From Kutzneria buriramensis (GTDB lineage: Bacteria > Actinomycetota > Actinomycetes > Mycobacteriales > Pseudonocardiaceae), in contig NZ_QUNO01000005.1 of assembly GCF_003387475.1 (NCBI RefSeq), positions 558,001-622,000 of the forward strand: a stretch of 64,000 nt of DNA, written 5' to 3'. The number at the start of each line of letters is the position of its first letter. Within the stretch, counting starts at the first letter, position 1. The notes beneath the pieces were generated by a model. It searched no databases, was not told the origin of the DNA, and saw nothing but the letters and a program-made list of their open reading frames with translations. Positions 1-64,000 of the stretch are shown here, in pieces. The translations under genes were made by a program, and so were the position numbers.

Positions 1-510
1 GCGCACCTCGTCGCGGCGAAAGCCTTGCGGGAGCCCAAGGATCCGACCACCGCGCCGCTCACCCCGCATCCCCGGGCCGCGCTGCGCCGCCGGCTGACGC
101 GGGCCGTCGTGTCCGTGCTGGCGCTGGCGGTGGTCGCGTGGATCGGCTACCAGCTGGACATCCTGCCGTTCTGGGTGTGGATCCTGTTCCTGGTGCTGAC
201 GCCGTTCGCGGCGTGGCTCGGCTACGACCGGTACCGAAGCCTCGGGCACACGCTGACCAACGGCTACCTCGTCACTCGATCCGGTTCGCTCGTACGGGAA
301 ACGGTTGCGCTGCGCAGCGACGGGATCATCGGATGGCGGGTGCACGCGTCGTACTTCCAGCGCCGCGCCGGCCTCGCCACGCTCGTCGCGACGACCGCCG
401 CCGGGCGGGGCGGCTATCACGTCACCGACGCCGGCATGAGCCAGGCCTTGGCGTTCGCCGACGACGCCGTCCCCGATCTGGTGGCGCAGTTCCTCGAACG
501 GACCACATAG
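1..510 (+). CDS. YdbT-like bacterial PH domain membrane protein, C-terminal part (gene enters from the left edge)
   Basis: The reading frame is open from base 1 and ends at TAG 508-510, so the true start lies outside the window. The visible part has two adjacent hydrophobic segments (VVSVLALAVVAWIGYQL and FWVWILFLVLTPFAAWLGY), then a basic turn and a beta-rich domain of about 95 residues containing LTNGYLVTRSG. This is the layout of the last repeat of YdbT-type proteins with bacterial PH domain 2 (DUF304/bPH2). These are inner-membrane proteins of unclear function, usually with two or three such units. The final bases (from about 490) are copied again upstream of the second lipoprotein gene. 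Confidence 0.7.
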   Translation, partial: AHLVAAKALREPKDPTTAPLTPHPRAALRRRLTRAVVSVLALAVVAWIGYQLDILPFWVWILFLVLTPFAAWLGYDRYRSLGHTLTNGYLVTRSGSLVRETVALRSDGIIGWRVHASYFQRRAGLATLVATTAAGRGGYHVTDAGMSQALAFADDAVPDLVAQFLERTT

Positions 511-524
511 GACGACGCCGCTGC

Positions 525-537
525 TAGGGTCCGGGCC
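525..537 (+). promoter_or_regulatory. Leaderless promoter of lipoprotein copy 1 (-10 box TAGGGT)
   Basis: TAGGGT at 525-530 ends seven bases before the ATG at 538, which places the transcription start at or beside the A of the start codon. No Shine-Dalgarno sequence precedes the ATG. The same block recurs at 2080-2092. Confidence 0.6.
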
Positions 538-2016
538 ATGGCTTGGATCAGGGGGGTCGCCGCCGTGGCGGCGATGATGTTGGTGGGCGGGTGCGCCGGC
601 ATAGCCGGCCAGGCGCAACCACAACTCGGGGCGCAGCCGAAGGTCGCGCACCCGACCGACCGCGACGAGAACGCCGTGCTCGCCGGCCTGCGGAAACTCG
701 ACGCGTGCGCGTTGCTGGCCGGCGGCCCGCCGGTGCCGGTCGGTCCGCACGCGTGCAGCGCCGGCGGAGTCATGGCGGCTGTCGGCATGGACTCGGACTT
801 CGGCCGCCGGTGGGGGATGAACCCGACCACGATCGGCGGCACGAAGGCGTACTGGGACAGCGGCGAGGCCGGTTGCCAGATGGACATCCCGGTGAGCTTC
901 AAGTGGGCGGTCTACCTCAGGACCGGCGCGTCGGACAAGAACTGTGACAAGCTCAGGGCGGCCGCCGCGACCGCGATCGCCAAGCTCGGCAACCCCGACG
1001 CCGTGGCGGTGCCGGCGTCCCGGCCGTTCGCCAACTGGGACGGCTGCACGCTGCTGGAGAAGGCACTCGGCGGATTCGACGCCAAAACCAAGCTGCGCCA
1101 CGACCTTGTCGATTCGCGGTTCGACACCTGCGGGGTCGGGGAGTCCCCCGCGCAGGACGGCACGATCGACATCACGTACGCCACGGATCCGTTGTCCGGC
1201 AATATCCCGACTCGCCGCCAGGTCGGCGACAAGACCGCCGCCATTTCCACTGGCGGCGGCGCCTGCACGGTGCTGTGGGGTGCCGGGCCGTCGGGCTCGG
1301 ACCAGGAGCACGACACTGTCGAGATCGACGTGCGAGGAAGGACTTGCGACGCGGCGGTCGCGTTGGCCGTGAAGGCCCAGCAGGTGCTGGCTGGTCCGCC
1401 GCCGTCGAACGACAAGCCGCAGCGGCCCTTGCTGTACGGGACGAACGATCCGGACAGCGCCGCCGCCGGCGCGTGCGTGGACTTCCAGCATGGCGACGTG
1501 GACTGCGAGCCGTACCAGCCGATCACGCTGCCCTCGTCGTTCGCGGACTGGTTCGCCGGCTCCGACCAGAAGTCCATCAGCTGCGCCATTTCCGTGGATG
1601 CCGTGCGCGAGGTGTACGGCGACGCGTTCAAACCCGTGCTACAGGGCGACTTCTGCTACTACGTGGAGCCGACGCACGCGGTGCTGCTCCGCATCGACGT
1701 GTCGAAGCAGTTCCGGCCGGGCGACTACGGGAACCGGCCCGACCTGTACGCCAACGTGCAGACGACCACGGTGTCCGGCAAGCAGGCCAAGACGTTCACC
1801 GACAGCTTCAAGGCCGCGAAGCCCGCCGCGCCGACCTACCACGAATACGACGTGTACGTCTCGCCGTTCAACGACCTCGCCAAGGACGGCATGATCACCG
1901 GCCAGGCCGAGGCCACCGTGCCGCGCGGCGGCGACGTCACGAAGCCGATGGACGTCTCCCGGCTGCACGACCTCGACCGGGTGATGGCCAAGATCATCGC
2001 CAAGTACGTGCCGTGA
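538..2016 (+). CDS. Secreted lipoprotein, copy 1 of a tandem paralogous pair
   Basis: This 492-residue protein starts with a lipoprotein signal peptide; the lipobox VGGC puts the lipidated cysteine at about residue 19. It has no recognised catalytic motif. Three cysteine-centred segments recur along it (KLDACALL, NWDGCTLL, SISCAISVDAV), resembling the DUF3558-type extracytoplasmic lipoproteins of actinobacteria, though I cannot assign the family firmly. The product should be anchored to the outer face of the cytoplasmic membrane. The ATG at 538 is chosen because the -10 box is directly upstream (leaderless). It is clearly homologous over its full length to the next gene, so it arose by tandem duplication. 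Confidence 0.8.
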   Translation: MAWIRGVAAVAAMMLVGGCAGIAGQAQPQLGAQPKVAHPTDRDENAVLAGLRKLDACALLAGGPPVPVGPHACSAGGVMAAVGMDSDFGRRWGMNPTTIGGTKAYWDSGEAGCQMDIPVSFKWAVYLRTGASDKNCDKLRAAAATAIAKLGNPDAVAVPASRPFANWDGCTLLEKALGGFDAKTKLRHDLVDSRFDTCGVGESPAQDGTIDITYATDPLSGNIPTRRQVGDKTAAISTGGGACTVLWGAGPSGSDQEHDTVEIDVRGRTCDAAVALAVKAQQVLAGPPPSNDKPQRPLLYGTNDPDSAAAGACVDFQHGDVDCEPYQPITLPSSFADWFAGSDQKSISCAISVDAVREVYGDAFKPVLQGDFCYYVEPTHAVLLRIDVSKQFRPGDYGNRPDLYANVQTTTVSGKQAKTFTDSFKAAKPAAPTYHEYDVYVSPFNDLAKDGMITGQAEATVPRGGDVTKPMDVSRLHDLDRVMAKIIAKYVP

Positions 2017-2079
2017 GCGCGTCATCGCCCCATCCGGTGCGTGATTTCCCGAACCGGCCACATAGGACGACACCGCTGC

Positions 2080-2092
2080 TAGGGTCCGCCCC
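2080..2092 (+). promoter_or_regulatory. Duplicated leaderless promoter of lipoprotein copy 2 (-10 box TAGGGT)
   Basis: TAGGGT at 2080-2085 ends seven bases before the ATG at 2093. The surrounding bases (CACATAGGACGAC, then CCGCTGCTAGGGTCCG) repeat those before the first lipoprotein, including the CACATAG that contains the stop codon of the upstream PH-domain gene in copy 1. The duplicated unit therefore began just inside that gene. Confidence 0.6.
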
Positions 2093-3610
2093 ATGGCTTT
2101 GATCAGGGGGATTGCCGCCGTGGTGGCGGTGTTGGCACTGGGAGGGTGTGCCGGCGTCGCCGGCCAGGCGGAACCGGCACTGGGCGCCCAGCAGGGTGTG
2201 CAGCGTCCGGCGGACCGCAACGGTGACGCGGTGCTGGCCGCGATGCGCAAGCTCGACACGTGCGCGCTGATGACCGGCCAGGCGGTGCCGCTTGCGCCGC
2301 ACTCGTGCGAGTTCAAGCAGGGCAATGACAAGATCGACGTGAGCGCCGGCATGGACTTCCCGTTCGGCGGCCACTACGCCGAGACGCCGATGACCGTCGG
2401 CGGCTCCAAGGCGTACATCCAGGACCTCGGCGAAACCGGCTACACCCGGCGATGCTGGGTGGACATCCCGGTCAGCTTCCAGTTCTCGGTGAAGGTGGAC
2501 GCGCAGCTCGGCGACAATGCCGGCAATGCCTGCGACCTGGCCAAGACGGCGACCGCGACCGTGGTGTCGAAGCTGGGCAACCCGGGCGCGGTCACCCTGC
2601 CCGCGTCCCGGCCGCTGGCCAATTGGGACGGCTGCTCGCTGCTCGCCAAGGCGGTCGGCCAGCTTCCCGACAAGGCCAAGCTGGAGCTGGGCACCGGCAA
2701 GTCGAAGTTCGACTCCTGTCTGGTCAACCAGGAGGGCACCTCCGACAACGCCGCGGTCCAACTGGAGTACGGCACGGATCCGCTGGCCGGCCACGGGGTC
2801 AAACCGCAGCAGGTCGGCGACAAGACGGCGGATGTCGACGGCTCCGGGAGTTCGTGCTACGTGCGATGGGCTGTCGGTCCGTCCGGTTCGGACTCGGATC
2901 ACAACACCGTGGTGGCCCAGGTGAGTCTGAAGGACTGCGACGCGGCGACCGCGCTGGCCGCAAAGGTGCAGAAGGCGCTGGCCGGTCCCTCGCCGTCCAG
3001 CGAGAACCCGCAACGGCCGCTCCTCTACGGCGCGAACGACCCCGACAGTGCCGAGGTCGGCGCGTGCTTGGACTTCCATGACGCCGACAGCACTTGCGTG
3101 CCCTACCAGCCGTTCACGCTGCCGTCCTCGTTCCAGGACTGGTTCCCCGCCGCCGAGGACTCGCCGGCGATCGGCTGCGCCGTCGCGGTGGACGCCGTCA
3201 AAGCGGTGTACGGCGACTCCTTCAAGCCCGTGGTGTGGGGCCAGCACTGCATCTTCGTCGAGCCGACGCACTCGATGATGATCATCATCGACGTGTCCAC
3301 CGCCAACACGCCCGCCCGCTACGGCGTGCAAACCGACCTGTACGGCGACCAGACGACGAATCCCGTGTCCGGCAAGCAGGCCAAGGAATTCACCGGCACC
3401 GTCGCGAACGCCAGGCCCGGCGAGCCGGCCTACGACGAGTACGACGTCTATGTGTCGCCGTACAACGACATCACCAGGCCCGGCATGATCGCCGGCCAGG
3501 CTCACGCCTACCCGGCCCGGGGCGCCGCCCAGGACGCCAAGCCGGACATCTCCAAGCTGCACGACCTGGACCAGGTGATGACCAAGATCATCGCCAAGTA
3601 CGTGCCCTGA
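2093..3610 (+). CDS. Secreted lipoprotein, copy 2 of the tandem pair
   Basis: A 505-residue protein with a signal peptide and lipobox LGGC. It aligns with copy 1 throughout: TCALM near the N-terminus, NWDGCSLLAKA in the middle, IGCAVAVDAVKAVYG later, and a nearly shared C-terminus ending KIIAKYVP. The main difference is extra sequence between residues 70 and 130 (a CWVDIPVSFQFSV segment). Function is not recognised; retention of two diverged copies suggests differing ligands or partners. The gene has its own copy of the promoter, so the pair need not be co-transcribed. A perfect hairpin follows the stop codon. Confidence 0.8.
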   Translation: MALIRGIAAVVAVLALGGCAGVAGQAEPALGAQQGVQRPADRNGDAVLAAMRKLDTCALMTGQAVPLAPHSCEFKQGNDKIDVSAGMDFPFGGHYAETPMTVGGSKAYIQDLGETGYTRRCWVDIPVSFQFSVKVDAQLGDNAGNACDLAKTATATVVSKLGNPGAVTLPASRPLANWDGCSLLAKAVGQLPDKAKLELGTGKSKFDSCLVNQEGTSDNAAVQLEYGTDPLAGHGVKPQQVGDKTADVDGSGSSCYVRWAVGPSGSDSDHNTVVAQVSLKDCDAATALAAKVQKALAGPSPSSENPQRPLLYGANDPDSAEVGACLDFHDADSTCVPYQPFTLPSSFQDWFPAAEDSPAIGCAVAVDAVKAVYGDSFKPVVWGQHCIFVEPTHSMMIIIDVSTANTPARYGVQTDLYGDQTTNPVSGKQAKEFTGTVANARPGEPAYDEYDVYVSPYNDITRPGMIAGQAHAYPARGAAQDAKPDISKLHDLDQVMTKIIAKYVP

Positions 3611-3615
3611 CGCGC

Positions 3616-3645
3616 GGAAGGGCCCCTTCCTCAAGGGGCCCTTCC
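3616..3645. terminator. Perfect hairpin between convergent genes
   Basis: GGAAGGGCCCCTT (3616-3628), a CCTC loop, and AAGGGGCCCTTCC (3633-3645) form a perfect 13-bp stem in the 40 bases between the stops of the lipoprotein (+) and zinc-ribbon (-) genes. It is a likely bidirectional terminator. Confidence 0.8.
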
Positions 3646-3650
3646 TGACA

Positions 3651-3941
3651 TCAGCCCTGGTTCTGCGGGAGCTGCTGCGGGGTCTGCTGCTGCGCGGCGG
3701 CCACGTTCTGCGCCACCAGCGCCTCCGCCTGCTCCTTGGTCAGCTCACCCACGAAGCCGCAGTACGTGCACTGCAACGTGTGTCGGGTGCTGATCGGGAA
3801 CAGCGGGATGAAGAACAGCGTGAACTTGGTGGTGAACTTGCGCAGCGCGTGCGCCGCCGGATTGTGGCAGTTGTTGCACACCAACATGGTCATCAGCAGC
3901 TGCTGCACGTATCTGCGGGTACCCCAGATCAGCAGGAACAC
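3651..3941 (-). CDS. Small zinc-ribbon protein
   Basis: A 96-residue protein with a hydrophobic N-terminus (FLLIWGTRRYVQQLL) and two CxxC knuckles (CNNC and CTYC) about 34 residues apart that would bind one zinc ion. A glutamine-rich tail ends it. It matches the small zinc-ribbon family widespread in actinobacteria. Start: GTG at 3941, preceded at seven bases by GGAG. Its biochemical role is unknown. It is convergent with the lipoprotein gene and shares the hairpin there. Confidence 0.8.
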   Translation of the reverse strand: MFLLIWGTRRYVQQLLMTMLVCNNCHNPAAHALRKFTTKFTLFFIPLFPISTRHTLQCTYCGFVGELTKEQAEALVAQNVAAAQQQTPQQLPQNQG

Positions 3942-3983
3942 GTTTCTCCACCCCTAGATCGGACACGACACGAGTGACGCAGC

Positions 3984-5354
3984 CTACCGGCCTTGCCACC
4001 CGTCCGGGTCCACTCCGCCGGGAATCTCGGCGGACGGGTCGTACGGCTCCCGCGTGAAGATGAAGGTGGCCAGGTCCAGGTGGCTGAGCGAGCCGTCCGG
4101 GCGGCGCACCACCCGCAGCGTCTCGCCCGCGTAGTACCCGTCGAGCCCGATCCACGTCTCCCGCCCGACCGGCCGGAACCGCGACGCGCGCCCGCCGCCG
4201 GCGATCGGCGTCAGGCTGATCCAGCCGTCCCGCAGCAGCCGCAGCGACCGGCCGGCGGGACCCCAGTACCAGGTGCCGGTCAGGGCCAGCAGCTCCGGGT
4301 CGACCTCGGTCAGCGGCGCCCACTCGGCCGGCAGCTGCGGCTCCAGCGTGCCGACGATGTCGATCAGGTCGGTGCACAGGCCCGGGATGTCCGCGCCGGT
4401 GGTGGTGTTGGCCATGGCGATGCCGGCGGTGCCGCTCTCGGCGTGCGTCCACACCGTGGCCAGGAAGCCCGGCATGGAGCCGGTGTGCCCGGCGAGCTTG
4501 CGACCGCGGTTGCGGGCCAGCTGGAGGCCCAGGCCGTGCCCGCTGGTCCACTGCTCGGCGTCCTCGACGACGGCCGGCTCGCGCATCTCGGCCACGGTGT
4601 CGGGGTGCAGCACCGCATCCGTGTCGCCGCCGAGGAAGCGGGCCCAGCGCGACAGGTCGTTCAACGTCGACCACAGCTGGCCGGCCGGGGCCATCGCCAC
4701 GGCGTCGTGTGCGGGCTCCGGCAGCAGCACGTCGGCCCAGGGGTGCACGGCGAAGCCGTCGGCGTGCGGCTTCTCCGGCATCGGTGTGGTGCGTGTCATA
4801 CCGAGCGGTTGCAGGATCTCGGCGTTGAGCGCGTCCAGCCAGCTGACGCCGCGCAGCCGGGCCACCAGCTCGCCCAGCGCGCCGTAGCCGAGGTTGGTGT
4901 AGTGGAACTGCCGGCCGGGGCGGTGCTTGAGCTCGGCCTCGGTGACCCGCTCGGACAGCTCCGTCCACTCGACGCCGGGCGTGCGCTCCCACCACTGGCC
5001 CGGCGACTCGGCCGTGAGGCCGGCGGCGTGCGCGAGCAGCTGAGCCACCGTCACGTCGCCAAAGGCGGTGCCGGGCACGTATTTGCCGTACGGCGCGTTC
5101 AGCGCGACCTTGCCCTCGTCGCGCAGCCGCATCACCAGCACGGCGACGAAGGTCTTGGTGATGGAGCCGATCCGGTACTGGGTGTCGACGCCGGGCACCT
5201 CGCCGGCGACCCGGCCGCGGCCGCCGCTCCACGCGATGCGGCCGTCCCGCACGACGGCGGCGACGAGCGAGGGCACGCGCTTGGCGGCCTGCTCGCTGGC
5301 GAGACGCTGCAACAGGGCGCGCTCGGTGGTCGGCAGCAGGGGTTCGATGGGCAC
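3984..5354 (-). CDS. Serine hydrolase of the class C beta-lactamase/esterase family
   Basis: A 456-residue protein with the three motifs of the family: SITK (in GSITKTF, nucleophile serine plus lysine), YTN (in HYTNLGYG), and HTG (in GHTGSMPGF). The N-terminal 320 residues form the catalytic domain; the rest is a beta-rich C-terminal domain common in this family. No signal peptide is visible at the chosen start, so it may be a cytoplasmic esterase or peptidase, not a resistance enzyme. The GTG at 5354 is chosen because GGAAGG lies seven bases upstream; a longer frame would run into divergent corA. Substrate unknown. Confidence 0.85.
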   Translation of the reverse strand: MPIEPLLPTTERALLQRLASEQAAKRVPSLVAAVVRDGRIAWSGGRGRVAGEVPGVDTQYRIGSITKTFVAVLVMRLRDEGKVALNAPYGKYVPGTAFGDVTVAQLLAHAAGLTAESPGQWWERTPGVEWTELSERVTEAELKHRPGRQFHYTNLGYGALGELVARLRGVSWLDALNAEILQPLGMTRTTPMPEKPHADGFAVHPWADVLLPEPAHDAVAMAPAGQLWSTLNDLSRWARFLGGDTDAVLHPDTVAEMREPAVVEDAEQWTSGHGLGLQLARNRGRKLAGHTGSMPGFLATVWTHAESGTAGIAMANTTTGADIPGLCTDLIDIVGTLEPQLPAEWAPLTEVDPELLALTGTWYWGPAGRSLRLLRDGWISLTPIAGGGRASRFRPVGRETWIGLDGYYAGETLRVVRRPDGSLSHLDLATFIFTREPYDPSAEIPGGVDPDGWQGR

Positions 5355-5414
5355 GCCGGATCCTTCCCGTCCATCAACACTCGTGGCAGCGGGCGAGCGG
5401 TTAGCCTGGCGGCC

Positions 5415-6386
5415 ATGGCTCGCACCCGGCTCTACCGTAACGGCGTCCTGGCCGCCGAGGACTTCAACCCGGCGGACATCTCCGACCACCTCGAGGAACC
5501 CGGGGTGGCGATGTGGCTGGACATGTGCGAACCGGACGAATCCGACCTGCGCACCATCAGTGAGGAACTGGGCCTGCACCGGCTGGCCGTCGAGGACGCG
5601 GTGCACGAGCACCAGCGCCCCAAGCTGGACCACTACGAGTCACACCTGTTCCTGGCCGCATACCTGGCAACTGTGGATCCCGACACGGAGAGGCTGCGCA
5701 CCAGCGAGATCTCCGTGTTCATCACGCCGACGACGCTGGTCACGGTGCGCAAGGACGACGGCTTCGACATCGGCAAGGTGCTGGCCCGCTGGGACACCAA
5801 CGCCGACCTGGCCAAGAGCGGCGTCGGCTTCCTGCTGCACGGGGTGCTGGACTTCATCGTGGACAGCCACATCGACTCCGTGCAGCTGCTGGACGAGCGG
5901 ATCGAGCAGATGGAGGAGGCGCTTTTCGAGGACGACGTGGACCTGCGGCCGCTTCAGCGCCGGTCCTACCAGCTGCGGCGCAGCCTGATGGGGCTGCGCA
6001 AGGTCGCCGGGCCGATGCGCGAAGTGCTGGAGGGCGTGCTACGGCACGGCTCGCACCTGGTGGACCGCACGATGAAGCCGTACTTCGGGGACGTGCAGGA
6101 CCACGTGCTCAAGACCGCCGGCCGGATCGAGTCGCTGCGGGAACTCGTGGCGACGCTGCGCGAGACCGAGCTGACGGTGCAGGGCAACCAGCTGAACCTG
6201 ATCATGAAGCAGGTCACCAGCTGGGCCGCGATCATCGCGGTGCCGACGCTGATCACCGGTTTCTACGGCCAGAACGTGACCTACCCGGGCATCAACACCG
6301 AGTGGGGCTTCTGGCTGTCGAGCGCGGTGATCGTCGTGGCCTCGGTCGGCCTGTGGTGGTTCTTCCGCCGGCGGGACTGGCTGTAG
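5415..6386 (+). CDS. corA: CorA-family divalent metal ion transporter
   Basis: A 323-residue protein with the CorA layout: a large acidic and helical cytoplasmic domain (about 1-260) and two C-terminal membrane helices (AAIIAVPTLITGFYGQN and LSSAVIVVASVGLWWFF), ending in the basic RRRDWL. The signature loop after the first helix reads YGQN, not YGMN, so the methionine of the GMN filter motif is replaced. CorA pentamers pass Mg2+, Co2+ or Ni2+; the ion cannot be told from sequence. The ATG at 5415 follows TAGCCT (5402-5407) by seven bases, implying a leaderless mRNA. It is divergent from the hydrolase gene. Confidence 0.9.
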   Translation: MARTRLYRNGVLAAEDFNPADISDHLEEPGVAMWLDMCEPDESDLRTISEELGLHRLAVEDAVHEHQRPKLDHYESHLFLAAYLATVDPDTERLRTSEISVFITPTTLVTVRKDDGFDIGKVLARWDTNADLAKSGVGFLLHGVLDFIVDSHIDSVQLLDERIEQMEEALFEDDVDLRPLQRRSYQLRRSLMGLRKVAGPMREVLEGVLRHGSHLVDRTMKPYFGDVQDHVLKTAGRIESLRELVATLRETELTVQGNQLNLIMKQVTSWAAIIAVPTLITGFYGQNVTYPGINTEWGFWLSSAVIVVASVGLWWFFRRRDWL

Positions 6387-6387
6387 T

Positions 6388-6393
6388 ACGGTG
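6388..6393 (+). promoter_or_regulatory. Candidate -10 box of the trp leader transcript
   Basis: TACGGT begins two bases after the corA stop codon and ends six bases before the in-frame GTG at 6400, so the leader transcript may begin at or next to its own start codon. No convincing -35 element is seen inside corA. Confidence 0.4.
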
Positions 6394-6399
6394 GGGTCG

Positions 6400-6441
6400 T
6401 GATCGCGCGTCGGAACATGAACTGGTGGCCCGCCTGGTAGG
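6400..6441 (+). CDS. trpL: Trp leader peptide MIARRNMNWWPAW
   Basis: A 13-codon ORF (GTG 6400 to TAG 6439-6441) with three tryptophan codons among its last five. A shorter version would start at ATG 6418. It is followed at once by competing RNA stems and a U-tailed terminator, then by the anthranilate synthase gene. It would work as a sensor: when charged tRNA-Trp is scarce, ribosomes stall on the Trp codons and permit transcription of the downstream gene. It is too short for routine gene callers. Confidence 0.85.
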
Positions 6442-6493
6442 CGGCCCACTCCCACGCGCACCCCGCGGCCGTCTCATCCGAGGCGGCCTTTTC
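6431..6493 (+). promoter_or_regulatory. Trp transcription attenuator (competing hairpins and intrinsic terminator)
   Basis: Four segments can be drawn. CCGCCT (6431-6436) pairs with AGGCGG (6440-6445) around the last Trp codon. GGCGGCC (6441-6447) can instead pair with GGCCGTC (6468-6474) as antiterminator. GGCCGTCTC (6468-6476) pairs with GAGGCGGCC (6481-6489) around ATCC, one G-U pair included, followed by TTTTCGTTT as terminator. Segments 2 and 4 share the same core, as classical attenuation requires. Confidence 0.85.
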
Positions 6494-6540
6494 GTTTGCC
6501 CGCTGCGGTTGTGACGGCCCTTCTCGGAAGGACCTCACCC

Positions 6541-8334
6541 GTGCTGCTGGACCGGATCCTCGCCGCCGACACACCGTTCGCGCTGCTCCGCCGTTCGCCC
6601 GACGTCGTCGACGTGCTCGTCGGCGACGTCGTCGAGGTGGCCGGACTCGCTGACATTCCCTTGTCCGACAATGAAGTTCTGGCGATCGTGCCATACCGAC
6701 AGATCTCCGAGCGCGGCTTCGAATGCGTGGACGACGGCGCGCCGCTACTGGCCCTGCGCGTGACCGATCGCGAAACCTGTACCTTGGACGAGGTTCTGGC
6801 GCGCGTCGGCGACGTGCCGTTCGAGCTGGCCGACGCCGGCTTCGACGTGGACGACGCCAGCTACGGCGAGATCGTGCGCAAGGTGCTCGCCGAGGAGATC
6901 GGCCAGGGCGCCGGGGCGAACTTCGTCGTCAAGAGGACCTACACCGCAGCGATTCCCGACTACAGCATCGCCACCGCGCTCGCCGTGTTCCGCCGGCTGC
7001 TGCTCGCCGAGCGCGGGGCGTACTGGACGTTCATCGTGCACACCGGGTCCCGGACGTTCGTCGGCGCCACACCCGAGCGGCACGTGTCCGTCGAGGACGG
7101 CGTGGCCATGATGAACCCGATCAGCGGCACGTATCGGCATCCCGACGGCCGCCCCGACCGGGCCGAGCTGCTGGCGTTTCTCGCCGACAGCAAGGAGACC
7201 GACGAGCTGTACATGGTCGTCGACGAGGAGCTGAAGATGATGGCCCGCGTCGGCAACCGGGGCGGCCGGGTGCTCGGGCCGTATCTCAAGGAGATGTCCC
7301 GGCTCACCCACACCGAGTACCTGCTCGCCGGAAAGACCACTTTGGACGTTCGGGACGTGCTGCGGGAGACCATGTTCGCACCCACGGTCACCGGCAGCCC
7401 GCTGGAGAACGCCTGCCGGGTGATCGCCCGCTACGAGCAGCGCGGCCGTGGATACTACGCCGGCGTGATCGCCCTCATCGGCCCGCACGGATCCTCTTTG
7501 GACGCACCGATCCTGATCCGCACCGCCGAGATCTCCCCCGCCGGCGAGCTTCGGGTCTCCGTGGGCGCCACGCTCGTCCGCGATTCCGTGCCGGAGAACG
7601 AGATCGCCGAGACCTACGCCAAGGCCGCCGGCATCCTCTCCGCGCTGCACGGAAAGTCCACACCGGACACTTCTGTCGCCTCGTTCGCCCAGGACGTCCA
7701 GGTGTTGGACGCCCTGGCCGCCCGCAACGACCGCCTCGCCCGGTTCTGGCTCGACACCCGCGACGACTCCGTTTCCGGGCCGTTCAGCGGCAAACGCGCC
7801 CTGGTCGTCGACGGCGAGGACACCTTCACCGCCATGCTCGACCACGTGCTACAGACGCTGGGCCTGGAGGTCACGATCGTCGCCCACGACTCCGCGCCGG
7901 CGATCGCCGGCTACGACCTGGTCATCGCCGGCCCCGGCCCGGGCGATCCCCGTGAGCACACCGACCCCAAGATCGCCGCCCTGCGCCGGATCGTCCGCGA
8001 GGTCCTGGAGTCGGGCATTCCCCTGCTGGCCATCTGCCTCGGCCACCAGGTGCTGTCGTCGCTGCTGGGGCTGGAGCTGATCCGCAAAACCCAGCCGTAC
8101 CAGGGCATGCAGCGCTCCATCTCGCTGTTCGGCCAGCCGGAACGCGTCGGCTTCTACAGCACCTTCGTCGCCACCGGAACCGTGCCCGGCGTCGAGATCA
8201 GCGCCGACCCCGCCACCGGCGAGATCCACGCCCTGCGCGCCCCCGGCTTCGCCTCCACCCAGTTCCACCCCGAGTCGATCCTCACCGAACACGGCACCAC
8301 AATCCTGGCCACCCTCCTCACCCACCTCCTCTGA
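6541..8334 (+). CDS. trpEG: Fused anthranilate synthase (TrpE-TrpG type)
   Basis: A 597-residue fusion. Residues 1-410 are the chorismate-using synthase domain (PISGTYRHPDG, DELYMVVDEELKMMARV, VTGSPLENA); residues 420-597 are a class I glutamine amidotransferase with the nucleophile in AICLGHQ and the catalytic pair in FHPES. It should convert chorismate and glutamine to anthranilate, the first step of tryptophan synthesis. The same fused architecture occurs in PhzE-like aminodeoxyisochorismate synthases of phenazine pathways, but the Trp attenuator directly upstream favours a tryptophan-responsive role. The GTG at 6541 has GGAAGGA eight bases upstream. No other trp gene lies beside it. Confidence 0.85.
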   Translation: MLLDRILAADTPFALLRRSPDVVDVLVGDVVEVAGLADIPLSDNEVLAIVPYRQISERGFECVDDGAPLLALRVTDRETCTLDEVLARVGDVPFELADAGFDVDDASYGEIVRKVLAEEIGQGAGANFVVKRTYTAAIPDYSIATALAVFRRLLLAERGAYWTFIVHTGSRTFVGATPERHVSVEDGVAMMNPISGTYRHPDGRPDRAELLAFLADSKETDELYMVVDEELKMMARVGNRGGRVLGPYLKEMSRLTHTEYLLAGKTTLDVRDVLRETMFAPTVTGSPLENACRVIARYEQRGRGYYAGVIALIGPHGSSLDAPILIRTAEISPAGELRVSVGATLVRDSVPENEIAETYAKAAGILSALHGKSTPDTSVASFAQDVQVLDALAARNDRLARFWLDTRDDSVSGPFSGKRALVVDGEDTFTAMLDHVLQTLGLEVTIVAHDSAPAIAGYDLVIAGPGPGDPREHTDPKIAALRRIVREVLESGIPLLAICLGHQVLSSLLGLELIRKTQPYQGMQRSISLFGQPERVGFYSTFVATGTVPGVEISADPATGEIHALRAPGFASTQFHPESILTEHGTTILATLLTHLL

Positions 8335-8335
8335 C

Positions 8336-8445
8336 CCCCGCGAGTCGCGCTCTCAGACACACCGAATGTCGGTTTCAGGCACATGCCCGAGACCTACATT
8401 CGGTGTGCTCCGCAGTGTTGATCTATTTGGGCAGACTCGCCGGGG
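8336..8445. repeat. Dispersed repeat B: inverted pair forming a long hairpin
   Basis: The whole gap between trpEG and the kinase gene (convergent) is made of two facing copies of one element. The left copy starts CCCCGCGAGTCGCGCTC (8336-8352); the right copy ends GACTCGCCGGGG (about 8433-8444). Their inner parts, CACACCGAATGT (8358-8369) and ACATTCGGTGTG (8396-8407), pair perfectly, and pairing continues inward with one mismatch. Related copies lie at 10492-10530 and 37974-38011. It probably terminates both genes. Confidence 0.75.
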
Positions 8446-8446
8446 T

Positions 8447-10423
8447 TCAGATGCGGCGGGTGAAGGCGGTGACGGGGCCCTTCTGGGAGACGCCGGTGTT
8501 GGACAGCCAGCCGTCCAGCTGCTGCTGCACCCGGCCCAGGGTGGGCCGGTGCCCGGGCTCCTTGTCCAGGGACGCCATGAGCAGCCGCCGGTGCACGGAC
8601 CGCTCCGGCAGCTTGGTGTTGGGCTCGGCGTTGGCGCCGGCCAGCAGCGCGGCCATGGGGTTCTCACGGGTGCCGCGCGGCGGGCTGCCGGTGAGCGCGT
8701 AGCTGACGGTCGCGGCGAGCTGCCAGGCGTCGGACGCGGGGCTGGCGGAGTCGCCACGGGCGACCTCGGGTGCCAGGTAGTCCGGGGTGCCCATCATCAT
8801 GCCGGTGGCGGTCAGCGTGCTGTCCCCCCGCCGCCGGGCCAGGCCGAAGTCGATCAGATGCGGGATGCCATCGTTGTCGATGATCACGTTCGACGGCTTG
8901 AGGTCCCGATGCAGCACCGACTTCTCGTGCGCCGCGTTCAGGGCCCCGGCCAGGGTCGACCACAGCCGCGCCGCCGACACGTCGTCGAGCAGGCCGTTGC
9001 GCTGCATCGCCTGCGCCAGCGACAGCCCCTCGACGTACTCCATGACGATGGCGATGCCGTCTTCCTCCTCGAGGATGTCGTAGACGTGCACGCAGTTCTC
9101 GTGCCGGACCGCGGCCAGCGCGCGGGCCTCCCGGTACATGCGCTCCTGGGTGTCTGCGTCGGAGGTGTGCGCGATCTTGATCGCGACCTGCCGGTTCAGG
9201 TTGGCGTCCATGGCCAGCCACACCTTGCCGAAGCCGCCGGCGCCGAGCTGGCGGATGCGGCGGAACCGGCCGCCGAACGAGTCGCCGGTGCTGTCGAACT
9301 TGGTCGGCGCGTCCAGCGGGTTGTAGACGGTCTTGTCCGGATCCGGCGCGGGCGGCGTGGCCCACGGCAGCGGACCGGGCGTCATCGCCAGGCCGGCCTG
9401 CGACGGGGCCGCCGGCTGCACGCGGGTGGGCGGCGGCAGCGGCCGGGGTTGGGGCCGCACCGGCGGCGGCTGGACCTGCGTCCGCGGCGCCTGCGGTTGC
9501 GGCTGGGCCTGGCTGTACATCTTCGTCGGCGGGTTCTGCCGGGGCATCGGCGCCTGCTGGGACGCCATCTGCGCCGACGGCGCGGGCGTCTGCGGCTTGG
9601 TCTGCGGCAGGGGCTTCGGCTGCGACGGCGGCATCGGCCGCTGTTCCCCCATCGCCTTCGCCCCCGGCTCGGCGGTCGCCGGCTCCTTGTGCAGCACGGC
9701 GTCGCTGGGGGTGCCGAGCAGCTTCACCGCCAGCACGCCGACCGCACTCACGGGTAAGAAGCCCAGCCAGAGCAGCCCGACCACGCCGACCGGCAGGTCG
9801 AGGGTGAAGAAAACCAGCAGCACGAACGGCGCGTAGTACAGCCGCGCCGGCCAGCGGGCCCCGCCGCGGAACGCGTTCTTGGCCTGCTTGGTGATCCAGA
9901 ACAGGATGAACGCCGGCACCACGACCAGTGCCGCGATGGACAGCCAGCGCACCGGCGCGGCCTCGTAGCCGCTGGTGATCGCCAGCCCCGCCCGCGGCGA
10001 GCCGGCCAGCAGCTCGTCCTGGGTGTTCAGGACGTAGCAGAATTTCTCCTGGAGGCTGCGGCCCGCGCCGAAGCCGTCCGCGGCCAGCTGCCGCAGCGCG
10101 TCGGTCGCCCCCGAGAACGCCGAGAGCGGCAGCAGCAGGTTGCCGACCACCCCGATGCCGGTGAACAGGATCACCATGACCGGGTTGTAATTGTTGCCGC
10201 TGACCTTGCGAATCATCGCCACGAGCATCGCCGCGGCGATCGGGGCCAGCGCGAAGAAGCCGCCGGCGAGAATCGTCGTCAGCAGCCAGTCGCCATTGCA
10301 GACCCGCAGTCCGAACGCGCTGTGCAGTCCAGACAGCAGGCCGTTCACCAGCGCGCCGACACCGTCCACCCCGTCACTGTATCGCCGAGCGGAGAGTAGT
10401 AGCCCGGACAGCGCACCCGACAT
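8447..10423 (-). CDS. Membrane-bound Ser/Thr protein kinase with an N-terminal multi-helix domain
   Basis: A 658-residue protein in reversed order compared with PknB-type kinases. Residues 1-230 hold about five membrane helices, 240-380 a proline/glutamine-rich linker, and 385-640 a Hanks-type kinase domain. Kinase motifs are complete: GAGGFGKV glycine loop, AIKI lysine, HRDLKPSN catalytic loop, DFG (in LIDFGLARR), and GTPDYLAPE. It should phosphorylate proteins on Ser/Thr at the inner face of the membrane. The helical domain is not one I recognise, so the input signal is unknown. It is downstream of the GH92 gene on the same strand but separated by a strong hairpin. Confidence 0.85.
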   Translation of the reverse strand: MSGALSGLLLSARRYSDGVDGVGALVNGLLSGLHSAFGLRVCNGDWLLTTILAGGFFALAPIAAAMLVAMIRKVSGNNYNPVMVILFTGIGVVGNLLLPLSAFSGATDALRQLAADGFGAGRSLQEKFCYVLNTQDELLAGSPRAGLAITSGYEAAPVRWLSIAALVVVPAFILFWITKQAKNAFRGGARWPARLYYAPFVLLVFFTLDLPVGVVGLLWLGFLPVSAVGVLAVKLLGTPSDAVLHKEPATAEPGAKAMGEQRPMPPSQPKPLPQTKPQTPAPSAQMASQQAPMPRQNPPTKMYSQAQPQPQAPRTQVQPPPVRPQPRPLPPPTRVQPAAPSQAGLAMTPGPLPWATPPAPDPDKTVYNPLDAPTKFDSTGDSFGGRFRRIRQLGAGGFGKVWLAMDANLNRQVAIKIAHTSDADTQERMYREARALAAVRHENCVHVYDILEEEDGIAIVMEYVEGLSLAQAMQRNGLLDDVSAARLWSTLAGALNAAHEKSVLHRDLKPSNVIIDNDGIPHLIDFGLARRRGDSTLTATGMMMGTPDYLAPEVARGDSASPASDAWQLAATVSYALTGSPPRGTRENPMAALLAGANAEPNTKLPERSVHRRLLMASLDKEPGHRPTLGRVQQQLDGWLSNTGVSQKGPVTAFTRRI

Positions 10424-10440
10424 GCCGCTGTGTGCTCTGC

Positions 10441-10480
10441 GCTGAGGCCGGGCCGTTTGCGCAAACGGCCCGGCCTCAGC
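10441..10480. terminator. Perfect 40-base palindrome downstream of the GH92 gene
   Basis: GCTGAGGCCGGGCCGTTTGC is followed directly by its exact reverse complement. It lies past the stop of the GH92 mannosidase gene (minus strand) and before the kinase start, a likely terminator that insulates the two. Confidence 0.7.
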
Positions 10481-10491
10481 CTCTACCTGAG

Positions 10492-10530
10492 ACTTACATT
10501 CGCCCTGCCTGGGAGCGCGACTCGCCGGGG
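10492..10530 (-). repeat. Dispersed repeat B, single copy
   Basis: On the minus strand this reads CCCCGGCGAGTCGCGCTC, a short divergent stretch, then GCGAATGTAAGT: the same order as the copies at 8336 and 37974. It begins right after the GH92 stop codon (TGAACCCC), exactly as the right half of the 8336 element begins after the kinase stop codon. Confidence 0.6.
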
Positions 10531-10539
10531 TTCAGGGGG

Positions 10540-13200
10540 TCAGGGGATGGTCCAGGTCTGGGCGTTGGTGTTGTTGCAGTCGTAGATCTGGAGCTGGGTG
10601 CCGTTGGTGAGGGTGCTGCCGGGGTCGTCGAGGCAGCGGCCGGACTGCGGGTTCAGCAGCCCGGTGCCGTGTACCTGCCACTGCTGCGCGCCGGTGCCGT
10701 TGCAGTCGTAGAGCTGCACCTTGACGCCGTTGGCGGTGCCGGAGTTGGTGACGTCCAGGCACTTGCCCATCACCTGGAGGGTGCCGTCGCCGGGCACCGC
10801 CCACTTCTGGGCGTTGCTGCCGTTGCAGTCCCACAGCTGGATCGCCGTGTTGTTGCCGAGCCCGCTGTGGTTGTCGTCGGCGCACTTGCCCGCCAGCGCC
10901 GAGGTGATGGGCCCGCTCGTCACGTACGGAGCCCCCGTGCCGGGATACGACGGCGGCGCGGAGGACGCGGCCCACGAGGTGTTGGCGGTGGTGCCGAGCA
11001 CGTAGTCAAGCGTCCCACCGGTGTTGACGATTGACGGCGCGAGAAATGCGTTGTTCCACGTGGATCCATTGAGCGACAACGACTGCACGTACGGCGCGTT
11101 GTCGGCGGCCTGCGGCGCGTTGACGGTCAGCGTGTTGCCGCCGGGCAGCGTGATCACCGACTGCGTGAACATCGGGCTGCCCAGCGCCAGGTCGGCGGTG
11201 CCGGGCGTCTCGGGGAACATGCCCAGCGCCGACCACACGTACCAGGCGCTCATGGTGCCGAGGTCGTCGTTGCCGGCGAGCCCGTTCGGCTTGTCGGTCC
11301 AGATCTGGTCCTGGACCTGCCGGATCACCTGTTGCGCCCGGTACGGCTGCCCCACGTAGTCGTACTCCCACGGCAGCTCGATGCTGGGCTCGTTGCCGAG
11401 GTCGGCCTTGCTGCCGCCGGCCCCGTTGAAACCCGACAACACGCTGTTCAGGTACGAGACGTAGGCCGCGTTTCCGCCGAATGCGGTCGCCAGGCCGTGA
11501 ATGTTGAACGGCACCATTCCGGTGTACTGCCATGAGGTGCCCTCGACGAAGTTCGATCCGCTGGTCGCGCTGAATCCGCCGGTCCACGAGCCGTCGGCCT
11601 GCCGAGGCTGCATGAACTTGCTGGACGTGTTGAACAGGTTGACCCACTGCTGCGCACGGTTGGCGAACTTGGTCTGATTCGCCGTGTCACCGAGCGCGCC
11701 GGCATATGCCGACAGCGCGAAGTCGGCGGTGTCGTACTCCAGCTGCGTCGACACCGGTCCGTAGAAGTTGCAGCAGTTCCACTGGCCATCGGTCGGCAGG
11801 TAGCCAGGGGTCGTCAGATAGTTCTGACCTGGGCGGATGTTGTTCTGCACCGACGCCTCGTGCACCATCGCGGTCAGCGCCGCCGAGGTGTCGAAATTGC
11901 GTGCACCGAAGGCGTAGTAGTCAGCGAGAATGGAGGTTCCCGGGTCGCCGACCATCACGTACGTCTCGCCGTTGTTCAACGCCCACTTCGGTAGCATGCC
12001 GCTCTGCGCGTAGTCGTTGACCATCGACTGGGCGATGTCACTTGCCTTGTCCGGCGCCACCAGCGCCGACAACTGGGCCTGCGAGCGATATATGTCCCAG
12101 CCGGAGAAATTGGCGTACTGGGCGTGCCCGGCGGCGACGGCGTGCACCTTGTTGTCGAAGCCGATGTACTGCCCGTTGGCGTCGGAGAACACATTCGGGT
12201 GCAGCAGCGAGTGGTAGAGCGCCGAATAGAACGTCTGCTGCTGGGTCGCCGTGCCGCCGGCGATCGCGATCCGGCCCAACATGCTGTTCCACGCCGAGTG
12301 CGCCGCCTGGTGCACCGCGTCGAAGTCCCACTGGGCGTTCTCGGTGTCCCGGTTGTTCTGGGCGTTGGCCGTCGACACGTACGAGACGCCGACCTTGGCC
12401 TGCACGACCTGGTTGGCGGTGGTGTCGAAGGTCAGGTACTCGCCGTTGGGCCCGGTCAGCTGCGGGGTGACGGTCTGCGGCCGGGCCGGCGCGCCCGGCC
12501 GGGTCGAGTTGGGCACCGGGCCCGAGTCGAGGGCGCTGAACGTGCCGCTGGTGGTGAAGGGCTGGTCGAACTTGGCGGCGAAGTACACCGTGTACGTCGC
12601 ACTGGCGCCGCAGAAGTGGCCGGTGGTCACCGAGCCGGTGATCTCGGTGTTGCTGACCGCGGTCACCGTGGTGTTGCTGACGGCGTTCTGGCTGCCGGCG
12701 AGCTTGATCAGCAGATTGGCCTGCTTGGTGGCGGGGAAGGTGAACCGGCCCATGCCGGATCTGGTGGTCGTGGTCAGCTCCGTGGTGATGCCGGAGTTGA
12801 GTTTGACCTTGTAGTAGCCGGCGTCGGCCTGCTCGTTGGCGTGTGTGAAGGCGGCGGTCGCGGAGCCGTTGATCGCGCCGGTGGTGGGCAGGAACGGCAC
12901 GTCGCCCATGGCCCCGCAGCCGGGGCCGGCGATGTGCGTGAGGCTGAATCCGGTGATGGACGAGTCGTTGTACTCGTAGCCGCCGCCGTCGGGGCGGCTC
13001 GGCGTGTCGGGGCTCCACTGGACCATGCCGAACGGCACGTCGGCGCCGGGGAAGTCGTCGGCGGCGTTGCTCGTGCCGATGAACGTGTTGACGAGGGATG
13101 CGGGATCGGTCACCAGCGACGGCGTGACCGCCATAGCCGGTACGGCGGGTAGCAGCAGGGTCGCCAGCGCGGCCAACGCCAGCGTGCGGGGAAACGACAT
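10540..13200 (-). CDS. Secreted GH92 alpha-mannosidase with C-terminal ricin-type lectin domain
   Basis: An 886-residue secreted enzyme. A signal peptide (to about residue 26, ending PAMA) precedes a two-part GH92 catalytic region (about 35-745) with the family signatures IGTSNAADDFPGADVPFGM near the start and GNDDLGTMSAWYVWSALGMF in the (alpha/alpha)6 part. Residues 763-886 form a ricin B lectin (CBM13) with three repeats ending AQKW, AQQW and AQTW. GH92 enzymes are calcium-dependent exo-alpha-mannosidases acting on N-glycans and mannans. ATG 13200 is chosen (AAAGG at about nine bases); a GTG at 13209 is an alternative. A LacI-type palindrome overlaps its promoter. Confidence 0.9.
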   Translation of the reverse strand: MSFPRTLALAALATLLLPAVPAMAVTPSLVTDPASLVNTFIGTSNAADDFPGADVPFGMVQWSPDTPSRPDGGGYEYNDSSITGFSLTHIAGPGCGAMGDVPFLPTTGAINGSATAAFTHANEQADAGYYKVKLNSGITTELTTTTRSGMGRFTFPATKQANLLIKLAGSQNAVSNTTVTAVSNTEITGSVTTGHFCGASATYTVYFAAKFDQPFTTSGTFSALDSGPVPNSTRPGAPARPQTVTPQLTGPNGEYLTFDTTANQVVQAKVGVSYVSTANAQNNRDTENAQWDFDAVHQAAHSAWNSMLGRIAIAGGTATQQQTFYSALYHSLLHPNVFSDANGQYIGFDNKVHAVAAGHAQYANFSGWDIYRSQAQLSALVAPDKASDIAQSMVNDYAQSGMLPKWALNNGETYVMVGDPGTSILADYYAFGARNFDTSAALTAMVHEASVQNNIRPGQNYLTTPGYLPTDGQWNCCNFYGPVSTQLEYDTADFALSAYAGALGDTANQTKFANRAQQWVNLFNTSSKFMQPRQADGSWTGGFSATSGSNFVEGTSWQYTGMVPFNIHGLATAFGGNAAYVSYLNSVLSGFNGAGGSKADLGNEPSIELPWEYDYVGQPYRAQQVIRQVQDQIWTDKPNGLAGNDDLGTMSAWYVWSALGMFPETPGTADLALGSPMFTQSVITLPGGNTLTVNAPQAADNAPYVQSLSLNGSTWNNAFLAPSIVNTGGTLDYVLGTTANTSWAASSAPPSYPGTGAPYVTSGPITSALAGKCADDNHSGLGNNTAIQLWDCNGSNAQKWAVPGDGTLQVMGKCLDVTNSGTANGVKVQLYDCNGTGAQQWQVHGTGLLNPQSGRCLDDPGSTLTNGTQLQIYDCNNTNAQTWTIP

Positions 13201-13218
13201 CAAGTTCACCCTTTCGCG

Positions 13219-13234
13219 ATGACATCGTTGTCAT
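13219..13234. promoter_or_regulatory. LacI-family-like operator in front of the GH92 gene
   Basis: On the minus strand ATGACAACGATGTCAT is a near-perfect palindrome with the central CG and TGACA/TGTCA half-sites usual for LacI-family regulators of glycan genes in actinobacteria. It lies 19 bases before the ATG at 13200, just downstream of an AT-rich stretch (TTAATAGT, 13243-13250) that may be the -10 region. Binding there would block initiation. Confidence 0.6.
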
Positions 13235-13353
13235 GTTCGCCACTATTAACATCGGCGTCCCGAAACGGCGCGCGCACCGCCGAGCGGCCGATGAACGGCA
13301 ACGGTCACGTCGCCCGAAGGGCGCAGGGACGAAGCGGATTCATCGGAGGACTG

Positions 13354-13382
13354 TTGACCGAAACCGTTTTCCCGCGTAGAAC
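13354..13382 (+). promoter_or_regulatory. Promoter with internal operator for the alginate-lyase-like gene
   Basis: TTGACC (13354-13359) and TAGAAC (13377-13382) are separated by 17 bases, a good sigma-70-type promoter. Inside the spacer sits GAAACCGTTTTC (13360-13371), an imperfect palindrome with a central CG typical of LacI-family sites. The predicted mRNA has a 5' leader of about 70 bases. Confidence 0.5.
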
Positions 13383-13414
13383 TTCCTTGCCGCGCGCCAC
13401 CGCCACGCCGCGCT

Positions 13415-13452
13415 CGTCCTCACACGAGTGCGGCTCGTTCCTCGTGAGGACG
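13415..13452 (+). promoter_or_regulatory. Leader hairpin that buries the ribosome binding site
   Basis: CGTCCTCA (13415-13422) pairs with TGAGGACG (13445-13452), and CGAG (13425-13428) with CTCG (13441-13444) across a two-base bulge. The 3' arm contains the GAGGA that serves the GTG at 13460, so translation may depend on opening this stem. Confidence 0.45.
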
Positions 13453-13459
13453 TGCATAG

Positions 13460-14728
13460 GTGATCGGACGGCTCGGTTCGGCGCTGGTGACAACGGTGGG
13501 GCTGGTGCTGGCCCCGCTGTGCCACGACGGCGATGCGGCGAAGGCGCCGCACACCGTCGTGATGGACGGCCAGGCGCTGGCGAAGACCAAGTTCCAACTC
13601 GCGACCGGCACCGCTCCCAAGGCGACCCGCACCGCGTACAACCTGCTGCTCAAGACCGCCGACGCCGACCTGAAGGCCGGTCCGTGGTCGGTGACGGACA
13701 AGCCGCAGACCCCGCCCAGTGGCGACAAGCACGACTACATGAGCCAGGCCCCGTACTGGTGGGCCTCGCAGCCCAAGACCGCCGCCAACCCGCAGGGCTG
13801 CCCGTACATCAACAAGGACGGCCAGCGCAACCCCGAGGCCGACGCGATCACCGACCACACCGAGCGCATGGTGGCCTGGGACGCGATCCGCGACCTGACG
13901 CTGGCCTGGTACTACTCCGGCGACGTCAAGTACGCGCAGCGGGCCGAGCTGGACATCCGCACGTGGTTCCTCAACCCGGCCACGGCGATGAACCCCGACC
14001 TCAACTTCGCGCAGATCATCCCGTGCAGCACCAAGGTCTCCGGCACCGGGATCATCGACTCGTCGCAGAGCCTGACCCAGGTGCTGGACGCGCTGGCCGT
14101 GCTGGACTCCGGCGCGCCCGGCTGGACCGGCAAGGACACCAGCGCCGCCAAGGCCTGGTTCACCAAGTTCCTGACCTGGATGCAGACCAGCCCGCAGGCC
14201 AAGCTGGAGCTGGCCGCCACCAACAACCACGGCAGCTTCATCGACCAGCAGAACGCCGCCATGGCGCTCTACACCGGACAGACCGCGCTGGCCAAGAGCA
14301 TCGTCGAGTCGGTCAAGCTGAACCGGATCGACAAGCAGATCAAGCCGGACGGCAGCCAGCCGCTGGAGCTGTCGCGCACGATGTCGTGGCACTACTCGAA
14401 CTTCAACCTGGTGGCGCTGGGCCGGCTGGCCGAGATCGGCAAGAACGTGGGCGTCGACCTCTGGCACTACACCAGCCCGAGCGGCGGCAGCATCCTCAAG
14501 GCCGTCGACTTCCTGATCCCGGCCGCGGAGCAGGGCCAGAGCGTGTGGCCGTACCAGCAGATCAACGTGTTCGACCAGTCGATCGCCGTGGACATCTTCC
14601 ACGCCGCGGCCGACCAGGCCGGCGACAAGGCGGCCGGCGCGGCGATCGCGAAGACGCCGGTGCCCGCGCTCGGCGACATGTGGCCCGTGCGGCCCGGAGT
14701 GACCTCCCTCGACCCGCCCCTCAAGTAG
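13460..14728 (+). CDS. Secreted alginate-lyase-family protein (PL5-like fold)
   Basis: A 422-residue protein with an N-terminal signal sequence (LGSALVTTVGLVLAPLC). The rest matches the alginate_lyase family, an (alpha/alpha) toroid: YMSQAPYWWAS near residue 95, NNHGSFIDQQ around 255 and SRTMSWHYSNFN around 310. The NNHG and WHYS segments contribute the active site in this family. Actinobacterial members may act on uronic polysaccharides other than alginate; the substrate is uncertain. GTG 13460 is used because GAGGA lies nine bases upstream. It stands 33 bases before the beta-helix gene, so the two form an operon divergent from GH92. Confidence 0.8.
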   Translation: MIGRLGSALVTTVGLVLAPLCHDGDAAKAPHTVVMDGQALAKTKFQLATGTAPKATRTAYNLLLKTADADLKAGPWSVTDKPQTPPSGDKHDYMSQAPYWWASQPKTAANPQGCPYINKDGQRNPEADAITDHTERMVAWDAIRDLTLAWYYSGDVKYAQRAELDIRTWFLNPATAMNPDLNFAQIIPCSTKVSGTGIIDSSQSLTQVLDALAVLDSGAPGWTGKDTSAAKAWFTKFLTWMQTSPQAKLELAATNNHGSFIDQQNAAMALYTGQTALAKSIVESVKLNRIDKQIKPDGSQPLELSRTMSWHYSNFNLVALGRLAEIGKNVGVDLWHYTSPSGGSILKAVDFLIPAAEQGQSVWPYQQINVFDQSIAVDIFHAAADQAGDKAAGAAIAKTPVPALGDMWPVRPGVTSLDPPLK

Positions 14729-14761
14729 GGAGGGACCCCCAACCCTGACGGGAGTTCTCGA

Positions 14762-16720
14762 ATGAAGCCACTAAGTAGTGGCGTGCTGCTCGCTGCGCAA
14801 ATCACCATCGGTTTGGTCACGGTGGGAATGGCAGGAGCAGTGCACGCGGCGACGTCGACCACGGTCTACGTCTCGCCTACCGGATCGGACGCCAACCCCG
14901 GCACCAGCGCATCGGCGCCGTTGCAGACCGTGGGCAAGGCCCAGCAGGTCGTGCGGGGCCTCGTCGCCGGGCAGACCGGGGACGTCACGGTGAGCCTCGC
15001 CGACGGCGTGTACCCGCTGCCGTCCACGCTGTCGCTGGATTCAGGCGACAGCGGGACCGGCGGGCACAACGTGGTGTGGACCGCCGCGGCCGGCGCCCAT
15101 CCGGTGCTCAGTGGCGGCATTTCGATCAGCGGATGGACGAAGTCGGACGCCGGCAAGAACATCTGGTCGGCGCCGGCTCCGTCCACTCTGGACACCCGAC
15201 AGCTGTACGTGAACGGCGTCCGGGCCCAGCGGGCGAGCGGGAAACTGCCCGTCACGCTGACCCGGACGGCCACCGGCTACACCGCGTCGGCGTCCACAAT
15301 GGCCGGATGGCGCAACCCGAGTGACATCGAGTTCGTGTATCGCGGCGGACTCGGCGCCTGGACCGAGCCGCGCTGCCCGATCGGCTCCATGTCCGGCACG
15401 ACCATCACCATGGCCCAGCCGTGCTGGAACAACTCGGAGAAGCGCGTGATGCGCACCGACGGTTCCGGCCGCACGTACGAACTCGTCGGCCGGCAGGCGA
15501 TCACCGAGTCGCCGACGCTGGTCGAGAACGCCTACGAGCTGCTCGACACCCCCGGCGAGTGGTACCTCGACAACAGCAAGCACACCGTGTACTACATCCC
15601 GCGCAGCGGCGAGAACCTCGCCACCGCAACGGTGACCGTGCCCAAGCTGGAGCACCTGGTGACCGGCAACGGCGTGCACAACGTGGTCTTCGACGGGATC
15701 CAGTTCTCCTACGCGACCTGGTTGCAGCCCAACACGTCCGAGGGCTTCTCCGAGATCCAGGCCAACTACACGCTGACCGGCCCGCACGGCTGGGACCAGC
15801 AGGGCCTGTGCAAGTTCGTGTCCGGCGGCACCTGCCCGTACGGGGCGTGGACCAAGCAGGGCGCGGCGGTGACGTTCACCGGCGACCAGAACGTGCAGTT
15901 CACCGGCGACTCGTTCACGCACCTCGGCGGCACCGGCCTCGACCTCGGCACCGGCTCGCAGAACGACCTGGTCAAGGGCAGCGTGTTCACCGACATCTCC
16001 GGCAACGGCCTGGCGCTGGGCGGCGTCGACGTCGTCACGCCGACCGCCGCGCAGCGCACCAGCGGCGACCAGATCGTCGACAACCACGTGTACAACGTGG
16101 CCTCGGAGTTCGTCGGCGGCATCGGCATCGACATCGGGTACGTCGAGAAGGCCACCGTGTCGCACAACCAGATCGACCACGTGCCCTACACCGGCATCTC
16201 GATCGGCTGGGGCGGTTGGCCGGACAAGGTCAAGCTGCCGGCGCAGCCCAACTACTCCAACGGCAACACGCTGTCCAACAACCTGATCTTCGACCACATG
16301 CAGCTGCTCAACGACGGCGCGGCCATCTACACCAACGGCATCACCGGGTCGTCGCTGGCGAACGGGGAGCACATCACCGGCAACCTGTTCCACGACCAGA
16401 CCGGCAAGGGCCACGTGATCTACACCGACAACGGGGCCAGCTACATCACCATCACCGGCAACGGCGTGTACAGCACCGGCGCGGCCAACGCGTGGGGCAG
16501 CCGGCACACCGACTACACCGCCAACGACGGCAACTACGACCCGCTGGACATCGAGGGCAACTACTGGCAGAACGGGTCCGGCGACTCGAACTCCAAGAAG
16601 GTCGTGCTGAAGAACAACCACGCGATCACCGACGCGAGCGGCGTGCCGGCGAGCATCGTGGCCAATGCCGGCATCGAGAAGTCCTACGCCGGCATCCTGA
16701 AGTGGAAGCCCGCGGCCTGA
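14762..16720 (+). CDS. Secreted right-handed beta-helix protein, probable polysaccharide-active enzyme
   Basis: A 652-residue secreted protein with signal peptide ending near VHAAT. It begins TTVYVSPTGSDANPGTS, a pattern typical of secreted beta-helix proteins of the pectate-lyase/GH141 type, continues with VLSGGISISGW, and carries many short asparagine-rich turns (NNLIFDH, NNHVYNV, GNGVYS) characteristic of parallel beta-helix coils. This supports a glycoside hydrolase or lyase acting outside the cell; the exact family and linkage are my inference. It forms an operon with the alginate-lyase-like gene (GACGGGAG before the ATG). A repeat hairpin follows the stop. Confidence 0.75.
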   Translation: MKPLSSGVLLAAQITIGLVTVGMAGAVHAATSTTVYVSPTGSDANPGTSASAPLQTVGKAQQVVRGLVAGQTGDVTVSLADGVYPLPSTLSLDSGDSGTGGHNVVWTAAAGAHPVLSGGISISGWTKSDAGKNIWSAPAPSTLDTRQLYVNGVRAQRASGKLPVTLTRTATGYTASASTMAGWRNPSDIEFVYRGGLGAWTEPRCPIGSMSGTTITMAQPCWNNSEKRVMRTDGSGRTYELVGRQAITESPTLVENAYELLDTPGEWYLDNSKHTVYYIPRSGENLATATVTVPKLEHLVTGNGVHNVVFDGIQFSYATWLQPNTSEGFSEIQANYTLTGPHGWDQQGLCKFVSGGTCPYGAWTKQGAAVTFTGDQNVQFTGDSFTHLGGTGLDLGTGSQNDLVKGSVFTDISGNGLALGGVDVVTPTAAQRTSGDQIVDNHVYNVASEFVGGIGIDIGYVEKATVSHNQIDHVPYTGISIGWGGWPDKVKLPAQPNYSNGNTLSNNLIFDHMQLLNDGAAIYTNGITGSSLANGEHITGNLFHDQTGKGHVIYTDNGASYITITGNGVYSTGAANAWGSRHTDYTANDGNYDPLDIEGNYWQNGSGDSNSKKVVLKNNHAITDASGVPASIVANAGIEKSYAGILKWKPAA

Positions 16721-16727
16721 TCCTCCA

Positions 16728-16784
16728 ATGCAGGGAAGGACGCCTTACCCTCGCTCAATGCGGGTAAGGCGTCCTTCCCTGCAT
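16728..16784. repeat. Dispersed hairpin A, copy 1 (bidirectional terminator)
   Basis: A perfect 23-bp stem (arms 16728-16750 and 16762-16784, core GGGAAGGACGCCTTACC) with an 11-base loop, placed between the convergent beta-helix and VOC genes. Copies with the same stem but unrelated loops are at 27495 and 35127. Confidence 0.85.
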
Positions 16785-16790
16785 CAGGGC

Positions 16791-17201
16791 TCAGCTCAGC
16801 GGCTGGCTGAAGCGGATGGCGTTGCCGAAGGGGTCGCGCAGGCCGCAGTCGATGCCGTAGTCGCGCTTGGTGGGCTGGTCGGTGAACTCCACGCCCTTGG
16901 CCAGCAGCGTCTCGTACGTCTTCTGGCAGTCGTCGGTGGTGAAGAACAGGGTGCCGGCCATCGCGCCCTTGGTGAGCAGCTCCCGGACCTGCGCGGCGGT
17001 CGCCTCGTCCATCCGGGGCGCGCCGGGCCGCTCCAGCAGGATCTCCCGGTCCGGCTCGCCGGGGACGTTGATCGTCAGCCACCGCATGAAGCCGAGGTCG
17101 GCGTCGGTGTTGACCTCCAGGCCGAGCTTGCCGACGTAGAAGTCGAGCGCCTCGTCCTGGTCGAGCACGAAGATCTGGGAAATCTTGAGGGCGTTGAACA
17201 T
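16791..17201 (-). CDS. VOC-superfamily (glyoxalase/bleomycin-resistance fold) protein
   Basis: A 136-residue protein with the paired beta-alpha-beta-beta-beta modules of the vicinal oxygen chelate fold: QIFVLDQDEALDFYVGKLG at the start, and DCGLRDPFGNAIRFSQ, with the usual DPFGN turn, at the end. Such proteins are metal-dependent lyases, dioxygenases or drug-binding proteins; the substrate is unknown. The ATG at 17201 follows TAGCGT by seven bases (leaderless). The AraC-type regulator lies directly upstream on the same strand, an arrangement often seen for inducible VOC genes. Confidence 0.85.
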   Translation of the reverse strand: MFNALKISQIFVLDQDEALDFYVGKLGLEVNTDADLGFMRWLTINVPGEPDREILLERPGAPRMDEATAAQVRELLTKGAMAGTLFFTTDDCQKTYETLLAKGVEFTDQPTKRDYGIDCGLRDPFGNAIRFSQPLS

Positions 17202-17236
17202 GTCCCGAACGCTAGTGCCGCCACCCGGCGCCGCGC

Positions 17237-17635
17237 TTATCCAAAACTGCTGGGTCTCATCCACGACATGGCGAAGCAGGTCGGCACTGCGGCCAACGGT
17301 CCCCGGGCCCGGTACGCCGACGGCGACTCGCCGACGATGTCCCGGAAGGTGCGGCTGAACGTGCCGAGGCTGGTGAAGCCGACCTCCAGGCAGATCTCGG
17401 TGACGTTGCGGTCGCACGACCGCAGCAGGAACATGGCCCGCTCCACCCGCCGCCGCTGGAGGTACCGGTGCGGGGTCTCGCCGAAGGTGGCCCGGAAGGT
17501 GCGGATGAAGTGCGCCTGCGACACGTGCGCGATCCGGGCCAGCGCCGGCACGTCCAGCGGCTCGGCGTAGTGGCGGTCCATGGCGTCCCGGGCCCGCAGC
17601 ATCCGGCGGTTGGTGTCCTCGGCGGCGCTACTCAC
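17237..17635 (-). CDS. Stand-alone AraC-type DNA-binding regulator
   Basis: A 132-residue protein made almost entirely of the AraC DNA-binding domain: two helix-turn-helix units, IAHVSQAHFIRTFRATFG and EVGFTSLGTFSRTFRDIVG, joined by a long helix. No ligand-binding domain is present, so it may respond through expression level or an interacting protein. The GTG at 17635 is the first start matching the family's length; TGTTAT six bases upstream suggests a leaderless mRNA. It precedes the VOC gene by 35 bases and is divergent from the flavin reductase, so it could control both. Confidence 0.8.
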   Translation of the reverse strand: MSSAAEDTNRRMLRARDAMDRHYAEPLDVPALARIAHVSQAHFIRTFRATFGETPHRYLQRRRVERAMFLLRSCDRNVTEICLEVGFTSLGTFSRTFRDIVGESPSAYRARGPLAAVPTCFAMSWMRPSSFG

Positions 17636-17717
17636 AGCCAAATAACACCATGGGGCGAATGACACCACATCATGGGAACGGTTGCGGGCGGCGCCGCGAC
17701 GTGACGATGCTCGGGGC

Positions 17718-18254
17718 ATGTCCCTCACCAGCGGCGTGCTCGTCGGCAACCCCCGTCCCGCTTCCCGCACCCTCAACGCGGCCCTGGCGCTGCGCGACGC
17801 CGTCCACGGCCTGGTCGACGGCGTCCAGGCCGGCCCGGTCGTCGACGCGGCCGAACTGGCCCAGCAGGTTTTCACCCCCGGCGCGACCGCCGTGAAGGCG
17901 GCCCTGGAGGCGCTCAGCGCCACGAATGTGCTCGTGGTGGCGTCCCCGACGTACAAGGCGACCTACACCGGCCTGCTCAAGGCCGTGCTCGACCAGGCCC
18001 CCGGCGGCTTCCTCAATGGCATCGTCGCGCTGCCGCTCCAGGTGGCCGCCTCCGACAAGCACGCCCTGGCCGTCGACCTGCACCTGCGGCCGGTGCTGGT
18101 CGAGCTCGGCGCGATCGTGCCCGGTCCGGGCGTGTTCGTGAACGAGGCACGGTTGAACGGCGAGCAGGAATCCCTCGCCAAGGAGCTGGCCGACGAGCTG
18201 GAGTCGACCGGTACGGCGAAGACGCTCCGCGCACTGCTGGCTACCAGCAGCTAA
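17718..18254 (+). CDS. NADPH-dependent FMN reductase (SsuE-like)
   Basis: A 178-residue flavodoxin-fold protein. The N-terminal GNPRPASRT segment binds the FMN phosphate, and SPTYKATYTGLLKAVLDQ is characteristic of SsuE-type reductases that deliver reduced FMN to two-component monooxygenases. No monooxygenase gene is adjacent, so its partner lies elsewhere or it acts alone. ATG 17718 is preferred over an upstream in-frame ATG because the fold begins directly after it. The transporter gene starts ten bases after its stop. Confidence 0.85.
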   Translation: MSLTSGVLVGNPRPASRTLNAALALRDAVHGLVDGVQAGPVVDAAELAQQVFTPGATAVKAALEALSATNVLVVASPTYKATYTGLLKAVLDQAPGGFLNGIVALPLQVAASDKHALAVDLHLRPVLVELGAIVPGPGVFVNEARLNGEQESLAKELADELESTGTAKTLRALLATSS

Positions 18255-18263
18255 GTTGATCGT

Positions 18264-19580
18264 GTGTCCGTAGCGGCAAGGATGAACCGGTTGCCGGTGA
18301 CCCGTTCCCACCGGATGGCCACGGTCGCCGTCGGCCTCGGCCTCTTCTTCGACATCTACGAGATCTTCCTGGCCGGCACGCTGGCCAACGTCCTGGTCGC
18401 GAACTTCCACCTGGACAAGGCGATCCTGCCGGCCGTGCTGGCCTCGACGTTCGTCGGCATGTTCGTCGGCGCGATCCTGCTCGGCCGCCTGGCCGACCGG
18501 ATCGGCCGGCGGCGGGCGTTCCTGCTCAGCCTGGGCGTGTACTCGCTGTTCTCGCTGCTCGGCGCGTTCAGCGTGGGCCCGTGGACGCTGATGCTCAGCC
18601 GGTTCTTCGCCGGCCTGGGCATCGGCGCGGAGCCGGCGGTGTCCGACACGTACCTCGGGGACCTGCTGCCGCCGAAGAAACGCGGCCTCTACACGGGCTG
18701 GGCGTACACGCTTTCTTTCCTGGGCGTCCCGGCCGTCGGCTTCCTGGCCAGCTGGCTGGTGCCGCTCGGCCCGAACGCGTGGCGCTGGCTGTTCGTCATC
18801 GGCGCGGCCGGCGCGGTGGTCGTGTTCCTGCTGCGGACCGGGCTGCCGGAGTCGCCGCGGTGGCTGGAGTCCGTCGGCCGGCACGAGGAGGCCGAGCGGA
18901 TCGTCGCCCGGTTCGAGGCGGAGGCCGGCGGAAATCTGCCCGAGCCGGCCGCCGAAGAGCAGCCCAACACCACCAGCTCGGTCGGCGCGCTGCTGCGGCC
19001 GCCGTACCGCAGGCGGACGCTGATGATGGCGGTGTTCCACCTGCTCCAGACGTTCGGCTACTACGGCTTCGGCACGCTGGTACCGCAGGTGCTGGCGGCC
19101 AAGGGCTATTCGATCGTGCAGTCGCTGCTGTTCACCGCCATCACGTTCGTCGGCTACCCGGTCGGCGCGGCGCTGTCGCTGCCGATCATCGAGCGGATCG
19201 AGCGCAAGCACCTGGTGATCGCGTCCGGCCTCGGCATGGCCGCCCTCGGGCTGGCGTTCGGCTTCTCCTCGTCGGAGACGTTGATCCTGACCTTCGGCTT
19301 CCTGTACACCGCCGTGAGCAACGTGTTCAGCAACGCCTTCCACGTCTACCAGGCCGAGATCTTCCCGACCGCCCTGCGCTCGACGGCCGCCGGCGCGACG
19401 TACTCGCTGTCCCGGCTGTCCAGCGCCGCGATGCCGTTCGTGCTCGTGCCGCTGTTGCACGCCACCAACGCCGCCGTGCTGTTCGGCGTCGTCGCCGCTG
19501 CCATGCTCATCGTCGCGCTGGACGTCGGCCTGCTCGGGCCGCGCACCACCGGCCGTGACCTGGAATTGGTCAACATCTGA
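18264..19580 (+). CDS. MFS transporter (sugar/metabolite:H+ symporter type)
   Basis: A 438-residue protein with twelve predicted membrane helices, the GRLADRIGRRR loop between helices 2 and 3, and a central cytoplasmic loop after LPESPRWLES, the motif that marks the sugar-porter and metabolite:H+ symporter branches. ERIERKHL repeats the charged loop in the second half. It probably imports a small organic acid or sugar. GTG 18264 is preceded at six bases by TAAGTT, which overlaps the stop codon of the reductase gene, so it may have its own leaderless transcript as well as read-through. Confidence 0.85.
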   Translation: MSVAARMNRLPVTRSHRMATVAVGLGLFFDIYEIFLAGTLANVLVANFHLDKAILPAVLASTFVGMFVGAILLGRLADRIGRRRAFLLSLGVYSLFSLLGAFSVGPWTLMLSRFFAGLGIGAEPAVSDTYLGDLLPPKKRGLYTGWAYTLSFLGVPAVGFLASWLVPLGPNAWRWLFVIGAAGAVVVFLLRTGLPESPRWLESVGRHEEAERIVARFEAEAGGNLPEPAAEEQPNTTSSVGALLRPPYRRRTLMMAVFHLLQTFGYYGFGTLVPQVLAAKGYSIVQSLLFTAITFVGYPVGAALSLPIIERIERKHLVIASGLGMAALGLAFGFSSSETLILTFGFLYTAVSNVFSNAFHVYQAEIFPTALRSTAAGATYSLSRLSSAAMPFVLVPLLHATNAAVLFGVVAAAMLIVALDVGLLGPRTTGRDLELVNI

Positions 19581-19616
19581 GCAAACCGCGCGGGCTACTG
19601 GCGCGTAGTAAGCACC

Positions 19617-20564
19617 GTGGCACGACTGACGGCGAGCGGCCGACTCCGGCAGGCACGGCAACACACGAGGCACGCGGCGCAACCCCTGGCCGCGGCCGCC
19701 GAGCCGCCCCGTCCCGCGCGCCGCAAACCGGGAGCGGGCTGGCTGGCGTACGTGTTTCCGCTGGTCATCGCCCTGAGCGCGGTCGTCGGGTTCAAGGTGA
19801 TCAAGGAGCCGGCGACCGCCGAGTCCGCCCCGACACCCACACCCGCCGCCGGCCGGGCCGCGTCCCCGCTGTCCGTCGGCGAGGCCCCGCCCGGCGCGAA
19901 GTTCGCCAAGCAGGTCGCCTCCGCCCAACTGCCCGACGGCGGGCCGCTGCCCGGGCCTGGCAAGGGCACGTTCCACGTCGTGCCCGGCACCTCGCCGCAG
20001 GTCGGCAAGGGCAAGCTCACCACGTACACCGTCGAGGTCGAGGACGGCTTCCAGCCCACCGGCGGGGACGCCGACTTCGCCACAATGGTGCAGGCCACCC
20101 TGTCCAACCCCAAGAGCTGGATCGGCGGCGGCCAGATCGCGCTGAAGCGCGTCGACTCCGGCAAGCCCGACCTGCACATCCGGCTCGCCTCCCAGCAGAC
20201 CACCCGCGGTCCCCAGGTCTGCGGCTTCGACATCCCGTACGACACGTCCTGCCGCCTCGACGACGCCGTGTACCTCAACGACGCCCGCTGGGAGCGCGGG
20301 GCCGTCGCGTTCCAGGGCAACATGCTGCTGTACCAGCAGTACGCCGTGAACCACGAGGTCGGACACTTCTTCGGCGGCAACCACCTGCCGTGCTCGCAGA
20401 ACGGCGGGCTGGCGCCGGTGATGATGCAGCAGACCCTGTCCACGTCCAACGACGACCTCGCCGACCTCACCACCCAGAACCCGCAGGGCGTGGTCGTGCC
20501 GCACGACGGCAAGGTCTGCCAGCCAAACCCGTGGCCGTTCCCCGTCGCCGGCCAGGGCCAGTAG
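19617..20564 (+). CDS. DUF3152 membrane-anchored protein with a metzincin zinc motif
   Basis: A 315-residue protein with a basic, proline-rich N-terminus, one membrane helix (LAYVFPLVIALSAVVGF) and an extracellular domain of about 220 residues. Near residue 248 it has NHEVGHFFGGNH, an exact fit to the metzincin pattern HExxHxxGxxH with three zinc-binding histidines and the catalytic glutamate. Two cysteines (CGFDIPYDTSC) probably form a disulfide. This matches the actinobacterial DUF3152 family; a secreted or cell-surface peptidase is a fair inference but unproven. Start GTG 19617. Confidence 0.75.
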   Translation: MARLTASGRLRQARQHTRHAAQPLAAAAEPPRPARRKPGAGWLAYVFPLVIALSAVVGFKVIKEPATAESAPTPTPAAGRAASPLSVGEAPPGAKFAKQVASAQLPDGGPLPGPGKGTFHVVPGTSPQVGKGKLTTYTVEVEDGFQPTGGDADFATMVQATLSNPKSWIGGGQIALKRVDSGKPDLHIRLASQQTTRGPQVCGFDIPYDTSCRLDDAVYLNDARWERGAVAFQGNMLLYQQYAVNHEVGHFFGGNHLPCSQNGGLAPVMMQQTLSTSNDDLADLTTQNPQGVVVPHDGKVCQPNPWPFPVAGQGQ

Positions 20565-20627
20565 CTCGCGGTCGAAGTCACCGAGCACGGCGTCGCCGCC
20601 GTTTTTCGCTCGACGGCGGCTGCGATC

Positions 20628-21329
20628 ATGGGCCGCATGGAGCTCTTCCGCACGGACCGGCGCGTCCGCATCTGGCTGCAAACGGTGTCGCACCGGCAGT
20701 TGCTGCTCCGCGCCGTCGAGTCGAGCGAGCCGACGCGACTGGACCTGCTGTTCAAGGCGGTGGAACGGCAGTGCATCCGGTCCGCCTATGACGGACTGGT
20801 CGTGCGGCGCCCCCGTGCGGACGAGGACTTCCCTCCGGACGCGTTCGTGCTGGAGTCCGGCGACATACGCGACCACGTGTGCGCCGGCAGCTTCCGCTGG
20901 CAGGAGGACGAGCAGACCGACCTCGGTCCAGACTCGATGGTGACGAACATGATGCCGCTGCCGTTCGAGCCGACCTGGAACACCGGCGAGAGGCCGCATG
21001 GCTGGGAGCCCACCGGGCCGGTGATCCCGCTCGGCGGGCTCATCGACGCCCTGACCAACGAGATCGCGGAGCCGCCGAGCGGTTTCCGGCACGTGCACGT
21101 CGTCGTGGTGAAGATCGACGACGGCGTCCGGGACATCACCCGGCCGGTGGCGGTCTACCTAACCCGGGAGGAAGCGGAGGCGGCGATACGTACGGAGGTC
21201 GAAGCGAAGGCGGCCCTGCTCGCCCGCGCCGAGGCGCATGACGCCCGCATCCAGGACACGCTCGTGGCCAAGACCCTCGCCGACACCACCATCCGACGCT
21301 GGATCGTCCCCGTCCCGATCCGCCTCTGA
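20628..21329 (+). CDS. Uncharacterised actinobacterial protein
   Basis: A protein of 233 residues (230 if ATG 20637 is the true start). It has two beta-rich parts (RIWLQTVSHRQLLLRA near the start, HVHVVVVKIDD near 150) and a C-terminal alanine/glutamate-rich helix. No membrane segment, signal peptide or catalytic motif is seen. The IWLQTVSHRQLLLR segment resembles small actinobacterial proteins with no known function. It stands alone between unrelated genes and ends at a hairpin shared with the convergent nitroreductase gene. Confidence 0.65.
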   Translation: MGRMELFRTDRRVRIWLQTVSHRQLLLRAVESSEPTRLDLLFKAVERQCIRSAYDGLVVRRPRADEDFPPDAFVLESGDIRDHVCAGSFRWQEDEQTDLGPDSMVTNMMPLPFEPTWNTGERPHGWEPTGPVIPLGGLIDALTNEIAEPPSGFRHVHVVVVKIDDGVRDITRPVAVYLTREEAEAAIRTEVEAKAALLARAEAHDARIQDTLVAKTLADTTIRRWIVPVPIRL

Positions 21330-21334
21330 CGTCA

Positions 21335-21379
21335 GGAAAGGACCATTCCTCACGTTCAACGTCAGGAATGGTCCTTTCC
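21335..21379. terminator. Hairpin between convergent genes
   Basis: GGAAAGGACCATTCCT (21335-21350) pairs perfectly with 21364-21379 (16 bp, 13-base loop). It resembles the dispersed hairpin A in placement and in its GGAAAGGAC opening, but the inner stem differs. Confidence 0.75.
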
Positions 21380-21408
21380 CGGCAGCGCCGACAGGGCGGC
21401 GGCGCGGC

Positions 21409-22014
21409 TCAGACGATCTCGACGGCCTCGTCGAAGTCGAGGCGGGGCAGGCGCGGGAACCAGGCGTCGGGGCCGGGCTTGCCGATGTTGACGACGACCA
21501 GCGGCTCCTGGGTGCCGTCGGCGAAGAACTCCTGGCGCACGCCCTCGGCGTCGAAGCCGGTCATGGGCCCGGCGGCGAGGCCGGCGGCGCGCACGCCGAG
21601 GATGAAGTAGCCGACCTGGAGCAGGGCGTTGAACTTGGCCATGTCCTGACGCTTCGACGCGTCCGGGAAGCGGTCCTTGGCGTTGGGCACGTGCGGGAAC
21701 GTGCGGTGCAGGTGCTCGTGGAAGTCGCTGTCGGCGGACAGGATGGCCACGACCGGGGCGGTGCCGGTCTTGGCCCGGTTGCCCTCGGACATGTGCGGCA
21801 GCAGCCGCGCCCGAGCCTCCTCGCTGCGGATGAAGGTGACCCGCAGCGGCTGGATGTTCATGCTGGTCGGGGCCCACTTGACCAGGTCGTAGATGGCCCG
21901 CAGCTGCTCGTCGGAGACGGGCTCGTCGGAGAAGGTGTTGGCGGTGCGGGCCTCGTGGAACAGCAGCTCCTGGGCGGAGCGCTCGAGTTCGAGGGCGTCG
22001 AGTGTCGCGGTCAT
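21409..22014 (-). CDS. Nitroreductase-family FMN oxidoreductase (RutE-like)
   Basis: A 201-residue protein of the nitroreductase fold. It matches the RutE/malonic-semialdehyde-reductase-like branch: RTANTFSDEPVSDEQLRAIY, then KWAPTSMNIQPLRVTFI, and the late GPMTGFDAEGVRQEFF. It should bind FMN and reduce an aldehyde, enone or nitro group using NAD(P)H. The nucleobase permease gene directly upstream on the same strand fits a pyrimidine-catabolism context (in E. coli rutE and rutG are partners), but no other rut gene is present. The 28-base gap contains TGAGCGCTCA, a small palindrome. Confidence 0.8.
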   Translation of the reverse strand: MTATLDALELERSAQELLFHEARTANTFSDEPVSDEQLRAIYDLVKWAPTSMNIQPLRVTFIRSEEARARLLPHMSEGNRAKTGTAPVVAILSADSDFHEHLHRTFPHVPNAKDRFPDASKRQDMAKFNALLQVGYFILGVRAAGLAAGPMTGFDAEGVRQEFFADGTQEPLVVVNIGKPGPDAWFPRLPRLDFDEAVEIV

Positions 22015-22042
22015 GCCGTCCGCAACGATGCTGAGCGCTCAA

Positions 22043-23356
22043 CTATTTCAGATCGGAAGGTTGAGTGTTCACCTTCACACCGTTGAAGAGGAGGTTGAGC
22101 AGCACGGCGGCGATGCTGCCGGCGCTGATGCCGGAGTTCATGATCGTCTGGAACCACCCGGGGAACTGGGCGTACACGGTCGGCGCGGCCACCGGCACCA
22201 GGCCGATGCCCAGCGCGACGGCGATGATCATCAGGTTGTTGGTGCCGTCGAACGACACCTGCTTGAGCATGCGCACCCCGCCGGCCGCCACCGAGCCGAA
22301 CATGACGATGCCGGCGCCGCCCAGCACCGGCTGCGGCACCGAGGCGACGATCTCCCCCAGCACCGGGACGAGCCCCAGCAGCACGAGAATGCCGCCGGCG
22401 GTGGCGACCACGTACCGGCTGCGCACCCGGGTCAGCGCCACCAGCCCCACGTTCTGCCCGAAAGCGGTGTACGGGAACGTGTTGAAGATGCCGCCGAGCA
22501 GGCTGGACAGGCCGTCCGCGCGCAGCGCCCGGGCCAGCGTCGTGGTGTCCACGGGCCGGTCCACGATCTCGCCGACGGCCAGCACGCTGCCGCTGGTCTC
22601 GGTCATCGTCACCAGCATCACGATCACGAACGCCACGATCGCGCCGGGCTCGAAGGTCGGCAGTCCGAAGTGGAACGGCGTGGTGACCTCGATCGCCGGC
22701 GAACCGCCCACGTGCGAGAAATCGGTCAGCCCCAACGGAATCGCCGCGACCGTGCCGACCACGATGCCCACCAGCACGGCGATCCGGCCGAGCAGACCCG
22801 GCACGAAACGGTGCACCAGCACGACGAGCACCAGCACCCCGAACGCCACGGCGAGGTTCAGCGGCTTGCCGAAGCCGGGCGTGCCGACGCCGCCGGCGGC
22901 CCAGCCGACCGCGACCGGCAGCAGCGACACCCCGATCACCAGGATGATCGTCCCGGTCACCACCGGCGGGAAGAACCGCGTCAGGCGGGAGAAGTACGGC
23001 GCGAGCAGCACCACCACCAGCCCGGACACGATGATCGCGCCGTAGCCGGCGGGCAGCCCGCCACCGGTGGTGCCGATCATGACCATCGGCGTCACCGCCG
23101 CGAACGTGCAGCCCTGCATGATCGGCAGCCGCGCGCCGAAGACCCAGACGCCCAGGCACTGCAACAGGGTCGCCACCCCGGACACCAGCAGGTCGGCGTT
23201 GACCAGGTAGCCGATGTCCGCAGTGGACAGATGCATCGCGCCGCCGACGATGAGCGGCACGGCCACCGCGCCCGCGTACATCGCGAGCACGTGCTGGAGT
23301 CCGAACGTGAGCAGCTGGCCAGCGGGTAGCCGCTGGTCGACAGGGTGCACGGTCAT
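22043..23356 (-). CDS. Nucleobase:cation symporter-2 (xanthine/uracil permease family)
   Basis: A 437-residue membrane protein with about 14 helices. The N-terminal QHVLAMYAGAVAVPL carries the conserved QH of the NCS2 family, and ILGLVPVLGEIVASVP and ATAGGILVLLG fit the carrier core. NCS2 proteins import uracil, xanthine, urate or related bases with H+ or Na+. Start ATG 23356 follows TAGACT by seven bases, so the mRNA is probably leaderless. It likely forms an operon with the RutE-like reductase downstream. Confidence 0.9.
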   Translation of the reverse strand: MTVHPVDQRLPAGQLLTFGLQHVLAMYAGAVAVPLIVGGAMHLSTADIGYLVNADLLVSGVATLLQCLGVWVFGARLPIMQGCTFAAVTPMVMIGTTGGGLPAGYGAIIVSGLVVVLLAPYFSRLTRFFPPVVTGTIILVIGVSLLPVAVGWAAGGVGTPGFGKPLNLAVAFGVLVLVVLVHRFVPGLLGRIAVLVGIVVGTVAAIPLGLTDFSHVGGSPAIEVTTPFHFGLPTFEPGAIVAFVIVMLVTMTETSGSVLAVGEIVDRPVDTTTLARALRADGLSSLLGGIFNTFPYTAFGQNVGLVALTRVRSRYVVATAGGILVLLGLVPVLGEIVASVPQPVLGGAGIVMFGSVAAGGVRMLKQVSFDGTNNLMIIAVALGIGLVPVAAPTVYAQFPGWFQTIMNSGISAGSIAAVLLNLLFNGVKVNTQPSDLK

Positions 23357-23403
23357 CGTGCGGAGTCTAGGTCCGCCGCGTTACCGCCGCGTCACGCCGA
23401 TCG

Positions 23404-23721
23404 TCAGGCAGCTGGGGCGGACTCCGTCAGCCGCGCGATGACCCGGTGCGTGACCTTGCGCTCGGCCACGAAGGACAGGAACGGGATGGTGCCGGCGAGC
23501 AGCACGCCCAGCGTGTACAGCGGCTGCCACTTGGACTTCAGCGACAGGTCGAAGGCGCACACCAGGTAGACCATGTAGAGGAAGCCGTGGATCGGGCCGA
23601 CGACGGCGACCAGGGTGGGCGCGTCCGCGGTGTACTTGATGATCACGCCCACGGTCAGCACGAGCAGACCGACACCGGTCAGGTAGGCCATGAACCGGAA
23701 CCGGGCGAGGGAGCCCTTCAT
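23404..23721 (-). CDS. DUF3817 integral membrane protein
   Basis: A 105-residue protein with three hydrophobic helices and the DUF3817 pattern, including VGPIHGFLYMVYLVCAFDLS and WQPLYTLGVLLAGTIPFLSF. Family members are small actinobacterial membrane proteins of unknown role. The next membrane protein gene ends only four bases before this start, so the two are co-transcribed. Confidence 0.8.
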   Translation of the reverse strand: MKGSLARFRFMAYLTGVGLLVLTVGVIIKYTADAPTLVAVVGPIHGFLYMVYLVCAFDLSLKSKWQPLYTLGVLLAGTIPFLSFVAERKVTHRVIARLTESAPAA

Positions 23722-23725
23722 CGAC

Positions 23726-24115
23726 TTACTCTCCGTCTCTCGCGCTCAGCGCCGCGAGGTAGCTGTTGTACTGCGCCATCGCGTCGTCCACCCGGTCGGC
23801 CTCGGCGGCCTGGCGCCATTCGGTCGGCGACCGCCGCGGCTTGGCCACGGGCGCCTCGGGCTCGGCGACGGGCTCCGCCGACGCGGCCTCGCCGGCGCGG
23901 CGTTCCTTGTCCAGCTGCCACATCCGCCAGTACATGAACGGGACGAACAGACCGAACAGCGGCCACTGGAGGGCATAGCCGAGGTTCTGCAGGCTGCCGG
24001 TCGACTCCTGCGACCGGTCCCACTGCCACCAGCCGAGTCGGAAGCAGGCCAGCATCGCCACCAATGCCAGCAGGTGCACCAGCAGCCAGCGCGGGGCTAG
24101 CAGACCTCGAACCAC
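23726..24115 (-). CDS. Small membrane protein with SURF1-like N-terminal helix
   Basis: A 129-residue protein. The first part (WLLVHLLALVAMLACFRLGWWQWDR) resembles the first helix of SURF1-type proteins, and a second hydrophobic stretch (LQWPLFGLFVPFMYWRMWQL) follows. The C-terminal half is a charged, proline-rich tail. The remainder of SURF1 is missing, so a role in cytochrome oxidase assembly should not be assumed. It lies four bases upstream of the DUF3817 gene on the same strand. Confidence 0.7.
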   Translation of the reverse strand: MVRGLLAPRWLLVHLLALVAMLACFRLGWWQWDRSQESTGSLQNLGYALQWPLFGLFVPFMYWRMWQLDKERRAGEAASAEPVAEPEAPVAKPRRSPTEWRQAAEADRVDDAMAQYNSYLAALSARDGE

Positions 24116-24139
24116 GATGTCGACGGTAACACCGCCGGG

Positions 24140-24970
24140 TCAGCGGCCGGCACTGGCCTTGGCCGCCGCATCCGCCACCGTGAACACCTTTTGCCCGTAT
24201 TCCACCGAGTCGTTGTACGACAGCACGGCCGCCCACCACCCGGCGGCGGTGGCCAGGTCGCGCCCGCCCGCGCACAGGTAGCGCCCGGCGGTCACGGCGG
24301 CGTCGTCGATGTTCTGCGGGTTGGCCACGCCGTCGCCGTTGCCGTCCGAGGCCCAGTTCCGCCAGGTGGACGGGATGAACTGCATCGGCCCGACGGCTCG
24401 GTCGTGCACCGGGTCGCCGTCCAGCGATCCGCCGTCGGTGTCGGAGATGTTCGCCACGCCGGCGCCGTTGAGCGGCACCCCGATGATCGGCTTGGTCTCG
24501 TCGCCGTTGGCCGCCAGCGACGCGCCGCCGTAGCGGCCGTGGTCGGACTCGATGCGCCCGATGCCGGCGAGCATCGTCCACGGCAGGTGGCAGGCGGGCT
24601 GCACCTTGGCCATGGTCAGGTCGGCGTTGGCGTACGCGCGCAGCGCGCGGGCCGGGATGCCGGTGGCTGCGGACACGCGGGACAGCCACGCGTCGGCGGT
24701 CTCCTGCTGGCCGGCGGCGCTGGCCTGGGCCGAGGGCTGCGCGGCGTCGGCGGCCGGGGCCGCCGCACCGACCTGCACCGGCGCCGGGGCGACGTGCAGT
24801 GCGGGGAAGTCGACCGCGACGGGATGAGGCGTGGGCGTGCTGGCCCGGTCGACCAGCCACAGCGCCGCGCCCGCCACCGCGAGCACAAGGAAGACAACCA
24901 GCAGCCGGAACACCACCCTCGGTGGGCGAGCGGACGACGTCGCCGTCGGCTCGGACTGCTGGATCGCCAT
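24140..24970 (-). CDS. Membrane-anchored lytic transglycosylase
   Basis: A 276-residue protein: short cytoplasmic tail, one membrane helix (VVFRLLVVFLVLAVAGAALWLV), an alanine/proline linker, then a lysozyme-like domain. The catalytic glutamate is in AGIGRIESDHGRYGG; AVGPMQFIPSTWRNW and NIDDAAVTAGRYLC are typical of this lytic murein transglycosylase group. It should cleave peptidoglycan glycan strands in the cell wall. ATG 24970 follows TAGCCT by six bases (leaderless); an in-frame GTG lies one codon upstream. Confidence 0.88.
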   Translation of the reverse strand: MAIQQSEPTATSSARPPRVVFRLLVVFLVLAVAGAALWLVDRASTPTPHPVAVDFPALHVAPAPVQVGAAAPAADAAQPSAQASAAGQQETADAWLSRVSAATGIPARALRAYANADLTMAKVQPACHLPWTMLAGIGRIESDHGRYGGASLAANGDETKPIIGVPLNGAGVANISDTDGGSLDGDPVHDRAVGPMQFIPSTWRNWASDGNGDGVANPQNIDDAAVTAGRYLCAGGRDLATAAGWWAAVLSYNDSVEYGQKVFTVADAAAKASAGR

Positions 24971-25042
24971 CACGACAGGCTACCCGCTAGTAGCCTCAAA
25001 ACCACTGGCTACCGGCGGTGCGTCACCGCCGGTTCGCCCGAT

Positions 25043-25534
25043 TCAGGGACGCTGCTGCCGGTTCAGCCGGGCCACGCACCAGGCTGCCGCACTGCCCCGA
25101 CGCAGGTGCTCCAGCACGGTGAGCGGGCCGAGTCGGCGCGCCAGGTCGGACGGCGCCAGGCCGGCCGCGCGGTAGTCCAGCGCACGCTGGTCGAGCGGGC
25201 TAATGCCGGCGTCCCACCAGGCCTCGGCCTCCTCGACGGCGCCGGCCAGCTGCCAGCACGTCGCGACCTCGGTGAGCAGCTCGTCGGGCACCCCGGGCAG
25301 GCGCTTGCGCATCGCCGCCAGGTAGGCCGGGTCGACGGCGTCCACCTCGAACAGTCCGCGGGCGCTGCCTCGGGCGCCCCGCTGGGCGGGAATCCCGGGC
25401 CGCTGGCGCGGAACGGTCGGCGTCTCGGCAAGCCACTGGGACTTGATCCGATTCACCTCTTGGAGCTCGGCGTCCTGCGACCGCTCGGCAGTCCACTGCC
25501 TGACGAGCTCGTCGACCCCGGAGTCTTCGACCAT
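25043..25534 (-). CDS. Uncharacterised cytoplasmic protein
   Basis: A 163-residue, mostly helical and charged protein with no membrane segment or recognised domain. It opens DELVRQWTAERSQDAELQEV and later has VATCWQLAGAVEEAEAWWDAG and GPLTVLEHLRRG. The ATG at 25534 is chosen because GAGGAGG stands five bases upstream, one of the best ribosome binding sites in this window; the longer frame upstream has poor codon character. Function unknown. Confidence 0.65.
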   Translation of the reverse strand: MVEDSGVDELVRQWTAERSQDAELQEVNRIKSQWLAETPTVPRQRPGIPAQRGARGSARGLFEVDAVDPAYLAAMRKRLPGVPDELLTEVATCWQLAGAVEEAEAWWDAGISPLDQRALDYRAAGLAPSDLARRLGPLTVLEHLRRGSAAAWCVARLNRQQRP

Positions 25535-25712
25535 CCGTGCCTCCTCATGGCTGATGATCACCCAACGCCTGCGAACCGTATTGCGTTCCGCCGGAGCACC
25601 GCTAGACCCGATTCCCGTTACCTGGGTGTGATCGGGGTTAATGCACCCGGTCGGTGGAACTGTGCCTGCGCTGACTACTTTGCGCAATCGGCCGAGCAGG
25701 TGTCACTCGCGG

Positions 25713-25862
25713 CTAGAGTTGCTGCACGAACGTGATGATCGCTTGCGCTCCGTGACCGAGCCCGCCGAGGATCTCCTTCACCCAGTTCGCGGACGTCACC
25801 GGCTGGGCGATCAGGGCGAACAGCAGCAGGGCGACGCCGGCGAAGATGAGAACCCTTTTCAT
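25713..25862 (-). CDS. Small single-helix membrane protein (49 residues)
   Basis: A 49-codon frame from ATG 25862 to the stop at 25713. It encodes VLIFAGVALLLFALIAQP, an ideal membrane helix or uncleaved signal, followed by an amphipathic tail ending AIITFVQQL. Codon third positions are GC-rich as in its neighbours. AGAAGG lies about ten bases before the ATG; an in-frame ATG at 25907 would add 15 residues. Small proteins of this pattern occur in related actinomycetes, but no function is known. Confidence 0.6.
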   Translation of the reverse strand: MKRVLIFAGVALLLFALIAQPVTSANWVKEILGGLGHGAQAIITFVQQL

Positions 25863-26041
25863 CCCTCGTGCACCTTCTTCGATCGCGGACAGCCCGTCGG
25901 GGTCCATGATCGACCATGCGAAGGCCGAGGTCACAGAGCGCAGGCGGGCGTGTCGTCGTTCCCGGTTCGGGTTAACTCCGACGGGTCGGTCCAAACGGTA
26001 GCGTACGAGGGAGTGATCGCAGGTCAGAGTGCACGAAGGTG

Positions 26042-26680
26042 TCAACTCGGGCACGTGGCCAGCATCTGCGCCAGCGCGTCGTGCTCGGCCTGGGTCACGA
26101 ACAGCTGGTAGGTGTGCTTCACGATCACCCAGTTGGTCGCGTACGTGCACCAGAAGCCCTGGTTGGCCGGCTTCCAGTTGGCCGGGTCCTGGTCGCCCTT
26201 GCCGCGGTTGCTCGACGCCGACACGGCCAGCAGCTGCGGAGCGGTCAGGTCGTTGGCGAAGTCCTGGCGGCGCTGGTCGGTCCACTTGTCGGCGCCGGTC
26301 CGCCAGGCCGCGGCCAGCGGCACGACGTGGTCGATGTCCAGGTCGCCGGCCCTGATGATCTGCTTGCTGTCGTACGGGCTGACCCACTTGCCGCCGGTCG
26401 CGCGGCAGGAGGCGTCCTTGCGCACGTCCTTGCCGTCCCGCTCGATGACCACCTCCCGGGTGTCGCACCCGTTACCCTGCGTGATCCAGTGCTTGAAGCG
26501 GTCCCGCGAATAGCCGGCCATCGAGTGCCAGGTCCCGATCGGCAGCTGCGCCAACTGCACCTGGGCGGGTGAGGAACCGCTGGCCGGGGCTGCCGGGCCG
26601 GCAACATCCTTGGCGACGAACGCCGCTATCACGAGAACGACAACCGCGGCAAGGGTCAACAGCCAACTCCGTGTGCGCAT
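26042..26680 (-). CDS. Secreted HNH endonuclease (DUF1524/GmrSD-C-like)
   Basis: A 212-residue protein with an N-terminal membrane helix or signal (WLLTLAAVVVLVIAAFVA) and a nuclease domain. LDIDHVVPLAAAWRTGA holds the first histidines of the HNH core, and LLAVSASSNRGKGDQDPANW the conserved asparagine-rich stretch of this family. Three cysteine-bearing segments fit an exported protein. It probably degrades extracellular DNA or RNA. ATG 26680 follows AATGAT by six bases; an alternative ATG lies at 26704. It is divergent from the crotonase gene. Confidence 0.8.
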   Translation of the reverse strand: MRTRSWLLTLAAVVVLVIAAFVAKDVAGPAAPASGSSPAQVQLAQLPIGTWHSMAGYSRDRFKHWITQGNGCDTREVVIERDGKDVRKDASCRATGGKWVSPYDSKQIIRAGDLDIDHVVPLAAAWRTGADKWTDQRRQDFANDLTAPQLLAVSASSNRGKGDQDPANWKPANQGFWCTYATNWVIVKHTYQLFVTQAEHDALAQMLATCPS

Positions 26681-26699
26681 CGCCAGATCATTTCCCGTC

Positions 26700-26717
26700 G
26701 CCATGCAATTTCATGGC
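26700..26717. promoter_or_regulatory. Palindrome between divergent genes
   Basis: GCCATG-CAATTT-CATGGC is a perfect 6-bp-arm inverted repeat, extendable with one mismatch to nine pairs. It sits in the 49-base gap between the nuclease and crotonase genes and could bind a regulator of either. Confidence 0.35.
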
Positions 26718-26729
26718 AACCTGGCCGGC

Positions 26730-27494
26730 ATGGCTGGAGAAGTCCTCGTGGAAACTCGCGGAGCCGTCACGATTGTGTCCATCGACCGCCCGGCGGCCCG
26801 CAATGCGGTGGACGGCCCGACCGCCGCCGCACTGGCCGACGCCTTCCGCGCCTTCGACGCCGACCCGGCCGCGAGCGTCTCCGTGCTGACCGGAACCGGC
26901 GGCACCTTCTGCGCCGGCGCCGACCTCAAGGCCATCGGCACCGGGCGCGGCAACGCCGTGACCGACGACGGCGACGGCCCCATGGGGCCCACCCGTATGC
27001 GCCTGGGCAAGCCGGTGATCGCCGCCGTCAGCGGCCACGCCGTCGCCGGCGGCCTGGAGCTCGCCCTGTGGTGCGACCTCCGGGTCGCCGACGAGACGGC
27101 GGTGTTCGGCGTGTTCTGCCGGCGCTGGGGCGTGCCGCTGATCGACGGCGGCACCGTGCGGCTGCCGCGGCTGATCGGCGAGAGCCGCGCCATGGACCTC
27201 ATCCTCACCGGCCGCCCGGTCGACGCCGCCGAGGCGCTGGCGATCGGGTTGGCCAACCGGGTCGTGCCCGCCGGCCAGGCGTTGGACGCCGCGGTCGCTC
27301 TGGCCGAGCAGATCGCCGCGTTCCCGCAGACCTGCCTGCGCAACGACCGGCTGTCGGCGCGGGACCAGCACGGACTGTCCGAACCGGACGCTCTGGCGGT
27401 GGAACTCCGCTACGGCAAGGAATCCCTGGCGACCGACGCGCTGGCGGGGGCCACCCGATTCGCCGCCGGCGCCGGGCGCCACGGCGCTTTCTGA
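26730..27494 (+). CDS. Enoyl-CoA hydratase/isomerase family protein (crotonase)
   Basis: A 254-residue crotonase-fold protein. GTGGTFCAGADLKAIG and GHAVAGGLELALWCDLRVAD supply the oxyanion-hole backbone and CoA-binding region, and WGVPLIDGGTVRLPRLIG the second half of the active site. It probably hydrates or isomerises an acyl-CoA in beta-oxidation or a related pathway; the substrate is unspecified. The ATG at 26730 gives the normal family length. The stop codon is the first element of hairpin A copy 2. Confidence 0.85.
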   Translation: MAGEVLVETRGAVTIVSIDRPAARNAVDGPTAAALADAFRAFDADPAASVSVLTGTGGTFCAGADLKAIGTGRGNAVTDDGDGPMGPTRMRLGKPVIAAVSGHAVAGGLELALWCDLRVADETAVFGVFCRRWGVPLIDGGTVRLPRLIGESRAMDLILTGRPVDAAEALAIGLANRVVPAGQALDAAVALAEQIAAFPQTCLRNDRLSARDQHGLSEPDALAVELRYGKESLATDALAGATRFAAGAGRHGAF

Positions 27495-27549
27495 TGCAGG
27501 GAAGGACGCCTTGCCTGCGGTCAACGAGGGTAAGGCGTCCTTCCCTGCA
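27495..27549. repeat. Dispersed hairpin A, copy 2 (bidirectional terminator)
   Basis: Arms 27495-27515 and 27529-27549 form a 21-bp stem with a single G-U pair (core GGGAAGGACGCCTTGCC). It lies between the convergent crotonase and SDR genes and starts at the crotonase stop codon. Confidence 0.85.
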
Positions 27550-27560
27550 CCAACTTTCGT

Positions 27561-28328
27561 TCAGCTCGCCTGCGCCGTCGGCATCACGGTGATCTGCTGG
27601 ATGTTCACGTGCCGGGGCAGGGTGGCGATGAAGCCGACGGTGCGGGCGATGTCCTCGGCCACCAGCCACTCCAGGCTGTCCTTCACGCCGTCCAGCCACG
27701 CGTTCGCCCCCGGATCCGTCACGTGACCCTGGAGCTCGGTCCGCACCAGCCCCGGCTCGACCACCGACACCCGGACGTTGCGGCTGCCCAGCTCGGCCCG
27801 CAGCTGGCGGGACGAGTGCGTCACGAACGCCTTGGTGCCGGCGTACACGGCGAAGTTGGGGTAGATGTTCTGCGCGCCGATCGAGGACGTGTTGATCAGG
27901 TCGGCGACGCCGGTCCGAGCGGCCGAGGCGATCAACTGGGGCACGAAGGCCCCGATGGCGTTCATCAGACCGGTGACGTTGGTGTCGATCTCCTGCTGCC
28001 ACAGGTCGGCCCGCACCTGGTCGACGGGCGCCGGCAGCATCACACCGGCGTTGTTGAACAGCAGGTCGGCCCCGCCGAACTCGGCGAGAACGCGGTCGGC
28101 GGCGGCCTGCACCGACGCGGCGTCGGACACGTCGGCGGCGATCGCCACTGCCTGGCCCCCGTTCTTCTCGATCCGGGTGACGAGCTCGCCGAGCCGGTCG
28201 GCCCGCCGAGCCAGCACGACGACCCGGGCGCCGAGTTCGGCGAGGTGCTCGGCGGCGGCCTCCCCGATCCCGCTCGACGCACCGGTGATCACTGCGACAC
28301 GACCCTCAAGGGACTTCACGGTTTCCAT
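27561..28328 (-). CDS. Short-chain dehydrogenase/reductase
   Basis: A 255-residue classical SDR: the cofactor motif TGASSGIG near residue 16, NNAG near 92, the serine in INTSSIG and the catalytic pair YAGTK near 162. The basic residues after the second strand (ARRADR) favour NADP(H). Substrate unknown. It is divergent from the XRE regulator gene, which is the usual partner and probable controller of such reductases in actinomycetes. Confidence 0.88.
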   Translation of the reverse strand: METVKSLEGRVAVITGASSGIGEAAAEHLAELGARVVVLARRADRLGELVTRIEKNGGQAVAIAADVSDAASVQAAADRVLAEFGGADLLFNNAGVMLPAPVDQVRADLWQQEIDTNVTGLMNAIGAFVPQLIASAARTGVADLINTSSIGAQNIYPNFAVYAGTKAFVTHSSRQLRAELGSRNVRVSVVEPGLVRTELQGHVTDPGANAWLDGVKDSLEWLVAEDIARTVGFIATLPRHVNIQQITVMPTAQAS

Positions 28329-28429
28329 GCCTCAACACTCGCCGCCGCGAAGGCCCGCAACCAGCTCTCGTGCTGACTGGTACGCACAGGGCCACCCACG
28401 ACAACCGACCGCGAGCCACACTGGAGGGC

Positions 28430-29287
28430 ATGGACCGCAGCGCCGAGATCGCCGACTTCCTCCGCACCCGCCGGGCCCGCATCAGCCCGGACGCGGCGGG
28501 CGTGCCGTCGGACGGCCGGGCGCGCCGCGTGCCGGGCCTGCGCCGCGACGAGGTGGCGCGGCTGGCGGGCATCTCCATCGAGTACTACACGCGCCTGGAG
28601 CAGGGACGGGTCGGCAATCCGTCGCCGGAGATCGTCGAGGCGATCGGCGGCGCGCTGCGGCTGGACCCGAGCGAGCGCCAGCACCTGACGAACCTGATGA
28701 CCAAGCCGGGGCCGACCCGTCGCGCGCCGACGTCCGGCCCGCAGCGGGTGCGGCCCGGCCTGTACCTGTTGTTGCAGACGCTGGACCACGTGCCGGCGTT
28801 CGTGCTCGGCCGCCGCACGGACATCCTGGCCAGCAACGCCCTGGGCCGCGCCGTCCTGACGGACTTCGACGCGCTGCCGCCGGCCGAGCGCAACCTCGCC
28901 CGGTACCTGCTGCTCGATCCCGAGTCACGCTCGCGTAGCGACGAATGGGAGCGCTACGCCTCGGAAACCGTCGCGATGCTGCGGCTGGAGGCCAGCCACC
29001 ACCCCAAGGACAAGCAGCTGGCCGACCTGATCGGCGAGCTGATGGTGCGGTCGCCGGAGTTCTCGGGCTGGTGGCACGACCACAAGGTGCTGCAACGGAC
29101 CCACGGCGCCAAGAGCTACCGGCATCCGTTGGTCGGCGAGCTGCACTTCCAGTACGAGGCGCTGCTGCTGCCCGGCGACGCCGACCAGATGCTGTGCGTC
29201 TACAACGTGGAGCCGGGCTCCCCCACCGCGGAGCGGATCCAACTGCTGCGCAGCTGGACGGCGGCCCCGGTTCAGGAGCGGCTGTAG
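28430..29287 (+). CDS. XRE-family regulator with MmyB-like ligand domain
   Basis: A 285-residue regulator. Residues 10-85 form a Cro/C1-type helix-turn-helix (RDEVARLAGISIEYYTRLEQG), and the remainder (about 110-275) resembles the MmyB-like PAS-related ligand-binding domain, with HKVLQRTHGAKSYRHPLVGE and the closing LLRSW. Such proteins often control the neighbouring divergent oxidoreductase. ATG 28430 has GGAGG close upstream. Its last 16 bases overlap the end of the convergent hydratase-lyase gene. Confidence 0.85.
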   Translation: MDRSAEIADFLRTRRARISPDAAGVPSDGRARRVPGLRRDEVARLAGISIEYYTRLEQGRVGNPSPEIVEAIGGALRLDPSERQHLTNLMTKPGPTRRAPTSGPQRVRPGLYLLLQTLDHVPAFVLGRRTDILASNALGRAVLTDFDALPPAERNLARYLLLDPESRSRSDEWERYASETVAMLRLEASHHPKDKQLADLIGELMVRSPEFSGWWHDHKVLQRTHGAKSYRHPLVGELHFQYEALLLPGDADQMLCVYNVEPGSPTAERIQLLRSWTAAPVQERL

Positions 29288-30096
29288 GCCTGCAGTCCGG
29301 GCCGGATCGTCTTGTCGTCCAGGAACTGCTGCAAGCCCTGCTGCCGGCCCTGCGACTTGTCCAGGAACTGGGACTGCTCCAGCTTCGCGTACAGGTAGTC
29401 CAGCGCGCCCTCGGTGTCCATGCTGCGGCAGTTCCGGAAGCCGATCTTCGCCGCGCGCAGCACCACCGGGTTCTTGTCCAGCAGCTCCTTCGCCAGCGAC
29501 TCCACCTCCGAGCGCAGTTCCGAAAGCGGCACGCTCGAGTTGACCAGGCCCATCCGCGCCGCCTGCTGCCCGTCGAACAGCCGGCCGGTCATGATGTAGA
29601 ACAGCGCCTCCCGCGAGCCGACGGTCTCGGCCAGCGCCCGGCTCACCAGCCCGCCCGGCGGAATGCCCCAGTTGATCTCCGACAGCCCGAACCGGGCCTC
29701 GTCGGCGGCGATCGCCAGGTCGCAGCCGATGAGCGGGACGAACGCGCCGCCGAAGCACCAGCCGTTGACCATCGCGATGGTGGGCTTGGCGTAGTTGCGC
29801 AGCAGCCGCCAGTGCCACTCGAACGAGTCGCGGCGCACCCGCGCCTGCAACGCCTCGTCACCGGACTCGTCGACCTCACGGAAGTACTCCTTGAGGTCCA
29901 TGCCCGCCGACCAGGCGTCGCCCGCGCCGGTGAGCACCAGCACGCCGCACGAGCGGTCGGCCTCCAGCGTGTGCAGCACGTCGATCATCTCGGCGTTCAG
30001 CGTCGGGCTCATCGCGTTGCGCTTGTCCGGGCGGTTCAGCTCCACCCAGCCGATCCCGTCGACCACCTCGACGGTGACCGTCTCCCACTGGCCCAT
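29272..30096 (-). CDS. p-Hydroxycinnamoyl-CoA hydratase/lyase
   Basis: A 274-residue crotonase-fold enzyme matching the hydroxycinnamoyl-CoA hydratase-lyase group: GDAWSAGMDLKEYF, NGWCFGGAFVPLIGCDLAI, the glutamate in GLSEINWGIPPGG, and the tyrosine in DYLYAKLEQSQF that the family uses to bind the phenolic group. It should convert feruloyl- or p-coumaroyl-CoA to vanillin or 4-hydroxybenzaldehyde plus acetyl-CoA. ATG 30096 has GGGAGG five bases upstream. The adjacent MarR regulator and acyl-CoA ligase fit a plant-phenolic degradation locus. Confidence 0.85.
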   Translation of the reverse strand: MGQWETVTVEVVDGIGWVELNRPDKRNAMSPTLNAEMIDVLHTLEADRSCGVLVLTGAGDAWSAGMDLKEYFREVDESGDEALQARVRRDSFEWHWRLLRNYAKPTIAMVNGWCFGGAFVPLIGCDLAIAADEARFGLSEINWGIPPGGLVSRALAETVGSREALFYIMTGRLFDGQQAARMGLVNSSVPLSELRSEVESLAKELLDKNPVVLRAAKIGFRNCRSMDTEGALDYLYAKLEQSQFLDKSQGRQQGLQQFLDDKTIRPGLQAYSRS

Positions 30097-30122
30097 ACCA
30101 ACCTCCCGGGTATTTTCGTCTG

Positions 30123-30575
30123 GTGTCCGCACACCCGCAGCAAGCGCAGGAACCGCGGCTGAGCTATCTGGTCGGCCGGCTCGACCGCGCGCTGCGGCTG
30201 CTCATCGAGGACGCCGTGCGCCCGCACGGGCTGACCGTGCCGCAGTACACGACGCTGTCCGTGCTGCAGCGGCAGACCGGCCTGTCCAACGCGCAGCTGG
30301 CCCGGCGCGCGATGACCACCCCGCAGTCGATGAGCGAGGTGCTGGCCGCGCTGACCAAGGCCGGCCTGATCCGCCGCGAGGCCGACCCCACGCACGGCCG
30401 GATCATGCGCACCGAGCTCACCCCGGCCGGCGAGGCCGTGCTGGCCCGGATCGAGCCCCTGATCAACGAGATCGAGGCGCGCATGCTGGCCGAGTTGGCC
30501 ACCGGGGACCGCGAGCGGCTGCCGGGGCTGCTGCGCAGCTGCGTGCGCATGCTCAGCTCCGGCTCGGAGAGCTGA
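30123..30575 (+). CDS. MarR-family regulator, probably of the hydroxycinnamate locus
   Basis: A 150-residue winged-helix regulator: QYTTLSVLQRQTGLSNAQLA and TTPQSMSEVLAALTKAGLIRR form the DNA-binding helices, with the wing at HGRIMRTELTPAG. It is divergent from the hydratase-lyase gene and convergent with the ligase gene (23-base overlap). MarR proteins of this context (CouR, FerC type) are released from DNA by the aromatic acyl-CoA. GTG 30123 follows TATTTT by six bases, so the message is leaderless. Confidence 0.85.
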   Translation: MSAHPQQAQEPRLSYLVGRLDRALRLLIEDAVRPHGLTVPQYTTLSVLQRQTGLSNAQLARRAMTTPQSMSEVLAALTKAGLIRREADPTHGRIMRTELTPAGEAVLARIEPLINEIEARMLAELATGDRERLPGLLRSCVRMLSSGSES

Positions 30576-32145
30576 ACCGGGCCCGCAGCGCCTTCTTGTC
30601 GCACTTGCCGACGGTGGTCAGCGGCAGCTCGTCCAGCACCTCGATCCGCTCCGGCAGCCACCACCGCGGCACCCGGCCGGCCAGGAACTCCGCCAGCTCG
30701 GCCGCGCACGGCGCGGCGCCGTCGGCCGCCACCACGGCCGCCGCCGGGCGCTCGCCCCACTTGTCGTCCGGCACCGCGACCACCGCCACCTGCGCGACGC
30801 CGGGATGGGCGGCCAGCGCCTGCTCCAGGGCCAGCGAGCTGATCCACTCCCCGCCGGACTTGATCACGTCCTTGACCCGGTCGACGATCTCCACGGTGGC
30901 GTCCGGATGGATCACCGCCAGGTCGCCGGTGCGCAACCAGCCGTCGTGGAACCGGCTCTCGTTGCTGTCGTCGTCCGGGTCGAGGTAGGCGCGGATCACC
31001 CACGGACCGCTGGTCTCCAGCTCGCCGGTGGCGCGGCCGTCCCACGGCAGCACCGCGCCGTCCGGGCCGACCAGCCGCACCCGCACGCCCGCGGCCGGTT
31101 TGCCGACCGCGGTCAGCGCCCCGAGCGGGCTGTCGGGCCGCTGCACCTGCATGGTGCCGCTGGGCAGCATCTCCGTCATGCCCCAGCCCTTGTGGAACAC
31201 GAGGCCGCGCCCGGCGACGTCCTCCAGCAGCGCCCGCGTCGCCGGCGCGCCGCCGCTCAGGGCGCGGCTCAGCGTCGAGATGTCGTACGGCTTCGACGCG
31301 CGGCCGAGCAGGTCGACCCACACCGTCGGCACGGCAGCGGCGACCGTCACGCGCTCCGCCTCGATGAGCGCCGCCAGCGCGCCACCGCTGGCGTCACGAC
31401 CGGGCAGCACGAGCTTCGCGCCGGCCAGTGCGGTCGTGTAGCCGAGGCCCCACGCGTTGACGTGGAACAGCGGCGTGGCCGCGAGCAGCACGTCCTCTCG
31501 GGACACCGCGTGCGAGTCGACCGTCATGGACGACAACGAGTGCAGCACGCACGCGAGATGTGAGGACACCACGCCCTTGGGTCGACCGGTGGTGCCGCTC
31601 GTGTAACAGATCCAGGCGGCATCATCAGGTTCCGCGCGCGGCACCGGTTCCGCCTCAGGCACCGCGTCGAGCAGGTCCTCGTAGCGCGGGCAGTTGGCGA
31701 ACGCCTCGTGCACAGTGCCGCCGTCCTCCAACACGACGACCTCACGCACCGGCAGTCGATCTGCGCAAGAGGACAGTCGGCTCGTGAGTGAGGCGTCGAC
31801 GAACAGCACCTCGTCGCCGGCGTTGTGCAGCTGGTAGAGGATTTCGTCATCAGTTAGCCGCACGTTGACGCCGTGCACGACACGGCCAGCACACGGCACC
31901 CCCAGGAACAGCTCCACGTGTCGGTGTGTGTTCCACGCGAACGTTGCGACCCGACCGCCCGGCGCGACGCCGAGACCGTCCACCACGCCGTGCAAGGCAG
32001 TCGCGCGGCGTCCGATGTCGCCCCAGGTCGTACGCACTACGCCGGCTGGTGTCACGGACACCACCTCGACGTGCGCACCGGTCTCCAGGCAGCGGCGCAG
32101 CACCAGGTCGAGCGTCAGCGGGACGTCCTGCATCAACGACCTCAC
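30553..32145 (-). CDS. Acyl-CoA ligase, possible feruloyl/p-coumaroyl-CoA or medium-chain synthetase
   Basis: A 530-residue ANL-superfamily enzyme: ICYTSGTTGRPKGVV phosphate loop, GWGMTEMLPSG, WLRTGDLAVI hinge region, and the C-terminal catalytic lysine in TTVGKCDKKALR. It activates a carboxylic acid with ATP and joins it to CoA. The N-terminus (MQDVPLTLDLVL) is typical of FadD/AlkK-like synthetases, so a fatty acid substrate is possible; the neighbouring hydratase-lyase suggests a hydroxycinnamate instead. GTG 32145 has GAGGAGG at five bases; ATG 32133 also has a good site. Confidence 0.82.
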   Translation of the reverse strand: MRSLMQDVPLTLDLVLRRCLETGAHVEVVSVTPAGVVRTTWGDIGRRATALHGVVDGLGVAPGGRVATFAWNTHRHVELFLGVPCAGRVVHGVNVRLTDDEILYQLHNAGDEVLFVDASLTSRLSSCADRLPVREVVVLEDGGTVHEAFANCPRYEDLLDAVPEAEPVPRAEPDDAAWICYTSGTTGRPKGVVSSHLACVLHSLSSMTVDSHAVSREDVLLAATPLFHVNAWGLGYTTALAGAKLVLPGRDASGGALAALIEAERVTVAAAVPTVWVDLLGRASKPYDISTLSRALSGGAPATRALLEDVAGRGLVFHKGWGMTEMLPSGTMQVQRPDSPLGALTAVGKPAAGVRVRLVGPDGAVLPWDGRATGELETSGPWVIRAYLDPDDDSNESRFHDGWLRTGDLAVIHPDATVEIVDRVKDVIKSGGEWISSLALEQALAAHPGVAQVAVVAVPDDKWGERPAAAVVAADGAAPCAAELAEFLAGRVPRWWLPERIEVLDELPLTTVGKCDKKALRARFSSPSRS

Positions 32146-32177
32146 GACCGCCTCCTCGGGTGATCTCCGCCACCGAT

Positions 32178-32198
32178 AATATCAGGTTACCTGATATT
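32178..32198. promoter_or_regulatory. Perfect AT-rich operator upstream of the acyl-CoA ligase gene
   Basis: AATATCAGGT and ACCTGATATT flank one central base: perfect 10-bp arms in a region otherwise about 70% GC. It lies 33-53 bases before the ligase start and overlaps the likely -10 sequence (TATTAT on the minus strand). The form is that of a TetR- or MarR-type site. No second copy is found in front of the hydratase-lyase gene. Confidence 0.65.
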
Positions 32199-32272
32199 CG
32201 ACACGGTCCGGCGGTGAACTCCGTGTGACGGGGAGGCCGGTCCGCGCTCGCCGCCTCCGCGGTTGTGGGACG

Positions 32273-33883
32273 ATGGACGGCGCGATGCCCGCGACGCCTT
32301 CGATTCCACGCTCCAGCGCCGACCCTGCACCGGTGCCGCTCGGCCCTACGCGGCCGACGACGGTGCTGCGGGCCGTCGTGCCGCCCGAGCCCGAGCGCGT
32401 GTGGCCGTTCCCGATCCGCACGGCGCTGCTCGGCATGGCCGGCATGGTGCTGATCGCCGGCGGCGGCATGGGCGCCGGCGCCACCCTGATCCACGACCCG
32501 CTGCTGGCCAACGGGGCGTTCAACTGGATCCGCTACGGCCACGGCATGATGCTGGCCACCTGGATGCTGTACGTGGGCCTGGGTCTGGCCATCTGGGCCT
32601 GGATCCGGCTCGGCCGGCACGCCCGCGCGGGCCGGGTCAACCACGCGTACATGATCCGGGTCATCGTCATGTGGATCGCCCCGCTGCTGGTCGCGCCGCC
32701 GCTGTTCAGCAAGGACGTCTACAGCTACCTCGCCCAGGGCGACCTGGCGCTGCACGGCCTCGACCCGTACGCGGTGGGGCCGTCCGCGCTGCCCAACGCG
32801 CTGTCCGACAACGTCAGCATCGTCTGGCAGAACACGCCCTCGCCGTACGGGCCGCTGTTCGTGCTGCTGGCCAAGGGCATCGTGGCCATCACCGGCGACG
32901 GCCTGACCTCGCTGATCAGCGGCGTCATCCTGATGCGCCTGGTGCTGGCCGTGGGCTTCGCGGCGCTGTGGTGGGCGCTGCCGCGGCTGGCCGACCGGCT
33001 CGGCGGCAACTCCTCGATCGCGCTGTGGCTGGTCGGCGCCAACCCGCTGCTGGTGGTGCACCTGATCGGCGGCGCGCACAACGACATGCTCATGATCGGC
33101 ATGATGGCCGCCGCCGTCGTGCTGGTGCTGGACCGCAGACACGTGGCCGGGATCGCGCTGCTGGCGCTGGCGTTCTCGGTGAAGGCCACCGCCGCGATCG
33201 CGCTGCCGTTCCTGATCTGGGTGTGGATGACGCACATCCCCAACGCCACCCGGCGCTACCGGTTCGTGAAGGCCTCGTTCACCGCGGTCGGCGTGTTCGG
33301 CGGCGTGTTCGTGCTGTGCACGCTGATCGCCGGTGTGGACCTGGGCTGGATCCCGGCGCTGAGCGGGTCGTCCATCGTCATCAACTGGCTGTCGCTGCCG
33401 TCCGGCATCGGGCAGGCCGTGTACACGGTGGTGAACTGGGTGCACCCCTGGGGCGACGCCACGCCGTTCATCACCGTGTGCCGGACCGTCGGCACGCTCC
33501 TGCTGCTGTACATCCTGGTCAAGCAGTGGTGGCTGGCCCGCGACGGCGGCAACGACGCCGTCCGCCGAGCCGCGCTCGGCATGGCCGCCTTCGCGCTGCT
33601 CGCCCCCGTGACGCTGCCCTGGTACTTCAGCTGGGCGCTCGTGCTCGGCGCCGGCTTCGCGTGGAGCACCGCCGGTCTCACGCTGGCCGCCTGCGGCTCC
33701 GTGTGGCTGCTGCTGATCACGTACCCGTCCGGCGGGACCGCGCTGTACGACTGGGGCTACCTGGTGGTCATCCTCGGCGTGTCCGTGCTGGCCGCGGTGT
33801 CGCTGCTCAAGCCCGACCCGCTCAACCTCTCGCTGCGGATCGTGCGCGACGCCCCCGAGAAGGCGCTGAGGCACCACCAGTGA
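32273..33883 (+). CDS. mptA: Polyprenyl-phosphomannose-dependent alpha-(1->6)-mannosyltransferase
   Basis: A 536-residue GT-C glycosyltransferase with about 13 membrane helices and the [11 protein letters not shown] loop typical of MptA/MptB, which extend the mannan backbone of lipomannan and lipoarabinomannan using polyprenyl-phosphomannose outside the membrane. Position next to the Rv2175c-like and PknL-like genes matches the M. tuberculosis mptA (Rv2174) context and supports the call over MptB. ATG 32273 follows GTGGGA; an ATG at 32285 is possible. It overlaps the phytoene synthase start by four bases. Confidence 0.82.
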
Positions 33884-34737
33884 GCCTGGAGGCCGCCTAC
33901 GCGCAGTGCCGCCGGCTCAACGCCCACCACGGCAAGACGTTCTACCTAGCCACTCTGCTGCTGCCGGCCGACCGCCGGCCCGCTGTGCACGCGCTGTACG
34001 GCTTCGCCCGGCTCGCCGACGAGGTCGTGGACAACCCGGGTTCGACGCCGGCGCTGGAGCTCGACGAGCTGGAGCGGCAGCTGAAGCTGGCCCTGGCCGG
34101 GGCGCCCGAGCGCCCCGTGCTGGCCGCGCTGGCCGACACCGTGCGCCGGTACGGCATCGAGCACACGCTGTTCGAGGAGTTCCTCGCGTCGATGCGGATG
34201 GACCTGCACCAGACCGAGTACGCCTCGTACGCGGAGCTCCGCACGTACATGCGGGGGTCGGCGGAGGTCATCGGGCTGCAGATGCTGCCGGTGCTGGGTT
34301 TCGCGGCCGGCGCCGAGCCGTACGCGGCGGCGCTGGGCGAGGCGTTCCAGCTGACGAACTTCCTCCGCGACGTCGCCGAGGACCTCGACCGGGGGCGGGT
34401 CTACCTGCCGCTGGACGAGCTCGCCGCCTTCGGGGTCGACCGGGCGCTGCTGGAGTGGTGCCGGGCCGGTTCCCGTCAGGACCGGCGTGTGCGGGCCGCC
34501 CTGGCCCACGTGGCCGCACGCACGCGGGCCGTCTACCGCTTCGCGGCCGCCGGCATCCCGTTGCTGGCGCCCGCCGCGCGGCCGTGCGTGTCCGTGGCCT
34601 TCACCCTGTACCAGGGCATCCTCGACGAGCTGGGTCGCCGTTCGTACGACGTGTTCGGCCCGCGGGCCGTCGTGCCGACCAGCCGCCGGCTCGCCGTGGC
34701 CGGGCCGGGGCTGGTCCGCGCGATCCTCGCCCGCTAG
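33880..34737 (+). CDS. Phytoene/squalene synthase family protein
   Basis: A 285-residue prenyl condensing enzyme with both aspartate-rich Mg2+-diphosphate motifs: DEVVD (in [10 protein letters not shown]) near residue 47, and [18 protein letters not shown] near 163. It should join two geranylgeranyl or farnesyl diphosphates head to head, giving phytoene or squalene. The GTG start (33880-33882) overlaps the mptA stop (GTGA), implying translational coupling. No carotenoid desaturase or cyclase gene is nearby, so the final product is open. Its stop overlaps that of the convergent secreted-protein gene. Confidence 0.85.
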
Positions 34738-35015
34738 TTCTGGCCGTTCTGCCCGGCCAGCGTGCAGGCCTCCCTGGCGTCCTGCGCCGGCACGCCGTTC
34801 GTCGTCATCTGGTTGACGCAGGTCGCCTTGGCCAGCACCGCGCCGAAGGCGCAGCCCGTGACCGCCTGCTGGGTCATCGGGTCGTGGTGGTCGACCAGGT
34901 ACTGCATGCAGTCCTGGGCCGCCGCCTGGGCCGGGGCCGCGGTCAGCAGCAGCGGCGCCGCCGTCCCGGCCAGCAGGGCGACGGCGAGGCCGGCGGTACG
35001 GGCCATCCGTGACAT
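34734..35015 (-). CDS. Small secreted protein with four conserved-looking cysteines
   Basis: A 93-residue protein with a clear signal peptide ([20 protein letters not shown], cleavage after AQA) leaving about 60 residues with four cysteines (QDCMQ, TGCAF, ATCVN, EACTL), probably two disulfides. The mature part is helical. No known domain. ATG 35015 has GAGAGGA five bases upstream. Its stop codon lies inside that of the convergent phytoene synthase gene. Confidence 0.7.
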
Positions 35016-35126
35016 GGGGGTCCTCTCGTACGGGGTGTGCCGGCCACCCCACCGCCGTCGGACCCCCGCCTTCAAGCTCCCCCACCCCTTCGAGCGACGC
35101 CGATCACCCGCCCGTGTCACCCCGTT

Positions 35127-35183
35127 ATGCAGGGAAGGACGCCTTACCCGCACTGGTTGCTGGTAAGGCGTCCTTCCCTGCAT
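35127..35183. repeat. Dispersed hairpin A, copy 3 (terminator)
   Basis: A perfect 22-bp stem (35127-35148 with 35162-35183, 13-base loop) identical in its core to the 16728 copy. It follows the stop codon of the Rv2175c-like gene and precedes the next gene on the same strand, so here it acts between tandem genes. Confidence 0.85.
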
Positions 35184-35186
35184 CAG

Positions 35187-35561
35187 CTAGAAGGCGCTGG
35201 CCTGGGCCCGGCGCTTGACCTCGCGGCCCCGGTCCCCCCGCAGCGCCTCGATGGGCGTGCCGGGCAGGGTCTCGTCCGGGGTGAACAGCCAGGTGAGGAT
35301 CTCGTCCTCGGCGTAGCCGGAGTCCTTGAGCACCGTGATGGTGCCGGACAGGCCCTTCACGACGGCGTCCTCGGCCAGGAACAGGGCCGGCACGATCAGG
35401 ATCCCGCTCCGGCGGCAGGCCAGCAGCTGACCGTCGCGCAGCATCTGGTGCACCCGGGTGATGGGCACGCCGAGCCGCTCGGCGACGTCGGGCAGGGGCA
35501 GGACCTCCAGGTCGGGGCTGAGCACGTCGGCAGCGACAGGAATGGCACTCACGGGCGTCAC
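35187..35561 (-). CDS. Rv2175c-like DNA-binding protein
   Basis: A 124-residue winged helix-turn-helix protein: LPDVAERLGVPITRVHQMLRD forms the DNA-binding helices, followed by GYAEDEILTWLFTPD and the C-terminal GREVKRRAQA, a tail shared with M. tuberculosis Rv2175c. In mycobacteria this protein is a substrate of the neighbouring kinase PknL, and phosphorylation abolishes its DNA binding. The same divergent arrangement is kept here, 85 bases apart. GTG 35561 is chosen; a second GTG lies nine bases downstream. Confidence 0.8.
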   Translation of the reverse strand: MTPVSAIPVAADVLSPDLEVLPLPDVAERLGVPITRVHQMLRDGQLLACRRSGILIVPALFLAEDAVVKGLSGTITVLKDSGYAEDEILTWLFTPDETLPGTPIEALRGDRGREVKRRAQASAF

Positions 35562-35646
35562 GATGCCACAGCCACCCACCGACTGCCGAGTCCGATTCGC
35601 CTCCTTCACAGCTACCGTCGGGGGGACTCGCCTACCATGGCGAGCC

Positions 35647-37698
35647 GTGGGAACCCAGAGCGCGAACTTGATCGGGGGGCTGCTGGAGCAGCGGTACCGG
35701 GTCAACACCCTGCTGGCGCGCGGCGGGATGTCCACGGTCTACCGGGGTGTGGACACCCGCCTGGAACGGCCGGTGGCCATCAAGGTGATGGACCCGAGGT
35801 TCTCGGACGACCAGTCGTTCATCGACCGGTTCGTCCGCGAGGCCCGCACCGCCGCCCAGCTGCACCACCCTGGCGTCGTCGGCGTCTACGACCAGGGGGT
35901 GGACCGGTCGCCGGAGGGCGACCACGTCTTCCTGGTGATGGAGCTCGTGGACGGCGGCACGCTGCGTGACCTGCTCAGAGAGCGCGGCGCGCTGCCGCCG
36001 GCGCTGGCCCTGAGCGTGCTGGAGCAGGTGCTGTCGGCGCTGGGCGCCGCGCACCGGGCCGGCCTGGTGCACCGGGACGTGAAGCCGGAGAACGTGCTGA
36101 TCGGCCGCGGCGGCGCGGTCAAGGTCGCCGACTTCGGCCTGGTCCGGGCCATGGCCAGCGCGAACACGACCAGTGACGACATGATCCTCGGCACGGTGGC
36201 GTACCTGTCCCCCGAGCAGGTGGCGACGGGCGCCTCCGATCCGCGCAGCGACGTCTACTCGGCCGGCATCCTGCTGTACGAGATGCTGACCGGCACGCCG
36301 CCCTACACCGGCGACAACCCGATCTCGGTGGCGTACCGACACGTGAACGACGACGTGCCGCCGCCGAGCGAGGCGGCCACCGGCAGCATCCCGCCGGCAT
36401 TGGACGACCTGGTGCTGCGCGCGACCCGTCGGGACCCGTCGCTGCGTCCGATGGACGCCGACGCGCTGCTGGCCGAGGTGCAGATCACCGCCATGTCGAT
36501 GGGCATCACGCCGGTGCCGATACCGATGGTGGCGGCCAGCCCGCAGCCCGACTCCACGCTCCGGGTCCGCGACGACGGCCCGCCGACGGAGAAGTTCAGC
36601 CCGATCACCGCGGCCACGCCGGCGCCGATGCTCGCGCCCACGATGTCCGCGCCGATGGCGCCGCCCATGGCCCCGCCGATGGGCGGTCCGATGGGCACCA
36701 GGGCGATGTCCCGTGCCGACCTGGAGGCGAACGCCGTCACGGCGCGCCACGCCCCGGTGCGCGCGCAGTCGCCGGTCGACCGGTACCAGCAGCAGCGCAC
36801 CAAGAGCCGGCGCGCGTTCCTCATCTGGATGTCGGTGATCGTGGTGCTGGCCGCCGCCGTCGCCGCGACGGCGTGGTGGCTGGGCTCCGGTCAGTGGGCC
36901 CAGGTGCCGAGCGTGAAGGGCCTCCAGGAGCAGACCGCCGAGCAGAAGATCCACGACGCCGATCTCCAGTTCACGGTCAAGTCGGTGCCCAGCAACGACG
37001 TCCAGAAGGGCTACGTCGTCGACGTGTCCCCGGGCGAGCAGCAGCAGGTGGCGCGCAACTCGCAGGTGACGCTGAGCATCTCGCAGGGCAAGCCGCAGGT
37101 GCCGGCCGTGCAGGCGGGCGCGGATCCGGCGGTCGCCGACAAGCTGCTCGGCGACCAGGGGCTCCAGTCGCAGCGGGACCCGAACAAGGACACCTTCAAC
37201 GACAACGTGCCGGCCGGCAAGGTCGTCACGCTGCTGCCGGCGCCGGGCACGATCGTGCCCGTGGGCTCGGGTGTCGTGGTGGTGCTGAGCAAGGGGCCCA
37301 AGCCGAAGCCGGTGCCCTCGGTCGTCGGCCTGCCGCACGACCAGGCGTTCACCACCTTGCAGCAGGCCGGTTTCCAGCCGGTGGACGGCCCCGCCGAGTT
37401 CAACGACCAGGTGGACGCGGGCAAGGTGATCCGCACCGACCCGGCCGCCGGCACGACGGTCACCAACGGCAACACCCAGGTGACCGTGATCGTGTCGAAC
37501 GCGGTCGTGGTGCCGGACCTGGGCGGCATGCGGGCCGACGACGCCCGCGAGACGCTCAAGGGGTTGGGGCTGGACATCGACGTGCAGGGCTTCTTCGGCG
37601 GCGGGCACAACGGCAACGGGCAGGTGATCAGCCAGGACCAGGCGCCGGGCAGCCGGGTGAAGAAGGGGACGAAGATCGTCGTGCACGTGTTCCCCTGA
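35647..37698 (+). CDS. pknL: PknL-like Ser/Thr kinase with four PASTA domains
   Basis: A 683-residue transmembrane kinase. Residues 17-280 are the kinase domain (ARGGMSTVYRG loop, AIKV lysine at 46, HRDVKPEN at 142, DFGLVRA, GTVAYLSPEQ). A proline/methionine-rich linker follows, then a membrane helix near 390-412 and four PASTA repeats (about 417-683), each opening with a VPS/VPA/VPD-type motif. PASTA domains bind muropeptides or lipid II outside the cell. The M. tuberculosis PknL lacks PASTA repeats, while corynebacterial PknL has them. GTG 35647 lies eight bases after TACCAT (leaderless). Confidence 0.88.
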   Translation: MGTQSANLIGGLLEQRYRVNTLLARGGMSTVYRGVDTRLERPVAIKVMDPRFSDDQSFIDRFVREARTAAQLHHPGVVGVYDQGVDRSPEGDHVFLVMELVDGGTLRDLLRERGALPPALALSVLEQVLSALGAAHRAGLVHRDVKPENVLIGRGGAVKVADFGLVRAMASANTTSDDMILGTVAYLSPEQVATGASDPRSDVYSAGILLYEMLTGTPPYTGDNPISVAYRHVNDDVPPPSEAATGSIPPALDDLVLRATRRDPSLRPMDADALLAEVQITAMSMGITPVPIPMVAASPQPDSTLRVRDDGPPTEKFSPITAATPAPMLAPTMSAPMAPPMAPPMGGPMGTRAMSRADLEANAVTARHAPVRAQSPVDRYQQQRTKSRRAFLIWMSVIVVLAAAVAATAWWLGSGQWAQVPSVKGLQEQTAEQKIHDADLQFTVKSVPSNDVQKGYVVDVSPGEQQQVARNSQVTLSISQGKPQVPAVQAGADPAVADKLLGDQGLQSQRDPNKDTFNDNVPAGKVVTLLPAPGTIVPVGSGVVVVLSKGPKPKPVPSVVGLPHDQAFTTLQQAGFQPVDGPAEFNDQVDAGKVIRTDPAAGTTVTNGNTQVTVIVSNAVVVPDLGGMRADDARETLKGLGLDIDVQGFFGGGHNGNGQVISQDQAPGSRVKKGTKIVVHVFP

Positions 37699-37713
37699 CA
37701 CTAGACTCGGCGG

Positions 37714-37941
37714 ATGATCGGGACTCGGGGACGCGTCACCGGCCGGGTCGGCCCGGGGCTGGTCGGCGAGGTGATGATCGCCGTCCGCGGCGGGGTCGAG
37801 GCGTTCTACGCGCACCCGATCGAGCCCCAGGAGACGATCGAGCCCGGCGTCCAGGTCCTCGTCGTCGACTTCGAGCCCCCGCGCACCGTCTACGTGGAAC
37901 GCTGGCAGCCTTTGGTACCCCGCGCGAGTTCCCCCAGCTAG
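37714..37941 (+). CDS. Small NfeD-like OB-fold protein
   Basis: A 75-residue soluble protein with the beta-barrel look of the NfeD C-terminal domain: GTRGRVTGRVGPGLVGEVMI, GVEAFYAHP, and GVQVLVVDFEPPRTVYVERW. NfeD proteins pair with SPFH/flotillin proteins and may modulate their assembly; the flotillin gene follows about 300 bases on. ATG 37714 is preceded at six bases by TAGACT, so it starts a leaderless message just 16 bases after the pknL stop. A terminator lies between it and flotillin. Confidence 0.75.
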   Translation: MIGTRGRVTGRVGPGLVGEVMIAVRGGVEAFYAHPIEPQETIEPGVQVLVVDFEPPRTVYVERWQPLVPRASSPS

Positions 37942-37973
37942 TTCAACGCCGCGCGTCACACCGAATTGCGCTC

Positions 37974-38011
37974 CCCCGCGAGTCGCGCTCTCGGACACAG
38001 CGAATGTAGGT
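37974..38011 (+). repeat. Dispersed repeat B, plus-strand copy
   Basis: It begins CCCCGCGAGTCGCGCTC and ends CGAATGTAGGT, matching the left copy at 8336 at nearly every position between. It lies just after the NfeD-like gene and in front of a terminator. The surrounding gap (37942-38243) otherwise contains only the flotillin leader; no ORF in it is convincing. Confidence 0.7.
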
Positions 38012-38013
38012 CC

Positions 38014-38046
38014 GGGGCACACCCGAAAGAGTGAAGGGTGTGCCCC
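38014..38046 (+). terminator. Intrinsic terminator after the NfeD-like gene
   Basis: GGGGCACACCC (38014-38024), an 11-base loop and GGGTGTGCCCC (38036-38046) form a perfect stem followed by TTCTTATT, the most canonical U-tailed terminator in the window apart from the trp attenuator. Confidence 0.85.
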
Positions 38047-38243
38047 TTCTTATTGCCCTTGGGCGGCAACAAGAAAGGGCCCCCCGAATCGTCCCCCAAG
38101 TGTGTGCCAAGAGACATCGACGGCGCGGGAACCGAGGAATAGCGTCTGTACTCCAAGGTGCGCCGGGAAGTCTGGTCGGCAACCACGACAAGGTCGTGGG
38201 GCGCATCGACGCGTCCCACGCGCAGAGGGGGCGTCAACAGAAA

Positions 38244-39728
38244 ATGGACGCAGGAGTATTGGCGATCGCGGGCGGCGCGGTCGTAGTGCTGATCGTGCTG
38301 TTCATCATCCTCCGGGTGCTCTGGCGGGTGGCCGAGCCCAATGAGGCCATGATCATCTCCGGCCTGGGCGCGCGTCGCGTCCAGATCGGCGAGGACAGCC
38401 TCGGGTTCAAGATCGTCACGGGCAAGGGCACCCTGGTGCTGCCCGGGTTCCAGACCGCGCGCCGGCTGTCGCTGGACACGCGGTCGGCGGAGATCGTGGT
38501 GTCCTGCGTGACCAACCAGGGCATTCCGGTCCGCGTGCAGGGCGCGGTGATCTACAAGGTGGGCGACGACTTCGTGTCCATCGCCAACGCCGCGCGCCGC
38601 TTCCTCGACCAGCAGAACGCGATGGACACCAGGATCCACAGCGTCTTCGCCGGCCACCTGCGCTCGATCATCGGCGCGCTGACCGTCGAGGAGCTCATCC
38701 GCGACCGCGAGCGGCTCACCGCCGAGGTGCGCAGCTCGTCCGCGAACGAGATGAGCAAGCTGGGCCTGGTCGTCGACTCGTTGCAGATCCAGGAGATCGA
38801 CGACGCCTCGGGCTACATCGCCAACCTGGGCAAGCCGCACGCCGCGGCGGTCGCCTCGCAGGCCCGCATCGCCGAGGCGCAGCGGGACCAGGAGGCCACC
38901 GAGGCCGAGCAGATCGCCGCCGCGAACAAGGCGTCGGCGTGGCGCGACAGCCAGATCAAGCAGTCCTCGTACCAGGCCGAGATCGACCAGGTGGCGGCCC
39001 GCACCAAGCAGGCCGGCCCGCTGGCCGAGGCGACCGCCCGCCAGGAGGTCGTCGTGCAGGAGACCAAGGCCGCGCAGCTGGAGGCCGACCTGTCCGAGCA
39101 GCGCCTCCAGTCGCAGATCCGCAAGCCGGCCGACGCCAGGGCGTACGAGACCAGGACGCTGGCCGACGCCGAGCGCGACGCGCAGATCGCCCGCGCCCAG
39201 GCGCAGGCCAAGGAGACGGAGCTGCGGGCGGCGGCCGACGCCACCCGGGTGAAGGCGGCGGCGCAGGCCGAGGCGGAGGCGACCAAGGCCCGCGGCGAGG
39301 CGGAGGCGACGGCCACCAAGGCCACCGGTGAGGCCGAGGCCGCCGCGGCCCGGGCCCAGGGTCTCGCGGAGGCGGAAGCCGCGCGGGCCAAGGGTCTGGC
39401 CGAGGCCGAGGCGATCCAGGCGCGGGCGGCCGCGCTGGCCGAGAACCAGGAAGCCGTTGTGGCGCAGGAGCTCGCCGAGAACTGGCCGGCCATCGTGGCG
39501 GCCGGCGCGCAGGCGTTCGCCAACGTCGACAACATGGTGGTGCTCAACGGCGCCGAGGGCGTGACGGAGCTGTTCACCAAGGCGCTGTCGCTGGGCGGCG
39601 CGGGCTTCGGCATGGCCCGTCAGCTGATGGACACCATGCAGGTGGCGAAGAAGGTCGCCGACAAGCCGGCGACCAACGGCACGGTCGACGACGACTTCGG
39701 GCTCTCGCTGCCCAAGTCGGAGAAGTAG
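38244..39728 (+). CDS. Flotillin/SPFH membrane scaffold protein
   Basis: A 494-residue protein: one N-terminal membrane segment (VLAIAGGAVVVLIVLFIILRVL), an SPFH (band 7) domain (about 30-190, with EPNEAMIISG and LGLVVDSLQIQEI), and a long alanine/glutamate-rich coiled coil (about 195-430) made of repeats such as ARGEAEATATKATGEAEA. Flotillins oligomerise in functional membrane microdomains and affect signalling and secretion. ATG 38244 gives the normal flotillin start; the ribosome binding site (GAGGGGG) is rather far (13 bases). A TAGCGT box lies about 100 bases upstream. Confidence 0.9.
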   Translation: MDAGVLAIAGGAVVVLIVLFIILRVLWRVAEPNEAMIISGLGARRVQIGEDSLGFKIVTGKGTLVLPGFQTARRLSLDTRSAEIVVSCVTNQGIPVRVQGAVIYKVGDDFVSIANAARRFLDQQNAMDTRIHSVFAGHLRSIIGALTVEELIRDRERLTAEVRSSSANEMSKLGLVVDSLQIQEIDDASGYIANLGKPHAAAVASQARIAEAQRDQEATEAEQIAAANKASAWRDSQIKQSSYQAEIDQVAARTKQAGPLAEATARQEVVVQETKAAQLEADLSEQRLQSQIRKPADARAYETRTLADAERDAQIARAQAQAKETELRAAADATRVKAAAQAEAEATKARGEAEATATKATGEAEAAAARAQGLAEAEAARAKGLAEAEAIQARAAALAENQEAVVAQELAENWPAIVAAGAQAFANVDNMVVLNGAEGVTELFTKALSLGGAGFGMARQLMDTMQVAKKVADKPATNGTVDDDFGLSLPKSEK

Positions 39729-39733
39729 CCGAC

Positions 39734-39776
39734 ATCGACGCGAGCCGGCCCCTTGCCGGGGTCAGCTCGCGTCGAT
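39734..39776. terminator. Hairpin between flotillin and FMN-binding genes
   Basis: ATCGACGCGAGC (39734-39745) pairs perfectly with GCTCGCGTCGAT (39765-39776). The 3' arm includes the last codons of the convergent FMN-binding gene, so one hairpin can end both transcripts. Confidence 0.7.
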
Positions 39777-40181
39777 CGCGGCCTGCATGGACTGGGCGTA
39801 GGCCTCGCTCGTGATGGTCGCGCCGGAGACGGTGTCGATCTTGGCGCTCTGCGCCCGCAACGCCTCCTGGCGCAGCGTCGGGGCGGCGGACTCGGCGATG
39901 CGCTGGCTCCGCCGGTCCGACGGCGCCTCCACGATCTGCACGTCGGTGATGGTGCTGCCGTTGAACGTCACCTGCACCTGGTACGGCCCGAACTCGGTGT
40001 CCACCTCCGAGCCCGTGACGGTTCTCGTGCCCGATGTCGACGGCGCCTTGCTTGAGGCGCTGGGCGTTTGCGCTGTGCCGGCGGTGGCGCGGATGGCGGT
40101 CGTCGTCGTGTTCGGGTGGTACCGCAGCAGCGGCACGAGGCCGGCGGCGGTGATCACCAGCGCGATGACGGCTCGACGCAT
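39762..40181 (-). CDS. Exported FMN-binding domain protein
   Basis: A 139-residue protein: N-terminal membrane helix or signal (AVIALVITAAGLVPLL), a serine/threonine-rich linker, and an FMN_bind domain (about 50-139). SGATITSEAY contains the SGAT motif whose threonine is covalently flavinylated by ApbE in this family. It should relay electrons outside the membrane. The ferric-reductase-like gene ends ten bases upstream on the same strand, so the two form an operon; no apbE gene is in the window. Confidence 0.85.
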   Translation of the reverse strand: MRRAVIALVITAAGLVPLLRYHPNTTTTAIRATAGTAQTPSASSKAPSTSGTRTVTGSEVDTEFGPYQVQVTFNGSTITDVQIVEAPSDRRSQRIAESAAPTLRQEALRAQSAKIDTVSGATITSEAYAQSMQAAIDAS

Positions 40182-40191
40182 GGGCTTCCCT

Positions 40192-41505
40192 TCAGGCCGC
40201 GAACGCGAAGCGCTCGGCGTGGCATTGGTCGGCGGGCACCGCGAGTTCCCGCAACGTCGTCATGACCGCCTCCGTCATGCCCGGCGGGCCACACACGAAC
40301 ACGTTGCGCTCCCGCACATCCGGCACGAGCGACACCAGATGCGCCGCGCTCAGCAGCCAGTTGTCCGGCGGGCCGACAACCATGTGCAGCCGCGCACCGG
40401 TCCGCTCGGCGAGGTACCGGAGTTCGTTGGCCAGCACCGTGTCCTCCCACTGATTCGCGCGGTAGACCGCCACGACGTCGCCGCGCAACTCCTCCAGCAG
40501 CGCCCGCACCGGCGTGATGCCGACACCGCCGCCGATCAGCAACACCTTGCGGTGGGCCGGATTCGACGTGAACGATCCGTACGGGCCTTCGGCGAACACC
40601 CTGGTGCCGGGTCGTAGCGTGCGCAGCCAGGAACTGCCGTCGCCCAACGCCTTCACGGTGATCCGCAGGCCGCGCCCGTCCGGCATCGCCGACAGCGAGT
40701 ACGGGTGCGCCTCCCACCAACGGTCTCGCGTGAGGAACCGCCAGAGGAAGAACTGACCCGCCCGCGCCGGCAGCTCGTGCAGCCGCCGGCCCGTGATGTA
40801 CACCGACACCACGTTCGGCGACTCCTTCACCACCGTCTGCACCTTGAGCCGATGCCTTCCGTTGCGCCACAACGGAAGCAGCAACCGCGCCAGCAGGATC
40901 GCACCTAGTGCCGCGCCGTAGAGCGTCCACCAGTACGCCGTGGCGATCGGCGAGCCGACGAAGTCCGCCCCGGTCGTGACCTGGTGCAGGAAACCCAGAA
41001 TCACCGCCAGATACGCGTACAGGTGCACGAAGTGCCATGTCTCGTACCGCATCCTGCGGCGCGCGGCGCGGGCCGACGTCACCGCCACCCCGATCAGCAG
41101 GATCGTCGCCACCGTCGCCTTGAGCACGTCCTGGGTGTCGAAGACCAGCGTGCCCAGCTCGTCGACCAGCGGGCTGCCGTCGCTCGCCGCGTAGCCCAGG
41201 GTGATGAAGACGACGTGGGCCAGCACCAGCCACAGCACCCAGAAGCCGGTCCAGCGGTGCCAGCGGGTCAGCTGGTCCATGCCCAGGCCGCGCTCCAGCC
41301 AGGGCACCCGGGCGATCAGGACCAGTTGGAACACCAGCAGGAGCGCGCCGTAGAGGCCCGTCGCGCGGCCGAGGACCGTGAGCAGGTTGTCCCTGGCCAG
41401 GCCGCCGTCCATGACGAACAGGTCGGTGACCCACATGGCGTTGAGGCCGAGCAGGGCCAGCAGCCACTGCGCGGTCGTCAGGCCACTGGGCCGGGTCGCG
41501 GTCAC
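40192..41505 (-). CDS. Ferric-reductase-like transmembrane oxidoreductase
   Basis: A 437-residue protein: six-helix heme-binding domain (about 10-210) with histidines in RWHRWTGFW, AHVVFITL and WHFVHLYAY, then an FAD/NAD module with HPYSLS, VLLIGGGVGITPVRALL and CGPPGM. It resembles ferric reductases and NADPH oxidases that carry electrons across the membrane; in this operon the acceptor is probably the flavinylated FMN-binding protein. GTG 41505 lies six bases after GAGACT. Its final acceptor (iron, quinone, oxygen) is unknown. Confidence 0.85.
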   Translation of the reverse strand: MTATRPSGLTTAQWLLALLGLNAMWVTDLFVMDGGLARDNLLTVLGRATGLYGALLLVFQLVLIARVPWLERGLGMDQLTRWHRWTGFWVLWLVLAHVVFITLGYAASDGSPLVDELGTLVFDTQDVLKATVATILLIGVAVTSARAARRRMRYETWHFVHLYAYLAVILGFLHQVTTGADFVGSPIATAYWWTLYGAALGAILLARLLLPLWRNGRHRLKVQTVVKESPNVVSVYITGRRLHELPARAGQFFLWRFLTRDRWWEAHPYSLSAMPDGRGLRITVKALGDGSSWLRTLRPGTRVFAEGPYGSFTSNPAHRKVLLIGGGVGITPVRALLEELRGDVVAVYRANQWEDTVLANELRYLAERTGARLHMVVGPPDNWLLSAAHLVSLVPDVRERNVFVCGPPGMTEAVMTTLRELAVPADQCHAERFAFAA

Positions 41506-41615
41506 GGTGCGAGTCTCGTCGCGTCAGGTCAGAACTGTCTCCACGCGAGCTGTCGGTCCGCTGTGCGTGGAAATACTCATGCGCCCACCGTGACCGCGTC
41601 ACTACCGTGGCCGGT

Positions 41616-42392
41616 ATGCGGATTCTCGTGGCGCTGTTGGTCGCTGCCGGGGTCATCGGCGGGGCGGCGTGGTTGCTGACGCCGCGCGGCGGCACCGCCC
41701 AGACCGACAAGGAGGCGCGCAGCATCGCCACCGCGATCTCCTACCCGCGCTCGCCCGACGCCATGGGCTACGCCCGGACGCTGCTCGCCAAGTACCCCAA
41801 CGTGAAGGTGCTCGAAGCGACCGACCTCAAGGCCGTCCAGCCCACCGATCCGCTGACGCACCTGGTGATCAGGATCGACTATGACAAGTGCGGCGGCAAT
41901 GTCATCGCGTGCCAGCCGATTCCTGCCACCGTTTGCTACGGGTTCGACCTCAACCGCTACGAGCCGATCAACGGGCCGTCGGTCGTCGACTGCCCGTCGA
42001 ACACCCCGATCATCCCGCCGGCCGTGGCCAAGAACGACATCCCTTCCGGCACCTCCGAGGCGCTGCGGGCCGTGCTGGGTGGGTTGCCGGCGTCGCCCGG
42101 TGACGCCCAGGTCAAGGCCGCTCTCGACGCCGGGTTGCCCAAGCCCGCGGTGGATCCAGGTACTGGGCTCGCCGGCGTTGCGCCGCAGGTCACCGTCGCG
42201 GTCCACGGCGCCGACGTCGGCGTCGCCATTCGAGGCGGCGACTACTTCGGTGGCTACCAGTGCACGTTCGGTTTGCGGCAGGGCGGGAAGGTGTGGGTCT
42301 GGGCGCCCGGTCATGCCCAGATGCAGCCCGGAGAACTCGTCTGCGAGGCGGGCGAGGCGTTTTCGGCGTACGCCCAGACCCCGCCTCACTGA
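41616..42392 (+). CDS. Exported protein of unknown function
   Basis: A 258-residue protein with an N-terminal signal anchor (ILVALLVAAGVIGGAAWLL) and four or more cysteines outside the membrane (YDKCGGN, ACQPIP, TVCYGF, VDCPSN, YQCTFG, ELVCEAG), likely forming disulfides. No known domain. The ATG at 41616 is seven bases after TACCGT (leaderless), which favours it over an in-frame ATG nine bases upstream. It is divergent from the ferric reductase gene. Confidence 0.7.
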   Translation: MRILVALLVAAGVIGGAAWLLTPRGGTAQTDKEARSIATAISYPRSPDAMGYARTLLAKYPNVKVLEATDLKAVQPTDPLTHLVIRIDYDKCGGNVIACQPIPATVCYGFDLNRYEPINGPSVVDCPSNTPIIPPAVAKNDIPSGTSEALRAVLGGLPASPGDAQVKAALDAGLPKPAVDPGTGLAGVAPQVTVAVHGADVGVAIRGGDYFGGYQCTFGLRQGGKVWVWAPGHAQMQPGELVCEAGEAFSAYAQTPPH

Positions 42393-42576
42393 CGCCAGGG
42401 CAGGTCCCCCGACGCCGGCACCTCCGGAGTCCGGCCGCTGCCGGCGCGGCGGGCGTACCAGGCGAAGGCACGCCCTTGCCGTTCGCCTCCACCACCGGCG
42501 CGGCGGGCGCGGGCGTGGCGACGGTGCGATCGACCGGCCCTGCCGAGTCGACCTCCGCCGCCAACTCCGCGTCCAC
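42386..42576 (-). pseudogene. Frameshifted short ORF downstream of the DUF2891 gene
   Basis: From GTG 42576 one frame shows strong third-position GC for about 33 codons (AELAAEVDSAGPVDRTVATP and on). Near 42476-42480 the coding signal moves to the next frame, which then runs to a stop at 42386-42388, ending FAWYARRAGSG and DLPWRQ. The shift equals one missing base. If joined, the product would have about 63 residues and start six bases after the DUF2891 stop. It may be a decayed gene or a sequence error; function unknown. Confidence 0.4.
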
Positions 42577-42580
42577 TGCC

Positions 42581-45095
<2,515 letters not shown>

Positions 45096-45104
45096 CAGCG
45101 ATGC

Positions 45105-45539
45105 TCAGGCGGTAGTCACGCGGACGGTCGGCGCGATCCTGGTCATCGCCAGGTAGATCACGGTCGCGCCGACCACCAGCATGATGTCCAGGGTCACCAC
45201 GCCCAGCACGGACCGCCACGTCGCCAGCGCGAGCAGGCTGAGCAGCCACGACACCGCGACGAACACCCGCGCGCCCTGGTAGAACCACCAGGCCGGCCGG
45301 GGCGAGTAGTGGTTGAGCAGCCCCCACGCGGTGGCGGCCAGCGCGACCGCCTCCAGCGTCATCGGCACCGAGTTCTGCGGCAGGAACGCGCAGAAGTCGT
45401 CGGGCGCGGAGAACACGACCTTGCCGATCACCGTCAGGCCGGCGTTGCTGGCCGTGATCGCCACCACCGACACCGCGAGGGCCGCCAGCAGCCGGAACGG
45501 GCGAACCCGTCCAGGCGCGGCGGACAACTCGGTGGACAT
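45105..45539 (-). CDS. Four-helix membrane protein of unknown function
   Basis: A 144-residue protein with four hydrophobic helices (LLAALAVSVVAITASNAGLT, MTLEAVALAATAWGLL, VFVAVSWLLSLLALATW, VTLDIMLVVGATVIYLAM). The pattern fits small actinobacterial DUF6069-like membrane proteins. ATG 45539 has GGGGGAG seven bases upstream. It ends ten bases from the aroG stop without an intervening hairpin. Confidence 0.75.
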   Translation of the reverse strand: MSTELSAAPGRVRPFRLLAALAVSVVAITASNAGLTVIGKVVFSAPDDFCAFLPQNSVPMTLEAVALAATAWGLLNHYSPRPAWWFYQGARVFVAVSWLLSLLALATWRSVLGVVTLDIMLVVGATVIYLAMTRIAPTVRVTTA

Positions 45540-45625
45540 GGCGGTGCTCCCCCTGCGGCGGCGAATCGCGGGTCACGCTACCGACAAGGGAAACGCATCA
45601 GGCTCGGAAGGATGTTGATACCGGC

Positions 45626-47071
45626 TTAGAGGACGCTGGGAACTTCCTGCCTGGTCAGGGCCGGGATCGTGGGCTGCTCCGACACCGTGGCGGGCAGCGT
45701 GACCCGGAGCCACGCGCCGTGCTCGCTCGGTCGCACCTCGGCGCCGCCGCCGTGCGCGGCGGCGATCGCGGCGACGATGCTCAGCCCCAGCCCGCTGCCG
45801 TCGCCGAGCGCGGTCCGGCTGCGCGAGGCGTCGCCCCGGAAGAACCGCTCGAACACCTTGTCCCGCTGCTCGGCGGAGATGCCCGGGCCCTCGTCGCGGA
45901 CGTCGATCACCTCGCGGTCGCCGTCGCGGCCGATCCGCACCTCGGCGGCCGTGCCGGCCGGGGTGTGCGCCCGCACGTTGGCCAGCAGGTTGGCCAGAAC
46001 CTGGTGCAGCCGCTGACGGTCGCCCTGCACCACGTGCGCGCCGTCGTCGACGACCAGCCGCACGGTCCTGGCGCAGTCGGCCGCCCGCGCGTCGCCGACG
46101 GCCGCCTCGGCCAGCGCCGCCAGGTCGACCGGGCTGGACTCCAGCGGACGGCCCTGGTCCAGGCGGGCCAGCAGCAACAGCTCGTCCACCAGGGACGCCA
46201 TGCGCTTGGCCTCGTCCTCGACGCGGCGCATCGCGTCGGCCAGGTCGTCGGGGTCGGCCAGCGCCCCGTGCCGGACCAGCTGGGCGTAGCCGGTGATCGA
46301 GGTGAGCGGGGTGCGCAGCTCGTGGCTGGCGTCGGCGACGAACTGGCGCAGCCCGTCCTCGGCGACCTGCCGAGAAGTGAAGGAGTGCTCCAGCCGGCCG
46401 AGCATCTGGTTCAGCGAGTTGCCCAGGCGGGCGACCTCGGTCGGCGAACCGTCCACGCTGACGCGGTGCGACAGCTCGCCGTCGGCGATCAGCTCGGCGG
46501 TGTCGGTCATGCGGTCCAGCGGCCGCAGCACGAACCGGCTCACCCGCAGCGCCAGCACGGCCGCCAGGGCCAGCCCCAGCGCCGTCACCACGGCCTCGAT
46601 CGCCACCAGCTGGTAGACGGTGGCGGTGGACAGCCGCAGCGACTGCGACACCATCAGGAAGCGACCCTGGGGCAGCGCTCCCACCATGATCCGGAAGTCC
46701 TGGTCGCCGGAGACGGTAGTCGGCGAGTGCTGGCCCTGGAGGGATTGCAGGGTGCTCAGCGGCGGGATCGGCAGGCCGGCCGAGGCGCCGTACTGGTGCA
46801 GCACCTTGCCGCTGCCGTCGAGCACGGTGATCGCGCACAGGTCGTCGTTGGACTGGCCTATCGGCACGCGGCCGTCCGGCCGGACCTTGGGCGTGAACTG
46901 GGTCAGCGCGTCCGACACCTGGGTGTCCGTGCGCTTGTACAGGTAGCTGCTCAGCGCGAAGACGCCGACGACGTCGGCGGTCAGCAGGCCGGCCGCGGTC
47001 ACCGCGAGCACCCCGACCAGCAGTCGGGAGCGCAGCGAGCGCAGGCGCAGCCAGCGCAGCAGAGTGGTCAT
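45626..47071 (-). CDS. Two-component sensor histidine kinase
   Basis: A 481-residue membrane kinase: first helix near residue 20, an extracellular sensor region (about 45-165), a second helix near 175, HAMP (about 190-240), the phosphorylated histidine in VADASHELRTPLTSITGY, and the ATPase domain with LHQVLANLLANVRAH, DEGPGI and GSGLGLSIVAAI. Its ATG overlaps the stop of the response regulator (ATGA), so they are translated together. The sensor region has no recognised fold, so the signal is unknown. Confidence 0.92.
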   Translation of the reverse strand: MTTLLRWLRLRSLRSRLLVGVLAVTAAGLLTADVVGVFALSSYLYKRTDTQVSDALTQFTPKVRPDGRVPIGQSNDDLCAITVLDGSGKVLHQYGASAGLPIPPLSTLQSLQGQHSPTTVSGDQDFRIMVGALPQGRFLMVSQSLRLSTATVYQLVAIEAVVTALGLALAAVLALRVSRFVLRPLDRMTDTAELIADGELSHRVSVDGSPTEVARLGNSLNQMLGRLEHSFTSRQVAEDGLRQFVADASHELRTPLTSITGYAQLVRHGALADPDDLADAMRRVEDEAKRMASLVDELLLLARLDQGRPLESSPVDLAALAEAAVGDARAADCARTVRLVVDDGAHVVQGDRQRLHQVLANLLANVRAHTPAGTAAEVRIGRDGDREVIDVRDEGPGISAEQRDKVFERFFRGDASRSRTALGDGSGLGLSIVAAIAAAHGGGAEVRPSEHGAWLRVTLPATVSEQPTIPALTRQEVPSVL

Positions 47072-47784
47072 CGGCCGCCCGCCGGCACGGTCGAGGCCCG
47101 CAGCAGGTAGCCGACGCCGCGGACGGTGTGGATCAGCGGGTTGTCCTGGTCGTCGAGCTTGCGGCGCAGGTAGTAGACGTAGGTCTCGACGATGCTGGAG
47201 TCGCCCTGGAAGTCGTAGTTCCACACCTGGTCGAGGATCTGCGCCCGGGACAGCACCCGGCCGGCGTTGGTCATCAGGTAGCGCAGCAGCTGGAACTCGG
47301 TCGCGGACAGCCGCACCAGCTCGCCGCCCCGCCACACCTCGTGCGTGTCCTGGTCCAGCTCCACGTGCCCGACCCGCAGCCGGTTGCTCGGCGCGCGCTC
47401 GGTGCGGCCGCGCTTGAGCAGCACGTTCACCCGCGCCACCAGCTCGTCCAGGTCGAACGGCTTGGTCACGTAGTCGTCGCCGCCCAGCGTCAGCCCGTGC
47501 ACCTTGTCCTCGCTGGCGTCCCGCGCGGTCAGGAACAGCACCGGCGCGTCGATGCCGGCCTCCCGCAGCCGCGTGCACACCCCGAAGCCGTCCAGGTCGG
47601 GCAGCATCACGTCCAGCACGATGACGTCCGGTCTGGTGGCGACCGCTTGCTCCAGCGCCTGCCGGCCGTTCGTCGCGGAGACCACGTCGAAGCCGACGAA
47701 CTTCAGCGCCGTGGTCAGCAGGTTGACGATGTTGTGCTCGTCGTCGACGACCAGGACGCGGTGCTGGGCTGGTGGGGTGGACAC
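47068..47784 (-). CDS. OmpR/PhoB-family response regulator
   Basis: A 238-residue regulator: receiver domain (about 8-125) with DDEHN acidic pocket, phosphoryl aspartate in VLDVMLPDLDGF, and the lysine in YVTKPF; then a winged helix-turn-helix (about 140-235, LSATEFQLLRYLMTNAGRVLSRAQ and VETYVYYLRRKL). It is phosphorylated by the kinase encoded just downstream and binds DNA. GTG 47784 has GGAGG adjacent and TCTAAT six bases before it. Confidence 0.92.
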   Translation of the reverse strand: MSTPPAQHRVLVVDDEHNIVNLLTTALKFVGFDVVSATNGRQALEQAVATRPDVIVLDVMLPDLDGFGVCTRLREAGIDAPVLFLTARDASEDKVHGLTLGGDDYVTKPFDLDELVARVNVLLKRGRTERAPSNRLRVGHVELDQDTHEVWRGGELVRLSATEFQLLRYLMTNAGRVLSRAQILDQVWNYDFQGDSSIVETYVYYLRRKLDDQDNPLIHTVRGVGYLLRASTVPAGGR

Positions 47785-47812
47785 CCCTCCATTAGAGCAG
47801 CAGACCCCGACA

Positions 47813-47842
47813 GCGGCCCCGACGTCGGTACGCCGGGGCCGC
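47813..47842. terminator. Hairpin downstream of the 25-residue ORF
   Basis: GCGGCCCCG (47813-47821) pairs with CGGGGCCGC (47834-47842) around a 12-base loop. It begins about nine bases after the short ORF's stop codon on the minus strand and separates that transcript from the response regulator. Confidence 0.6.
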
Positions 47843-47850
47843 CGTTCGGT

Positions 47851-47928
47851 TCACTTGCTGACCGGCCATGGCTTGGGAGTGGGCTCCGCGCCGAGGAACG
47901 GCTCGCAGCGGGTGAAAATCCTCATCAT
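47851..47928 (-). CDS. Very short ORF (25 residues) with near-ideal ribosome binding site
   Basis: Two ATGs in a row at 47928-47923, then 23 codons to TGA at 47851-47853. The peptide is basic-aromatic at the front (MMRIFTRCEPF) and proline-rich at the end (PTPKPWPVSK), with a single cysteine. GAGGAGGA lies seven bases upstream of the first ATG, as good as any site in the window. The ORF begins 34 bases after the 3' end of the tRNA gene and is followed by a hairpin, so it probably shares the tRNA transcript. Product unknown: leader, toxin-like peptide or modified peptide precursor are all possible. Confidence 0.5.
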   Translation of the reverse strand: MMRIFTRCEPFLGAEPTPKPWPVSK

Positions 47929-47962
47929 CGTCGTTCCTCCTCTCGTCGGAATGGCACACACG

Positions 47963-48034
47963 TCCGCTCGGCAGGAATCGAACCTGCATTGTCGGTTTCG
48001 TAGACCGGCGTCTTCTCCGTTGGACCACGAGCGG
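47963..48034 (-). tRNA. tRNA-Arg (anticodon ACG), divergent
   Basis: A 72-base cloverleaf on the minus strand. The acceptor stem CCGCTCG/CGAGCGG has seven perfect pairs; the anticodon arm has loop CTACGAA (anticodon ACG, reading CGT and, if A34 becomes inosine, CGC); the T arm is GCAGG-TTCGATT-CCTGC. The discriminator base is A and CCA is not encoded. Unusual points are a first base C, a D stem of only three good pairs, and a C-A mismatch at the top of the anticodon stem. It could be an accessory or mobile-element tRNA, not the housekeeping copy. Confidence 0.75.
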
Positions 48035-48264
48035 GAAATTGACAGCACGGACTGGCTTCTGGACAGGAATCGGTCGGGTCGAGTGGGGCGGGTTCGCAGA
48101 ACCACGCTGCGCGGCCGTCACCGCTGCGGCCGGCCTCGTCGCCGACCCCGCCATGCACGTCACGCGACCCGACCGACCCGGGGCCGGCGGTCACCGTGAC
48201 GGTGCGCTGGCCTCCCATCGGCCGAGCACCGGTTGGAATCCGTTGCTCGCCATGAACACAAGAA

Positions 48265-48288
48265 TGCCCGGGTCTGGCGACCCGGGCA
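48265..48288. terminator. Terminator downstream of the phosphofructokinase gene
   Basis: TGCCCGGGTC and GACCCGGGCA (10 perfect pairs) flank TGGC, with AT-rich sequence on both sides. It lies 30 bases past the phosphofructokinase stop. Between it and the tRNA (48035-48264) I see no convincing gene; the tRNA promoter must be there. Confidence 0.75.
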
Positions 48289-48317
48289 ATCTATTTACGC
48301 TCTGAGCGGTTATGCCA

Positions 48318-49343
48318 TCAGCCGAAGAAAACTTCCGCCTCCTGCAACCGCTCCTCCGGAACGGTCTTGAGCTCGGCCGTCGCCTCGGACAGCTTGACCC
48401 GCACGATGTCGGTGCCGCGCAGGGCCACCATCACGCCGAAGTCGCCGTCGTGCACCGCGTCCACCGCGTGCAGGCCGAACCGGGTCGCCAGGACGCGGTC
48501 GTACGCGGTCGGGGTGCCGCCGCGCTGCACGTGGCCCAGCACGACCGCGCGCGACTCCTTGCCGGTGCGCTCGGCGATCTCCTCGGCCAGCCACTGGCCG
48601 ACGCCGCCCAGGCGGACGTGCCCGAAGGCGTCCTTCTCACCGTTGTGCAGCACCTCGGCGCCGCCCTCCGGCATCGCGCCCTCGGCGACCACGATGATCG
48701 GCGCGTACTGGCGCTCGAAGCGCTTGAGCGTCCACTCGACGACCTTCTCCACGCTGAACTGGCGCTCCGGCACCAGGATCACGTTCGCGCCGCCGGCCAG
48801 GCCCGAGTGCAGGGCGATCCAGCCGGCGTGCCGGCCCATGACCTCGACGACCAGCGCGCGGTGGTGCGACTCGGCGGTGGTGCGCAGCCGGTCCAGGGCC
48901 TCGGTGGCGATGTGCACCGCGGTGTCGAAGCCGAAGGTGTAGTCGGTGGCGCCCAGGTCGTTGTCGATGGTCTTGGGCACGCCGACCACCGGGATGCCGT
49001 CGTCGGTCAGCCGCTTGGCCACGCCCAGCGTGTCCTCGCCGCCGATCGCGACCAGCGCGTCGATCTTGTGCTGGGCCAGCACCTCGCGGATCTTGTCGAC
49101 CCCGCCCTCTTCCTTGTACGGGTTGGTGCGCGAGGAGCCCAGGATCGTGCCGCCGCGGGTGAGGATCTCCTCCACCTCGTCCAGGCCGAGCTGCTTGGTC
49201 AGCCCCTCCATCGGGCCGCGCCAGCCGTTGCGGAAGCCGACGACCTCCCAGCCGTGGGCCTCGATGCCCTTGCGGACCACGGCCCTGATCACCGCGTTCA
49301 GACCCGGGCAGTCACCACCGCCGGTCAGCACACCGATGCGCAT
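48318..49343 (-). CDS. pfp: 6-Phosphofructokinase, predicted pyrophosphate-dependent
   Basis: A 341-residue group III phosphofructokinase: GVLTGGGDCPGLNAVIR, GGEDTLG near residue 102, PKTIDNDL near 124, VEVMGRHAGW and LGHVQRGGTP. In this family glycine at E. coli position 104 goes with ATP use, aspartate with pyrophosphate. Here the motif is GGED with aspartate at 104, and lysine at 124, the same combination as the PPi enzyme of Amycolatopsis methanolica. It should catalyse the reversible fructose 6-phosphate/fructose 1,6-bisphosphate step in the cytoplasm. ATG 49343 has AGAGG seven bases upstream. Confidence 0.88.
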   Translation of the reverse strand: MRIGVLTGGGDCPGLNAVIRAVVRKGIEAHGWEVVGFRNGWRGPMEGLTKQLGLDEVEEILTRGGTILGSSRTNPYKEEGGVDKIREVLAQHKIDALVAIGGEDTLGVAKRLTDDGIPVVGVPKTIDNDLGATDYTFGFDTAVHIATEALDRLRTTAESHHRALVVEVMGRHAGWIALHSGLAGGANVILVPERQFSVEKVVEWTLKRFERQYAPIIVVAEGAMPEGGAEVLHNGEKDAFGHVRLGGVGQWLAEEIAERTGKESRAVVLGHVQRGGTPTAYDRVLATRFGLHAVDAVHDGDFGVMVALRGTDIVRVKLSEATAELKTVPEERLQEAEVFFG

Positions 49344-49457
49344 CTGCTTGCCTCTCTCAACAGTTCCGAACGGATGTGGCCGGCGTCACTGGCGACCCTC
49401 GTGTTACGAGAGCGTGTCATGCCCTGTATCGGTGCAGCAAGGCACCCCCGGATTCGA

Positions 49458-49961
49458 TCAACGCAGGATGTGGCCGCGGCGCAGCCGCTCGGCCTCCATC
49501 GCCTTCCACCGGGCCAGGTTGTGGCGGGCATCGGCCAGCGCGTCGTGCGCGTCCGACGGCGGCTGCGGCAGCTTCGGCCGGCCCAGGTCGTCCCAGCGCT
49601 GGCGCAGGTCGCGGGTGAAGCGGGGCAGCTCGCGCGGCAGGTCCGGCATGGCGCCCCACAGCTGGGCCAGCGCCACATGGTCGTAGGCGGCGAACCAGGC
49701 CCACAGCTCGGCGTTCTCGCCGTTGGGGCTGACGAAGTTCAGCAGCTCCTGGCGCAGCCGGCCGCGGCTCATCCACACCGGGCTGGCCGGCGGCGGCAGC
49801 TTGGGCAGCACGTTCTGGCGGACCCACTGGCCGGCCCGGTCCGGGTCGAACTCGGTGGACACGGCGTAGAACTCGCGGCCTTCCTCGTCGACCACGCCGA
49901 TCGACACCAGGTCGATGGTGTGCCCGTCCTCGATGAATTCGCAATCGTAGAAAAACCGCAC
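49458..49961 (-). CDS. 3'-5' exoribonuclease, Rv2179c-like (DEDD family)
   Basis: A 167-residue DEDD-fold nuclease: the first acidic pair in FYDCEFIEDG, the third acidic residue in WFAAYDHVALAQLWG, and the last in HDALADARHNL. It matches mycobacterial Rv2179c, a ribonuclease distinct from oligoribonuclease and RNase T. GTG 49961 is seven bases after TACGCT, suggesting a leaderless message. Position between aroG and the acyltransferase is as in M. tuberculosis. Confidence 0.85.
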   Translation of the reverse strand: MRFFYDCEFIEDGHTIDLVSIGVVDEEGREFYAVSTEFDPDRAGQWVRQNVLPKLPPPASPVWMSRGRLRQELLNFVSPNGENAELWAWFAAYDHVALAQLWGAMPDLPRELPRFTRDLRQRWDDLGRPKLPQPPSDAHDALADARHNLARWKAMEAERLRRGHILR

Positions 49962-49995
49962 GGCCAGCAGCGTAGGCGGTTTGCCCGAAGGACCC

Positions 49996-50733
49996 TCAGC
50001 TGGGCACCTTGTCGGCGCGGACCGGCTCGGACGGCGCCCGCGGCGCGGGCGCGGGGGCCGTCTTGGCCTCCTTGAGCTTGGCCGCGTAGACGTCCACGTA
50101 CTCCTGGCCGGACAGCTCCATCAGGGCGTACATCACCTCGTCGGTGATGGACCGCTCGATGAACCGGTCGCCGTCCATGCCGTGGTAGCGGGTGAAGTCC
50201 AGCGGCTTGCCGATCTTGATCCGGATCGGGTACGGGTACCACATCTTGGAGCCGATCGGATTGGCCCTGTCGGTGCCGAACATGGCCACCGGGATGATCG
50301 GCACCCCGGCCTCCAGCGCCACCCGGGCCATGCCGGTCTTGCCCTTGTACAGGCGGCCGTCCGGTGAGCGCGTGCCCTCCGGGTAGATGCCCACCAGCCC
50401 GCCGTCCTTGAGCAGCCGCACCAGCGTGTCCAGCGCGCCCTGCGCGGCGGCCGCGCCCGAGCGGTCGATCGGCACCTGGCCGACGCCGGTGAAGAACAGC
50501 CGCTTGAGGGTGCCCTTGACGCCCTTCTGTGTGAAGTAGTCGCTCTTGGCCGGGAACGTGATCCGGCGCGGCACCATCAGCGGCAGGAAGAACGAGTCCG
50601 ACACCGCGAGGTGGTTGCTCGCCAGCAGCGCGCCGCCCTGCGGGGGCACGTTCTCCAGCCCCTCGATCTTGGGCCGGAAGAAGAGACGCAGCAGCGGCCC
50701 CAACAGCACGTACTTCATCACCCAGTACAGCAC
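49996..50733 (-). CDS. plsC: 1-Acylglycerol-3-phosphate acyltransferase (PlsC family)
   Basis: A 245-residue membrane-associated acyltransferase: NHLAVSDSFF (the HxxxxD catalytic motif), GQVPIDRSG, and IYPEGTRSPDG for phosphate binding. The N-terminus (LYWVMKYVLLGPLLRLFF) is a membrane helix; the C-terminus is a lysine/alanine/proline tail. It should acylate lysophosphatidic acid or a related lipid in phospholipid synthesis and corresponds to Rv2182c. GTG 50733 gives the family's usual N-terminus; GAGGAGG lies 11 bases upstream. Confidence 0.88.
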   Translation of the reverse strand: MLYWVMKYVLLGPLLRLFFRPKIEGLENVPPQGGALLASNHLAVSDSFFLPLMVPRRITFPAKSDYFTQKGVKGTLKRLFFTGVGQVPIDRSGAAAAQGALDTLVRLLKDGGLVGIYPEGTRSPDGRLYKGKTGMARVALEAGVPIIPVAMFGTDRANPIGSKMWYPYPIRIKIGKPLDFTRYHGMDGDRFIERSITDEVMYALMELSGQEYVDVYAAKLKEAKTAPAPAPRAPSEPVRADKVPS

Positions 50734-50809
50734 CTCGGCGTGCGCCTCCTCATGCCGATCCTGAGCGGATCAGCCTACGGAGCGGCGGCCGCTCGGCACA
50801 ACGAGCAAC

Positions 50810-50830
50810 GCCCGGCTCGTCCAGCCGGGC
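50810..50830. terminator. Hairpin in a divergent intergenic region
   Basis: GCCCGGCT (50810-50817) pairs with AGCCGGGC (50823-50830). It lies between divergent starts, where no terminator is expected, so it may be a leader structure or mark an unrecognised transcript. Confidence 0.4.
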
Positions 50831-50908
50831 GGATTAGTGATCCAGGGAACGACGCGTCACCGCCCACTCGTGCGAGGATGGAGCGACCACGTGTGTGGAG
50901 GCTGCCGG

Positions 50909-51400
50909 GTGACTGGGCGAGGCAACACCGATGGACCGGAGGACGTCGACGCGGCGTTCGCCGAGATCGTCGCGGGCCTGGAACGGGACGGCATGGGCAT
51001 GCGCTGGCCCGAGGACCAGCCCGCGACCAGGCAGGACACCTCCGCGGCCGAGGAGACCCGGCCGCTGGAACCGCAGCAGCCGGCAGCGCCGCAGCCGCCA
51101 CCGGCCGGCTGGCGCACGCCCGAGAAGGAATGGGACTGGGCCGCCGCCTCCGACGAGGAGCACTACGTCCCGCCCGACCCGCCGCCGTTCCCCCGGCCGC
51201 GGCCGCTGACCGTGCTGGCGGTGGTGCTGATCGTCATCGGCATCGGGCTGCTGGTGGCTCCCGGGCTGATCGGTCTGGACGCCGGCGTGGCCACGCCGTT
51301 GGCGATCATCGCCTTGACCAGCGGCGTCGGCTGGCTGCTGCTCCGCATGCGTCACGGCCCGCCGCCCGGATCCGACGACGGCTCCGGCGCCCAGCTGTAA
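50909..51400 (+). CDS. Membrane protein with acidic cytoplasmic N-terminus
   Basis: A 163-residue protein: an acidic, proline/glutamine-rich first 95 residues (EDVDAAFAEIVAGLERDGM at the start), then two C-terminal membrane helices (LTVLAVVLIVIGIGLLVAPGL and TPLAIIALTSGVGWLLL). The length, acidic head and paired helices suit a homolog of the actinobacterial protein next to plsC and the ArsA-like gene (Rv2183c region); this is an inference from context. GTG 50909 has GGAGG seven bases upstream, which excludes the longer frame. Confidence 0.75.
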   Translation: MTGRGNTDGPEDVDAAFAEIVAGLERDGMGMRWPEDQPATRQDTSAAEETRPLEPQQPAAPQPPPAGWRTPEKEWDWAAASDEEHYVPPDPPPFPRPRPLTVLAVVLIVIGIGLLVAPGLIGLDAGVATPLAIIALTSGVGWLLLRMRHGPPPGSDDGSGAQL

Positions 51401-51420
51401 CTTGCCGCGCGTTCCGCGCG

Positions 51421-51550
51421 GGGCTCGGCTCCCTTCAAGCCGCTGCCTTCACTTGCTGGATTTCGATCGCCCGCATCGACTTCCCGGTGCGTGATTCGGT
51501 GGCGGCCGATCGAAATCCAGCAACCGCTCCAGGCAGCGGCGGGGCCGAGC
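51421..51550. repeat. 130-base nested inverted repeat (repeat C)
   Basis: Three pairs of arms nest around a 37-base centre: TTGCTGGATTTCGATCG (51453-51469) with its exact complement at 51507-51523; GCCGCTGCC (51439-51447) with GGCAGCGGC (51532-51540); GCTCGGC (51423-51429) with GCCGAGC (51544-51550). The inner AT-containing core stands out from its surroundings. No transposase is present. It fills the gap between the membrane protein gene and the MerR promoter and may be a small non-autonomous element or a strong terminator. Confidence 0.7.
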
Positions 51551-51569
51551 ACTCTCCTGCGCTGGGGGC

Positions 51570-51600
51570 TTGCACCTCCCATCGGGGGAGGTTGTTGAGT
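51570..51600 (+). promoter_or_regulatory. MerR-type promoter with 19-base spacer and palindromic operator
   Basis: TTGCAC (51570-51575) and TTGAGT (51595-51600) are 19 bases apart, the overlong spacer typical of MerR-controlled promoters. The spacer region contains ACCTCCC-ATCGG-GGGAGGT. The -10 box ends six bases before the GTG of the MerR gene, so the regulator is probably autoregulated and leaderless. Confidence 0.6.
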
Positions 51601-51606
51601 GGTGAG

Positions 51607-52416
51607 GTGAACGGCAACCTCTCGATCGGTGACCTGGCCCGGCTGACGGGGCTCACCGTCAAGGCGATCCGGTTCTACTCCGACCGCGGGATCGTTCCGC
51701 CCACCGACCGCAATCCCGCCGGCCACCGCCGCTACGGCTCCGACGCCGTGGCCCGCCTCCACCTCGTCCGGACGCTCCGCGAACTGGGCCTCGACCTGGC
51801 GACGATCCGCCGCGTGCTGGCGCGCGAGGCGACGCTGGCCGAGGTCGCCGCCGCGCACGCGGAGGCGCTGGCAGCCCGCATCCGGCTGCTGAGCCTGCAT
51901 CGGGCGGTGCTGCTGGCGGTCGCCGCGAACGAGCGCCTTCCCGAGGAGACGGACTTGCTGCACGCACGCCGACAGCTGATCGACGACTTCCTGCACACGG
52001 TGCTCGACGACCCGGGCATCCGGCGCTCGATGACGCCGGAACTGCCGGAGGATCCCACCGCGGAGCAGCTCGACGCCTGGTCGGAACTGGTTGAGCTGAC
52101 CCAGGACCAGGGCTTCCGCGACCACATGCGGCGGCTGAGCGATCGGCACGTGCCGACCGTGCCACCAAAGCCGGACTTAGTGGCGCTGGTGCGTATGAAG
52201 GCGGGACCGGCAACCGGCCTCGACCCGAAGTCGGCCGCGGCACGACGGATCGTGGCGGCGGTCAAGGCCGAACACGGCGGCGATCTCGCACGGGAACTGG
52301 AATCCGCCAACGATCCGCGGCGCGACCGCTACCTGCGCCTGCTGGCGGTGATCAACGGCTGGGCCGAGCCGGAGGACGTGACGCCGGCGGTCGACTGGTT
52401 CCTCAAAGCGATGTAG
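51607..52416 (+). CDS. MerR-family regulator
   Basis: A 269-residue regulator: N-terminal winged helix (LSIGDLARLTGLTVKAIRFY, then DRNPAGHRRYGSDAVARLH), a dimerisation helix (about 75-115), and a C-terminal region of about 150 residues rich in charged helices, longer than metal-sensing MerR proteins and resembling small-molecule sensors. No metal-binding cysteine pair is seen. The ligand and target beyond its own promoter are unknown. GTG 51607 is set by the promoter and by the fold. Confidence 0.85.
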   Translation: MNGNLSIGDLARLTGLTVKAIRFYSDRGIVPPTDRNPAGHRRYGSDAVARLHLVRTLRELGLDLATIRRVLAREATLAEVAAAHAEALAARIRLLSLHRAVLLAVAANERLPEETDLLHARRQLIDDFLHTVLDDPGIRRSMTPELPEDPTAEQLDAWSELVELTQDQGFRDHMRRLSDRHVPTVPPKPDLVALVRMKAGPATGLDPKSAAARRIVAAVKAEHGGDLARELESANDPRRDRYLRLLAVINGWAEPEDVTPAVDWFLKAM

Positions 52417-52452
52417 CCGGAAGTACCGCCTTTCACGGGCACTTTCGGGCAC

Positions 52453-53403
52453 CTAGCGCTTGCCCACCATCTCGCGGGCCATGGTCGCCGCGCCCACGAT
52501 GCCGGCGTCGTCACCGAGCTGGGCGGTGCGGATCCGGGCCAGCGGCCGGAATCCGGTGCCGGTGACGACGGCCGCGTAGTGCTCGCGGGCGTCGTCCAGG
52601 AACAACGGGGCCGACTCGGACACGCCGCCGCCGATCACGACGACCTCCGGGTCGTAGACGTCGGCGACGAGCGCGAGTCCCTCCCCCAGCCACTTGGCCA
52701 GCTCGGCCAGGGCGCGCTGGGCGATGGGGTCGCCGTCCCGGGCGGCCCCGGACACCTTGCGCCCGGTGACGCGCTGCGGGTCGCCGGCGGCCTCACGCGC
52801 CAGCACGGTGGACGCGCCGGGGTGCCGGGCCATGAGCTCGACGGCGGTGGCGCTCAGCGCGGTGCCGCTGCAATACCGCTCCCAGCAACCCTTCTTGCCG
52901 CACGGGCAGGGCCGGCCGTTCGGCACGACCCGCAGGTGGCCGAGCTCCGGCGCGACGCCGTAGGCGCCGCGGAAGACCTCGCCGTCGATCAGCAGGGCGC
53001 CACCGATGCCCGTGCCCAGCGCGACCATCACGGCGACCTTCGCGCCGCGCGCCGCCCCGAACCGGTGCTCGGCCAGCGCGGCGGCGTTGGCGTCGTGCTC
53101 CAGCACGACCGGTAGCCCGAGCCGCTGGGTCATCGCCTTGGCGACGGGCGAGTCCCGCCACGCCAGGTGCGGCGCGAACCGCACGGACATCCGGTCCTCG
53201 GTGACGAAGCCGGCGACCGCCAGCCCCACCGCACCGATCTTGTGCCGCGTAGACAGTTCCTCGACGGCGGTGGTGATCGCGTCCTCCAGCGGCGCGCCGC
53301 CGCTGGGCGTGGGCGCGCGGGTGGTGTCGAGGACGGCGCCCTTGGGGTCCACGACGCCCGCCCGAACGCTGGTTCCGCCGACGTCGATGCCGACGGTCAG
53401 CAA
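52453..53403 (-). CDS. ROK-family glucokinase
   Basis: A 316-residue sugar kinase: TVGIDVGGTSVRAGVVD phosphate loop, EHDANAAALAE with the catalytic aspartate, GTGIGGALL, and the ROK zinc site CPCGKKGCWERYCSG. It should phosphorylate glucose (or a related hexose) with ATP or polyphosphate; it lacks the DNA-binding domain of ROK repressors. A rare start, TTG 53403 (CTG 53400 is possible), overlaps the end of the upstream gene, so it is coupled to a five-gene minus-strand operon that begins with the phosphoesterase. Confidence 0.85.
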   Translation of the reverse strand: MLTVGIDVGGTSVRAGVVDPKGAVLDTTRAPTPSGGAPLEDAITTAVEELSTRHKIGAVGLAVAGFVTEDRMSVRFAPHLAWRDSPVAKAMTQRLGLPVVLEHDANAAALAEHRFGAARGAKVAVMVALGTGIGGALLIDGEVFRGAYGVAPELGHLRVVPNGRPCPCGKKGCWERYCSGTALSATAVELMARHPGASTVLAREAAGDPQRVTGRKVSGAARDGDPIAQRALAELAKWLGEGLALVADVYDPEVVVIGGGVSESAPLFLDDAREHYAAVVTGTGFRPLARIRTAQLGDDAGIVGAATMAREMVGKR

Positions 53404-53732
53404 GGGTCCTGCCCGCGGCGGCGGACGGTGATCTTCTGCACCCGCGGCGGCGCCTGCGACTCCTCGGCCGGGGCCTGCGCGGGACGCTGCTGCTGCAATG
53501 CCATCCGCAGCACGGCCAGCAGGCCGGCGGCGTGCTCGGCGGCCTTGGCGGCCATCTCGGAGCGCTCGCCGCGAACCACGGCCGCGACGGCGCACACCGG
53601 GCACCAGTCGCAGGTGGTCGCGTCGTGCTCCGCGCCGTCGGCGGCGATCCGCGCCAGCCACGGCTCGGCCTTCTCCGCCACGGCGTCGATCAGCAGCCGC
53701 AACTCCTCGGCGATCCTGTCCTGTCCGCTCAC
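53397..53732 (-). CDS. Small protein with a CxxC motif in the ArsA-like operon
   Basis: A 111-residue helical protein with TTCDWCPVCAVAAVVRGE near residue 40, whose two cysteines could bind a metal or form a redox pair, and a basic C-terminus (KITVRRRGQ). No known domain. Its GTG at 53732 overlaps the stop of the ArsA-like gene by four bases, and its stop overlaps the ROK kinase start. Such tight packing suggests that its product works with the ATPase or SRPBCC protein. Missed by frame-length rules because a longer frame runs antisense here. Confidence 0.65.
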   Translation of the reverse strand: MSGQDRIAEELRLLIDAVAEKAEPWLARIAADGAEHDATTCDWCPVCAVAAVVRGERSEMAAKAAEHAAGLLAVLRMALQQQRPAQAPAEESQAPPRVQKITVRRRGQDPC

Positions 53733-54925
53733 CGCATCCACAACCTTGGATCCGGCTCGAAGTCGACGAGCAGGCCGCCGTCGACGATCTCGGCCCCGGT
53801 CACCTCGCAGCGCCGCAGCGCCGCCGGCAGCGCGACCAGCCGCCGCCGACCGTCCACTGTGATCGCCAGCTCGTCGTCCACCCGGGCCAGGTCGAGGTCC
53901 GCGTCTACGTCCAGCGGGAACGACACCCGCAGCTGGTAGCCGGTCGGCGAGGCGCTGACCGACAGCAGCGGCTCCGTCGACAGCGTCGACACGGCGAGCG
54001 GGTCGCCCTCCGGGTAGAGCTCGGTGGCCAGTTCCAGCAGCGCCGGCACGCCGACAGGCTCGCACGCCCGGTAGCCGACGGTCTGCACCGGCACCTCCGC
54101 GGCCCGCAGATCCGCCAGTACCGCGTCCTGCTCGGCTCGCCTCGTACGCAGCCAGCTCGCCGCCGCACCACGACCCGCACCGGCGTCGGGCAGGAGGCGG
54201 TTGGCCACCAGGCCGTCAACGCGAGTCCCTTGCAGCGCAAGGGCAGTCAGCGTTCGGCGGGTCTCGGCGGCGACCACGCGTTCCGGCGTGAGCACCAGTC
54301 GCACGCTGGTCCGCTCTTGGTCTACGAGCAGCGAGCGCACCGCCTCCAGATGCTCCGCCAGCCGTCCGATCGCGTCCGCGGCGGCGTCCCAGCGGGCCGG
54401 CGCGGCGCTGCCGGCGACCCCCGCCAGCAGTCCGCGCACCACGCGTCGATGCGTGGGGAACAGGCGCTCCAGGTAGTTGCCGACCGCCTCCGGCAGCGCG
54501 AGCAGCCGCAGCGTCTCGGCCGTCGGTCCACAGTCGACGATCACCGCGTCCCACGGGCCGGTGGTGGCCAGGCGGTGCACCTCGGCCAGCGCCAGCAGCT
54601 CCTCGACGCCGGGAAGCGCCGTCAGCTCCTCGGCCGCCAGCTCGTCGATGCCCGCGCCGGCCAGCAGCGTGCGCAGGTGGCCGCGCATCTCCTCCCACGC
54701 GCCGTCCACCAGCCGCCGGGTGTCGATCTGCGCGCCGAACAGCCCGGTGTCCAGTTCGGACGGTCGCGGGCCCAGCTCGCAGCCGAAGGCGTCGGCCAGC
54801 GAGTGCGCCGGATCGGTGGACACCACCAGCGCCTTGCGGCCGGCCGCCACCGTGGCGGCGGCCGTGGCCGCGGCAAGGGTGGTCTTGCCGACCCCGCCCT
54901 TGCCGGTGAACAACAGGACCCGCAC
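53729..54925 (-). CDS. ArsA/GET3-like ATPase (Rv2184c-like)
   Basis: A 398-residue soluble ATPase: the deviant P-loop FTGKGGVGKTTLAA at the N-terminus, the switch STDPAHSLADAFG, and VIVDCGPTAETLRLLALPE. The C-terminal 100 residues form a beta-rich domain found in the actinobacterial group (LLSVSASPTGYQLRVSFPL). Arsenite-binding cysteines are absent, so it is probably a GET3-like client-handling ATPase, not an arsenite pump. It starts two bases after the SRPBCC gene and matches M. tuberculosis Rv2184c in context. Confidence 0.85.
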   Translation of the reverse strand: MRVLLFTGKGGVGKTTLAAATAAATVAAGRKALVVSTDPAHSLADAFGCELGPRPSELDTGLFGAQIDTRRLVDGAWEEMRGHLRTLLAGAGIDELAAEELTALPGVEELLALAEVHRLATTGPWDAVIVDCGPTAETLRLLALPEAVGNYLERLFPTHRRVVRGLLAGVAGSAAPARWDAAADAIGRLAEHLEAVRSLLVDQERTSVRLVLTPERVVAAETRRTLTALALQGTRVDGLVANRLLPDAGAGRGAAASWLRTRRAEQDAVLADLRAAEVPVQTVGYRACEPVGVPALLELATELYPEGDPLAVSTLSTEPLLSVSASPTGYQLRVSFPLDVDADLDLARVDDELAITVDGRRRLVALPAALRRCEVTGAEIVDGGLLVDFEPDPRLWMR

Positions 54926-54927
54926 GG

Positions 54928-55368
54928 TCAGCTCAGGCCCTCGACGCGGCGCTTGAGCTCCTTGAGCGCGGTGTCCATGACGACCTTCTCCGCCTTGCGG
55001 CGGAGCATGCCGATCATCGGGATGCCCAGCTCGACCGACAGCGTGTAGGTCACCTTGGTGCTGGCGCCGGCCGGCTGGAGCACGTAGCTGCCGCGCTGCG
55101 ACTTCTGCATCTGGCCCTTGACCAGGTGCCAGCTGACCGACCGCCCGTCCGCGGCCCACTTGTACTCGAGTGTGTACTCGTCCTTGATCACACCCTGGTC
55201 GAGCTGGAAGCGCACCTGCTCGGCGCGGCCGTCGGCGCCGCTGGACAGCACCTCGGTCGTTTTCATCGCGTTCGCCCATTCGGGGTACGCGGCGAAATCC
55301 GCGATCACATCCATGATCCGCGCCGGCTCGGCGTCGATCGTGATGGACTGGGTGGACTCGTCGGCCAT
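54928..55368 (-). CDS. SRPBCC-family lipid/polyketide-binding protein (Rv2185c-like)
   Basis: A 146-residue START/Bet v1-like fold protein: SITIDAEPARIMDVIADFAAY at the start, EWANAMKTTEVL, and a long C-terminal helix (MLRRKAEKVVMDTALKELKR). It corresponds to the conserved mycobacterial Rv2185c. The fold binds a hydrophobic ligand in a deep cavity; the ligand is unknown. ATG 55368 is six bases after TAACCT, so a second, leaderless promoter may serve the operon from here. Confidence 0.85.
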   Translation of the reverse strand: MADESTQSITIDAEPARIMDVIADFAAYPEWANAMKTTEVLSSGADGRAEQVRFQLDQGVIKDEYTLEYKWAADGRSVSWHLVKGQMQKSQRGSYVLQPAGASTKVTYTLSVELGIPMIGMLRRKAEKVVMDTALKELKRRVEGLS

Positions 55369-55387
55369 GCGCGCAGGTTACCCGTAC

Positions 55388-56182
55388 TCAGAACCGCAGC
55401 ACGTACGGCGTGCCCGTCCGCTGGAAGTGGCCCACGTTCACGCACTCGGTGCGGCCGATCCGCATCCGGCGGGCCAGCGGCTGGTGCACGTGACCGAACA
55501 CCGACCAGCGGGGACGCGCCCGGCGGATCAGTCCCAGCAGGCTCGGCGAGCCCAGCTCCGGGCGGCGGGCCACCACGTCGTAGGTCAGCTCCGGCGCCGC
55601 CGGCGGCACGTGCGTGCACACCAGGTCGACGTCGTCCGGCAGACCGTCGACCGCCGTCGCGAAATCCCGCTCGTACCGCAGATACGGCTTCCACACGCCG
55701 TTGGAGCGCAGCACCACGTCGTCCGACATCAGCGCGCCGCCCACGAACGCCGCCTTCAGGCCGCCGATGTCGGTCGTCTGACCGTCCAGGATGTGGACGC
55801 CGTCGCTGGCGAACTCCGGCCACAGGTCCGGGGCGTCGACGTTGCCCGGGGTCGCGTAGGTCGGCACCGTCATCGCCGTGAACAGCTTCTTGTACTGGTC
55901 GCGGATCGCCTCCCGGACCACCGCCGCCGCGTCCGCGCCCAGCTGCGCCCACATGCCGCGGACGAACGCGATCGACTCCGGGGTGCGGGGGCCGCGCCGG
56001 TACTTGGCGAACTCCGCCACCTTCTCCGCGCCGAAGACCGCGCCCATGATGCCGGAGCCGTGGTCGTGGTAGTCGACGAAGTCGAGCAGGTCGCCCAGCA
56101 CGATCAGGGCGTCCGCGCCGACGCAGGCGCGGGCCAGCGCCTCGGCGTTGCCATGGACGTCCGACACCACGTGAACCCGCAC
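55388..56182 (-). CDS. Calcineurin-like metallophosphoesterase
   Basis: A 264-residue enzyme with the metal-binding motifs VSDVHGN, LGDLLDFVDYH, PGNVDAP (in place of the usual GNH/GNxD), CTHVPP and FGHVHQP. It should use two metal ions to cleave a phosphomonoester or diester; the natural substrate is unknown. GTG 56182 is six bases after TAGGGT (leaderless) and appears to begin the operon running through the SRPBCC, ATPase, CxxC and ROK genes. Confidence 0.88.
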   Translation of the reverse strand: MRVHVVSDVHGNAEALARACVGADALIVLGDLLDFVDYHDHGSGIMGAVFGAEKVAEFAKYRRGPRTPESIAFVRGMWAQLGADAAAVVREAIRDQYKKLFTAMTVPTYATPGNVDAPDLWPEFASDGVHILDGQTTDIGGLKAAFVGGALMSDDVVLRSNGVWKPYLRYERDFATAVDGLPDDVDLVCTHVPPAAPELTYDVVARRPELGSPSLLGLIRRARPRWSVFGHVHQPLARRMRIGRTECVNVGHFQRTGTPYVLRF

Positions 56183-56215
56183 GGCTCAACCCTACGGCGT
56201 CACCGGGCCCGGTCC

Positions 56216-56590
56216 TCAGGGTGAGACGCCGGGGGCGCGGCCGCCCTCCAGGTGGGTCTTGAGCTCCAGCGCGATCGACTTCGCCGCGATCTGCCGGGTG
56301 CGGATCGCCGCGAGCTGGTCCCGGCTTCGCCTGAACGGCGTCGGAGGGTCGGCGCGGAGAAAGTAGTGCAGCAGCGTTCCGTCCAGGACGGGTTCGAGCC
56401 ACACCTCCATCGTGCCCGTGAGTGCCCCCTGCACGGTCCAGCGGATGCCGGCGTCGCCGCGATCGACGTAGACTGAAAGCCGCAGGTCAGGCCAGAATCG
56501 CGACCAGTTGGAGCGGTCGGAGAAGACGGCGGCGACGGCCGCCGGGGGCACAACCAGGAAGGTTTCGTCGACGACGTCAACCGCGGGCAT
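56216..56590 (-). CDS. Second SRPBCC-family protein
   Basis: A 124-residue protein with the Bet v1-like fold pattern: VDETFLVVPPAAVAAVFSD at the start, WSRFWPDLRLSVYVDRG in the middle, and a final helix (RQIAAKSIALELKTHLEG). It is only distantly similar to the other SRPBCC protein in this operon region. ATG 56590 is chosen; the frame extends upstream without coding character. It is divergent from the acyl-CoA ligase gene and 33 bases before the phosphoesterase. Confidence 0.75.
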   Translation of the reverse strand: MPAVDVVDETFLVVPPAAVAAVFSDRSNWSRFWPDLRLSVYVDRGDAGIRWTVQGALTGTMEVWLEPVLDGTLLHYFLRADPPTPFRRSRDQLAAIRTRQIAAKSIALELKTHLEGGRAPGVSP

Positions 56591-56678
56591 GACCGGCAGG
56601 GTGCCACCGGGCTGGTGTTGACACCAAACGGCACAGTAGGTTTCCTCGCCAGTAACATCGGAGTTCCGGAGGTTGACC

Positions 56679-58481
56679 GTGCGCGAGTTCAGCGTTCCTG
56701 CCACCGCCGCGGTGGCCGACGACGAGAACCTCACCGACATGGTGCAGGCCAACGCCGAGCGCTTCGCCACGGCGATCGGCCTCCGGCGACGGATCGACGG
56801 CGCCTGGGTCGACGTGACCACGCGGCAGTTCGCGGACGAGGTGTCGGCGGTGGCGAAGGGCCTGCTCGCGGCGGGTCTGCGGACCGGCGACCGGGTCGGC
56901 CTGATGTCCAAGACGCGCTACGAGTGGTCGCTGCTGGACTTCGCGATCTGGTCGGCGGGCCTGGTGTCGGTGCCGATCTACGAGACGTCCTCGGCCGACC
57001 AGGTGGAGTGGATCCTGTCCGACTCGGGCGCCAAGGCGGCGATCGTCGAGACGACGGCCCACCGCGCGGCGCTGGACAGCGTGGCCGCCCGGCTGCCCGA
57101 ACTGGGCAACGTGTGGCAGATCGACAGTGACTCCGGTCACGACGCGGTGGACGAACTGACCGCCAAGGGCCGGGACATCACCGACGACCAGCTGCGCGCC
57201 GCGCGCAAGGGCGTGCGGGCCTCGGACACGGCGACCCTGATCTACACCTCGGGCACCACCGGCCGCCCCAAGGGCTGCGAGCTCACCCACGCCAACCTGC
57301 TGTCCGAGCTGCGCTCGGCGATGGTGGCGTTCCCCGAGCTGATGCAGCCGGGCCACTCGGTGCTGCTGTTCCTGCCGCTGGCCCACGTGCTGGCCCGGGT
57401 CATCGCGCTGAGCTCGATCTACGCCCGCGTCACGCTCGGCCACACCCCGGACGTCCGCAACCTGGTCGCCGACCTGGCCTCGTTCCGCCCGGACTTCGTG
57501 CTGGCCGTGCCGCGCGTGTTCGAGAAGGTCTACAACACGGCCAAGCAGAAGGCGCACGCCGAGGGCAAGGGCCGCATCTTCGACGCCGCCGAGCAGACCG
57601 CCGTCGCCTACAGCCAGGCGCTGGACACCGGCAGCGTGGGCCTGGGCCTGAAGGTCAAGCACGCGGTGTTCGATCGGTTGGTCTACACCCGGCTGCGGGC
57701 CGCGCTGGGCGGCCGCTGCGACGCCGCCGTCTCCGGCGGCGCGCCGCTGGGCGAGCGGCTGGCGCACTTCTTCCGCGGCATCGGCGTGCCGGTGCTCGAG
57801 GGCTACGGCCTGACCGAGACCAGCGCCGCCGCCTGCGTGAACACCCGCGCCGCGTACAAGGTCGGCACCGTCGGCCGGCCGGTCGCCGGCACGGCGGTGC
57901 GGATCGCCGACGACGGCGAGATCCTGATCAAGGGCTCGATCGTGTTCCGCGGCTACTGGCACAACGAGGCGGCCAGCGCCGAGGCCCTGTCCGACGGCTG
58001 GTTCCACACCGGCGACATCGGCGAGCTGGACAACGAGGGCTTCCTGAGGATCACCGGCCGGAAGAAGGAGATCATCGTCACGGCCGGCGGCAAGAACGTC
58101 TCGCCGGCGGTGCTGGAGGACCGGCTGCGGGTGCACCCGCTGATCAGCCAGTGCATGGTGGTCGGCGACAAGCAGCCGTTCATCGGCGTGCTGGTGACGA
58201 TCGACCCCGAGTTCTTCCCGGCCTGGCTGTCGGCCAACAACAAGCCGGCCGGCGCCAGCGTGGCCGGCATGATCGACGACCCGGACCTCAACCGGGAGAT
58301 CCAGGCCGCGGTGGACGAGGCCAACAAGGCCGTGTCCAAGGCCGAGTCGATCCGCAAGTTCCGCATCCTGCCGGTGGACTTCACCGAGGCCGGCGGCGAG
58401 ATGACGCCGAGCCTGAAGCTGCGGCGCAACGTGGTGGCCAAGACCTACGCCGAGGACATCGCGCTGATCTACGCCAAGTAG
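56679..58481 (+). CDS. fadD15: Long-chain fatty-acid-CoA ligase (FadD15-like)
   Basis: A 600-residue AMP-forming ligase: LIYTSGTTGRPKGCELTH, VLEGYGLTETSAA, WFHTGDIGEL, RITGRKKEIIVTAGGKNVSP and the catalytic lysine in EMTPSLKLRR. It activates long-chain fatty acids for lipid synthesis or breakdown. Position between the SRPBCC/ArsA operon and pimB matches M. tuberculosis fadD15 (Rv2187). GTG 56679 is selected because GGAGG lies six bases upstream; the TTG two codons earlier is too close to it. A strong terminator follows. Confidence 0.9.
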   Translation: MREFSVPATAAVADDENLTDMVQANAERFATAIGLRRRIDGAWVDVTTRQFADEVSAVAKGLLAAGLRTGDRVGLMSKTRYEWSLLDFAIWSAGLVSVPIYETSSADQVEWILSDSGAKAAIVETTAHRAALDSVAARLPELGNVWQIDSDSGHDAVDELTAKGRDITDDQLRAARKGVRASDTATLIYTSGTTGRPKGCELTHANLLSELRSAMVAFPELMQPGHSVLLFLPLAHVLARVIALSSIYARVTLGHTPDVRNLVADLASFRPDFVLAVPRVFEKVYNTAKQKAHAEGKGRIFDAAEQTAVAYSQALDTGSVGLGLKVKHAVFDRLVYTRLRAALGGRCDAAVSGGAPLGERLAHFFRGIGVPVLEGYGLTETSAAACVNTRAAYKVGTVGRPVAGTAVRIADDGEILIKGSIVFRGYWHNEAASAEALSDGWFHTGDIGELDNEGFLRITGRKKEIIVTAGGKNVSPAVLEDRLRVHPLISQCMVVGDKQPFIGVLVTIDPEFFPAWLSANNKPAGASVAGMIDDPDLNREIQAAVDEANKAVSKAESIRKFRILPVDFTEAGGEMTPSLKLRRNVVAKTYAEDIALIYAK

Positions 58482-58487
58482 GCCTGG

Positions 58488-58518
58488 CGGGTGGCCCGCG
58501 CGCGACGCGGGCCACCCG
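58488..58518. terminator. Terminator after the FadD15-like gene
   Basis: CGGGTGGCCCGCG (58488-58500) pairs perfectly with CGCGGGCCACCCG (58506-58518) around CGCGA, seven bases after the stop codon. No T tract follows. Confidence 0.75.
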
Positions 58519-58676
58519 ACCCCCAGAGTCGAAGCCCGGCCGCGCTTCCCCTCGCGTCCCGGGCGTCCCGGCCCTTCCCCAGACCGGGAGTCGCTCCAGC
58601 CTTCACCACCCCGCTCACGTATCGCTGTCGCGACCGAAGTGCAGGGGGCGGGAGGCCCCGTCGTTAGGCTGAGCGC

Positions 58677-61394
58677 ATGGCCGCAAGTCCCCAGTACCAG
58701 CTGCTGGGTCCGCTATGCGTGCAGGTGGACGGCCACGAGGTCACGGTCACTGCGGCCAAGCTGCGCATCCTGCTCGCGACGCTGCTCCTGCGGGCCAACA
58801 CCGTCGTCAGCCACGACGAGCTGATCGAGCGGCTGTGGGAGGGCAACCCACCGGCCGGCGCGAGGGACACCGTCCGCGCCTATGTCATGCGGCTGCGGAA
58901 CCTGCTCGGGCGCGACACGATCGTCACCGCGCCGTCAGGCTACGTGATCCAGGTCGAGCCGCGGCAACTCGACCTGCTGCACGTGCGTGAGCTGCTCGCC
59001 GATCCCGATCGCGTGCACGAGGCATGGGCGCTGTGGCGTGGCCCCGCGCTGACCAACGTCCCCTCGGACTCACTCCGCCGCGACGAGGGGCCTGCGCTGG
59101 AGGAGCTGCGCCTGCACGTGCTGAGCCGCCGCGTCGACCTGGACCTCGCCGAGGGTCGGCACGTCGAGGTGACCGCCGAGCTGGTCGGCGCGGTCGCCGA
59201 GCACCCGCTGCACGAGCGCCTGGCCGGGCAGCTGATGCTCGCGCTGTGCCGTGGTGGCCGCGCCGCGGAGGCGTTGGAGCGCTACGACGTGCTGCGCCGC
59301 CGGCTCGCCGACGACCTCGGGGCGGATCCCGGCGCCGAGATCCAGCGCCTGCACCAGCAGATCCTCACCAACGACCAGGCGCTGACGCCGCCGTACGAGC
59401 CGACGGCGACCCGCGTCCCGCGACAGCTGCCGGCCATGCCCCGCCGGTTCACCGGGCGCACGCGTGAGCTGGCCGCGCTCGACGGCGGCGGCGCCGTCGT
59501 CATCTCGGCGATCGGCGGCGTGGGTGGCGTCGGCAAGACCTGGTTGGCCGTGCACTGGGCCCACCACAACGCCCACCGCTTTCCCGACGGTCAGCTGTAC
59601 GTGAACCTGCGTGGCTTCGACCCGGCCGGCCCGCCGATGGATCCGGCGGTGGCGCTGCGGTCCTTCCTCGTGGCGCTCGGAGTCGACGCCGGCGCGATTC
59701 CCCGTGAGCTGGACGCGCAGAGCGGGTTGTTCCGGAGCATGGTGGCCGACAAGCGGCTGCTGGTCGTGTTGGACAACGCTCGCGACAGCGACCAGGTGGT
59801 CCCGCTGCTGCCCGGCGGCACCAGCTGCACCACGGTGATCACCAGCCGGAACCGGCTCGCGACGCTGGTCGTCGGGCACGGCGCGACGCTGTTGAGTCTG
59901 GACGGCCTGGCCCCGGACGAGGCCCGGCAGCTGCTCGTCGCCTGGTTGGGGGCCGAGCGGATCGACGCCGAGCCGGCCGCGGTGGCCGAGCTGGTCGACT
60001 GCTGCGGCGGCCTGCCCCTGGCGTTGGGCATCGTGGCGGCGCGGGCGTTGGCCGAACCCGCCACCCCGCTCGCCGAGACGGCCCGGCAGCTGCGGGCCAG
60101 TACCCCGTTGGACGCGCTGGACGGCGGCGAGCTCGGCGTGAACCTCCGTGCCGTGTTCGAGTGCTCGTACCGGGCCCTCTCGCCGTCGGCGGCGGAGGTG
60201 TTCCGGCTGCTCGGGGCCGCGCCGGGGCCGGACATCAGCCTGGCCGCGGCGCGCAACCTCACCGGTCGCGACACCGCCGAGCTGGACGAGCTGGAACGGG
60301 CTCACCTCGTGCAGCGGTCGGGAGACCGCTACCGCATGCACGACCTGGTCCGCCGCTACGCCGCCGAGCAGGCCGCCGGCGCCGACACCTCGACGGCGGT
60401 GCACCGGCTGGTCGACTTCTACATGCAGACCCTGCGCGGCTGCATGGCGCTGCTGGACCTGGATCCCCCGCAGGCCGAGTACACGGACCCCGTCGACGGC
60501 TGCCATCCGTTGCCGATCGCGGACGCGAAGTCGGCGCTGACCTGGTTCGCCACCGAGCAGCACAACATGCGCGCGGCCCAGGAGATGTCCGCGGCGGTCG
60601 GTTGGCACGAGCACGTCTGGCTGATGGCCTGGTGCCGCAAAGACGTGCACTACCGCCTGGGACTGCTCCAGGAGGAGCGCGCGTCGTGGCAGCTGGCCCT
60701 GACCGCGGCCGAGCACCTGGCCCGGAAGCCGCTGGTGACCACGGCGCACCGCCTGCTCGGCCTGGCGACCATCCATGCGGAGGCGGACGGGACGGCCAGC
60801 GCGCTGGACCATCTGCGGCAGGCACTCGACCTGGCCGAACAGACCGGCGACCTCGCCGAGCAGTCACGAGTCCATCAGGGCTTGAGCATGATGTACGACC
60901 ACGAGCGCGACCACGACGCCGCGTTGCGGCACGCCGTGCGCCACCACGAGATCTTCACGAAGCTCGGCGACACGTTCCGCGGGAGCCGGGCCCTGAACGC
61001 GGTGGGGTGGTGCCGAGCCCTCACCGGCGACCTGGAAGGCGCCCGAGCGGACTGCCTGACGGCCCTCGATCTCCAGCGCAAAGGCGACGACCGCGACGGC
61101 ATGGCGGCGACGCTGGACAGCCTCGGGTTCATCGCGCACCGGCTCGGCGACAGTCACCAGGCACTCGACTACTTCGGCCAGGCGCTGACCATCTTTGACG
61201 ACCTCGGCAACCGCTACCAGGGCGCGGACGTCCTGCTCCACATCGGCGACGTCCACCGGGATCTCGGCGACCCCGCGGAGAGCCGACGGTTCTGGCAGGA
61301 GGCGCTCACGCTCTACCGGGCCCAACATCGGACGGCCAATGTCGAGCAGGTCGAACAGCGGCTCAGGGAGTTGGCGGACGTCGACCGTCGATGA
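58677..61394 (+). CDS. SARP/AfsR-family transcriptional activator with NB-ARC and TPR domains
   Basis: A 905-residue regulator. Residues 1-90 form an OmpR-like DNA-binding domain (LRILLATLLLRANTVVSHDE), 95-245 the bacterial activator domain, about 265-540 an NB-ARC ATPase (GGVGGVGKTWLAVHWA, LLVVLDNARD, CCGGLPLALGI), and the rest TPR-type repeats (ALDYFGQALTIFDDLGNRY). AfsR-type proteins often activate secondary metabolism, but no biosynthetic cluster is adjacent. ATG 58677 is six bases after TAGGCT (leaderless). Its 3' end overlaps pimB by 32 bases, and it is absent from the M. tuberculosis version of this region, so it looks inserted. Confidence 0.88.
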   Translation: MAASPQYQLLGPLCVQVDGHEVTVTAAKLRILLATLLLRANTVVSHDELIERLWEGNPPAGARDTVRAYVMRLRNLLGRDTIVTAPSGYVIQVEPRQLDLLHVRELLADPDRVHEAWALWRGPALTNVPSDSLRRDEGPALEELRLHVLSRRVDLDLAEGRHVEVTAELVGAVAEHPLHERLAGQLMLALCRGGRAAEALERYDVLRRRLADDLGADPGAEIQRLHQQILTNDQALTPPYEPTATRVPRQLPAMPRRFTGRTRELAALDGGGAVVISAIGGVGGVGKTWLAVHWAHHNAHRFPDGQLYVNLRGFDPAGPPMDPAVALRSFLVALGVDAGAIPRELDAQSGLFRSMVADKRLLVVLDNARDSDQVVPLLPGGTSCTTVITSRNRLATLVVGHGATLLSLDGLAPDEARQLLVAWLGAERIDAEPAAVAELVDCCGGLPLALGIVAARALAEPATPLAETARQLRASTPLDALDGGELGVNLRAVFECSYRALSPSAAEVFRLLGAAPGPDISLAAARNLTGRDTAELDELERAHLVQRSGDRYRMHDLVRRYAAEQAAGADTSTAVHRLVDFYMQTLRGCMALLDLDPPQAEYTDPVDGCHPLPIADAKSALTWFATEQHNMRAAQEMSAAVGWHEHVWLMAWCRKDVHYRLGLLQEERASWQLALTAAEHLARKPLVTTAHRLLGLATIHAEADGTASALDHLRQALDLAEQTGDLAEQSRVHQGLSMMYDHERDHDAALRHAVRHHEIFTKLGDTFRGSRALNAVGWCRALTGDLEGARADCLTALDLQRKGDDRDGMAATLDSLGFIAHRLGDSHQALDYFGQALTIFDDLGNRYQGADVLLHIGDVHRDLGDPAESRRFWQEALTLYRAQHRTANVEQVEQRLRELADVDRR

Positions 61395-62478
61395 GGGCGG
61401 CGAGCGTGGTGGCACGGTCGTCCCAACGCCACGAGGTGGCCATCCACTCACGGCCGGCGGCGCCCATCTTGGCGGCGAGGTCGGGGTTGAGCAGCAGGTC
61501 GCCGAGCACGGTGGCGAGGTCGGGGCGGTCGACGACGTGACCGGTGACGCCTCGGCGGACGGTCTCCGGCGCGCCGCCCGCGTTGCCGGCGATGACGGGG
61601 AGCCCGGAGGCGGCGGCCTCCAGGTAGACCAGGCCGAGGCCCTCGACGTCGAGGCCGCGGGCGAGGGAGCGGCAGGGCATGGCGAACACGTCGCCGGCGG
61701 CGTAGTAGGCGGGCAGCTCCTCGGCGTGCACCTCGCCGGCGAACACGATGCTCTTGCCGACGGCGTCGGCGAGGGTGCTGAGCCGGCTGCCGTCGGGACC
61801 GTCGCCGACGAGCAGGAGGGCGGCGTCGGGCACGCGCCGGCGAATCCGCGGCAGCGCCCGGATCAGGTCGTCCTGCCCCTTCCGACGCACGAGCCGTGAC
61901 ACGCAGAGGACCACCGGGCGGTCGAACAGGCCGTGCCGGGCCCGGATGAACTCACGTGCGGCCTGGTCGGGCTTGAAGACGTTGATGTCGACGCCGGCGG
62001 GCAAGTGCTCGAGGGCGGCGCCGGGGCCGAACGCGGGGGCGATCCGGGAGCGCGTGAAGCGGCTGACGAAGGTCACCACGTCGGCGGCGTCGCCGATGCG
62101 GCGCAGGGCCTGCCGCGCGCCGGGCAGCATCGCCCAGCCGACCTCGTGCCCGTGCGTGCTGGCGACGACCCGGTCCACCGGCAGCTGACGGGCGAGCAGC
62201 CCCAGCGGCGCGGAGGCGCCGAACCAGGCGGCGTCGCACCGCTCGCCCCGCAGCACGTCGGCCACCCGCCGCCGCACGTCCGGCGTCGGCAGTAGCAGCG
62301 GCTCGGGATGGCGTACCACCGGGAACGGCTGCCGCGCGTCGAACGCCTCGCTGCCCGGCCACGCCGGGGCGTACACCGCCAGGTCTCCGCCGAGCAGGCC
62401 GGCGAGCGCGTGCAGGTAGTACTGGATGCCCCCAGGGCGTGGCGGGAAGTCGTTGGTCACCAGCAACGTCCTGCGCAC
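61363..62478 (-). CDS. pimB: Phosphatidylinositol alpha-mannosyltransferase PimB-like (GT4)
   Basis: A 371-residue GT-B glycosyltransferase: TNDFPPRPGGIQYYLHALAG at the N-terminus, HGHEVGWAMLPG, VVLCVSRLVRRKGQDDLI, and LEAAASGLPVIAGNAGGAPE for GDP-mannose binding. It should add the second mannose of phosphatidylinositol dimannoside at the cytoplasmic face, as in M. tuberculosis Rv2188c, whose neighbours fadD15 and the NlpC/P60 gene are also here. GTG 62478 is six bases after TAACGT (leaderless). It converges on and overlaps the SARP gene. Confidence 0.88.
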   Translation of the reverse strand: MRRTLLVTNDFPPRPGGIQYYLHALAGLLGGDLAVYAPAWPGSEAFDARQPFPVVRHPEPLLLPTPDVRRRVADVLRGERCDAAWFGASAPLGLLARQLPVDRVVASTHGHEVGWAMLPGARQALRRIGDAADVVTFVSRFTRSRIAPAFGPGAALEHLPAGVDINVFKPDQAAREFIRARHGLFDRPVVLCVSRLVRRKGQDDLIRALPRIRRRVPDAALLLVGDGPDGSRLSTLADAVGKSIVFAGEVHAEELPAYYAAGDVFAMPCRSLARGLDVEGLGLVYLEAAASGLPVIAGNAGGAPETVRRGVTGHVVDRPDLATVLGDLLLNPDLAAKMGAAGREWMATSWRWDDRATTLAALIDGRRPPTP

Positions 62479-62509
62479 CCGGCAACGTTACCCGCCGGGT
62501 CCGACAAGA

Positions 62510-63817
62510 TCAGAGCTTGCGGCGCAGGTAGTCCTGCCAGCCGGCGATCAGCCCGGCCTTGTCCACGCCGAGCACCTCGTGCAGCTCCTGGCTCACGTCG
62601 GCGTTCGCGCTGCCGCCGGCCACCCGCAGGTACAGCGTCACGAGGGCGTGCTGGCCGAAGGTGTCGGCGATGAACGACGTCAGCGTCCACGCCTCGTCAT
62701 AGGCGAGGTTGATCTTGTCGCCGCTGGCCGCGAAGTCGCCGTTGGCCGGCAGGTCGGTCGGCGGGCGCCCGGCCCGCACCAGGTCCGCCACGTCGGCCGC
62801 GGCCACCGGCATGGGAATGCCGCTGTCCCGGTAGCCGACGTAGTTCGCGAACCCCTCCAGCATCCACATCGGCGTGCCGTCGACGGTGTAGCCGCGGGCG
62901 GCGATGTGCGTCATCTCGTGGCGCAGCACGATCTGCAACGACACCGCAGGCATCTTGGTGGCGTTCGCGGGGTTCAGCACGACCCGCTGCCCGACGGCGG
63001 TGTGCGCGACGTTGTCGACCCGGTCGGCGACGGCCACGGCGGCGATCGTGTCCACCGCGAACTCGGGGCCCACCAACGCCTTCAGCTCGTCGGTGGAGTC
63101 CGGCACCAGCACCGTCACCTCGCGCGACCACGGCTGGTCCCACACCGCCGACACGGCCGCCACGTCCGAGTCCAACTCGCCGGCGATCCGGTCGGCCAGC
63201 GCGACGTTGTCGGGATGGCCCAGCACCAGCCCGGACCTGGTCCGAACCGCCGTCACGGGGCCGAAGTCCCACGGCCCGCGCCACGTCTGGCGGGACGTCT
63301 CGGTGTCCGACGCGAGGTACCACTTCGTGCCGTGCCGCGCGAACAGGTAGCCCATGCCCTTGCTCGTCGGGTCCCGGTCCACGTCCCGCAGAGCGAAGTT
63401 CAGCTGCACCTGCGGCGCCCACAGCTCGTCCGCGGGGAACTCGCCCTTGGGCACCACGACCGCATTGCCCGGGTCCACGTCGTACGACCACACCGACAGC
63501 GGCACGGTGACGAGGTTGTCGAACATCACCGCCTGGCCCGTGCGGAACTGCGGCGACGCCTTCGGGTCGATCGTGGCCAGGAACGCCGCCCGATCCCCGT
63601 GCAGCACCGCCGCCGCCCGATTGCGCAGCAACGCCGTCACTTCGGTGAGCCGGGTGTCGGCCAGTGCCGGCGCGCCCTGCCCCGTCGGACTGCCCGTGAC
63701 GGATACGGCCGGACCGGGCCCGGTGACGGGCTGCCCGACGAGCAGAATCACGCCACCGAGCGTCGTCGCGGCGACCGCCGCGACCAGCCATGCCCGGAAC
63801 CGGGCCGATCCGGTCAC
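62510..63817 (-). CDS. Membrane-anchored zinc peptidase-like protein
   Basis: A 435-residue protein with an N-terminal membrane anchor (FRAWLVAAVAATTLGGVILLV), an NTF2-like region (about 55-180) and a gluzincin-type domain with VLRHEMTHIAARG and, 16 or so residues on, MWMLEGFANYVGY: the HExxH plus downstream glutamate of peptidase-MA-like enzymes. It would act outside the membrane. Substrate unknown. GTG 63817 lies six bases after TAGCAT (leaderless). It precedes pimB on the same strand by 31 bases. Confidence 0.8.
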   Translation of the reverse strand: MTGSARFRAWLVAAVAATTLGGVILLVGQPVTGPGPAVSVTGSPTGQGAPALADTRLTEVTALLRNRAAAVLHGDRAAFLATIDPKASPQFRTGQAVMFDNLVTVPLSVWSYDVDPGNAVVVPKGEFPADELWAPQVQLNFALRDVDRDPTSKGMGYLFARHGTKWYLASDTETSRQTWRGPWDFGPVTAVRTRSGLVLGHPDNVALADRIAGELDSDVAAVSAVWDQPWSREVTVLVPDSTDELKALVGPEFAVDTIAAVAVADRVDNVAHTAVGQRVVLNPANATKMPAVSLQIVLRHEMTHIAARGYTVDGTPMWMLEGFANYVGYRDSGIPMPVAAADVADLVRAGRPPTDLPANGDFAASGDKINLAYDEAWTLTSFIADTFGQHALVTLYLRVAGGSANADVSQELHEVLGVDKAGLIAGWQDYLRRKL

Positions 63818-63833
63818 GGGCCGATGCTAACCC

Positions 63834-64000
63834 TCAGCCGGCGAGGCGCTTCGCACCGAAGTAGTCCGACAGGCTGGACAGCGGCACGACCTTCACCGAC
63901 TCGCCCTCGGTCGGCGCGTGCACCATCTCGGTCGCGCTGACCATCATGCCGACGTGGTAGATGCCGGACACGCCACCGCTGCTGAAGAACACCAGGTCGC
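63834..64000 (-). CDS. NlpC/P60 peptidoglycan hydrolase, C-terminal fragment (runs off the right edge)
   Basis: The last 54 codons are visible, stop at 63834-63836. They read DLVFFSSGG, then IYHVGMMVSATEMVHAP, which contains the catalytic histidine and the tail typical of NlpC/P60 cysteine peptidases, and end in DYFGAKRLAG. Such enzymes cut cross-bridge peptides in peptidoglycan. Position next to pimB corresponds to M. tuberculosis Rv2190c. The N-terminal part and catalytic cysteine lie beyond base 64000. Confidence 0.8.
   Translation of the reverse strand, partial: DLVFFSSGGVSGIYHVGMMVSATEMVHAPTEGESVKVVPLSSLSDYFGAKRLAG

Follow-up and report, generated by a model that had tools for sequence, protein, structure and literature searches.

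The window analysed here is a stretch of 64,000 nucleotides of Kutzneria buriramensis DNA, and positions are those of the window unless another contig is named. Between corA and a gene for a PhzE-like fused enzyme lies a probable attenuator element that spans 6387-6497. In the 597-residue product of the downstream gene, a domain search found a chorismate-binding domain and a class-I glutamine amidotransferase domain fused into one chain. The features of the locus are as follows.

6384-6386, plus strand: stop codon of corA, which ends at 6386 (read from the sequence)
6387-6392, plus strand: -10-like box TACGGT, immediately 3' of the corA stop codon
6399-6440, plus strand: leaderless leader-peptide ORF VIARRNMNWWPAW, GTG start, 13 codons, TAG stop at 6438-6440
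6423-6425 and 6426-6428, plus strand: conserved Trp codons of the leader ORF (genus comparison)
6435-6437, plus strand: third Trp codon of the leader ORF, not conserved (genus comparison)
6425-6435, plus strand: segment 1, overlapping the Trp codons (fold and covariation)
6439-6449, plus strand: segment 2, beginning AGGCGGCC, partner of segment 1 or segment 3 (fold, covariation and masking)
6467-6475, plus strand: segment 3, GGCCGTCTC (fold and covariation)
6480-6488, plus strand: segment 4, GAGGCGGCC, which with segment 3 forms the intrinsic terminator (fold and covariation)
6489-6497, plus strand: T-rich tail of the terminator, the hairpin being followed by TTTTCGTTT
6526-6532, plus strand: Shine-Dalgarno-like GGAAGGA of the structural gene (read from the sequence)
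6541-8334, plus strand: fused chorismate-binding/glutamine amidotransferase gene, GTG start, 597 aa, PhzE-like, proposed anthranilate synthase

A preliminary description of this DNA had proposed a leader of 13 codons with three Trp codons and a start at 6400. The length and the Trp codons were confirmed, but the true start is one base earlier, at the GTG at 6399, which follows the TACGGT box after a gap of 6 nt. The leader, with its -10 box and terminator stem, was present in 7/7 Kutzneria genomes examined. Conservation of the Trp codons in the Kutzneria orthologs held for two of them and failed for the third: the first two were kept in all seven genomes, side by side in a short leader ORF whose translation is predicted, and the third position was W in four genomes, S in two and F in one. 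Since the third codon adjoins the stop, a ribosome stalled there would cover segment 2, and this codon should therefore not aid read-through.

We compared 68 leaders, made up of the 66 two-Trp leaders of the enzyme clade described below together with those of loci L014 and L088. A TANNNT box ended 6, 7 or 8 nt before the leader start in 20, 43 and 5 leaders, respectively; this total of 68/68 is an upper estimate because the leader start was chosen with a preference for such a box, but it is still far above the control, in which the same spacing was found at 3/667 other ATG or GTG codons of the same stretches. A Shine-Dalgarno-like word preceded 7/68 leader starts, compared with 38/68 approximate gene starts. 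The conserved spacing of the box, within 6-8 nt, supports the leaderless start suggested at the outset. A scan with the sigma-70 consensus returned no promoter at the 6387-6392 box. From the sequence we infer that transcription starts at the leader GTG at 6399. A study of Streptomyces lividans reports that trpL1 is transcribed leaderless (PMC8079986).

Folding of the RNA from 6399 to 6500, a check put forward with the preliminary description, yielded both the hairpin of segments 1 and 2 (6425-6449) and the terminator (6467-6488). The fold had an energy of -49.7 kcal/mol, compared with -39.07 kcal/mol (sd 3.56) for 200 shuffles (z = -2.99, 0/200 as stable). The stop codon of the leader ORF lies within the 6425-6449 hairpin, as does the second Trp codon. 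Segment 3 (GGCCGTCT) offers segment 2 (AGGCGGCC) an alternative partner, and the core of segment 2 recurs in segment 4, in agreement with the GGCGGCC core that the two had been said to share. A scan of 6200-8600 for terminator-like matches found one, the hairpin of segments 3 and 4; as shuffles yielded 1.0 on average, the scan alone proves nothing. It is conservation (7/7 genus genomes, the -10 spacing and the covariation of the terminator) that makes the element more than chance.

Covariation was measured on an alignment of 34 of the 68 leaders, namely the WW types that align, with the WWW rows of the genus coded g71, L071-L074, L160, L164, L166 and L088 omitted. In these 34 leaders the terminator stem (3:4) had 96.7% of cells paired and 28 two-sided changes, which 0/500 shuffles reached. 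The corresponding values were 84.6%, 7 changes and 1/500 shuffles for the antiterminator stem (2:3), and 82.6%, 2 changes and 10/500 shuffles for stem 1:2. One base pair of stem 2:3 was unpaired in 18/34 rows. The prediction that stems covary across ortholog leaders was thus strongly upheld for the terminator but not for stems 1:2 and 2:3, which covariation backs weakly because both are mostly invariant. The U-tailed terminator that had been described is present, as a 3:4 hairpin with a T-rich tail and a covarying stem. Among all 68 leaders, a T-rich tail (at least 4 T in 9) was found in 40 only, and an antiterminator match of at least 7 bp in 44; L013 (4 T in 9) and L015 (3 T in 9) are examples of weaker tails.

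Ribosome positions were simulated by masking in 10 rows. When segment 1 was covered, the leader being hidden up to 14 bases beyond the first Trp codon, and segment 4 was not yet made, the fold with segments 2 and 3 paired was the best in the seven genus members, with an energy of -14.8 kcal/mol in the K. buriramensis window. When the ribosome was placed at the leader stop, the terminator formed. The folds and the masking together support the mutually exclusive antiterminator and terminator stems of the preliminary description. Once segment 4 was present, the terminator outcompeted the antiterminator in all 10 rows folded, so the switch would have to be kinetic and decided by timing.

The weakness of the T-rich tails in many relatives could also point to a different mode of action, in which ribosome stalling with transcription termination plays no part and the leader affects how the main gene is translated, or control is exerted by a T-box or a Trp-sensing protein. 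We consider this very improbable, because the terminator stem covaries and no variation was seen in the tandem Trp codons of the 34 aligned leaders (which were chosen for adjacent Trp codons), and because no leader family reached the Rfam gathering score in the window. At that score no family matched the element, and a tRNA elsewhere in the window was the only hit; a relaxed Rfam search gave one match of 15 bits (E = 1.1).

The element begins at the corA stop codon and its terminator has the same orientation as corA, as would be expected if the hairpins did no more than terminate transcription of corA and the short ORF were a by-product. However, in searches covering 700 to 1500 upstream bases for most of the 68 loci, CorA-like sequence was found upstream of 6/68 leaders only, all of them in Kutzneria (L009-L014). 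All 68 fused genes have the leader in front of them, with conserved Trp codons and a conserved -10 spacing. This explanation was rejected as very improbable.

For the preferred reading, attenuation by a translating ribosome, the proposed sequence of events is as follows. With transcription beginning at the leader GTG, the ribosome would load on the extreme 5' end without a Shine-Dalgarno sequence. When charged Trp-tRNA is plentiful, it would reach the UAG at 6438 and cover segment 2, leaving segments 3 and 4 to form the terminator ahead of the gene. When charged Trp-tRNA is short, it would stall at 6423-6428, where the two UGG codons stand in tandem, and cover segment 1; segment 2 would then pair with segment 3, and transcription would continue into the gene.

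We also considered whether the same genome contains another strong copy of the element and rejected this, as a covariance model (R1) scored 75 bits here and 26.3 bits (E = 0.055) at the next match. A pattern search for further copies in the genome gave 2 matches, compared with 5 for the control. In another Kutzneria genome (G005, contig C191), locus L213 is a second attenuator-like match (E = 3.0e-6) with a GWWRP leader. Searching with the covariance model of the fused-enzyme leaders also brought up Trp leaders in 57 genomes of the family outside Kutzneria, in one of which (G076) the leader belongs to the fused enzyme itself. Among 23 loci that the model found in other genera of the family (L185-L207), the downstream gene was trpS in 8/8 tested. 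These trpS attenuators of actinomycetes are similar to the fused-enzyme leaders in that the same model matches them, but differ in the downstream gene and in having leaders of the WWSAFRRP or WWAADRRP type.

An ortholog of the fused enzyme was found in 7/7 Kutzneria genomes; in one of them (L014, genome G002) the frame is interrupted by a stop and the leader is intact. We assembled 159 PhzE-type fused loci, comprising 70 places from 200 genomes of the family (Kutzneria included) and 89 places from the class, the latter taken from at least 148 places outside the window's genome in 394 genomes. L014 was dropped because of its short frame, which left 158 rows. In the resulting tree the window fell in a branch of 71 rows with a support of 99. 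A two-Trp leader (a suitably placed short ORF containing neighbouring Trp codons) preceded 66/71 rows of this clade and 1/87 of the others, and the single case among the others (L049) was judged from its surroundings to be chance. The five clade rows without such a leader were L088, which has one Trp codon, L125, which has too little upstream DNA, and L159, L162 and L163, which have none. A second tree of 64 chosen rows (IQ-TREE quick search) split 28 clade rows from 36 others, including two Pseudomonas phzE, with an SH-aLRT of 100. The window's enzyme therefore groups with the attenuator-bearing fused enzymes, as a fused anthranilate synthase of the Streptomyces venezuelae type would, and apart from PhzE.

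Two kinds of departure from the leader were seen within the clade. L159, L162 and L163 (genus coded g91) each have a TANNNT box followed 6 nt later by an ATG that is, or is close to, the start of the gene, which would fit a structural gene that has itself turned leaderless. In L088, which is the same locus as L295 (Pseudofrankia sp. BMG5.36), the second Trp codon has become CGG (Arg), and both hairpin-forming stretches look retained.

Eight discriminating alignment columns were listed between the clade and the other rows, and residues Pro323 and Ala307 stand out among them. Pro323 was present in 71/71 clade rows and 0/87 others, which have Ala, Ser or rarely Thr or Val, and Ala307 in 58/71 clade rows and 4/87 others, which mostly have Ser. 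PhzE (3r74) has Ala and Ser at positions 323 and 307. In a named set of 80 of 578 relatives, which shares at least 11 loci with the 159-locus set, the leader was found in 23/25 rows with Pro323 and 0/55 rows without it. The two Pro323 rows lacking it were L295 and L290, whose gene start is uncertain. Four Pseudomonas phzE loci grouped with the non-clade rows of this named set.

The nearest solved structure by sequence is the ADIC synthase PhzE (3r74), which matched at 603 bits over residues 2-596. The models for fused anthranilate synthases were not reached; the scores were 168 bits against a cut-off of 645, and 151 bits against 739 for TIGR01815 (NCBIfam TrpE-clade3). With the best solved match being PhzE and the scores so far under these cut-offs, the attenuator could be real and the enzyme nevertheless a secondary-metabolism ADIC synthase under tryptophan control. 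However, the neighbourhood of a PhzE ADIC synthase was absent from the clade, in which 0/71 loci had a PhzD-type neighbour in the fetched stretch, compared with 69/87 others. As most clade loci had 700 bases upstream and little downstream, a fairer count is that of loci with 1500-base flanks on both sides, which gave 0/16 for the clade and 40/47 for the others. With flanks of up to 2000 bases, the named set of 80 of 578 relatives gave 0/25 and 52/55, respectively. The PhzE paralog on contig C24 of the same genome does have such a neighbour, and the leaders of some clade rows are one letter from the S. lividans trpE leader. We regard an ADIC synthase under tryptophan control as unlikely. From the Trp leaders of the clade and its lack of PhzD-type neighbours, the fused enzyme is most likely an anthranilate synthase, making anthranilate for tryptophan and not ADIC for a phenazine-type pathway. 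Its place in the attenuator clade, apart from the PhzD-adjacent PhzE-type proteins, agrees with the earlier suggestion that this PhzE-like enzyme is the one of the tryptophan pathway. Ashenafi is said to have reported in 2015 that the fused enzyme of S. venezuelae, for all its similarity to PhzE, is an anthranilate synthase rather than an ADIC synthase.

Taken as a whole, the element is very probably a classical ribosome-mediated transcription attenuator with a leaderless start, controlling a second, fused anthranilate synthase that makes anthranilate; the gene would respond to tryptophan, judging from the leader and its stems.

The other anthranilate-synthase-like genes were also examined. 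A canonical TrpE scored above the cut-off in 7/7 Kutzneria genomes, and in the window's genome its gene lies near trpA. Within about 500 bases upstream of the canonical trpE, no short ORF containing two Trp codons was seen in any of the seven. In the window's genome the canonical trpE is divergent from a TetR-type gene, and an inverted repeat, ATTTCAA..TTGAAAT, lies between the two (L208, G000 contig C3, about 9007-9070). The core of this repeat, TTTCAACAACCATTGAAAT, is identical in 5/7 Kutzneria genomes and altered in two (L208, L214-L220). The TetR-type gene product is possibly a repressor of the canonical trpE. The PhzE paralog on contig C24 (L210) lies beside an isochorismatase gene and has no Trp leader; further anthranilate-synthase-like frames are found about 6 kb away, and this region is likely an ADIC-using gene cluster. 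The same genome also encodes a fused TrpE-clade3 protein on contig C9, where 0/3 neighbours tested matched a trp gene.

Lin reportedly described a trpE attenuator of S. venezuelae in 1998, and a conference paper is said to cover Trp attenuators in Actinobacteria. In published accounts, classical Trp attenuators precede trp operons in Streptomyces and Corynebacterium and trpS in some Streptomyces (PMC1262725, PMC8079986), and the trp attenuators of Streptomyces and Corynebacterium contain a gGCC-rGCy-GGCC triple (PMC1262725). The S. lividans trpL1-trpE attenuator is described there as leaderless, with the leader peptide NWWWTAHPAAH (PMC8079986). The S. lividans trpL1 and the Kutzneria leader have in common a leaderless start, adjacent Trp codons, two hairpins with a U-rich stretch and a single downstream gene. 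The Kutzneria leader differs from it in having 13 codons and not 18, two conserved Trp codons and not three in a row, its stop codon within the 1:2 hairpin, and a position behind corA. In its arrangement the Kutzneria element corresponds to the trpL1-trpE attenuator published for Streptomyces, and such elements are already known.

Leaders nearly identical to that of the Streptomyces trpE attenuator stand before fused members of the window's clade. Leaders found in the rows of genus code g71 include MFAHSTQNWWWTAHPAAH, which differs by one letter from trpL1 of S. lividans as published, and from their leaders we infer that the f21/g71 loci are Streptomyces. The predicted Kutzneria product and the Streptomyces-like g71 fused enzymes are about 52-58% identical. 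The S. venezuelae fused anthranilate synthase shares the fused PhzE-type architecture and, by its leader type, would belong to the same clade. PhzE ADIC synthase (PDB 3r74) resembles the Kutzneria enzyme in domain order and aligns with it over the full length, but outside the clade most PhzE-type genes have a PhzD-type gene next to them, and they lack a Trp leader and differ at residues 307 and 323.

One study describes protein sequences as uninformative on why PhzE goes no further than ADIC (PMC5958127); the clade split supplies candidate residues for this. The idea that anthranilate formation in general requires Pro323 was rejected, as in the anthranilate synthase chains 1i1q and 5kck this position is occupied by Cys and Ala. 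Since these TrpE-type chains lack the proline, Pro323 matters at most inside the PhzE-type family. A tentative and rather doubtful extension is that the Trp attenuator is a hallmark of one old anthranilate-making PhzE-type lineage in Actinomycetes, and that Pro323 and Ala307 help decide the removal of pyruvate from ADIC. In the literature searched, which covered few subscription papers, we found no paper in which the attenuator serves to divide PhzE-type enzymes, with Pro323 as a fully discriminating residue, and its role as a marker splitting these enzymes may be new; PMC5270213 gave nothing relevant. The analysis indicates which of the several anthranilate-synthase-like genes of Kutzneria would answer to tryptophan, and it offers a sequence-only rule for separating tryptophan enzymes from look-alike phenazine-type enzymes.
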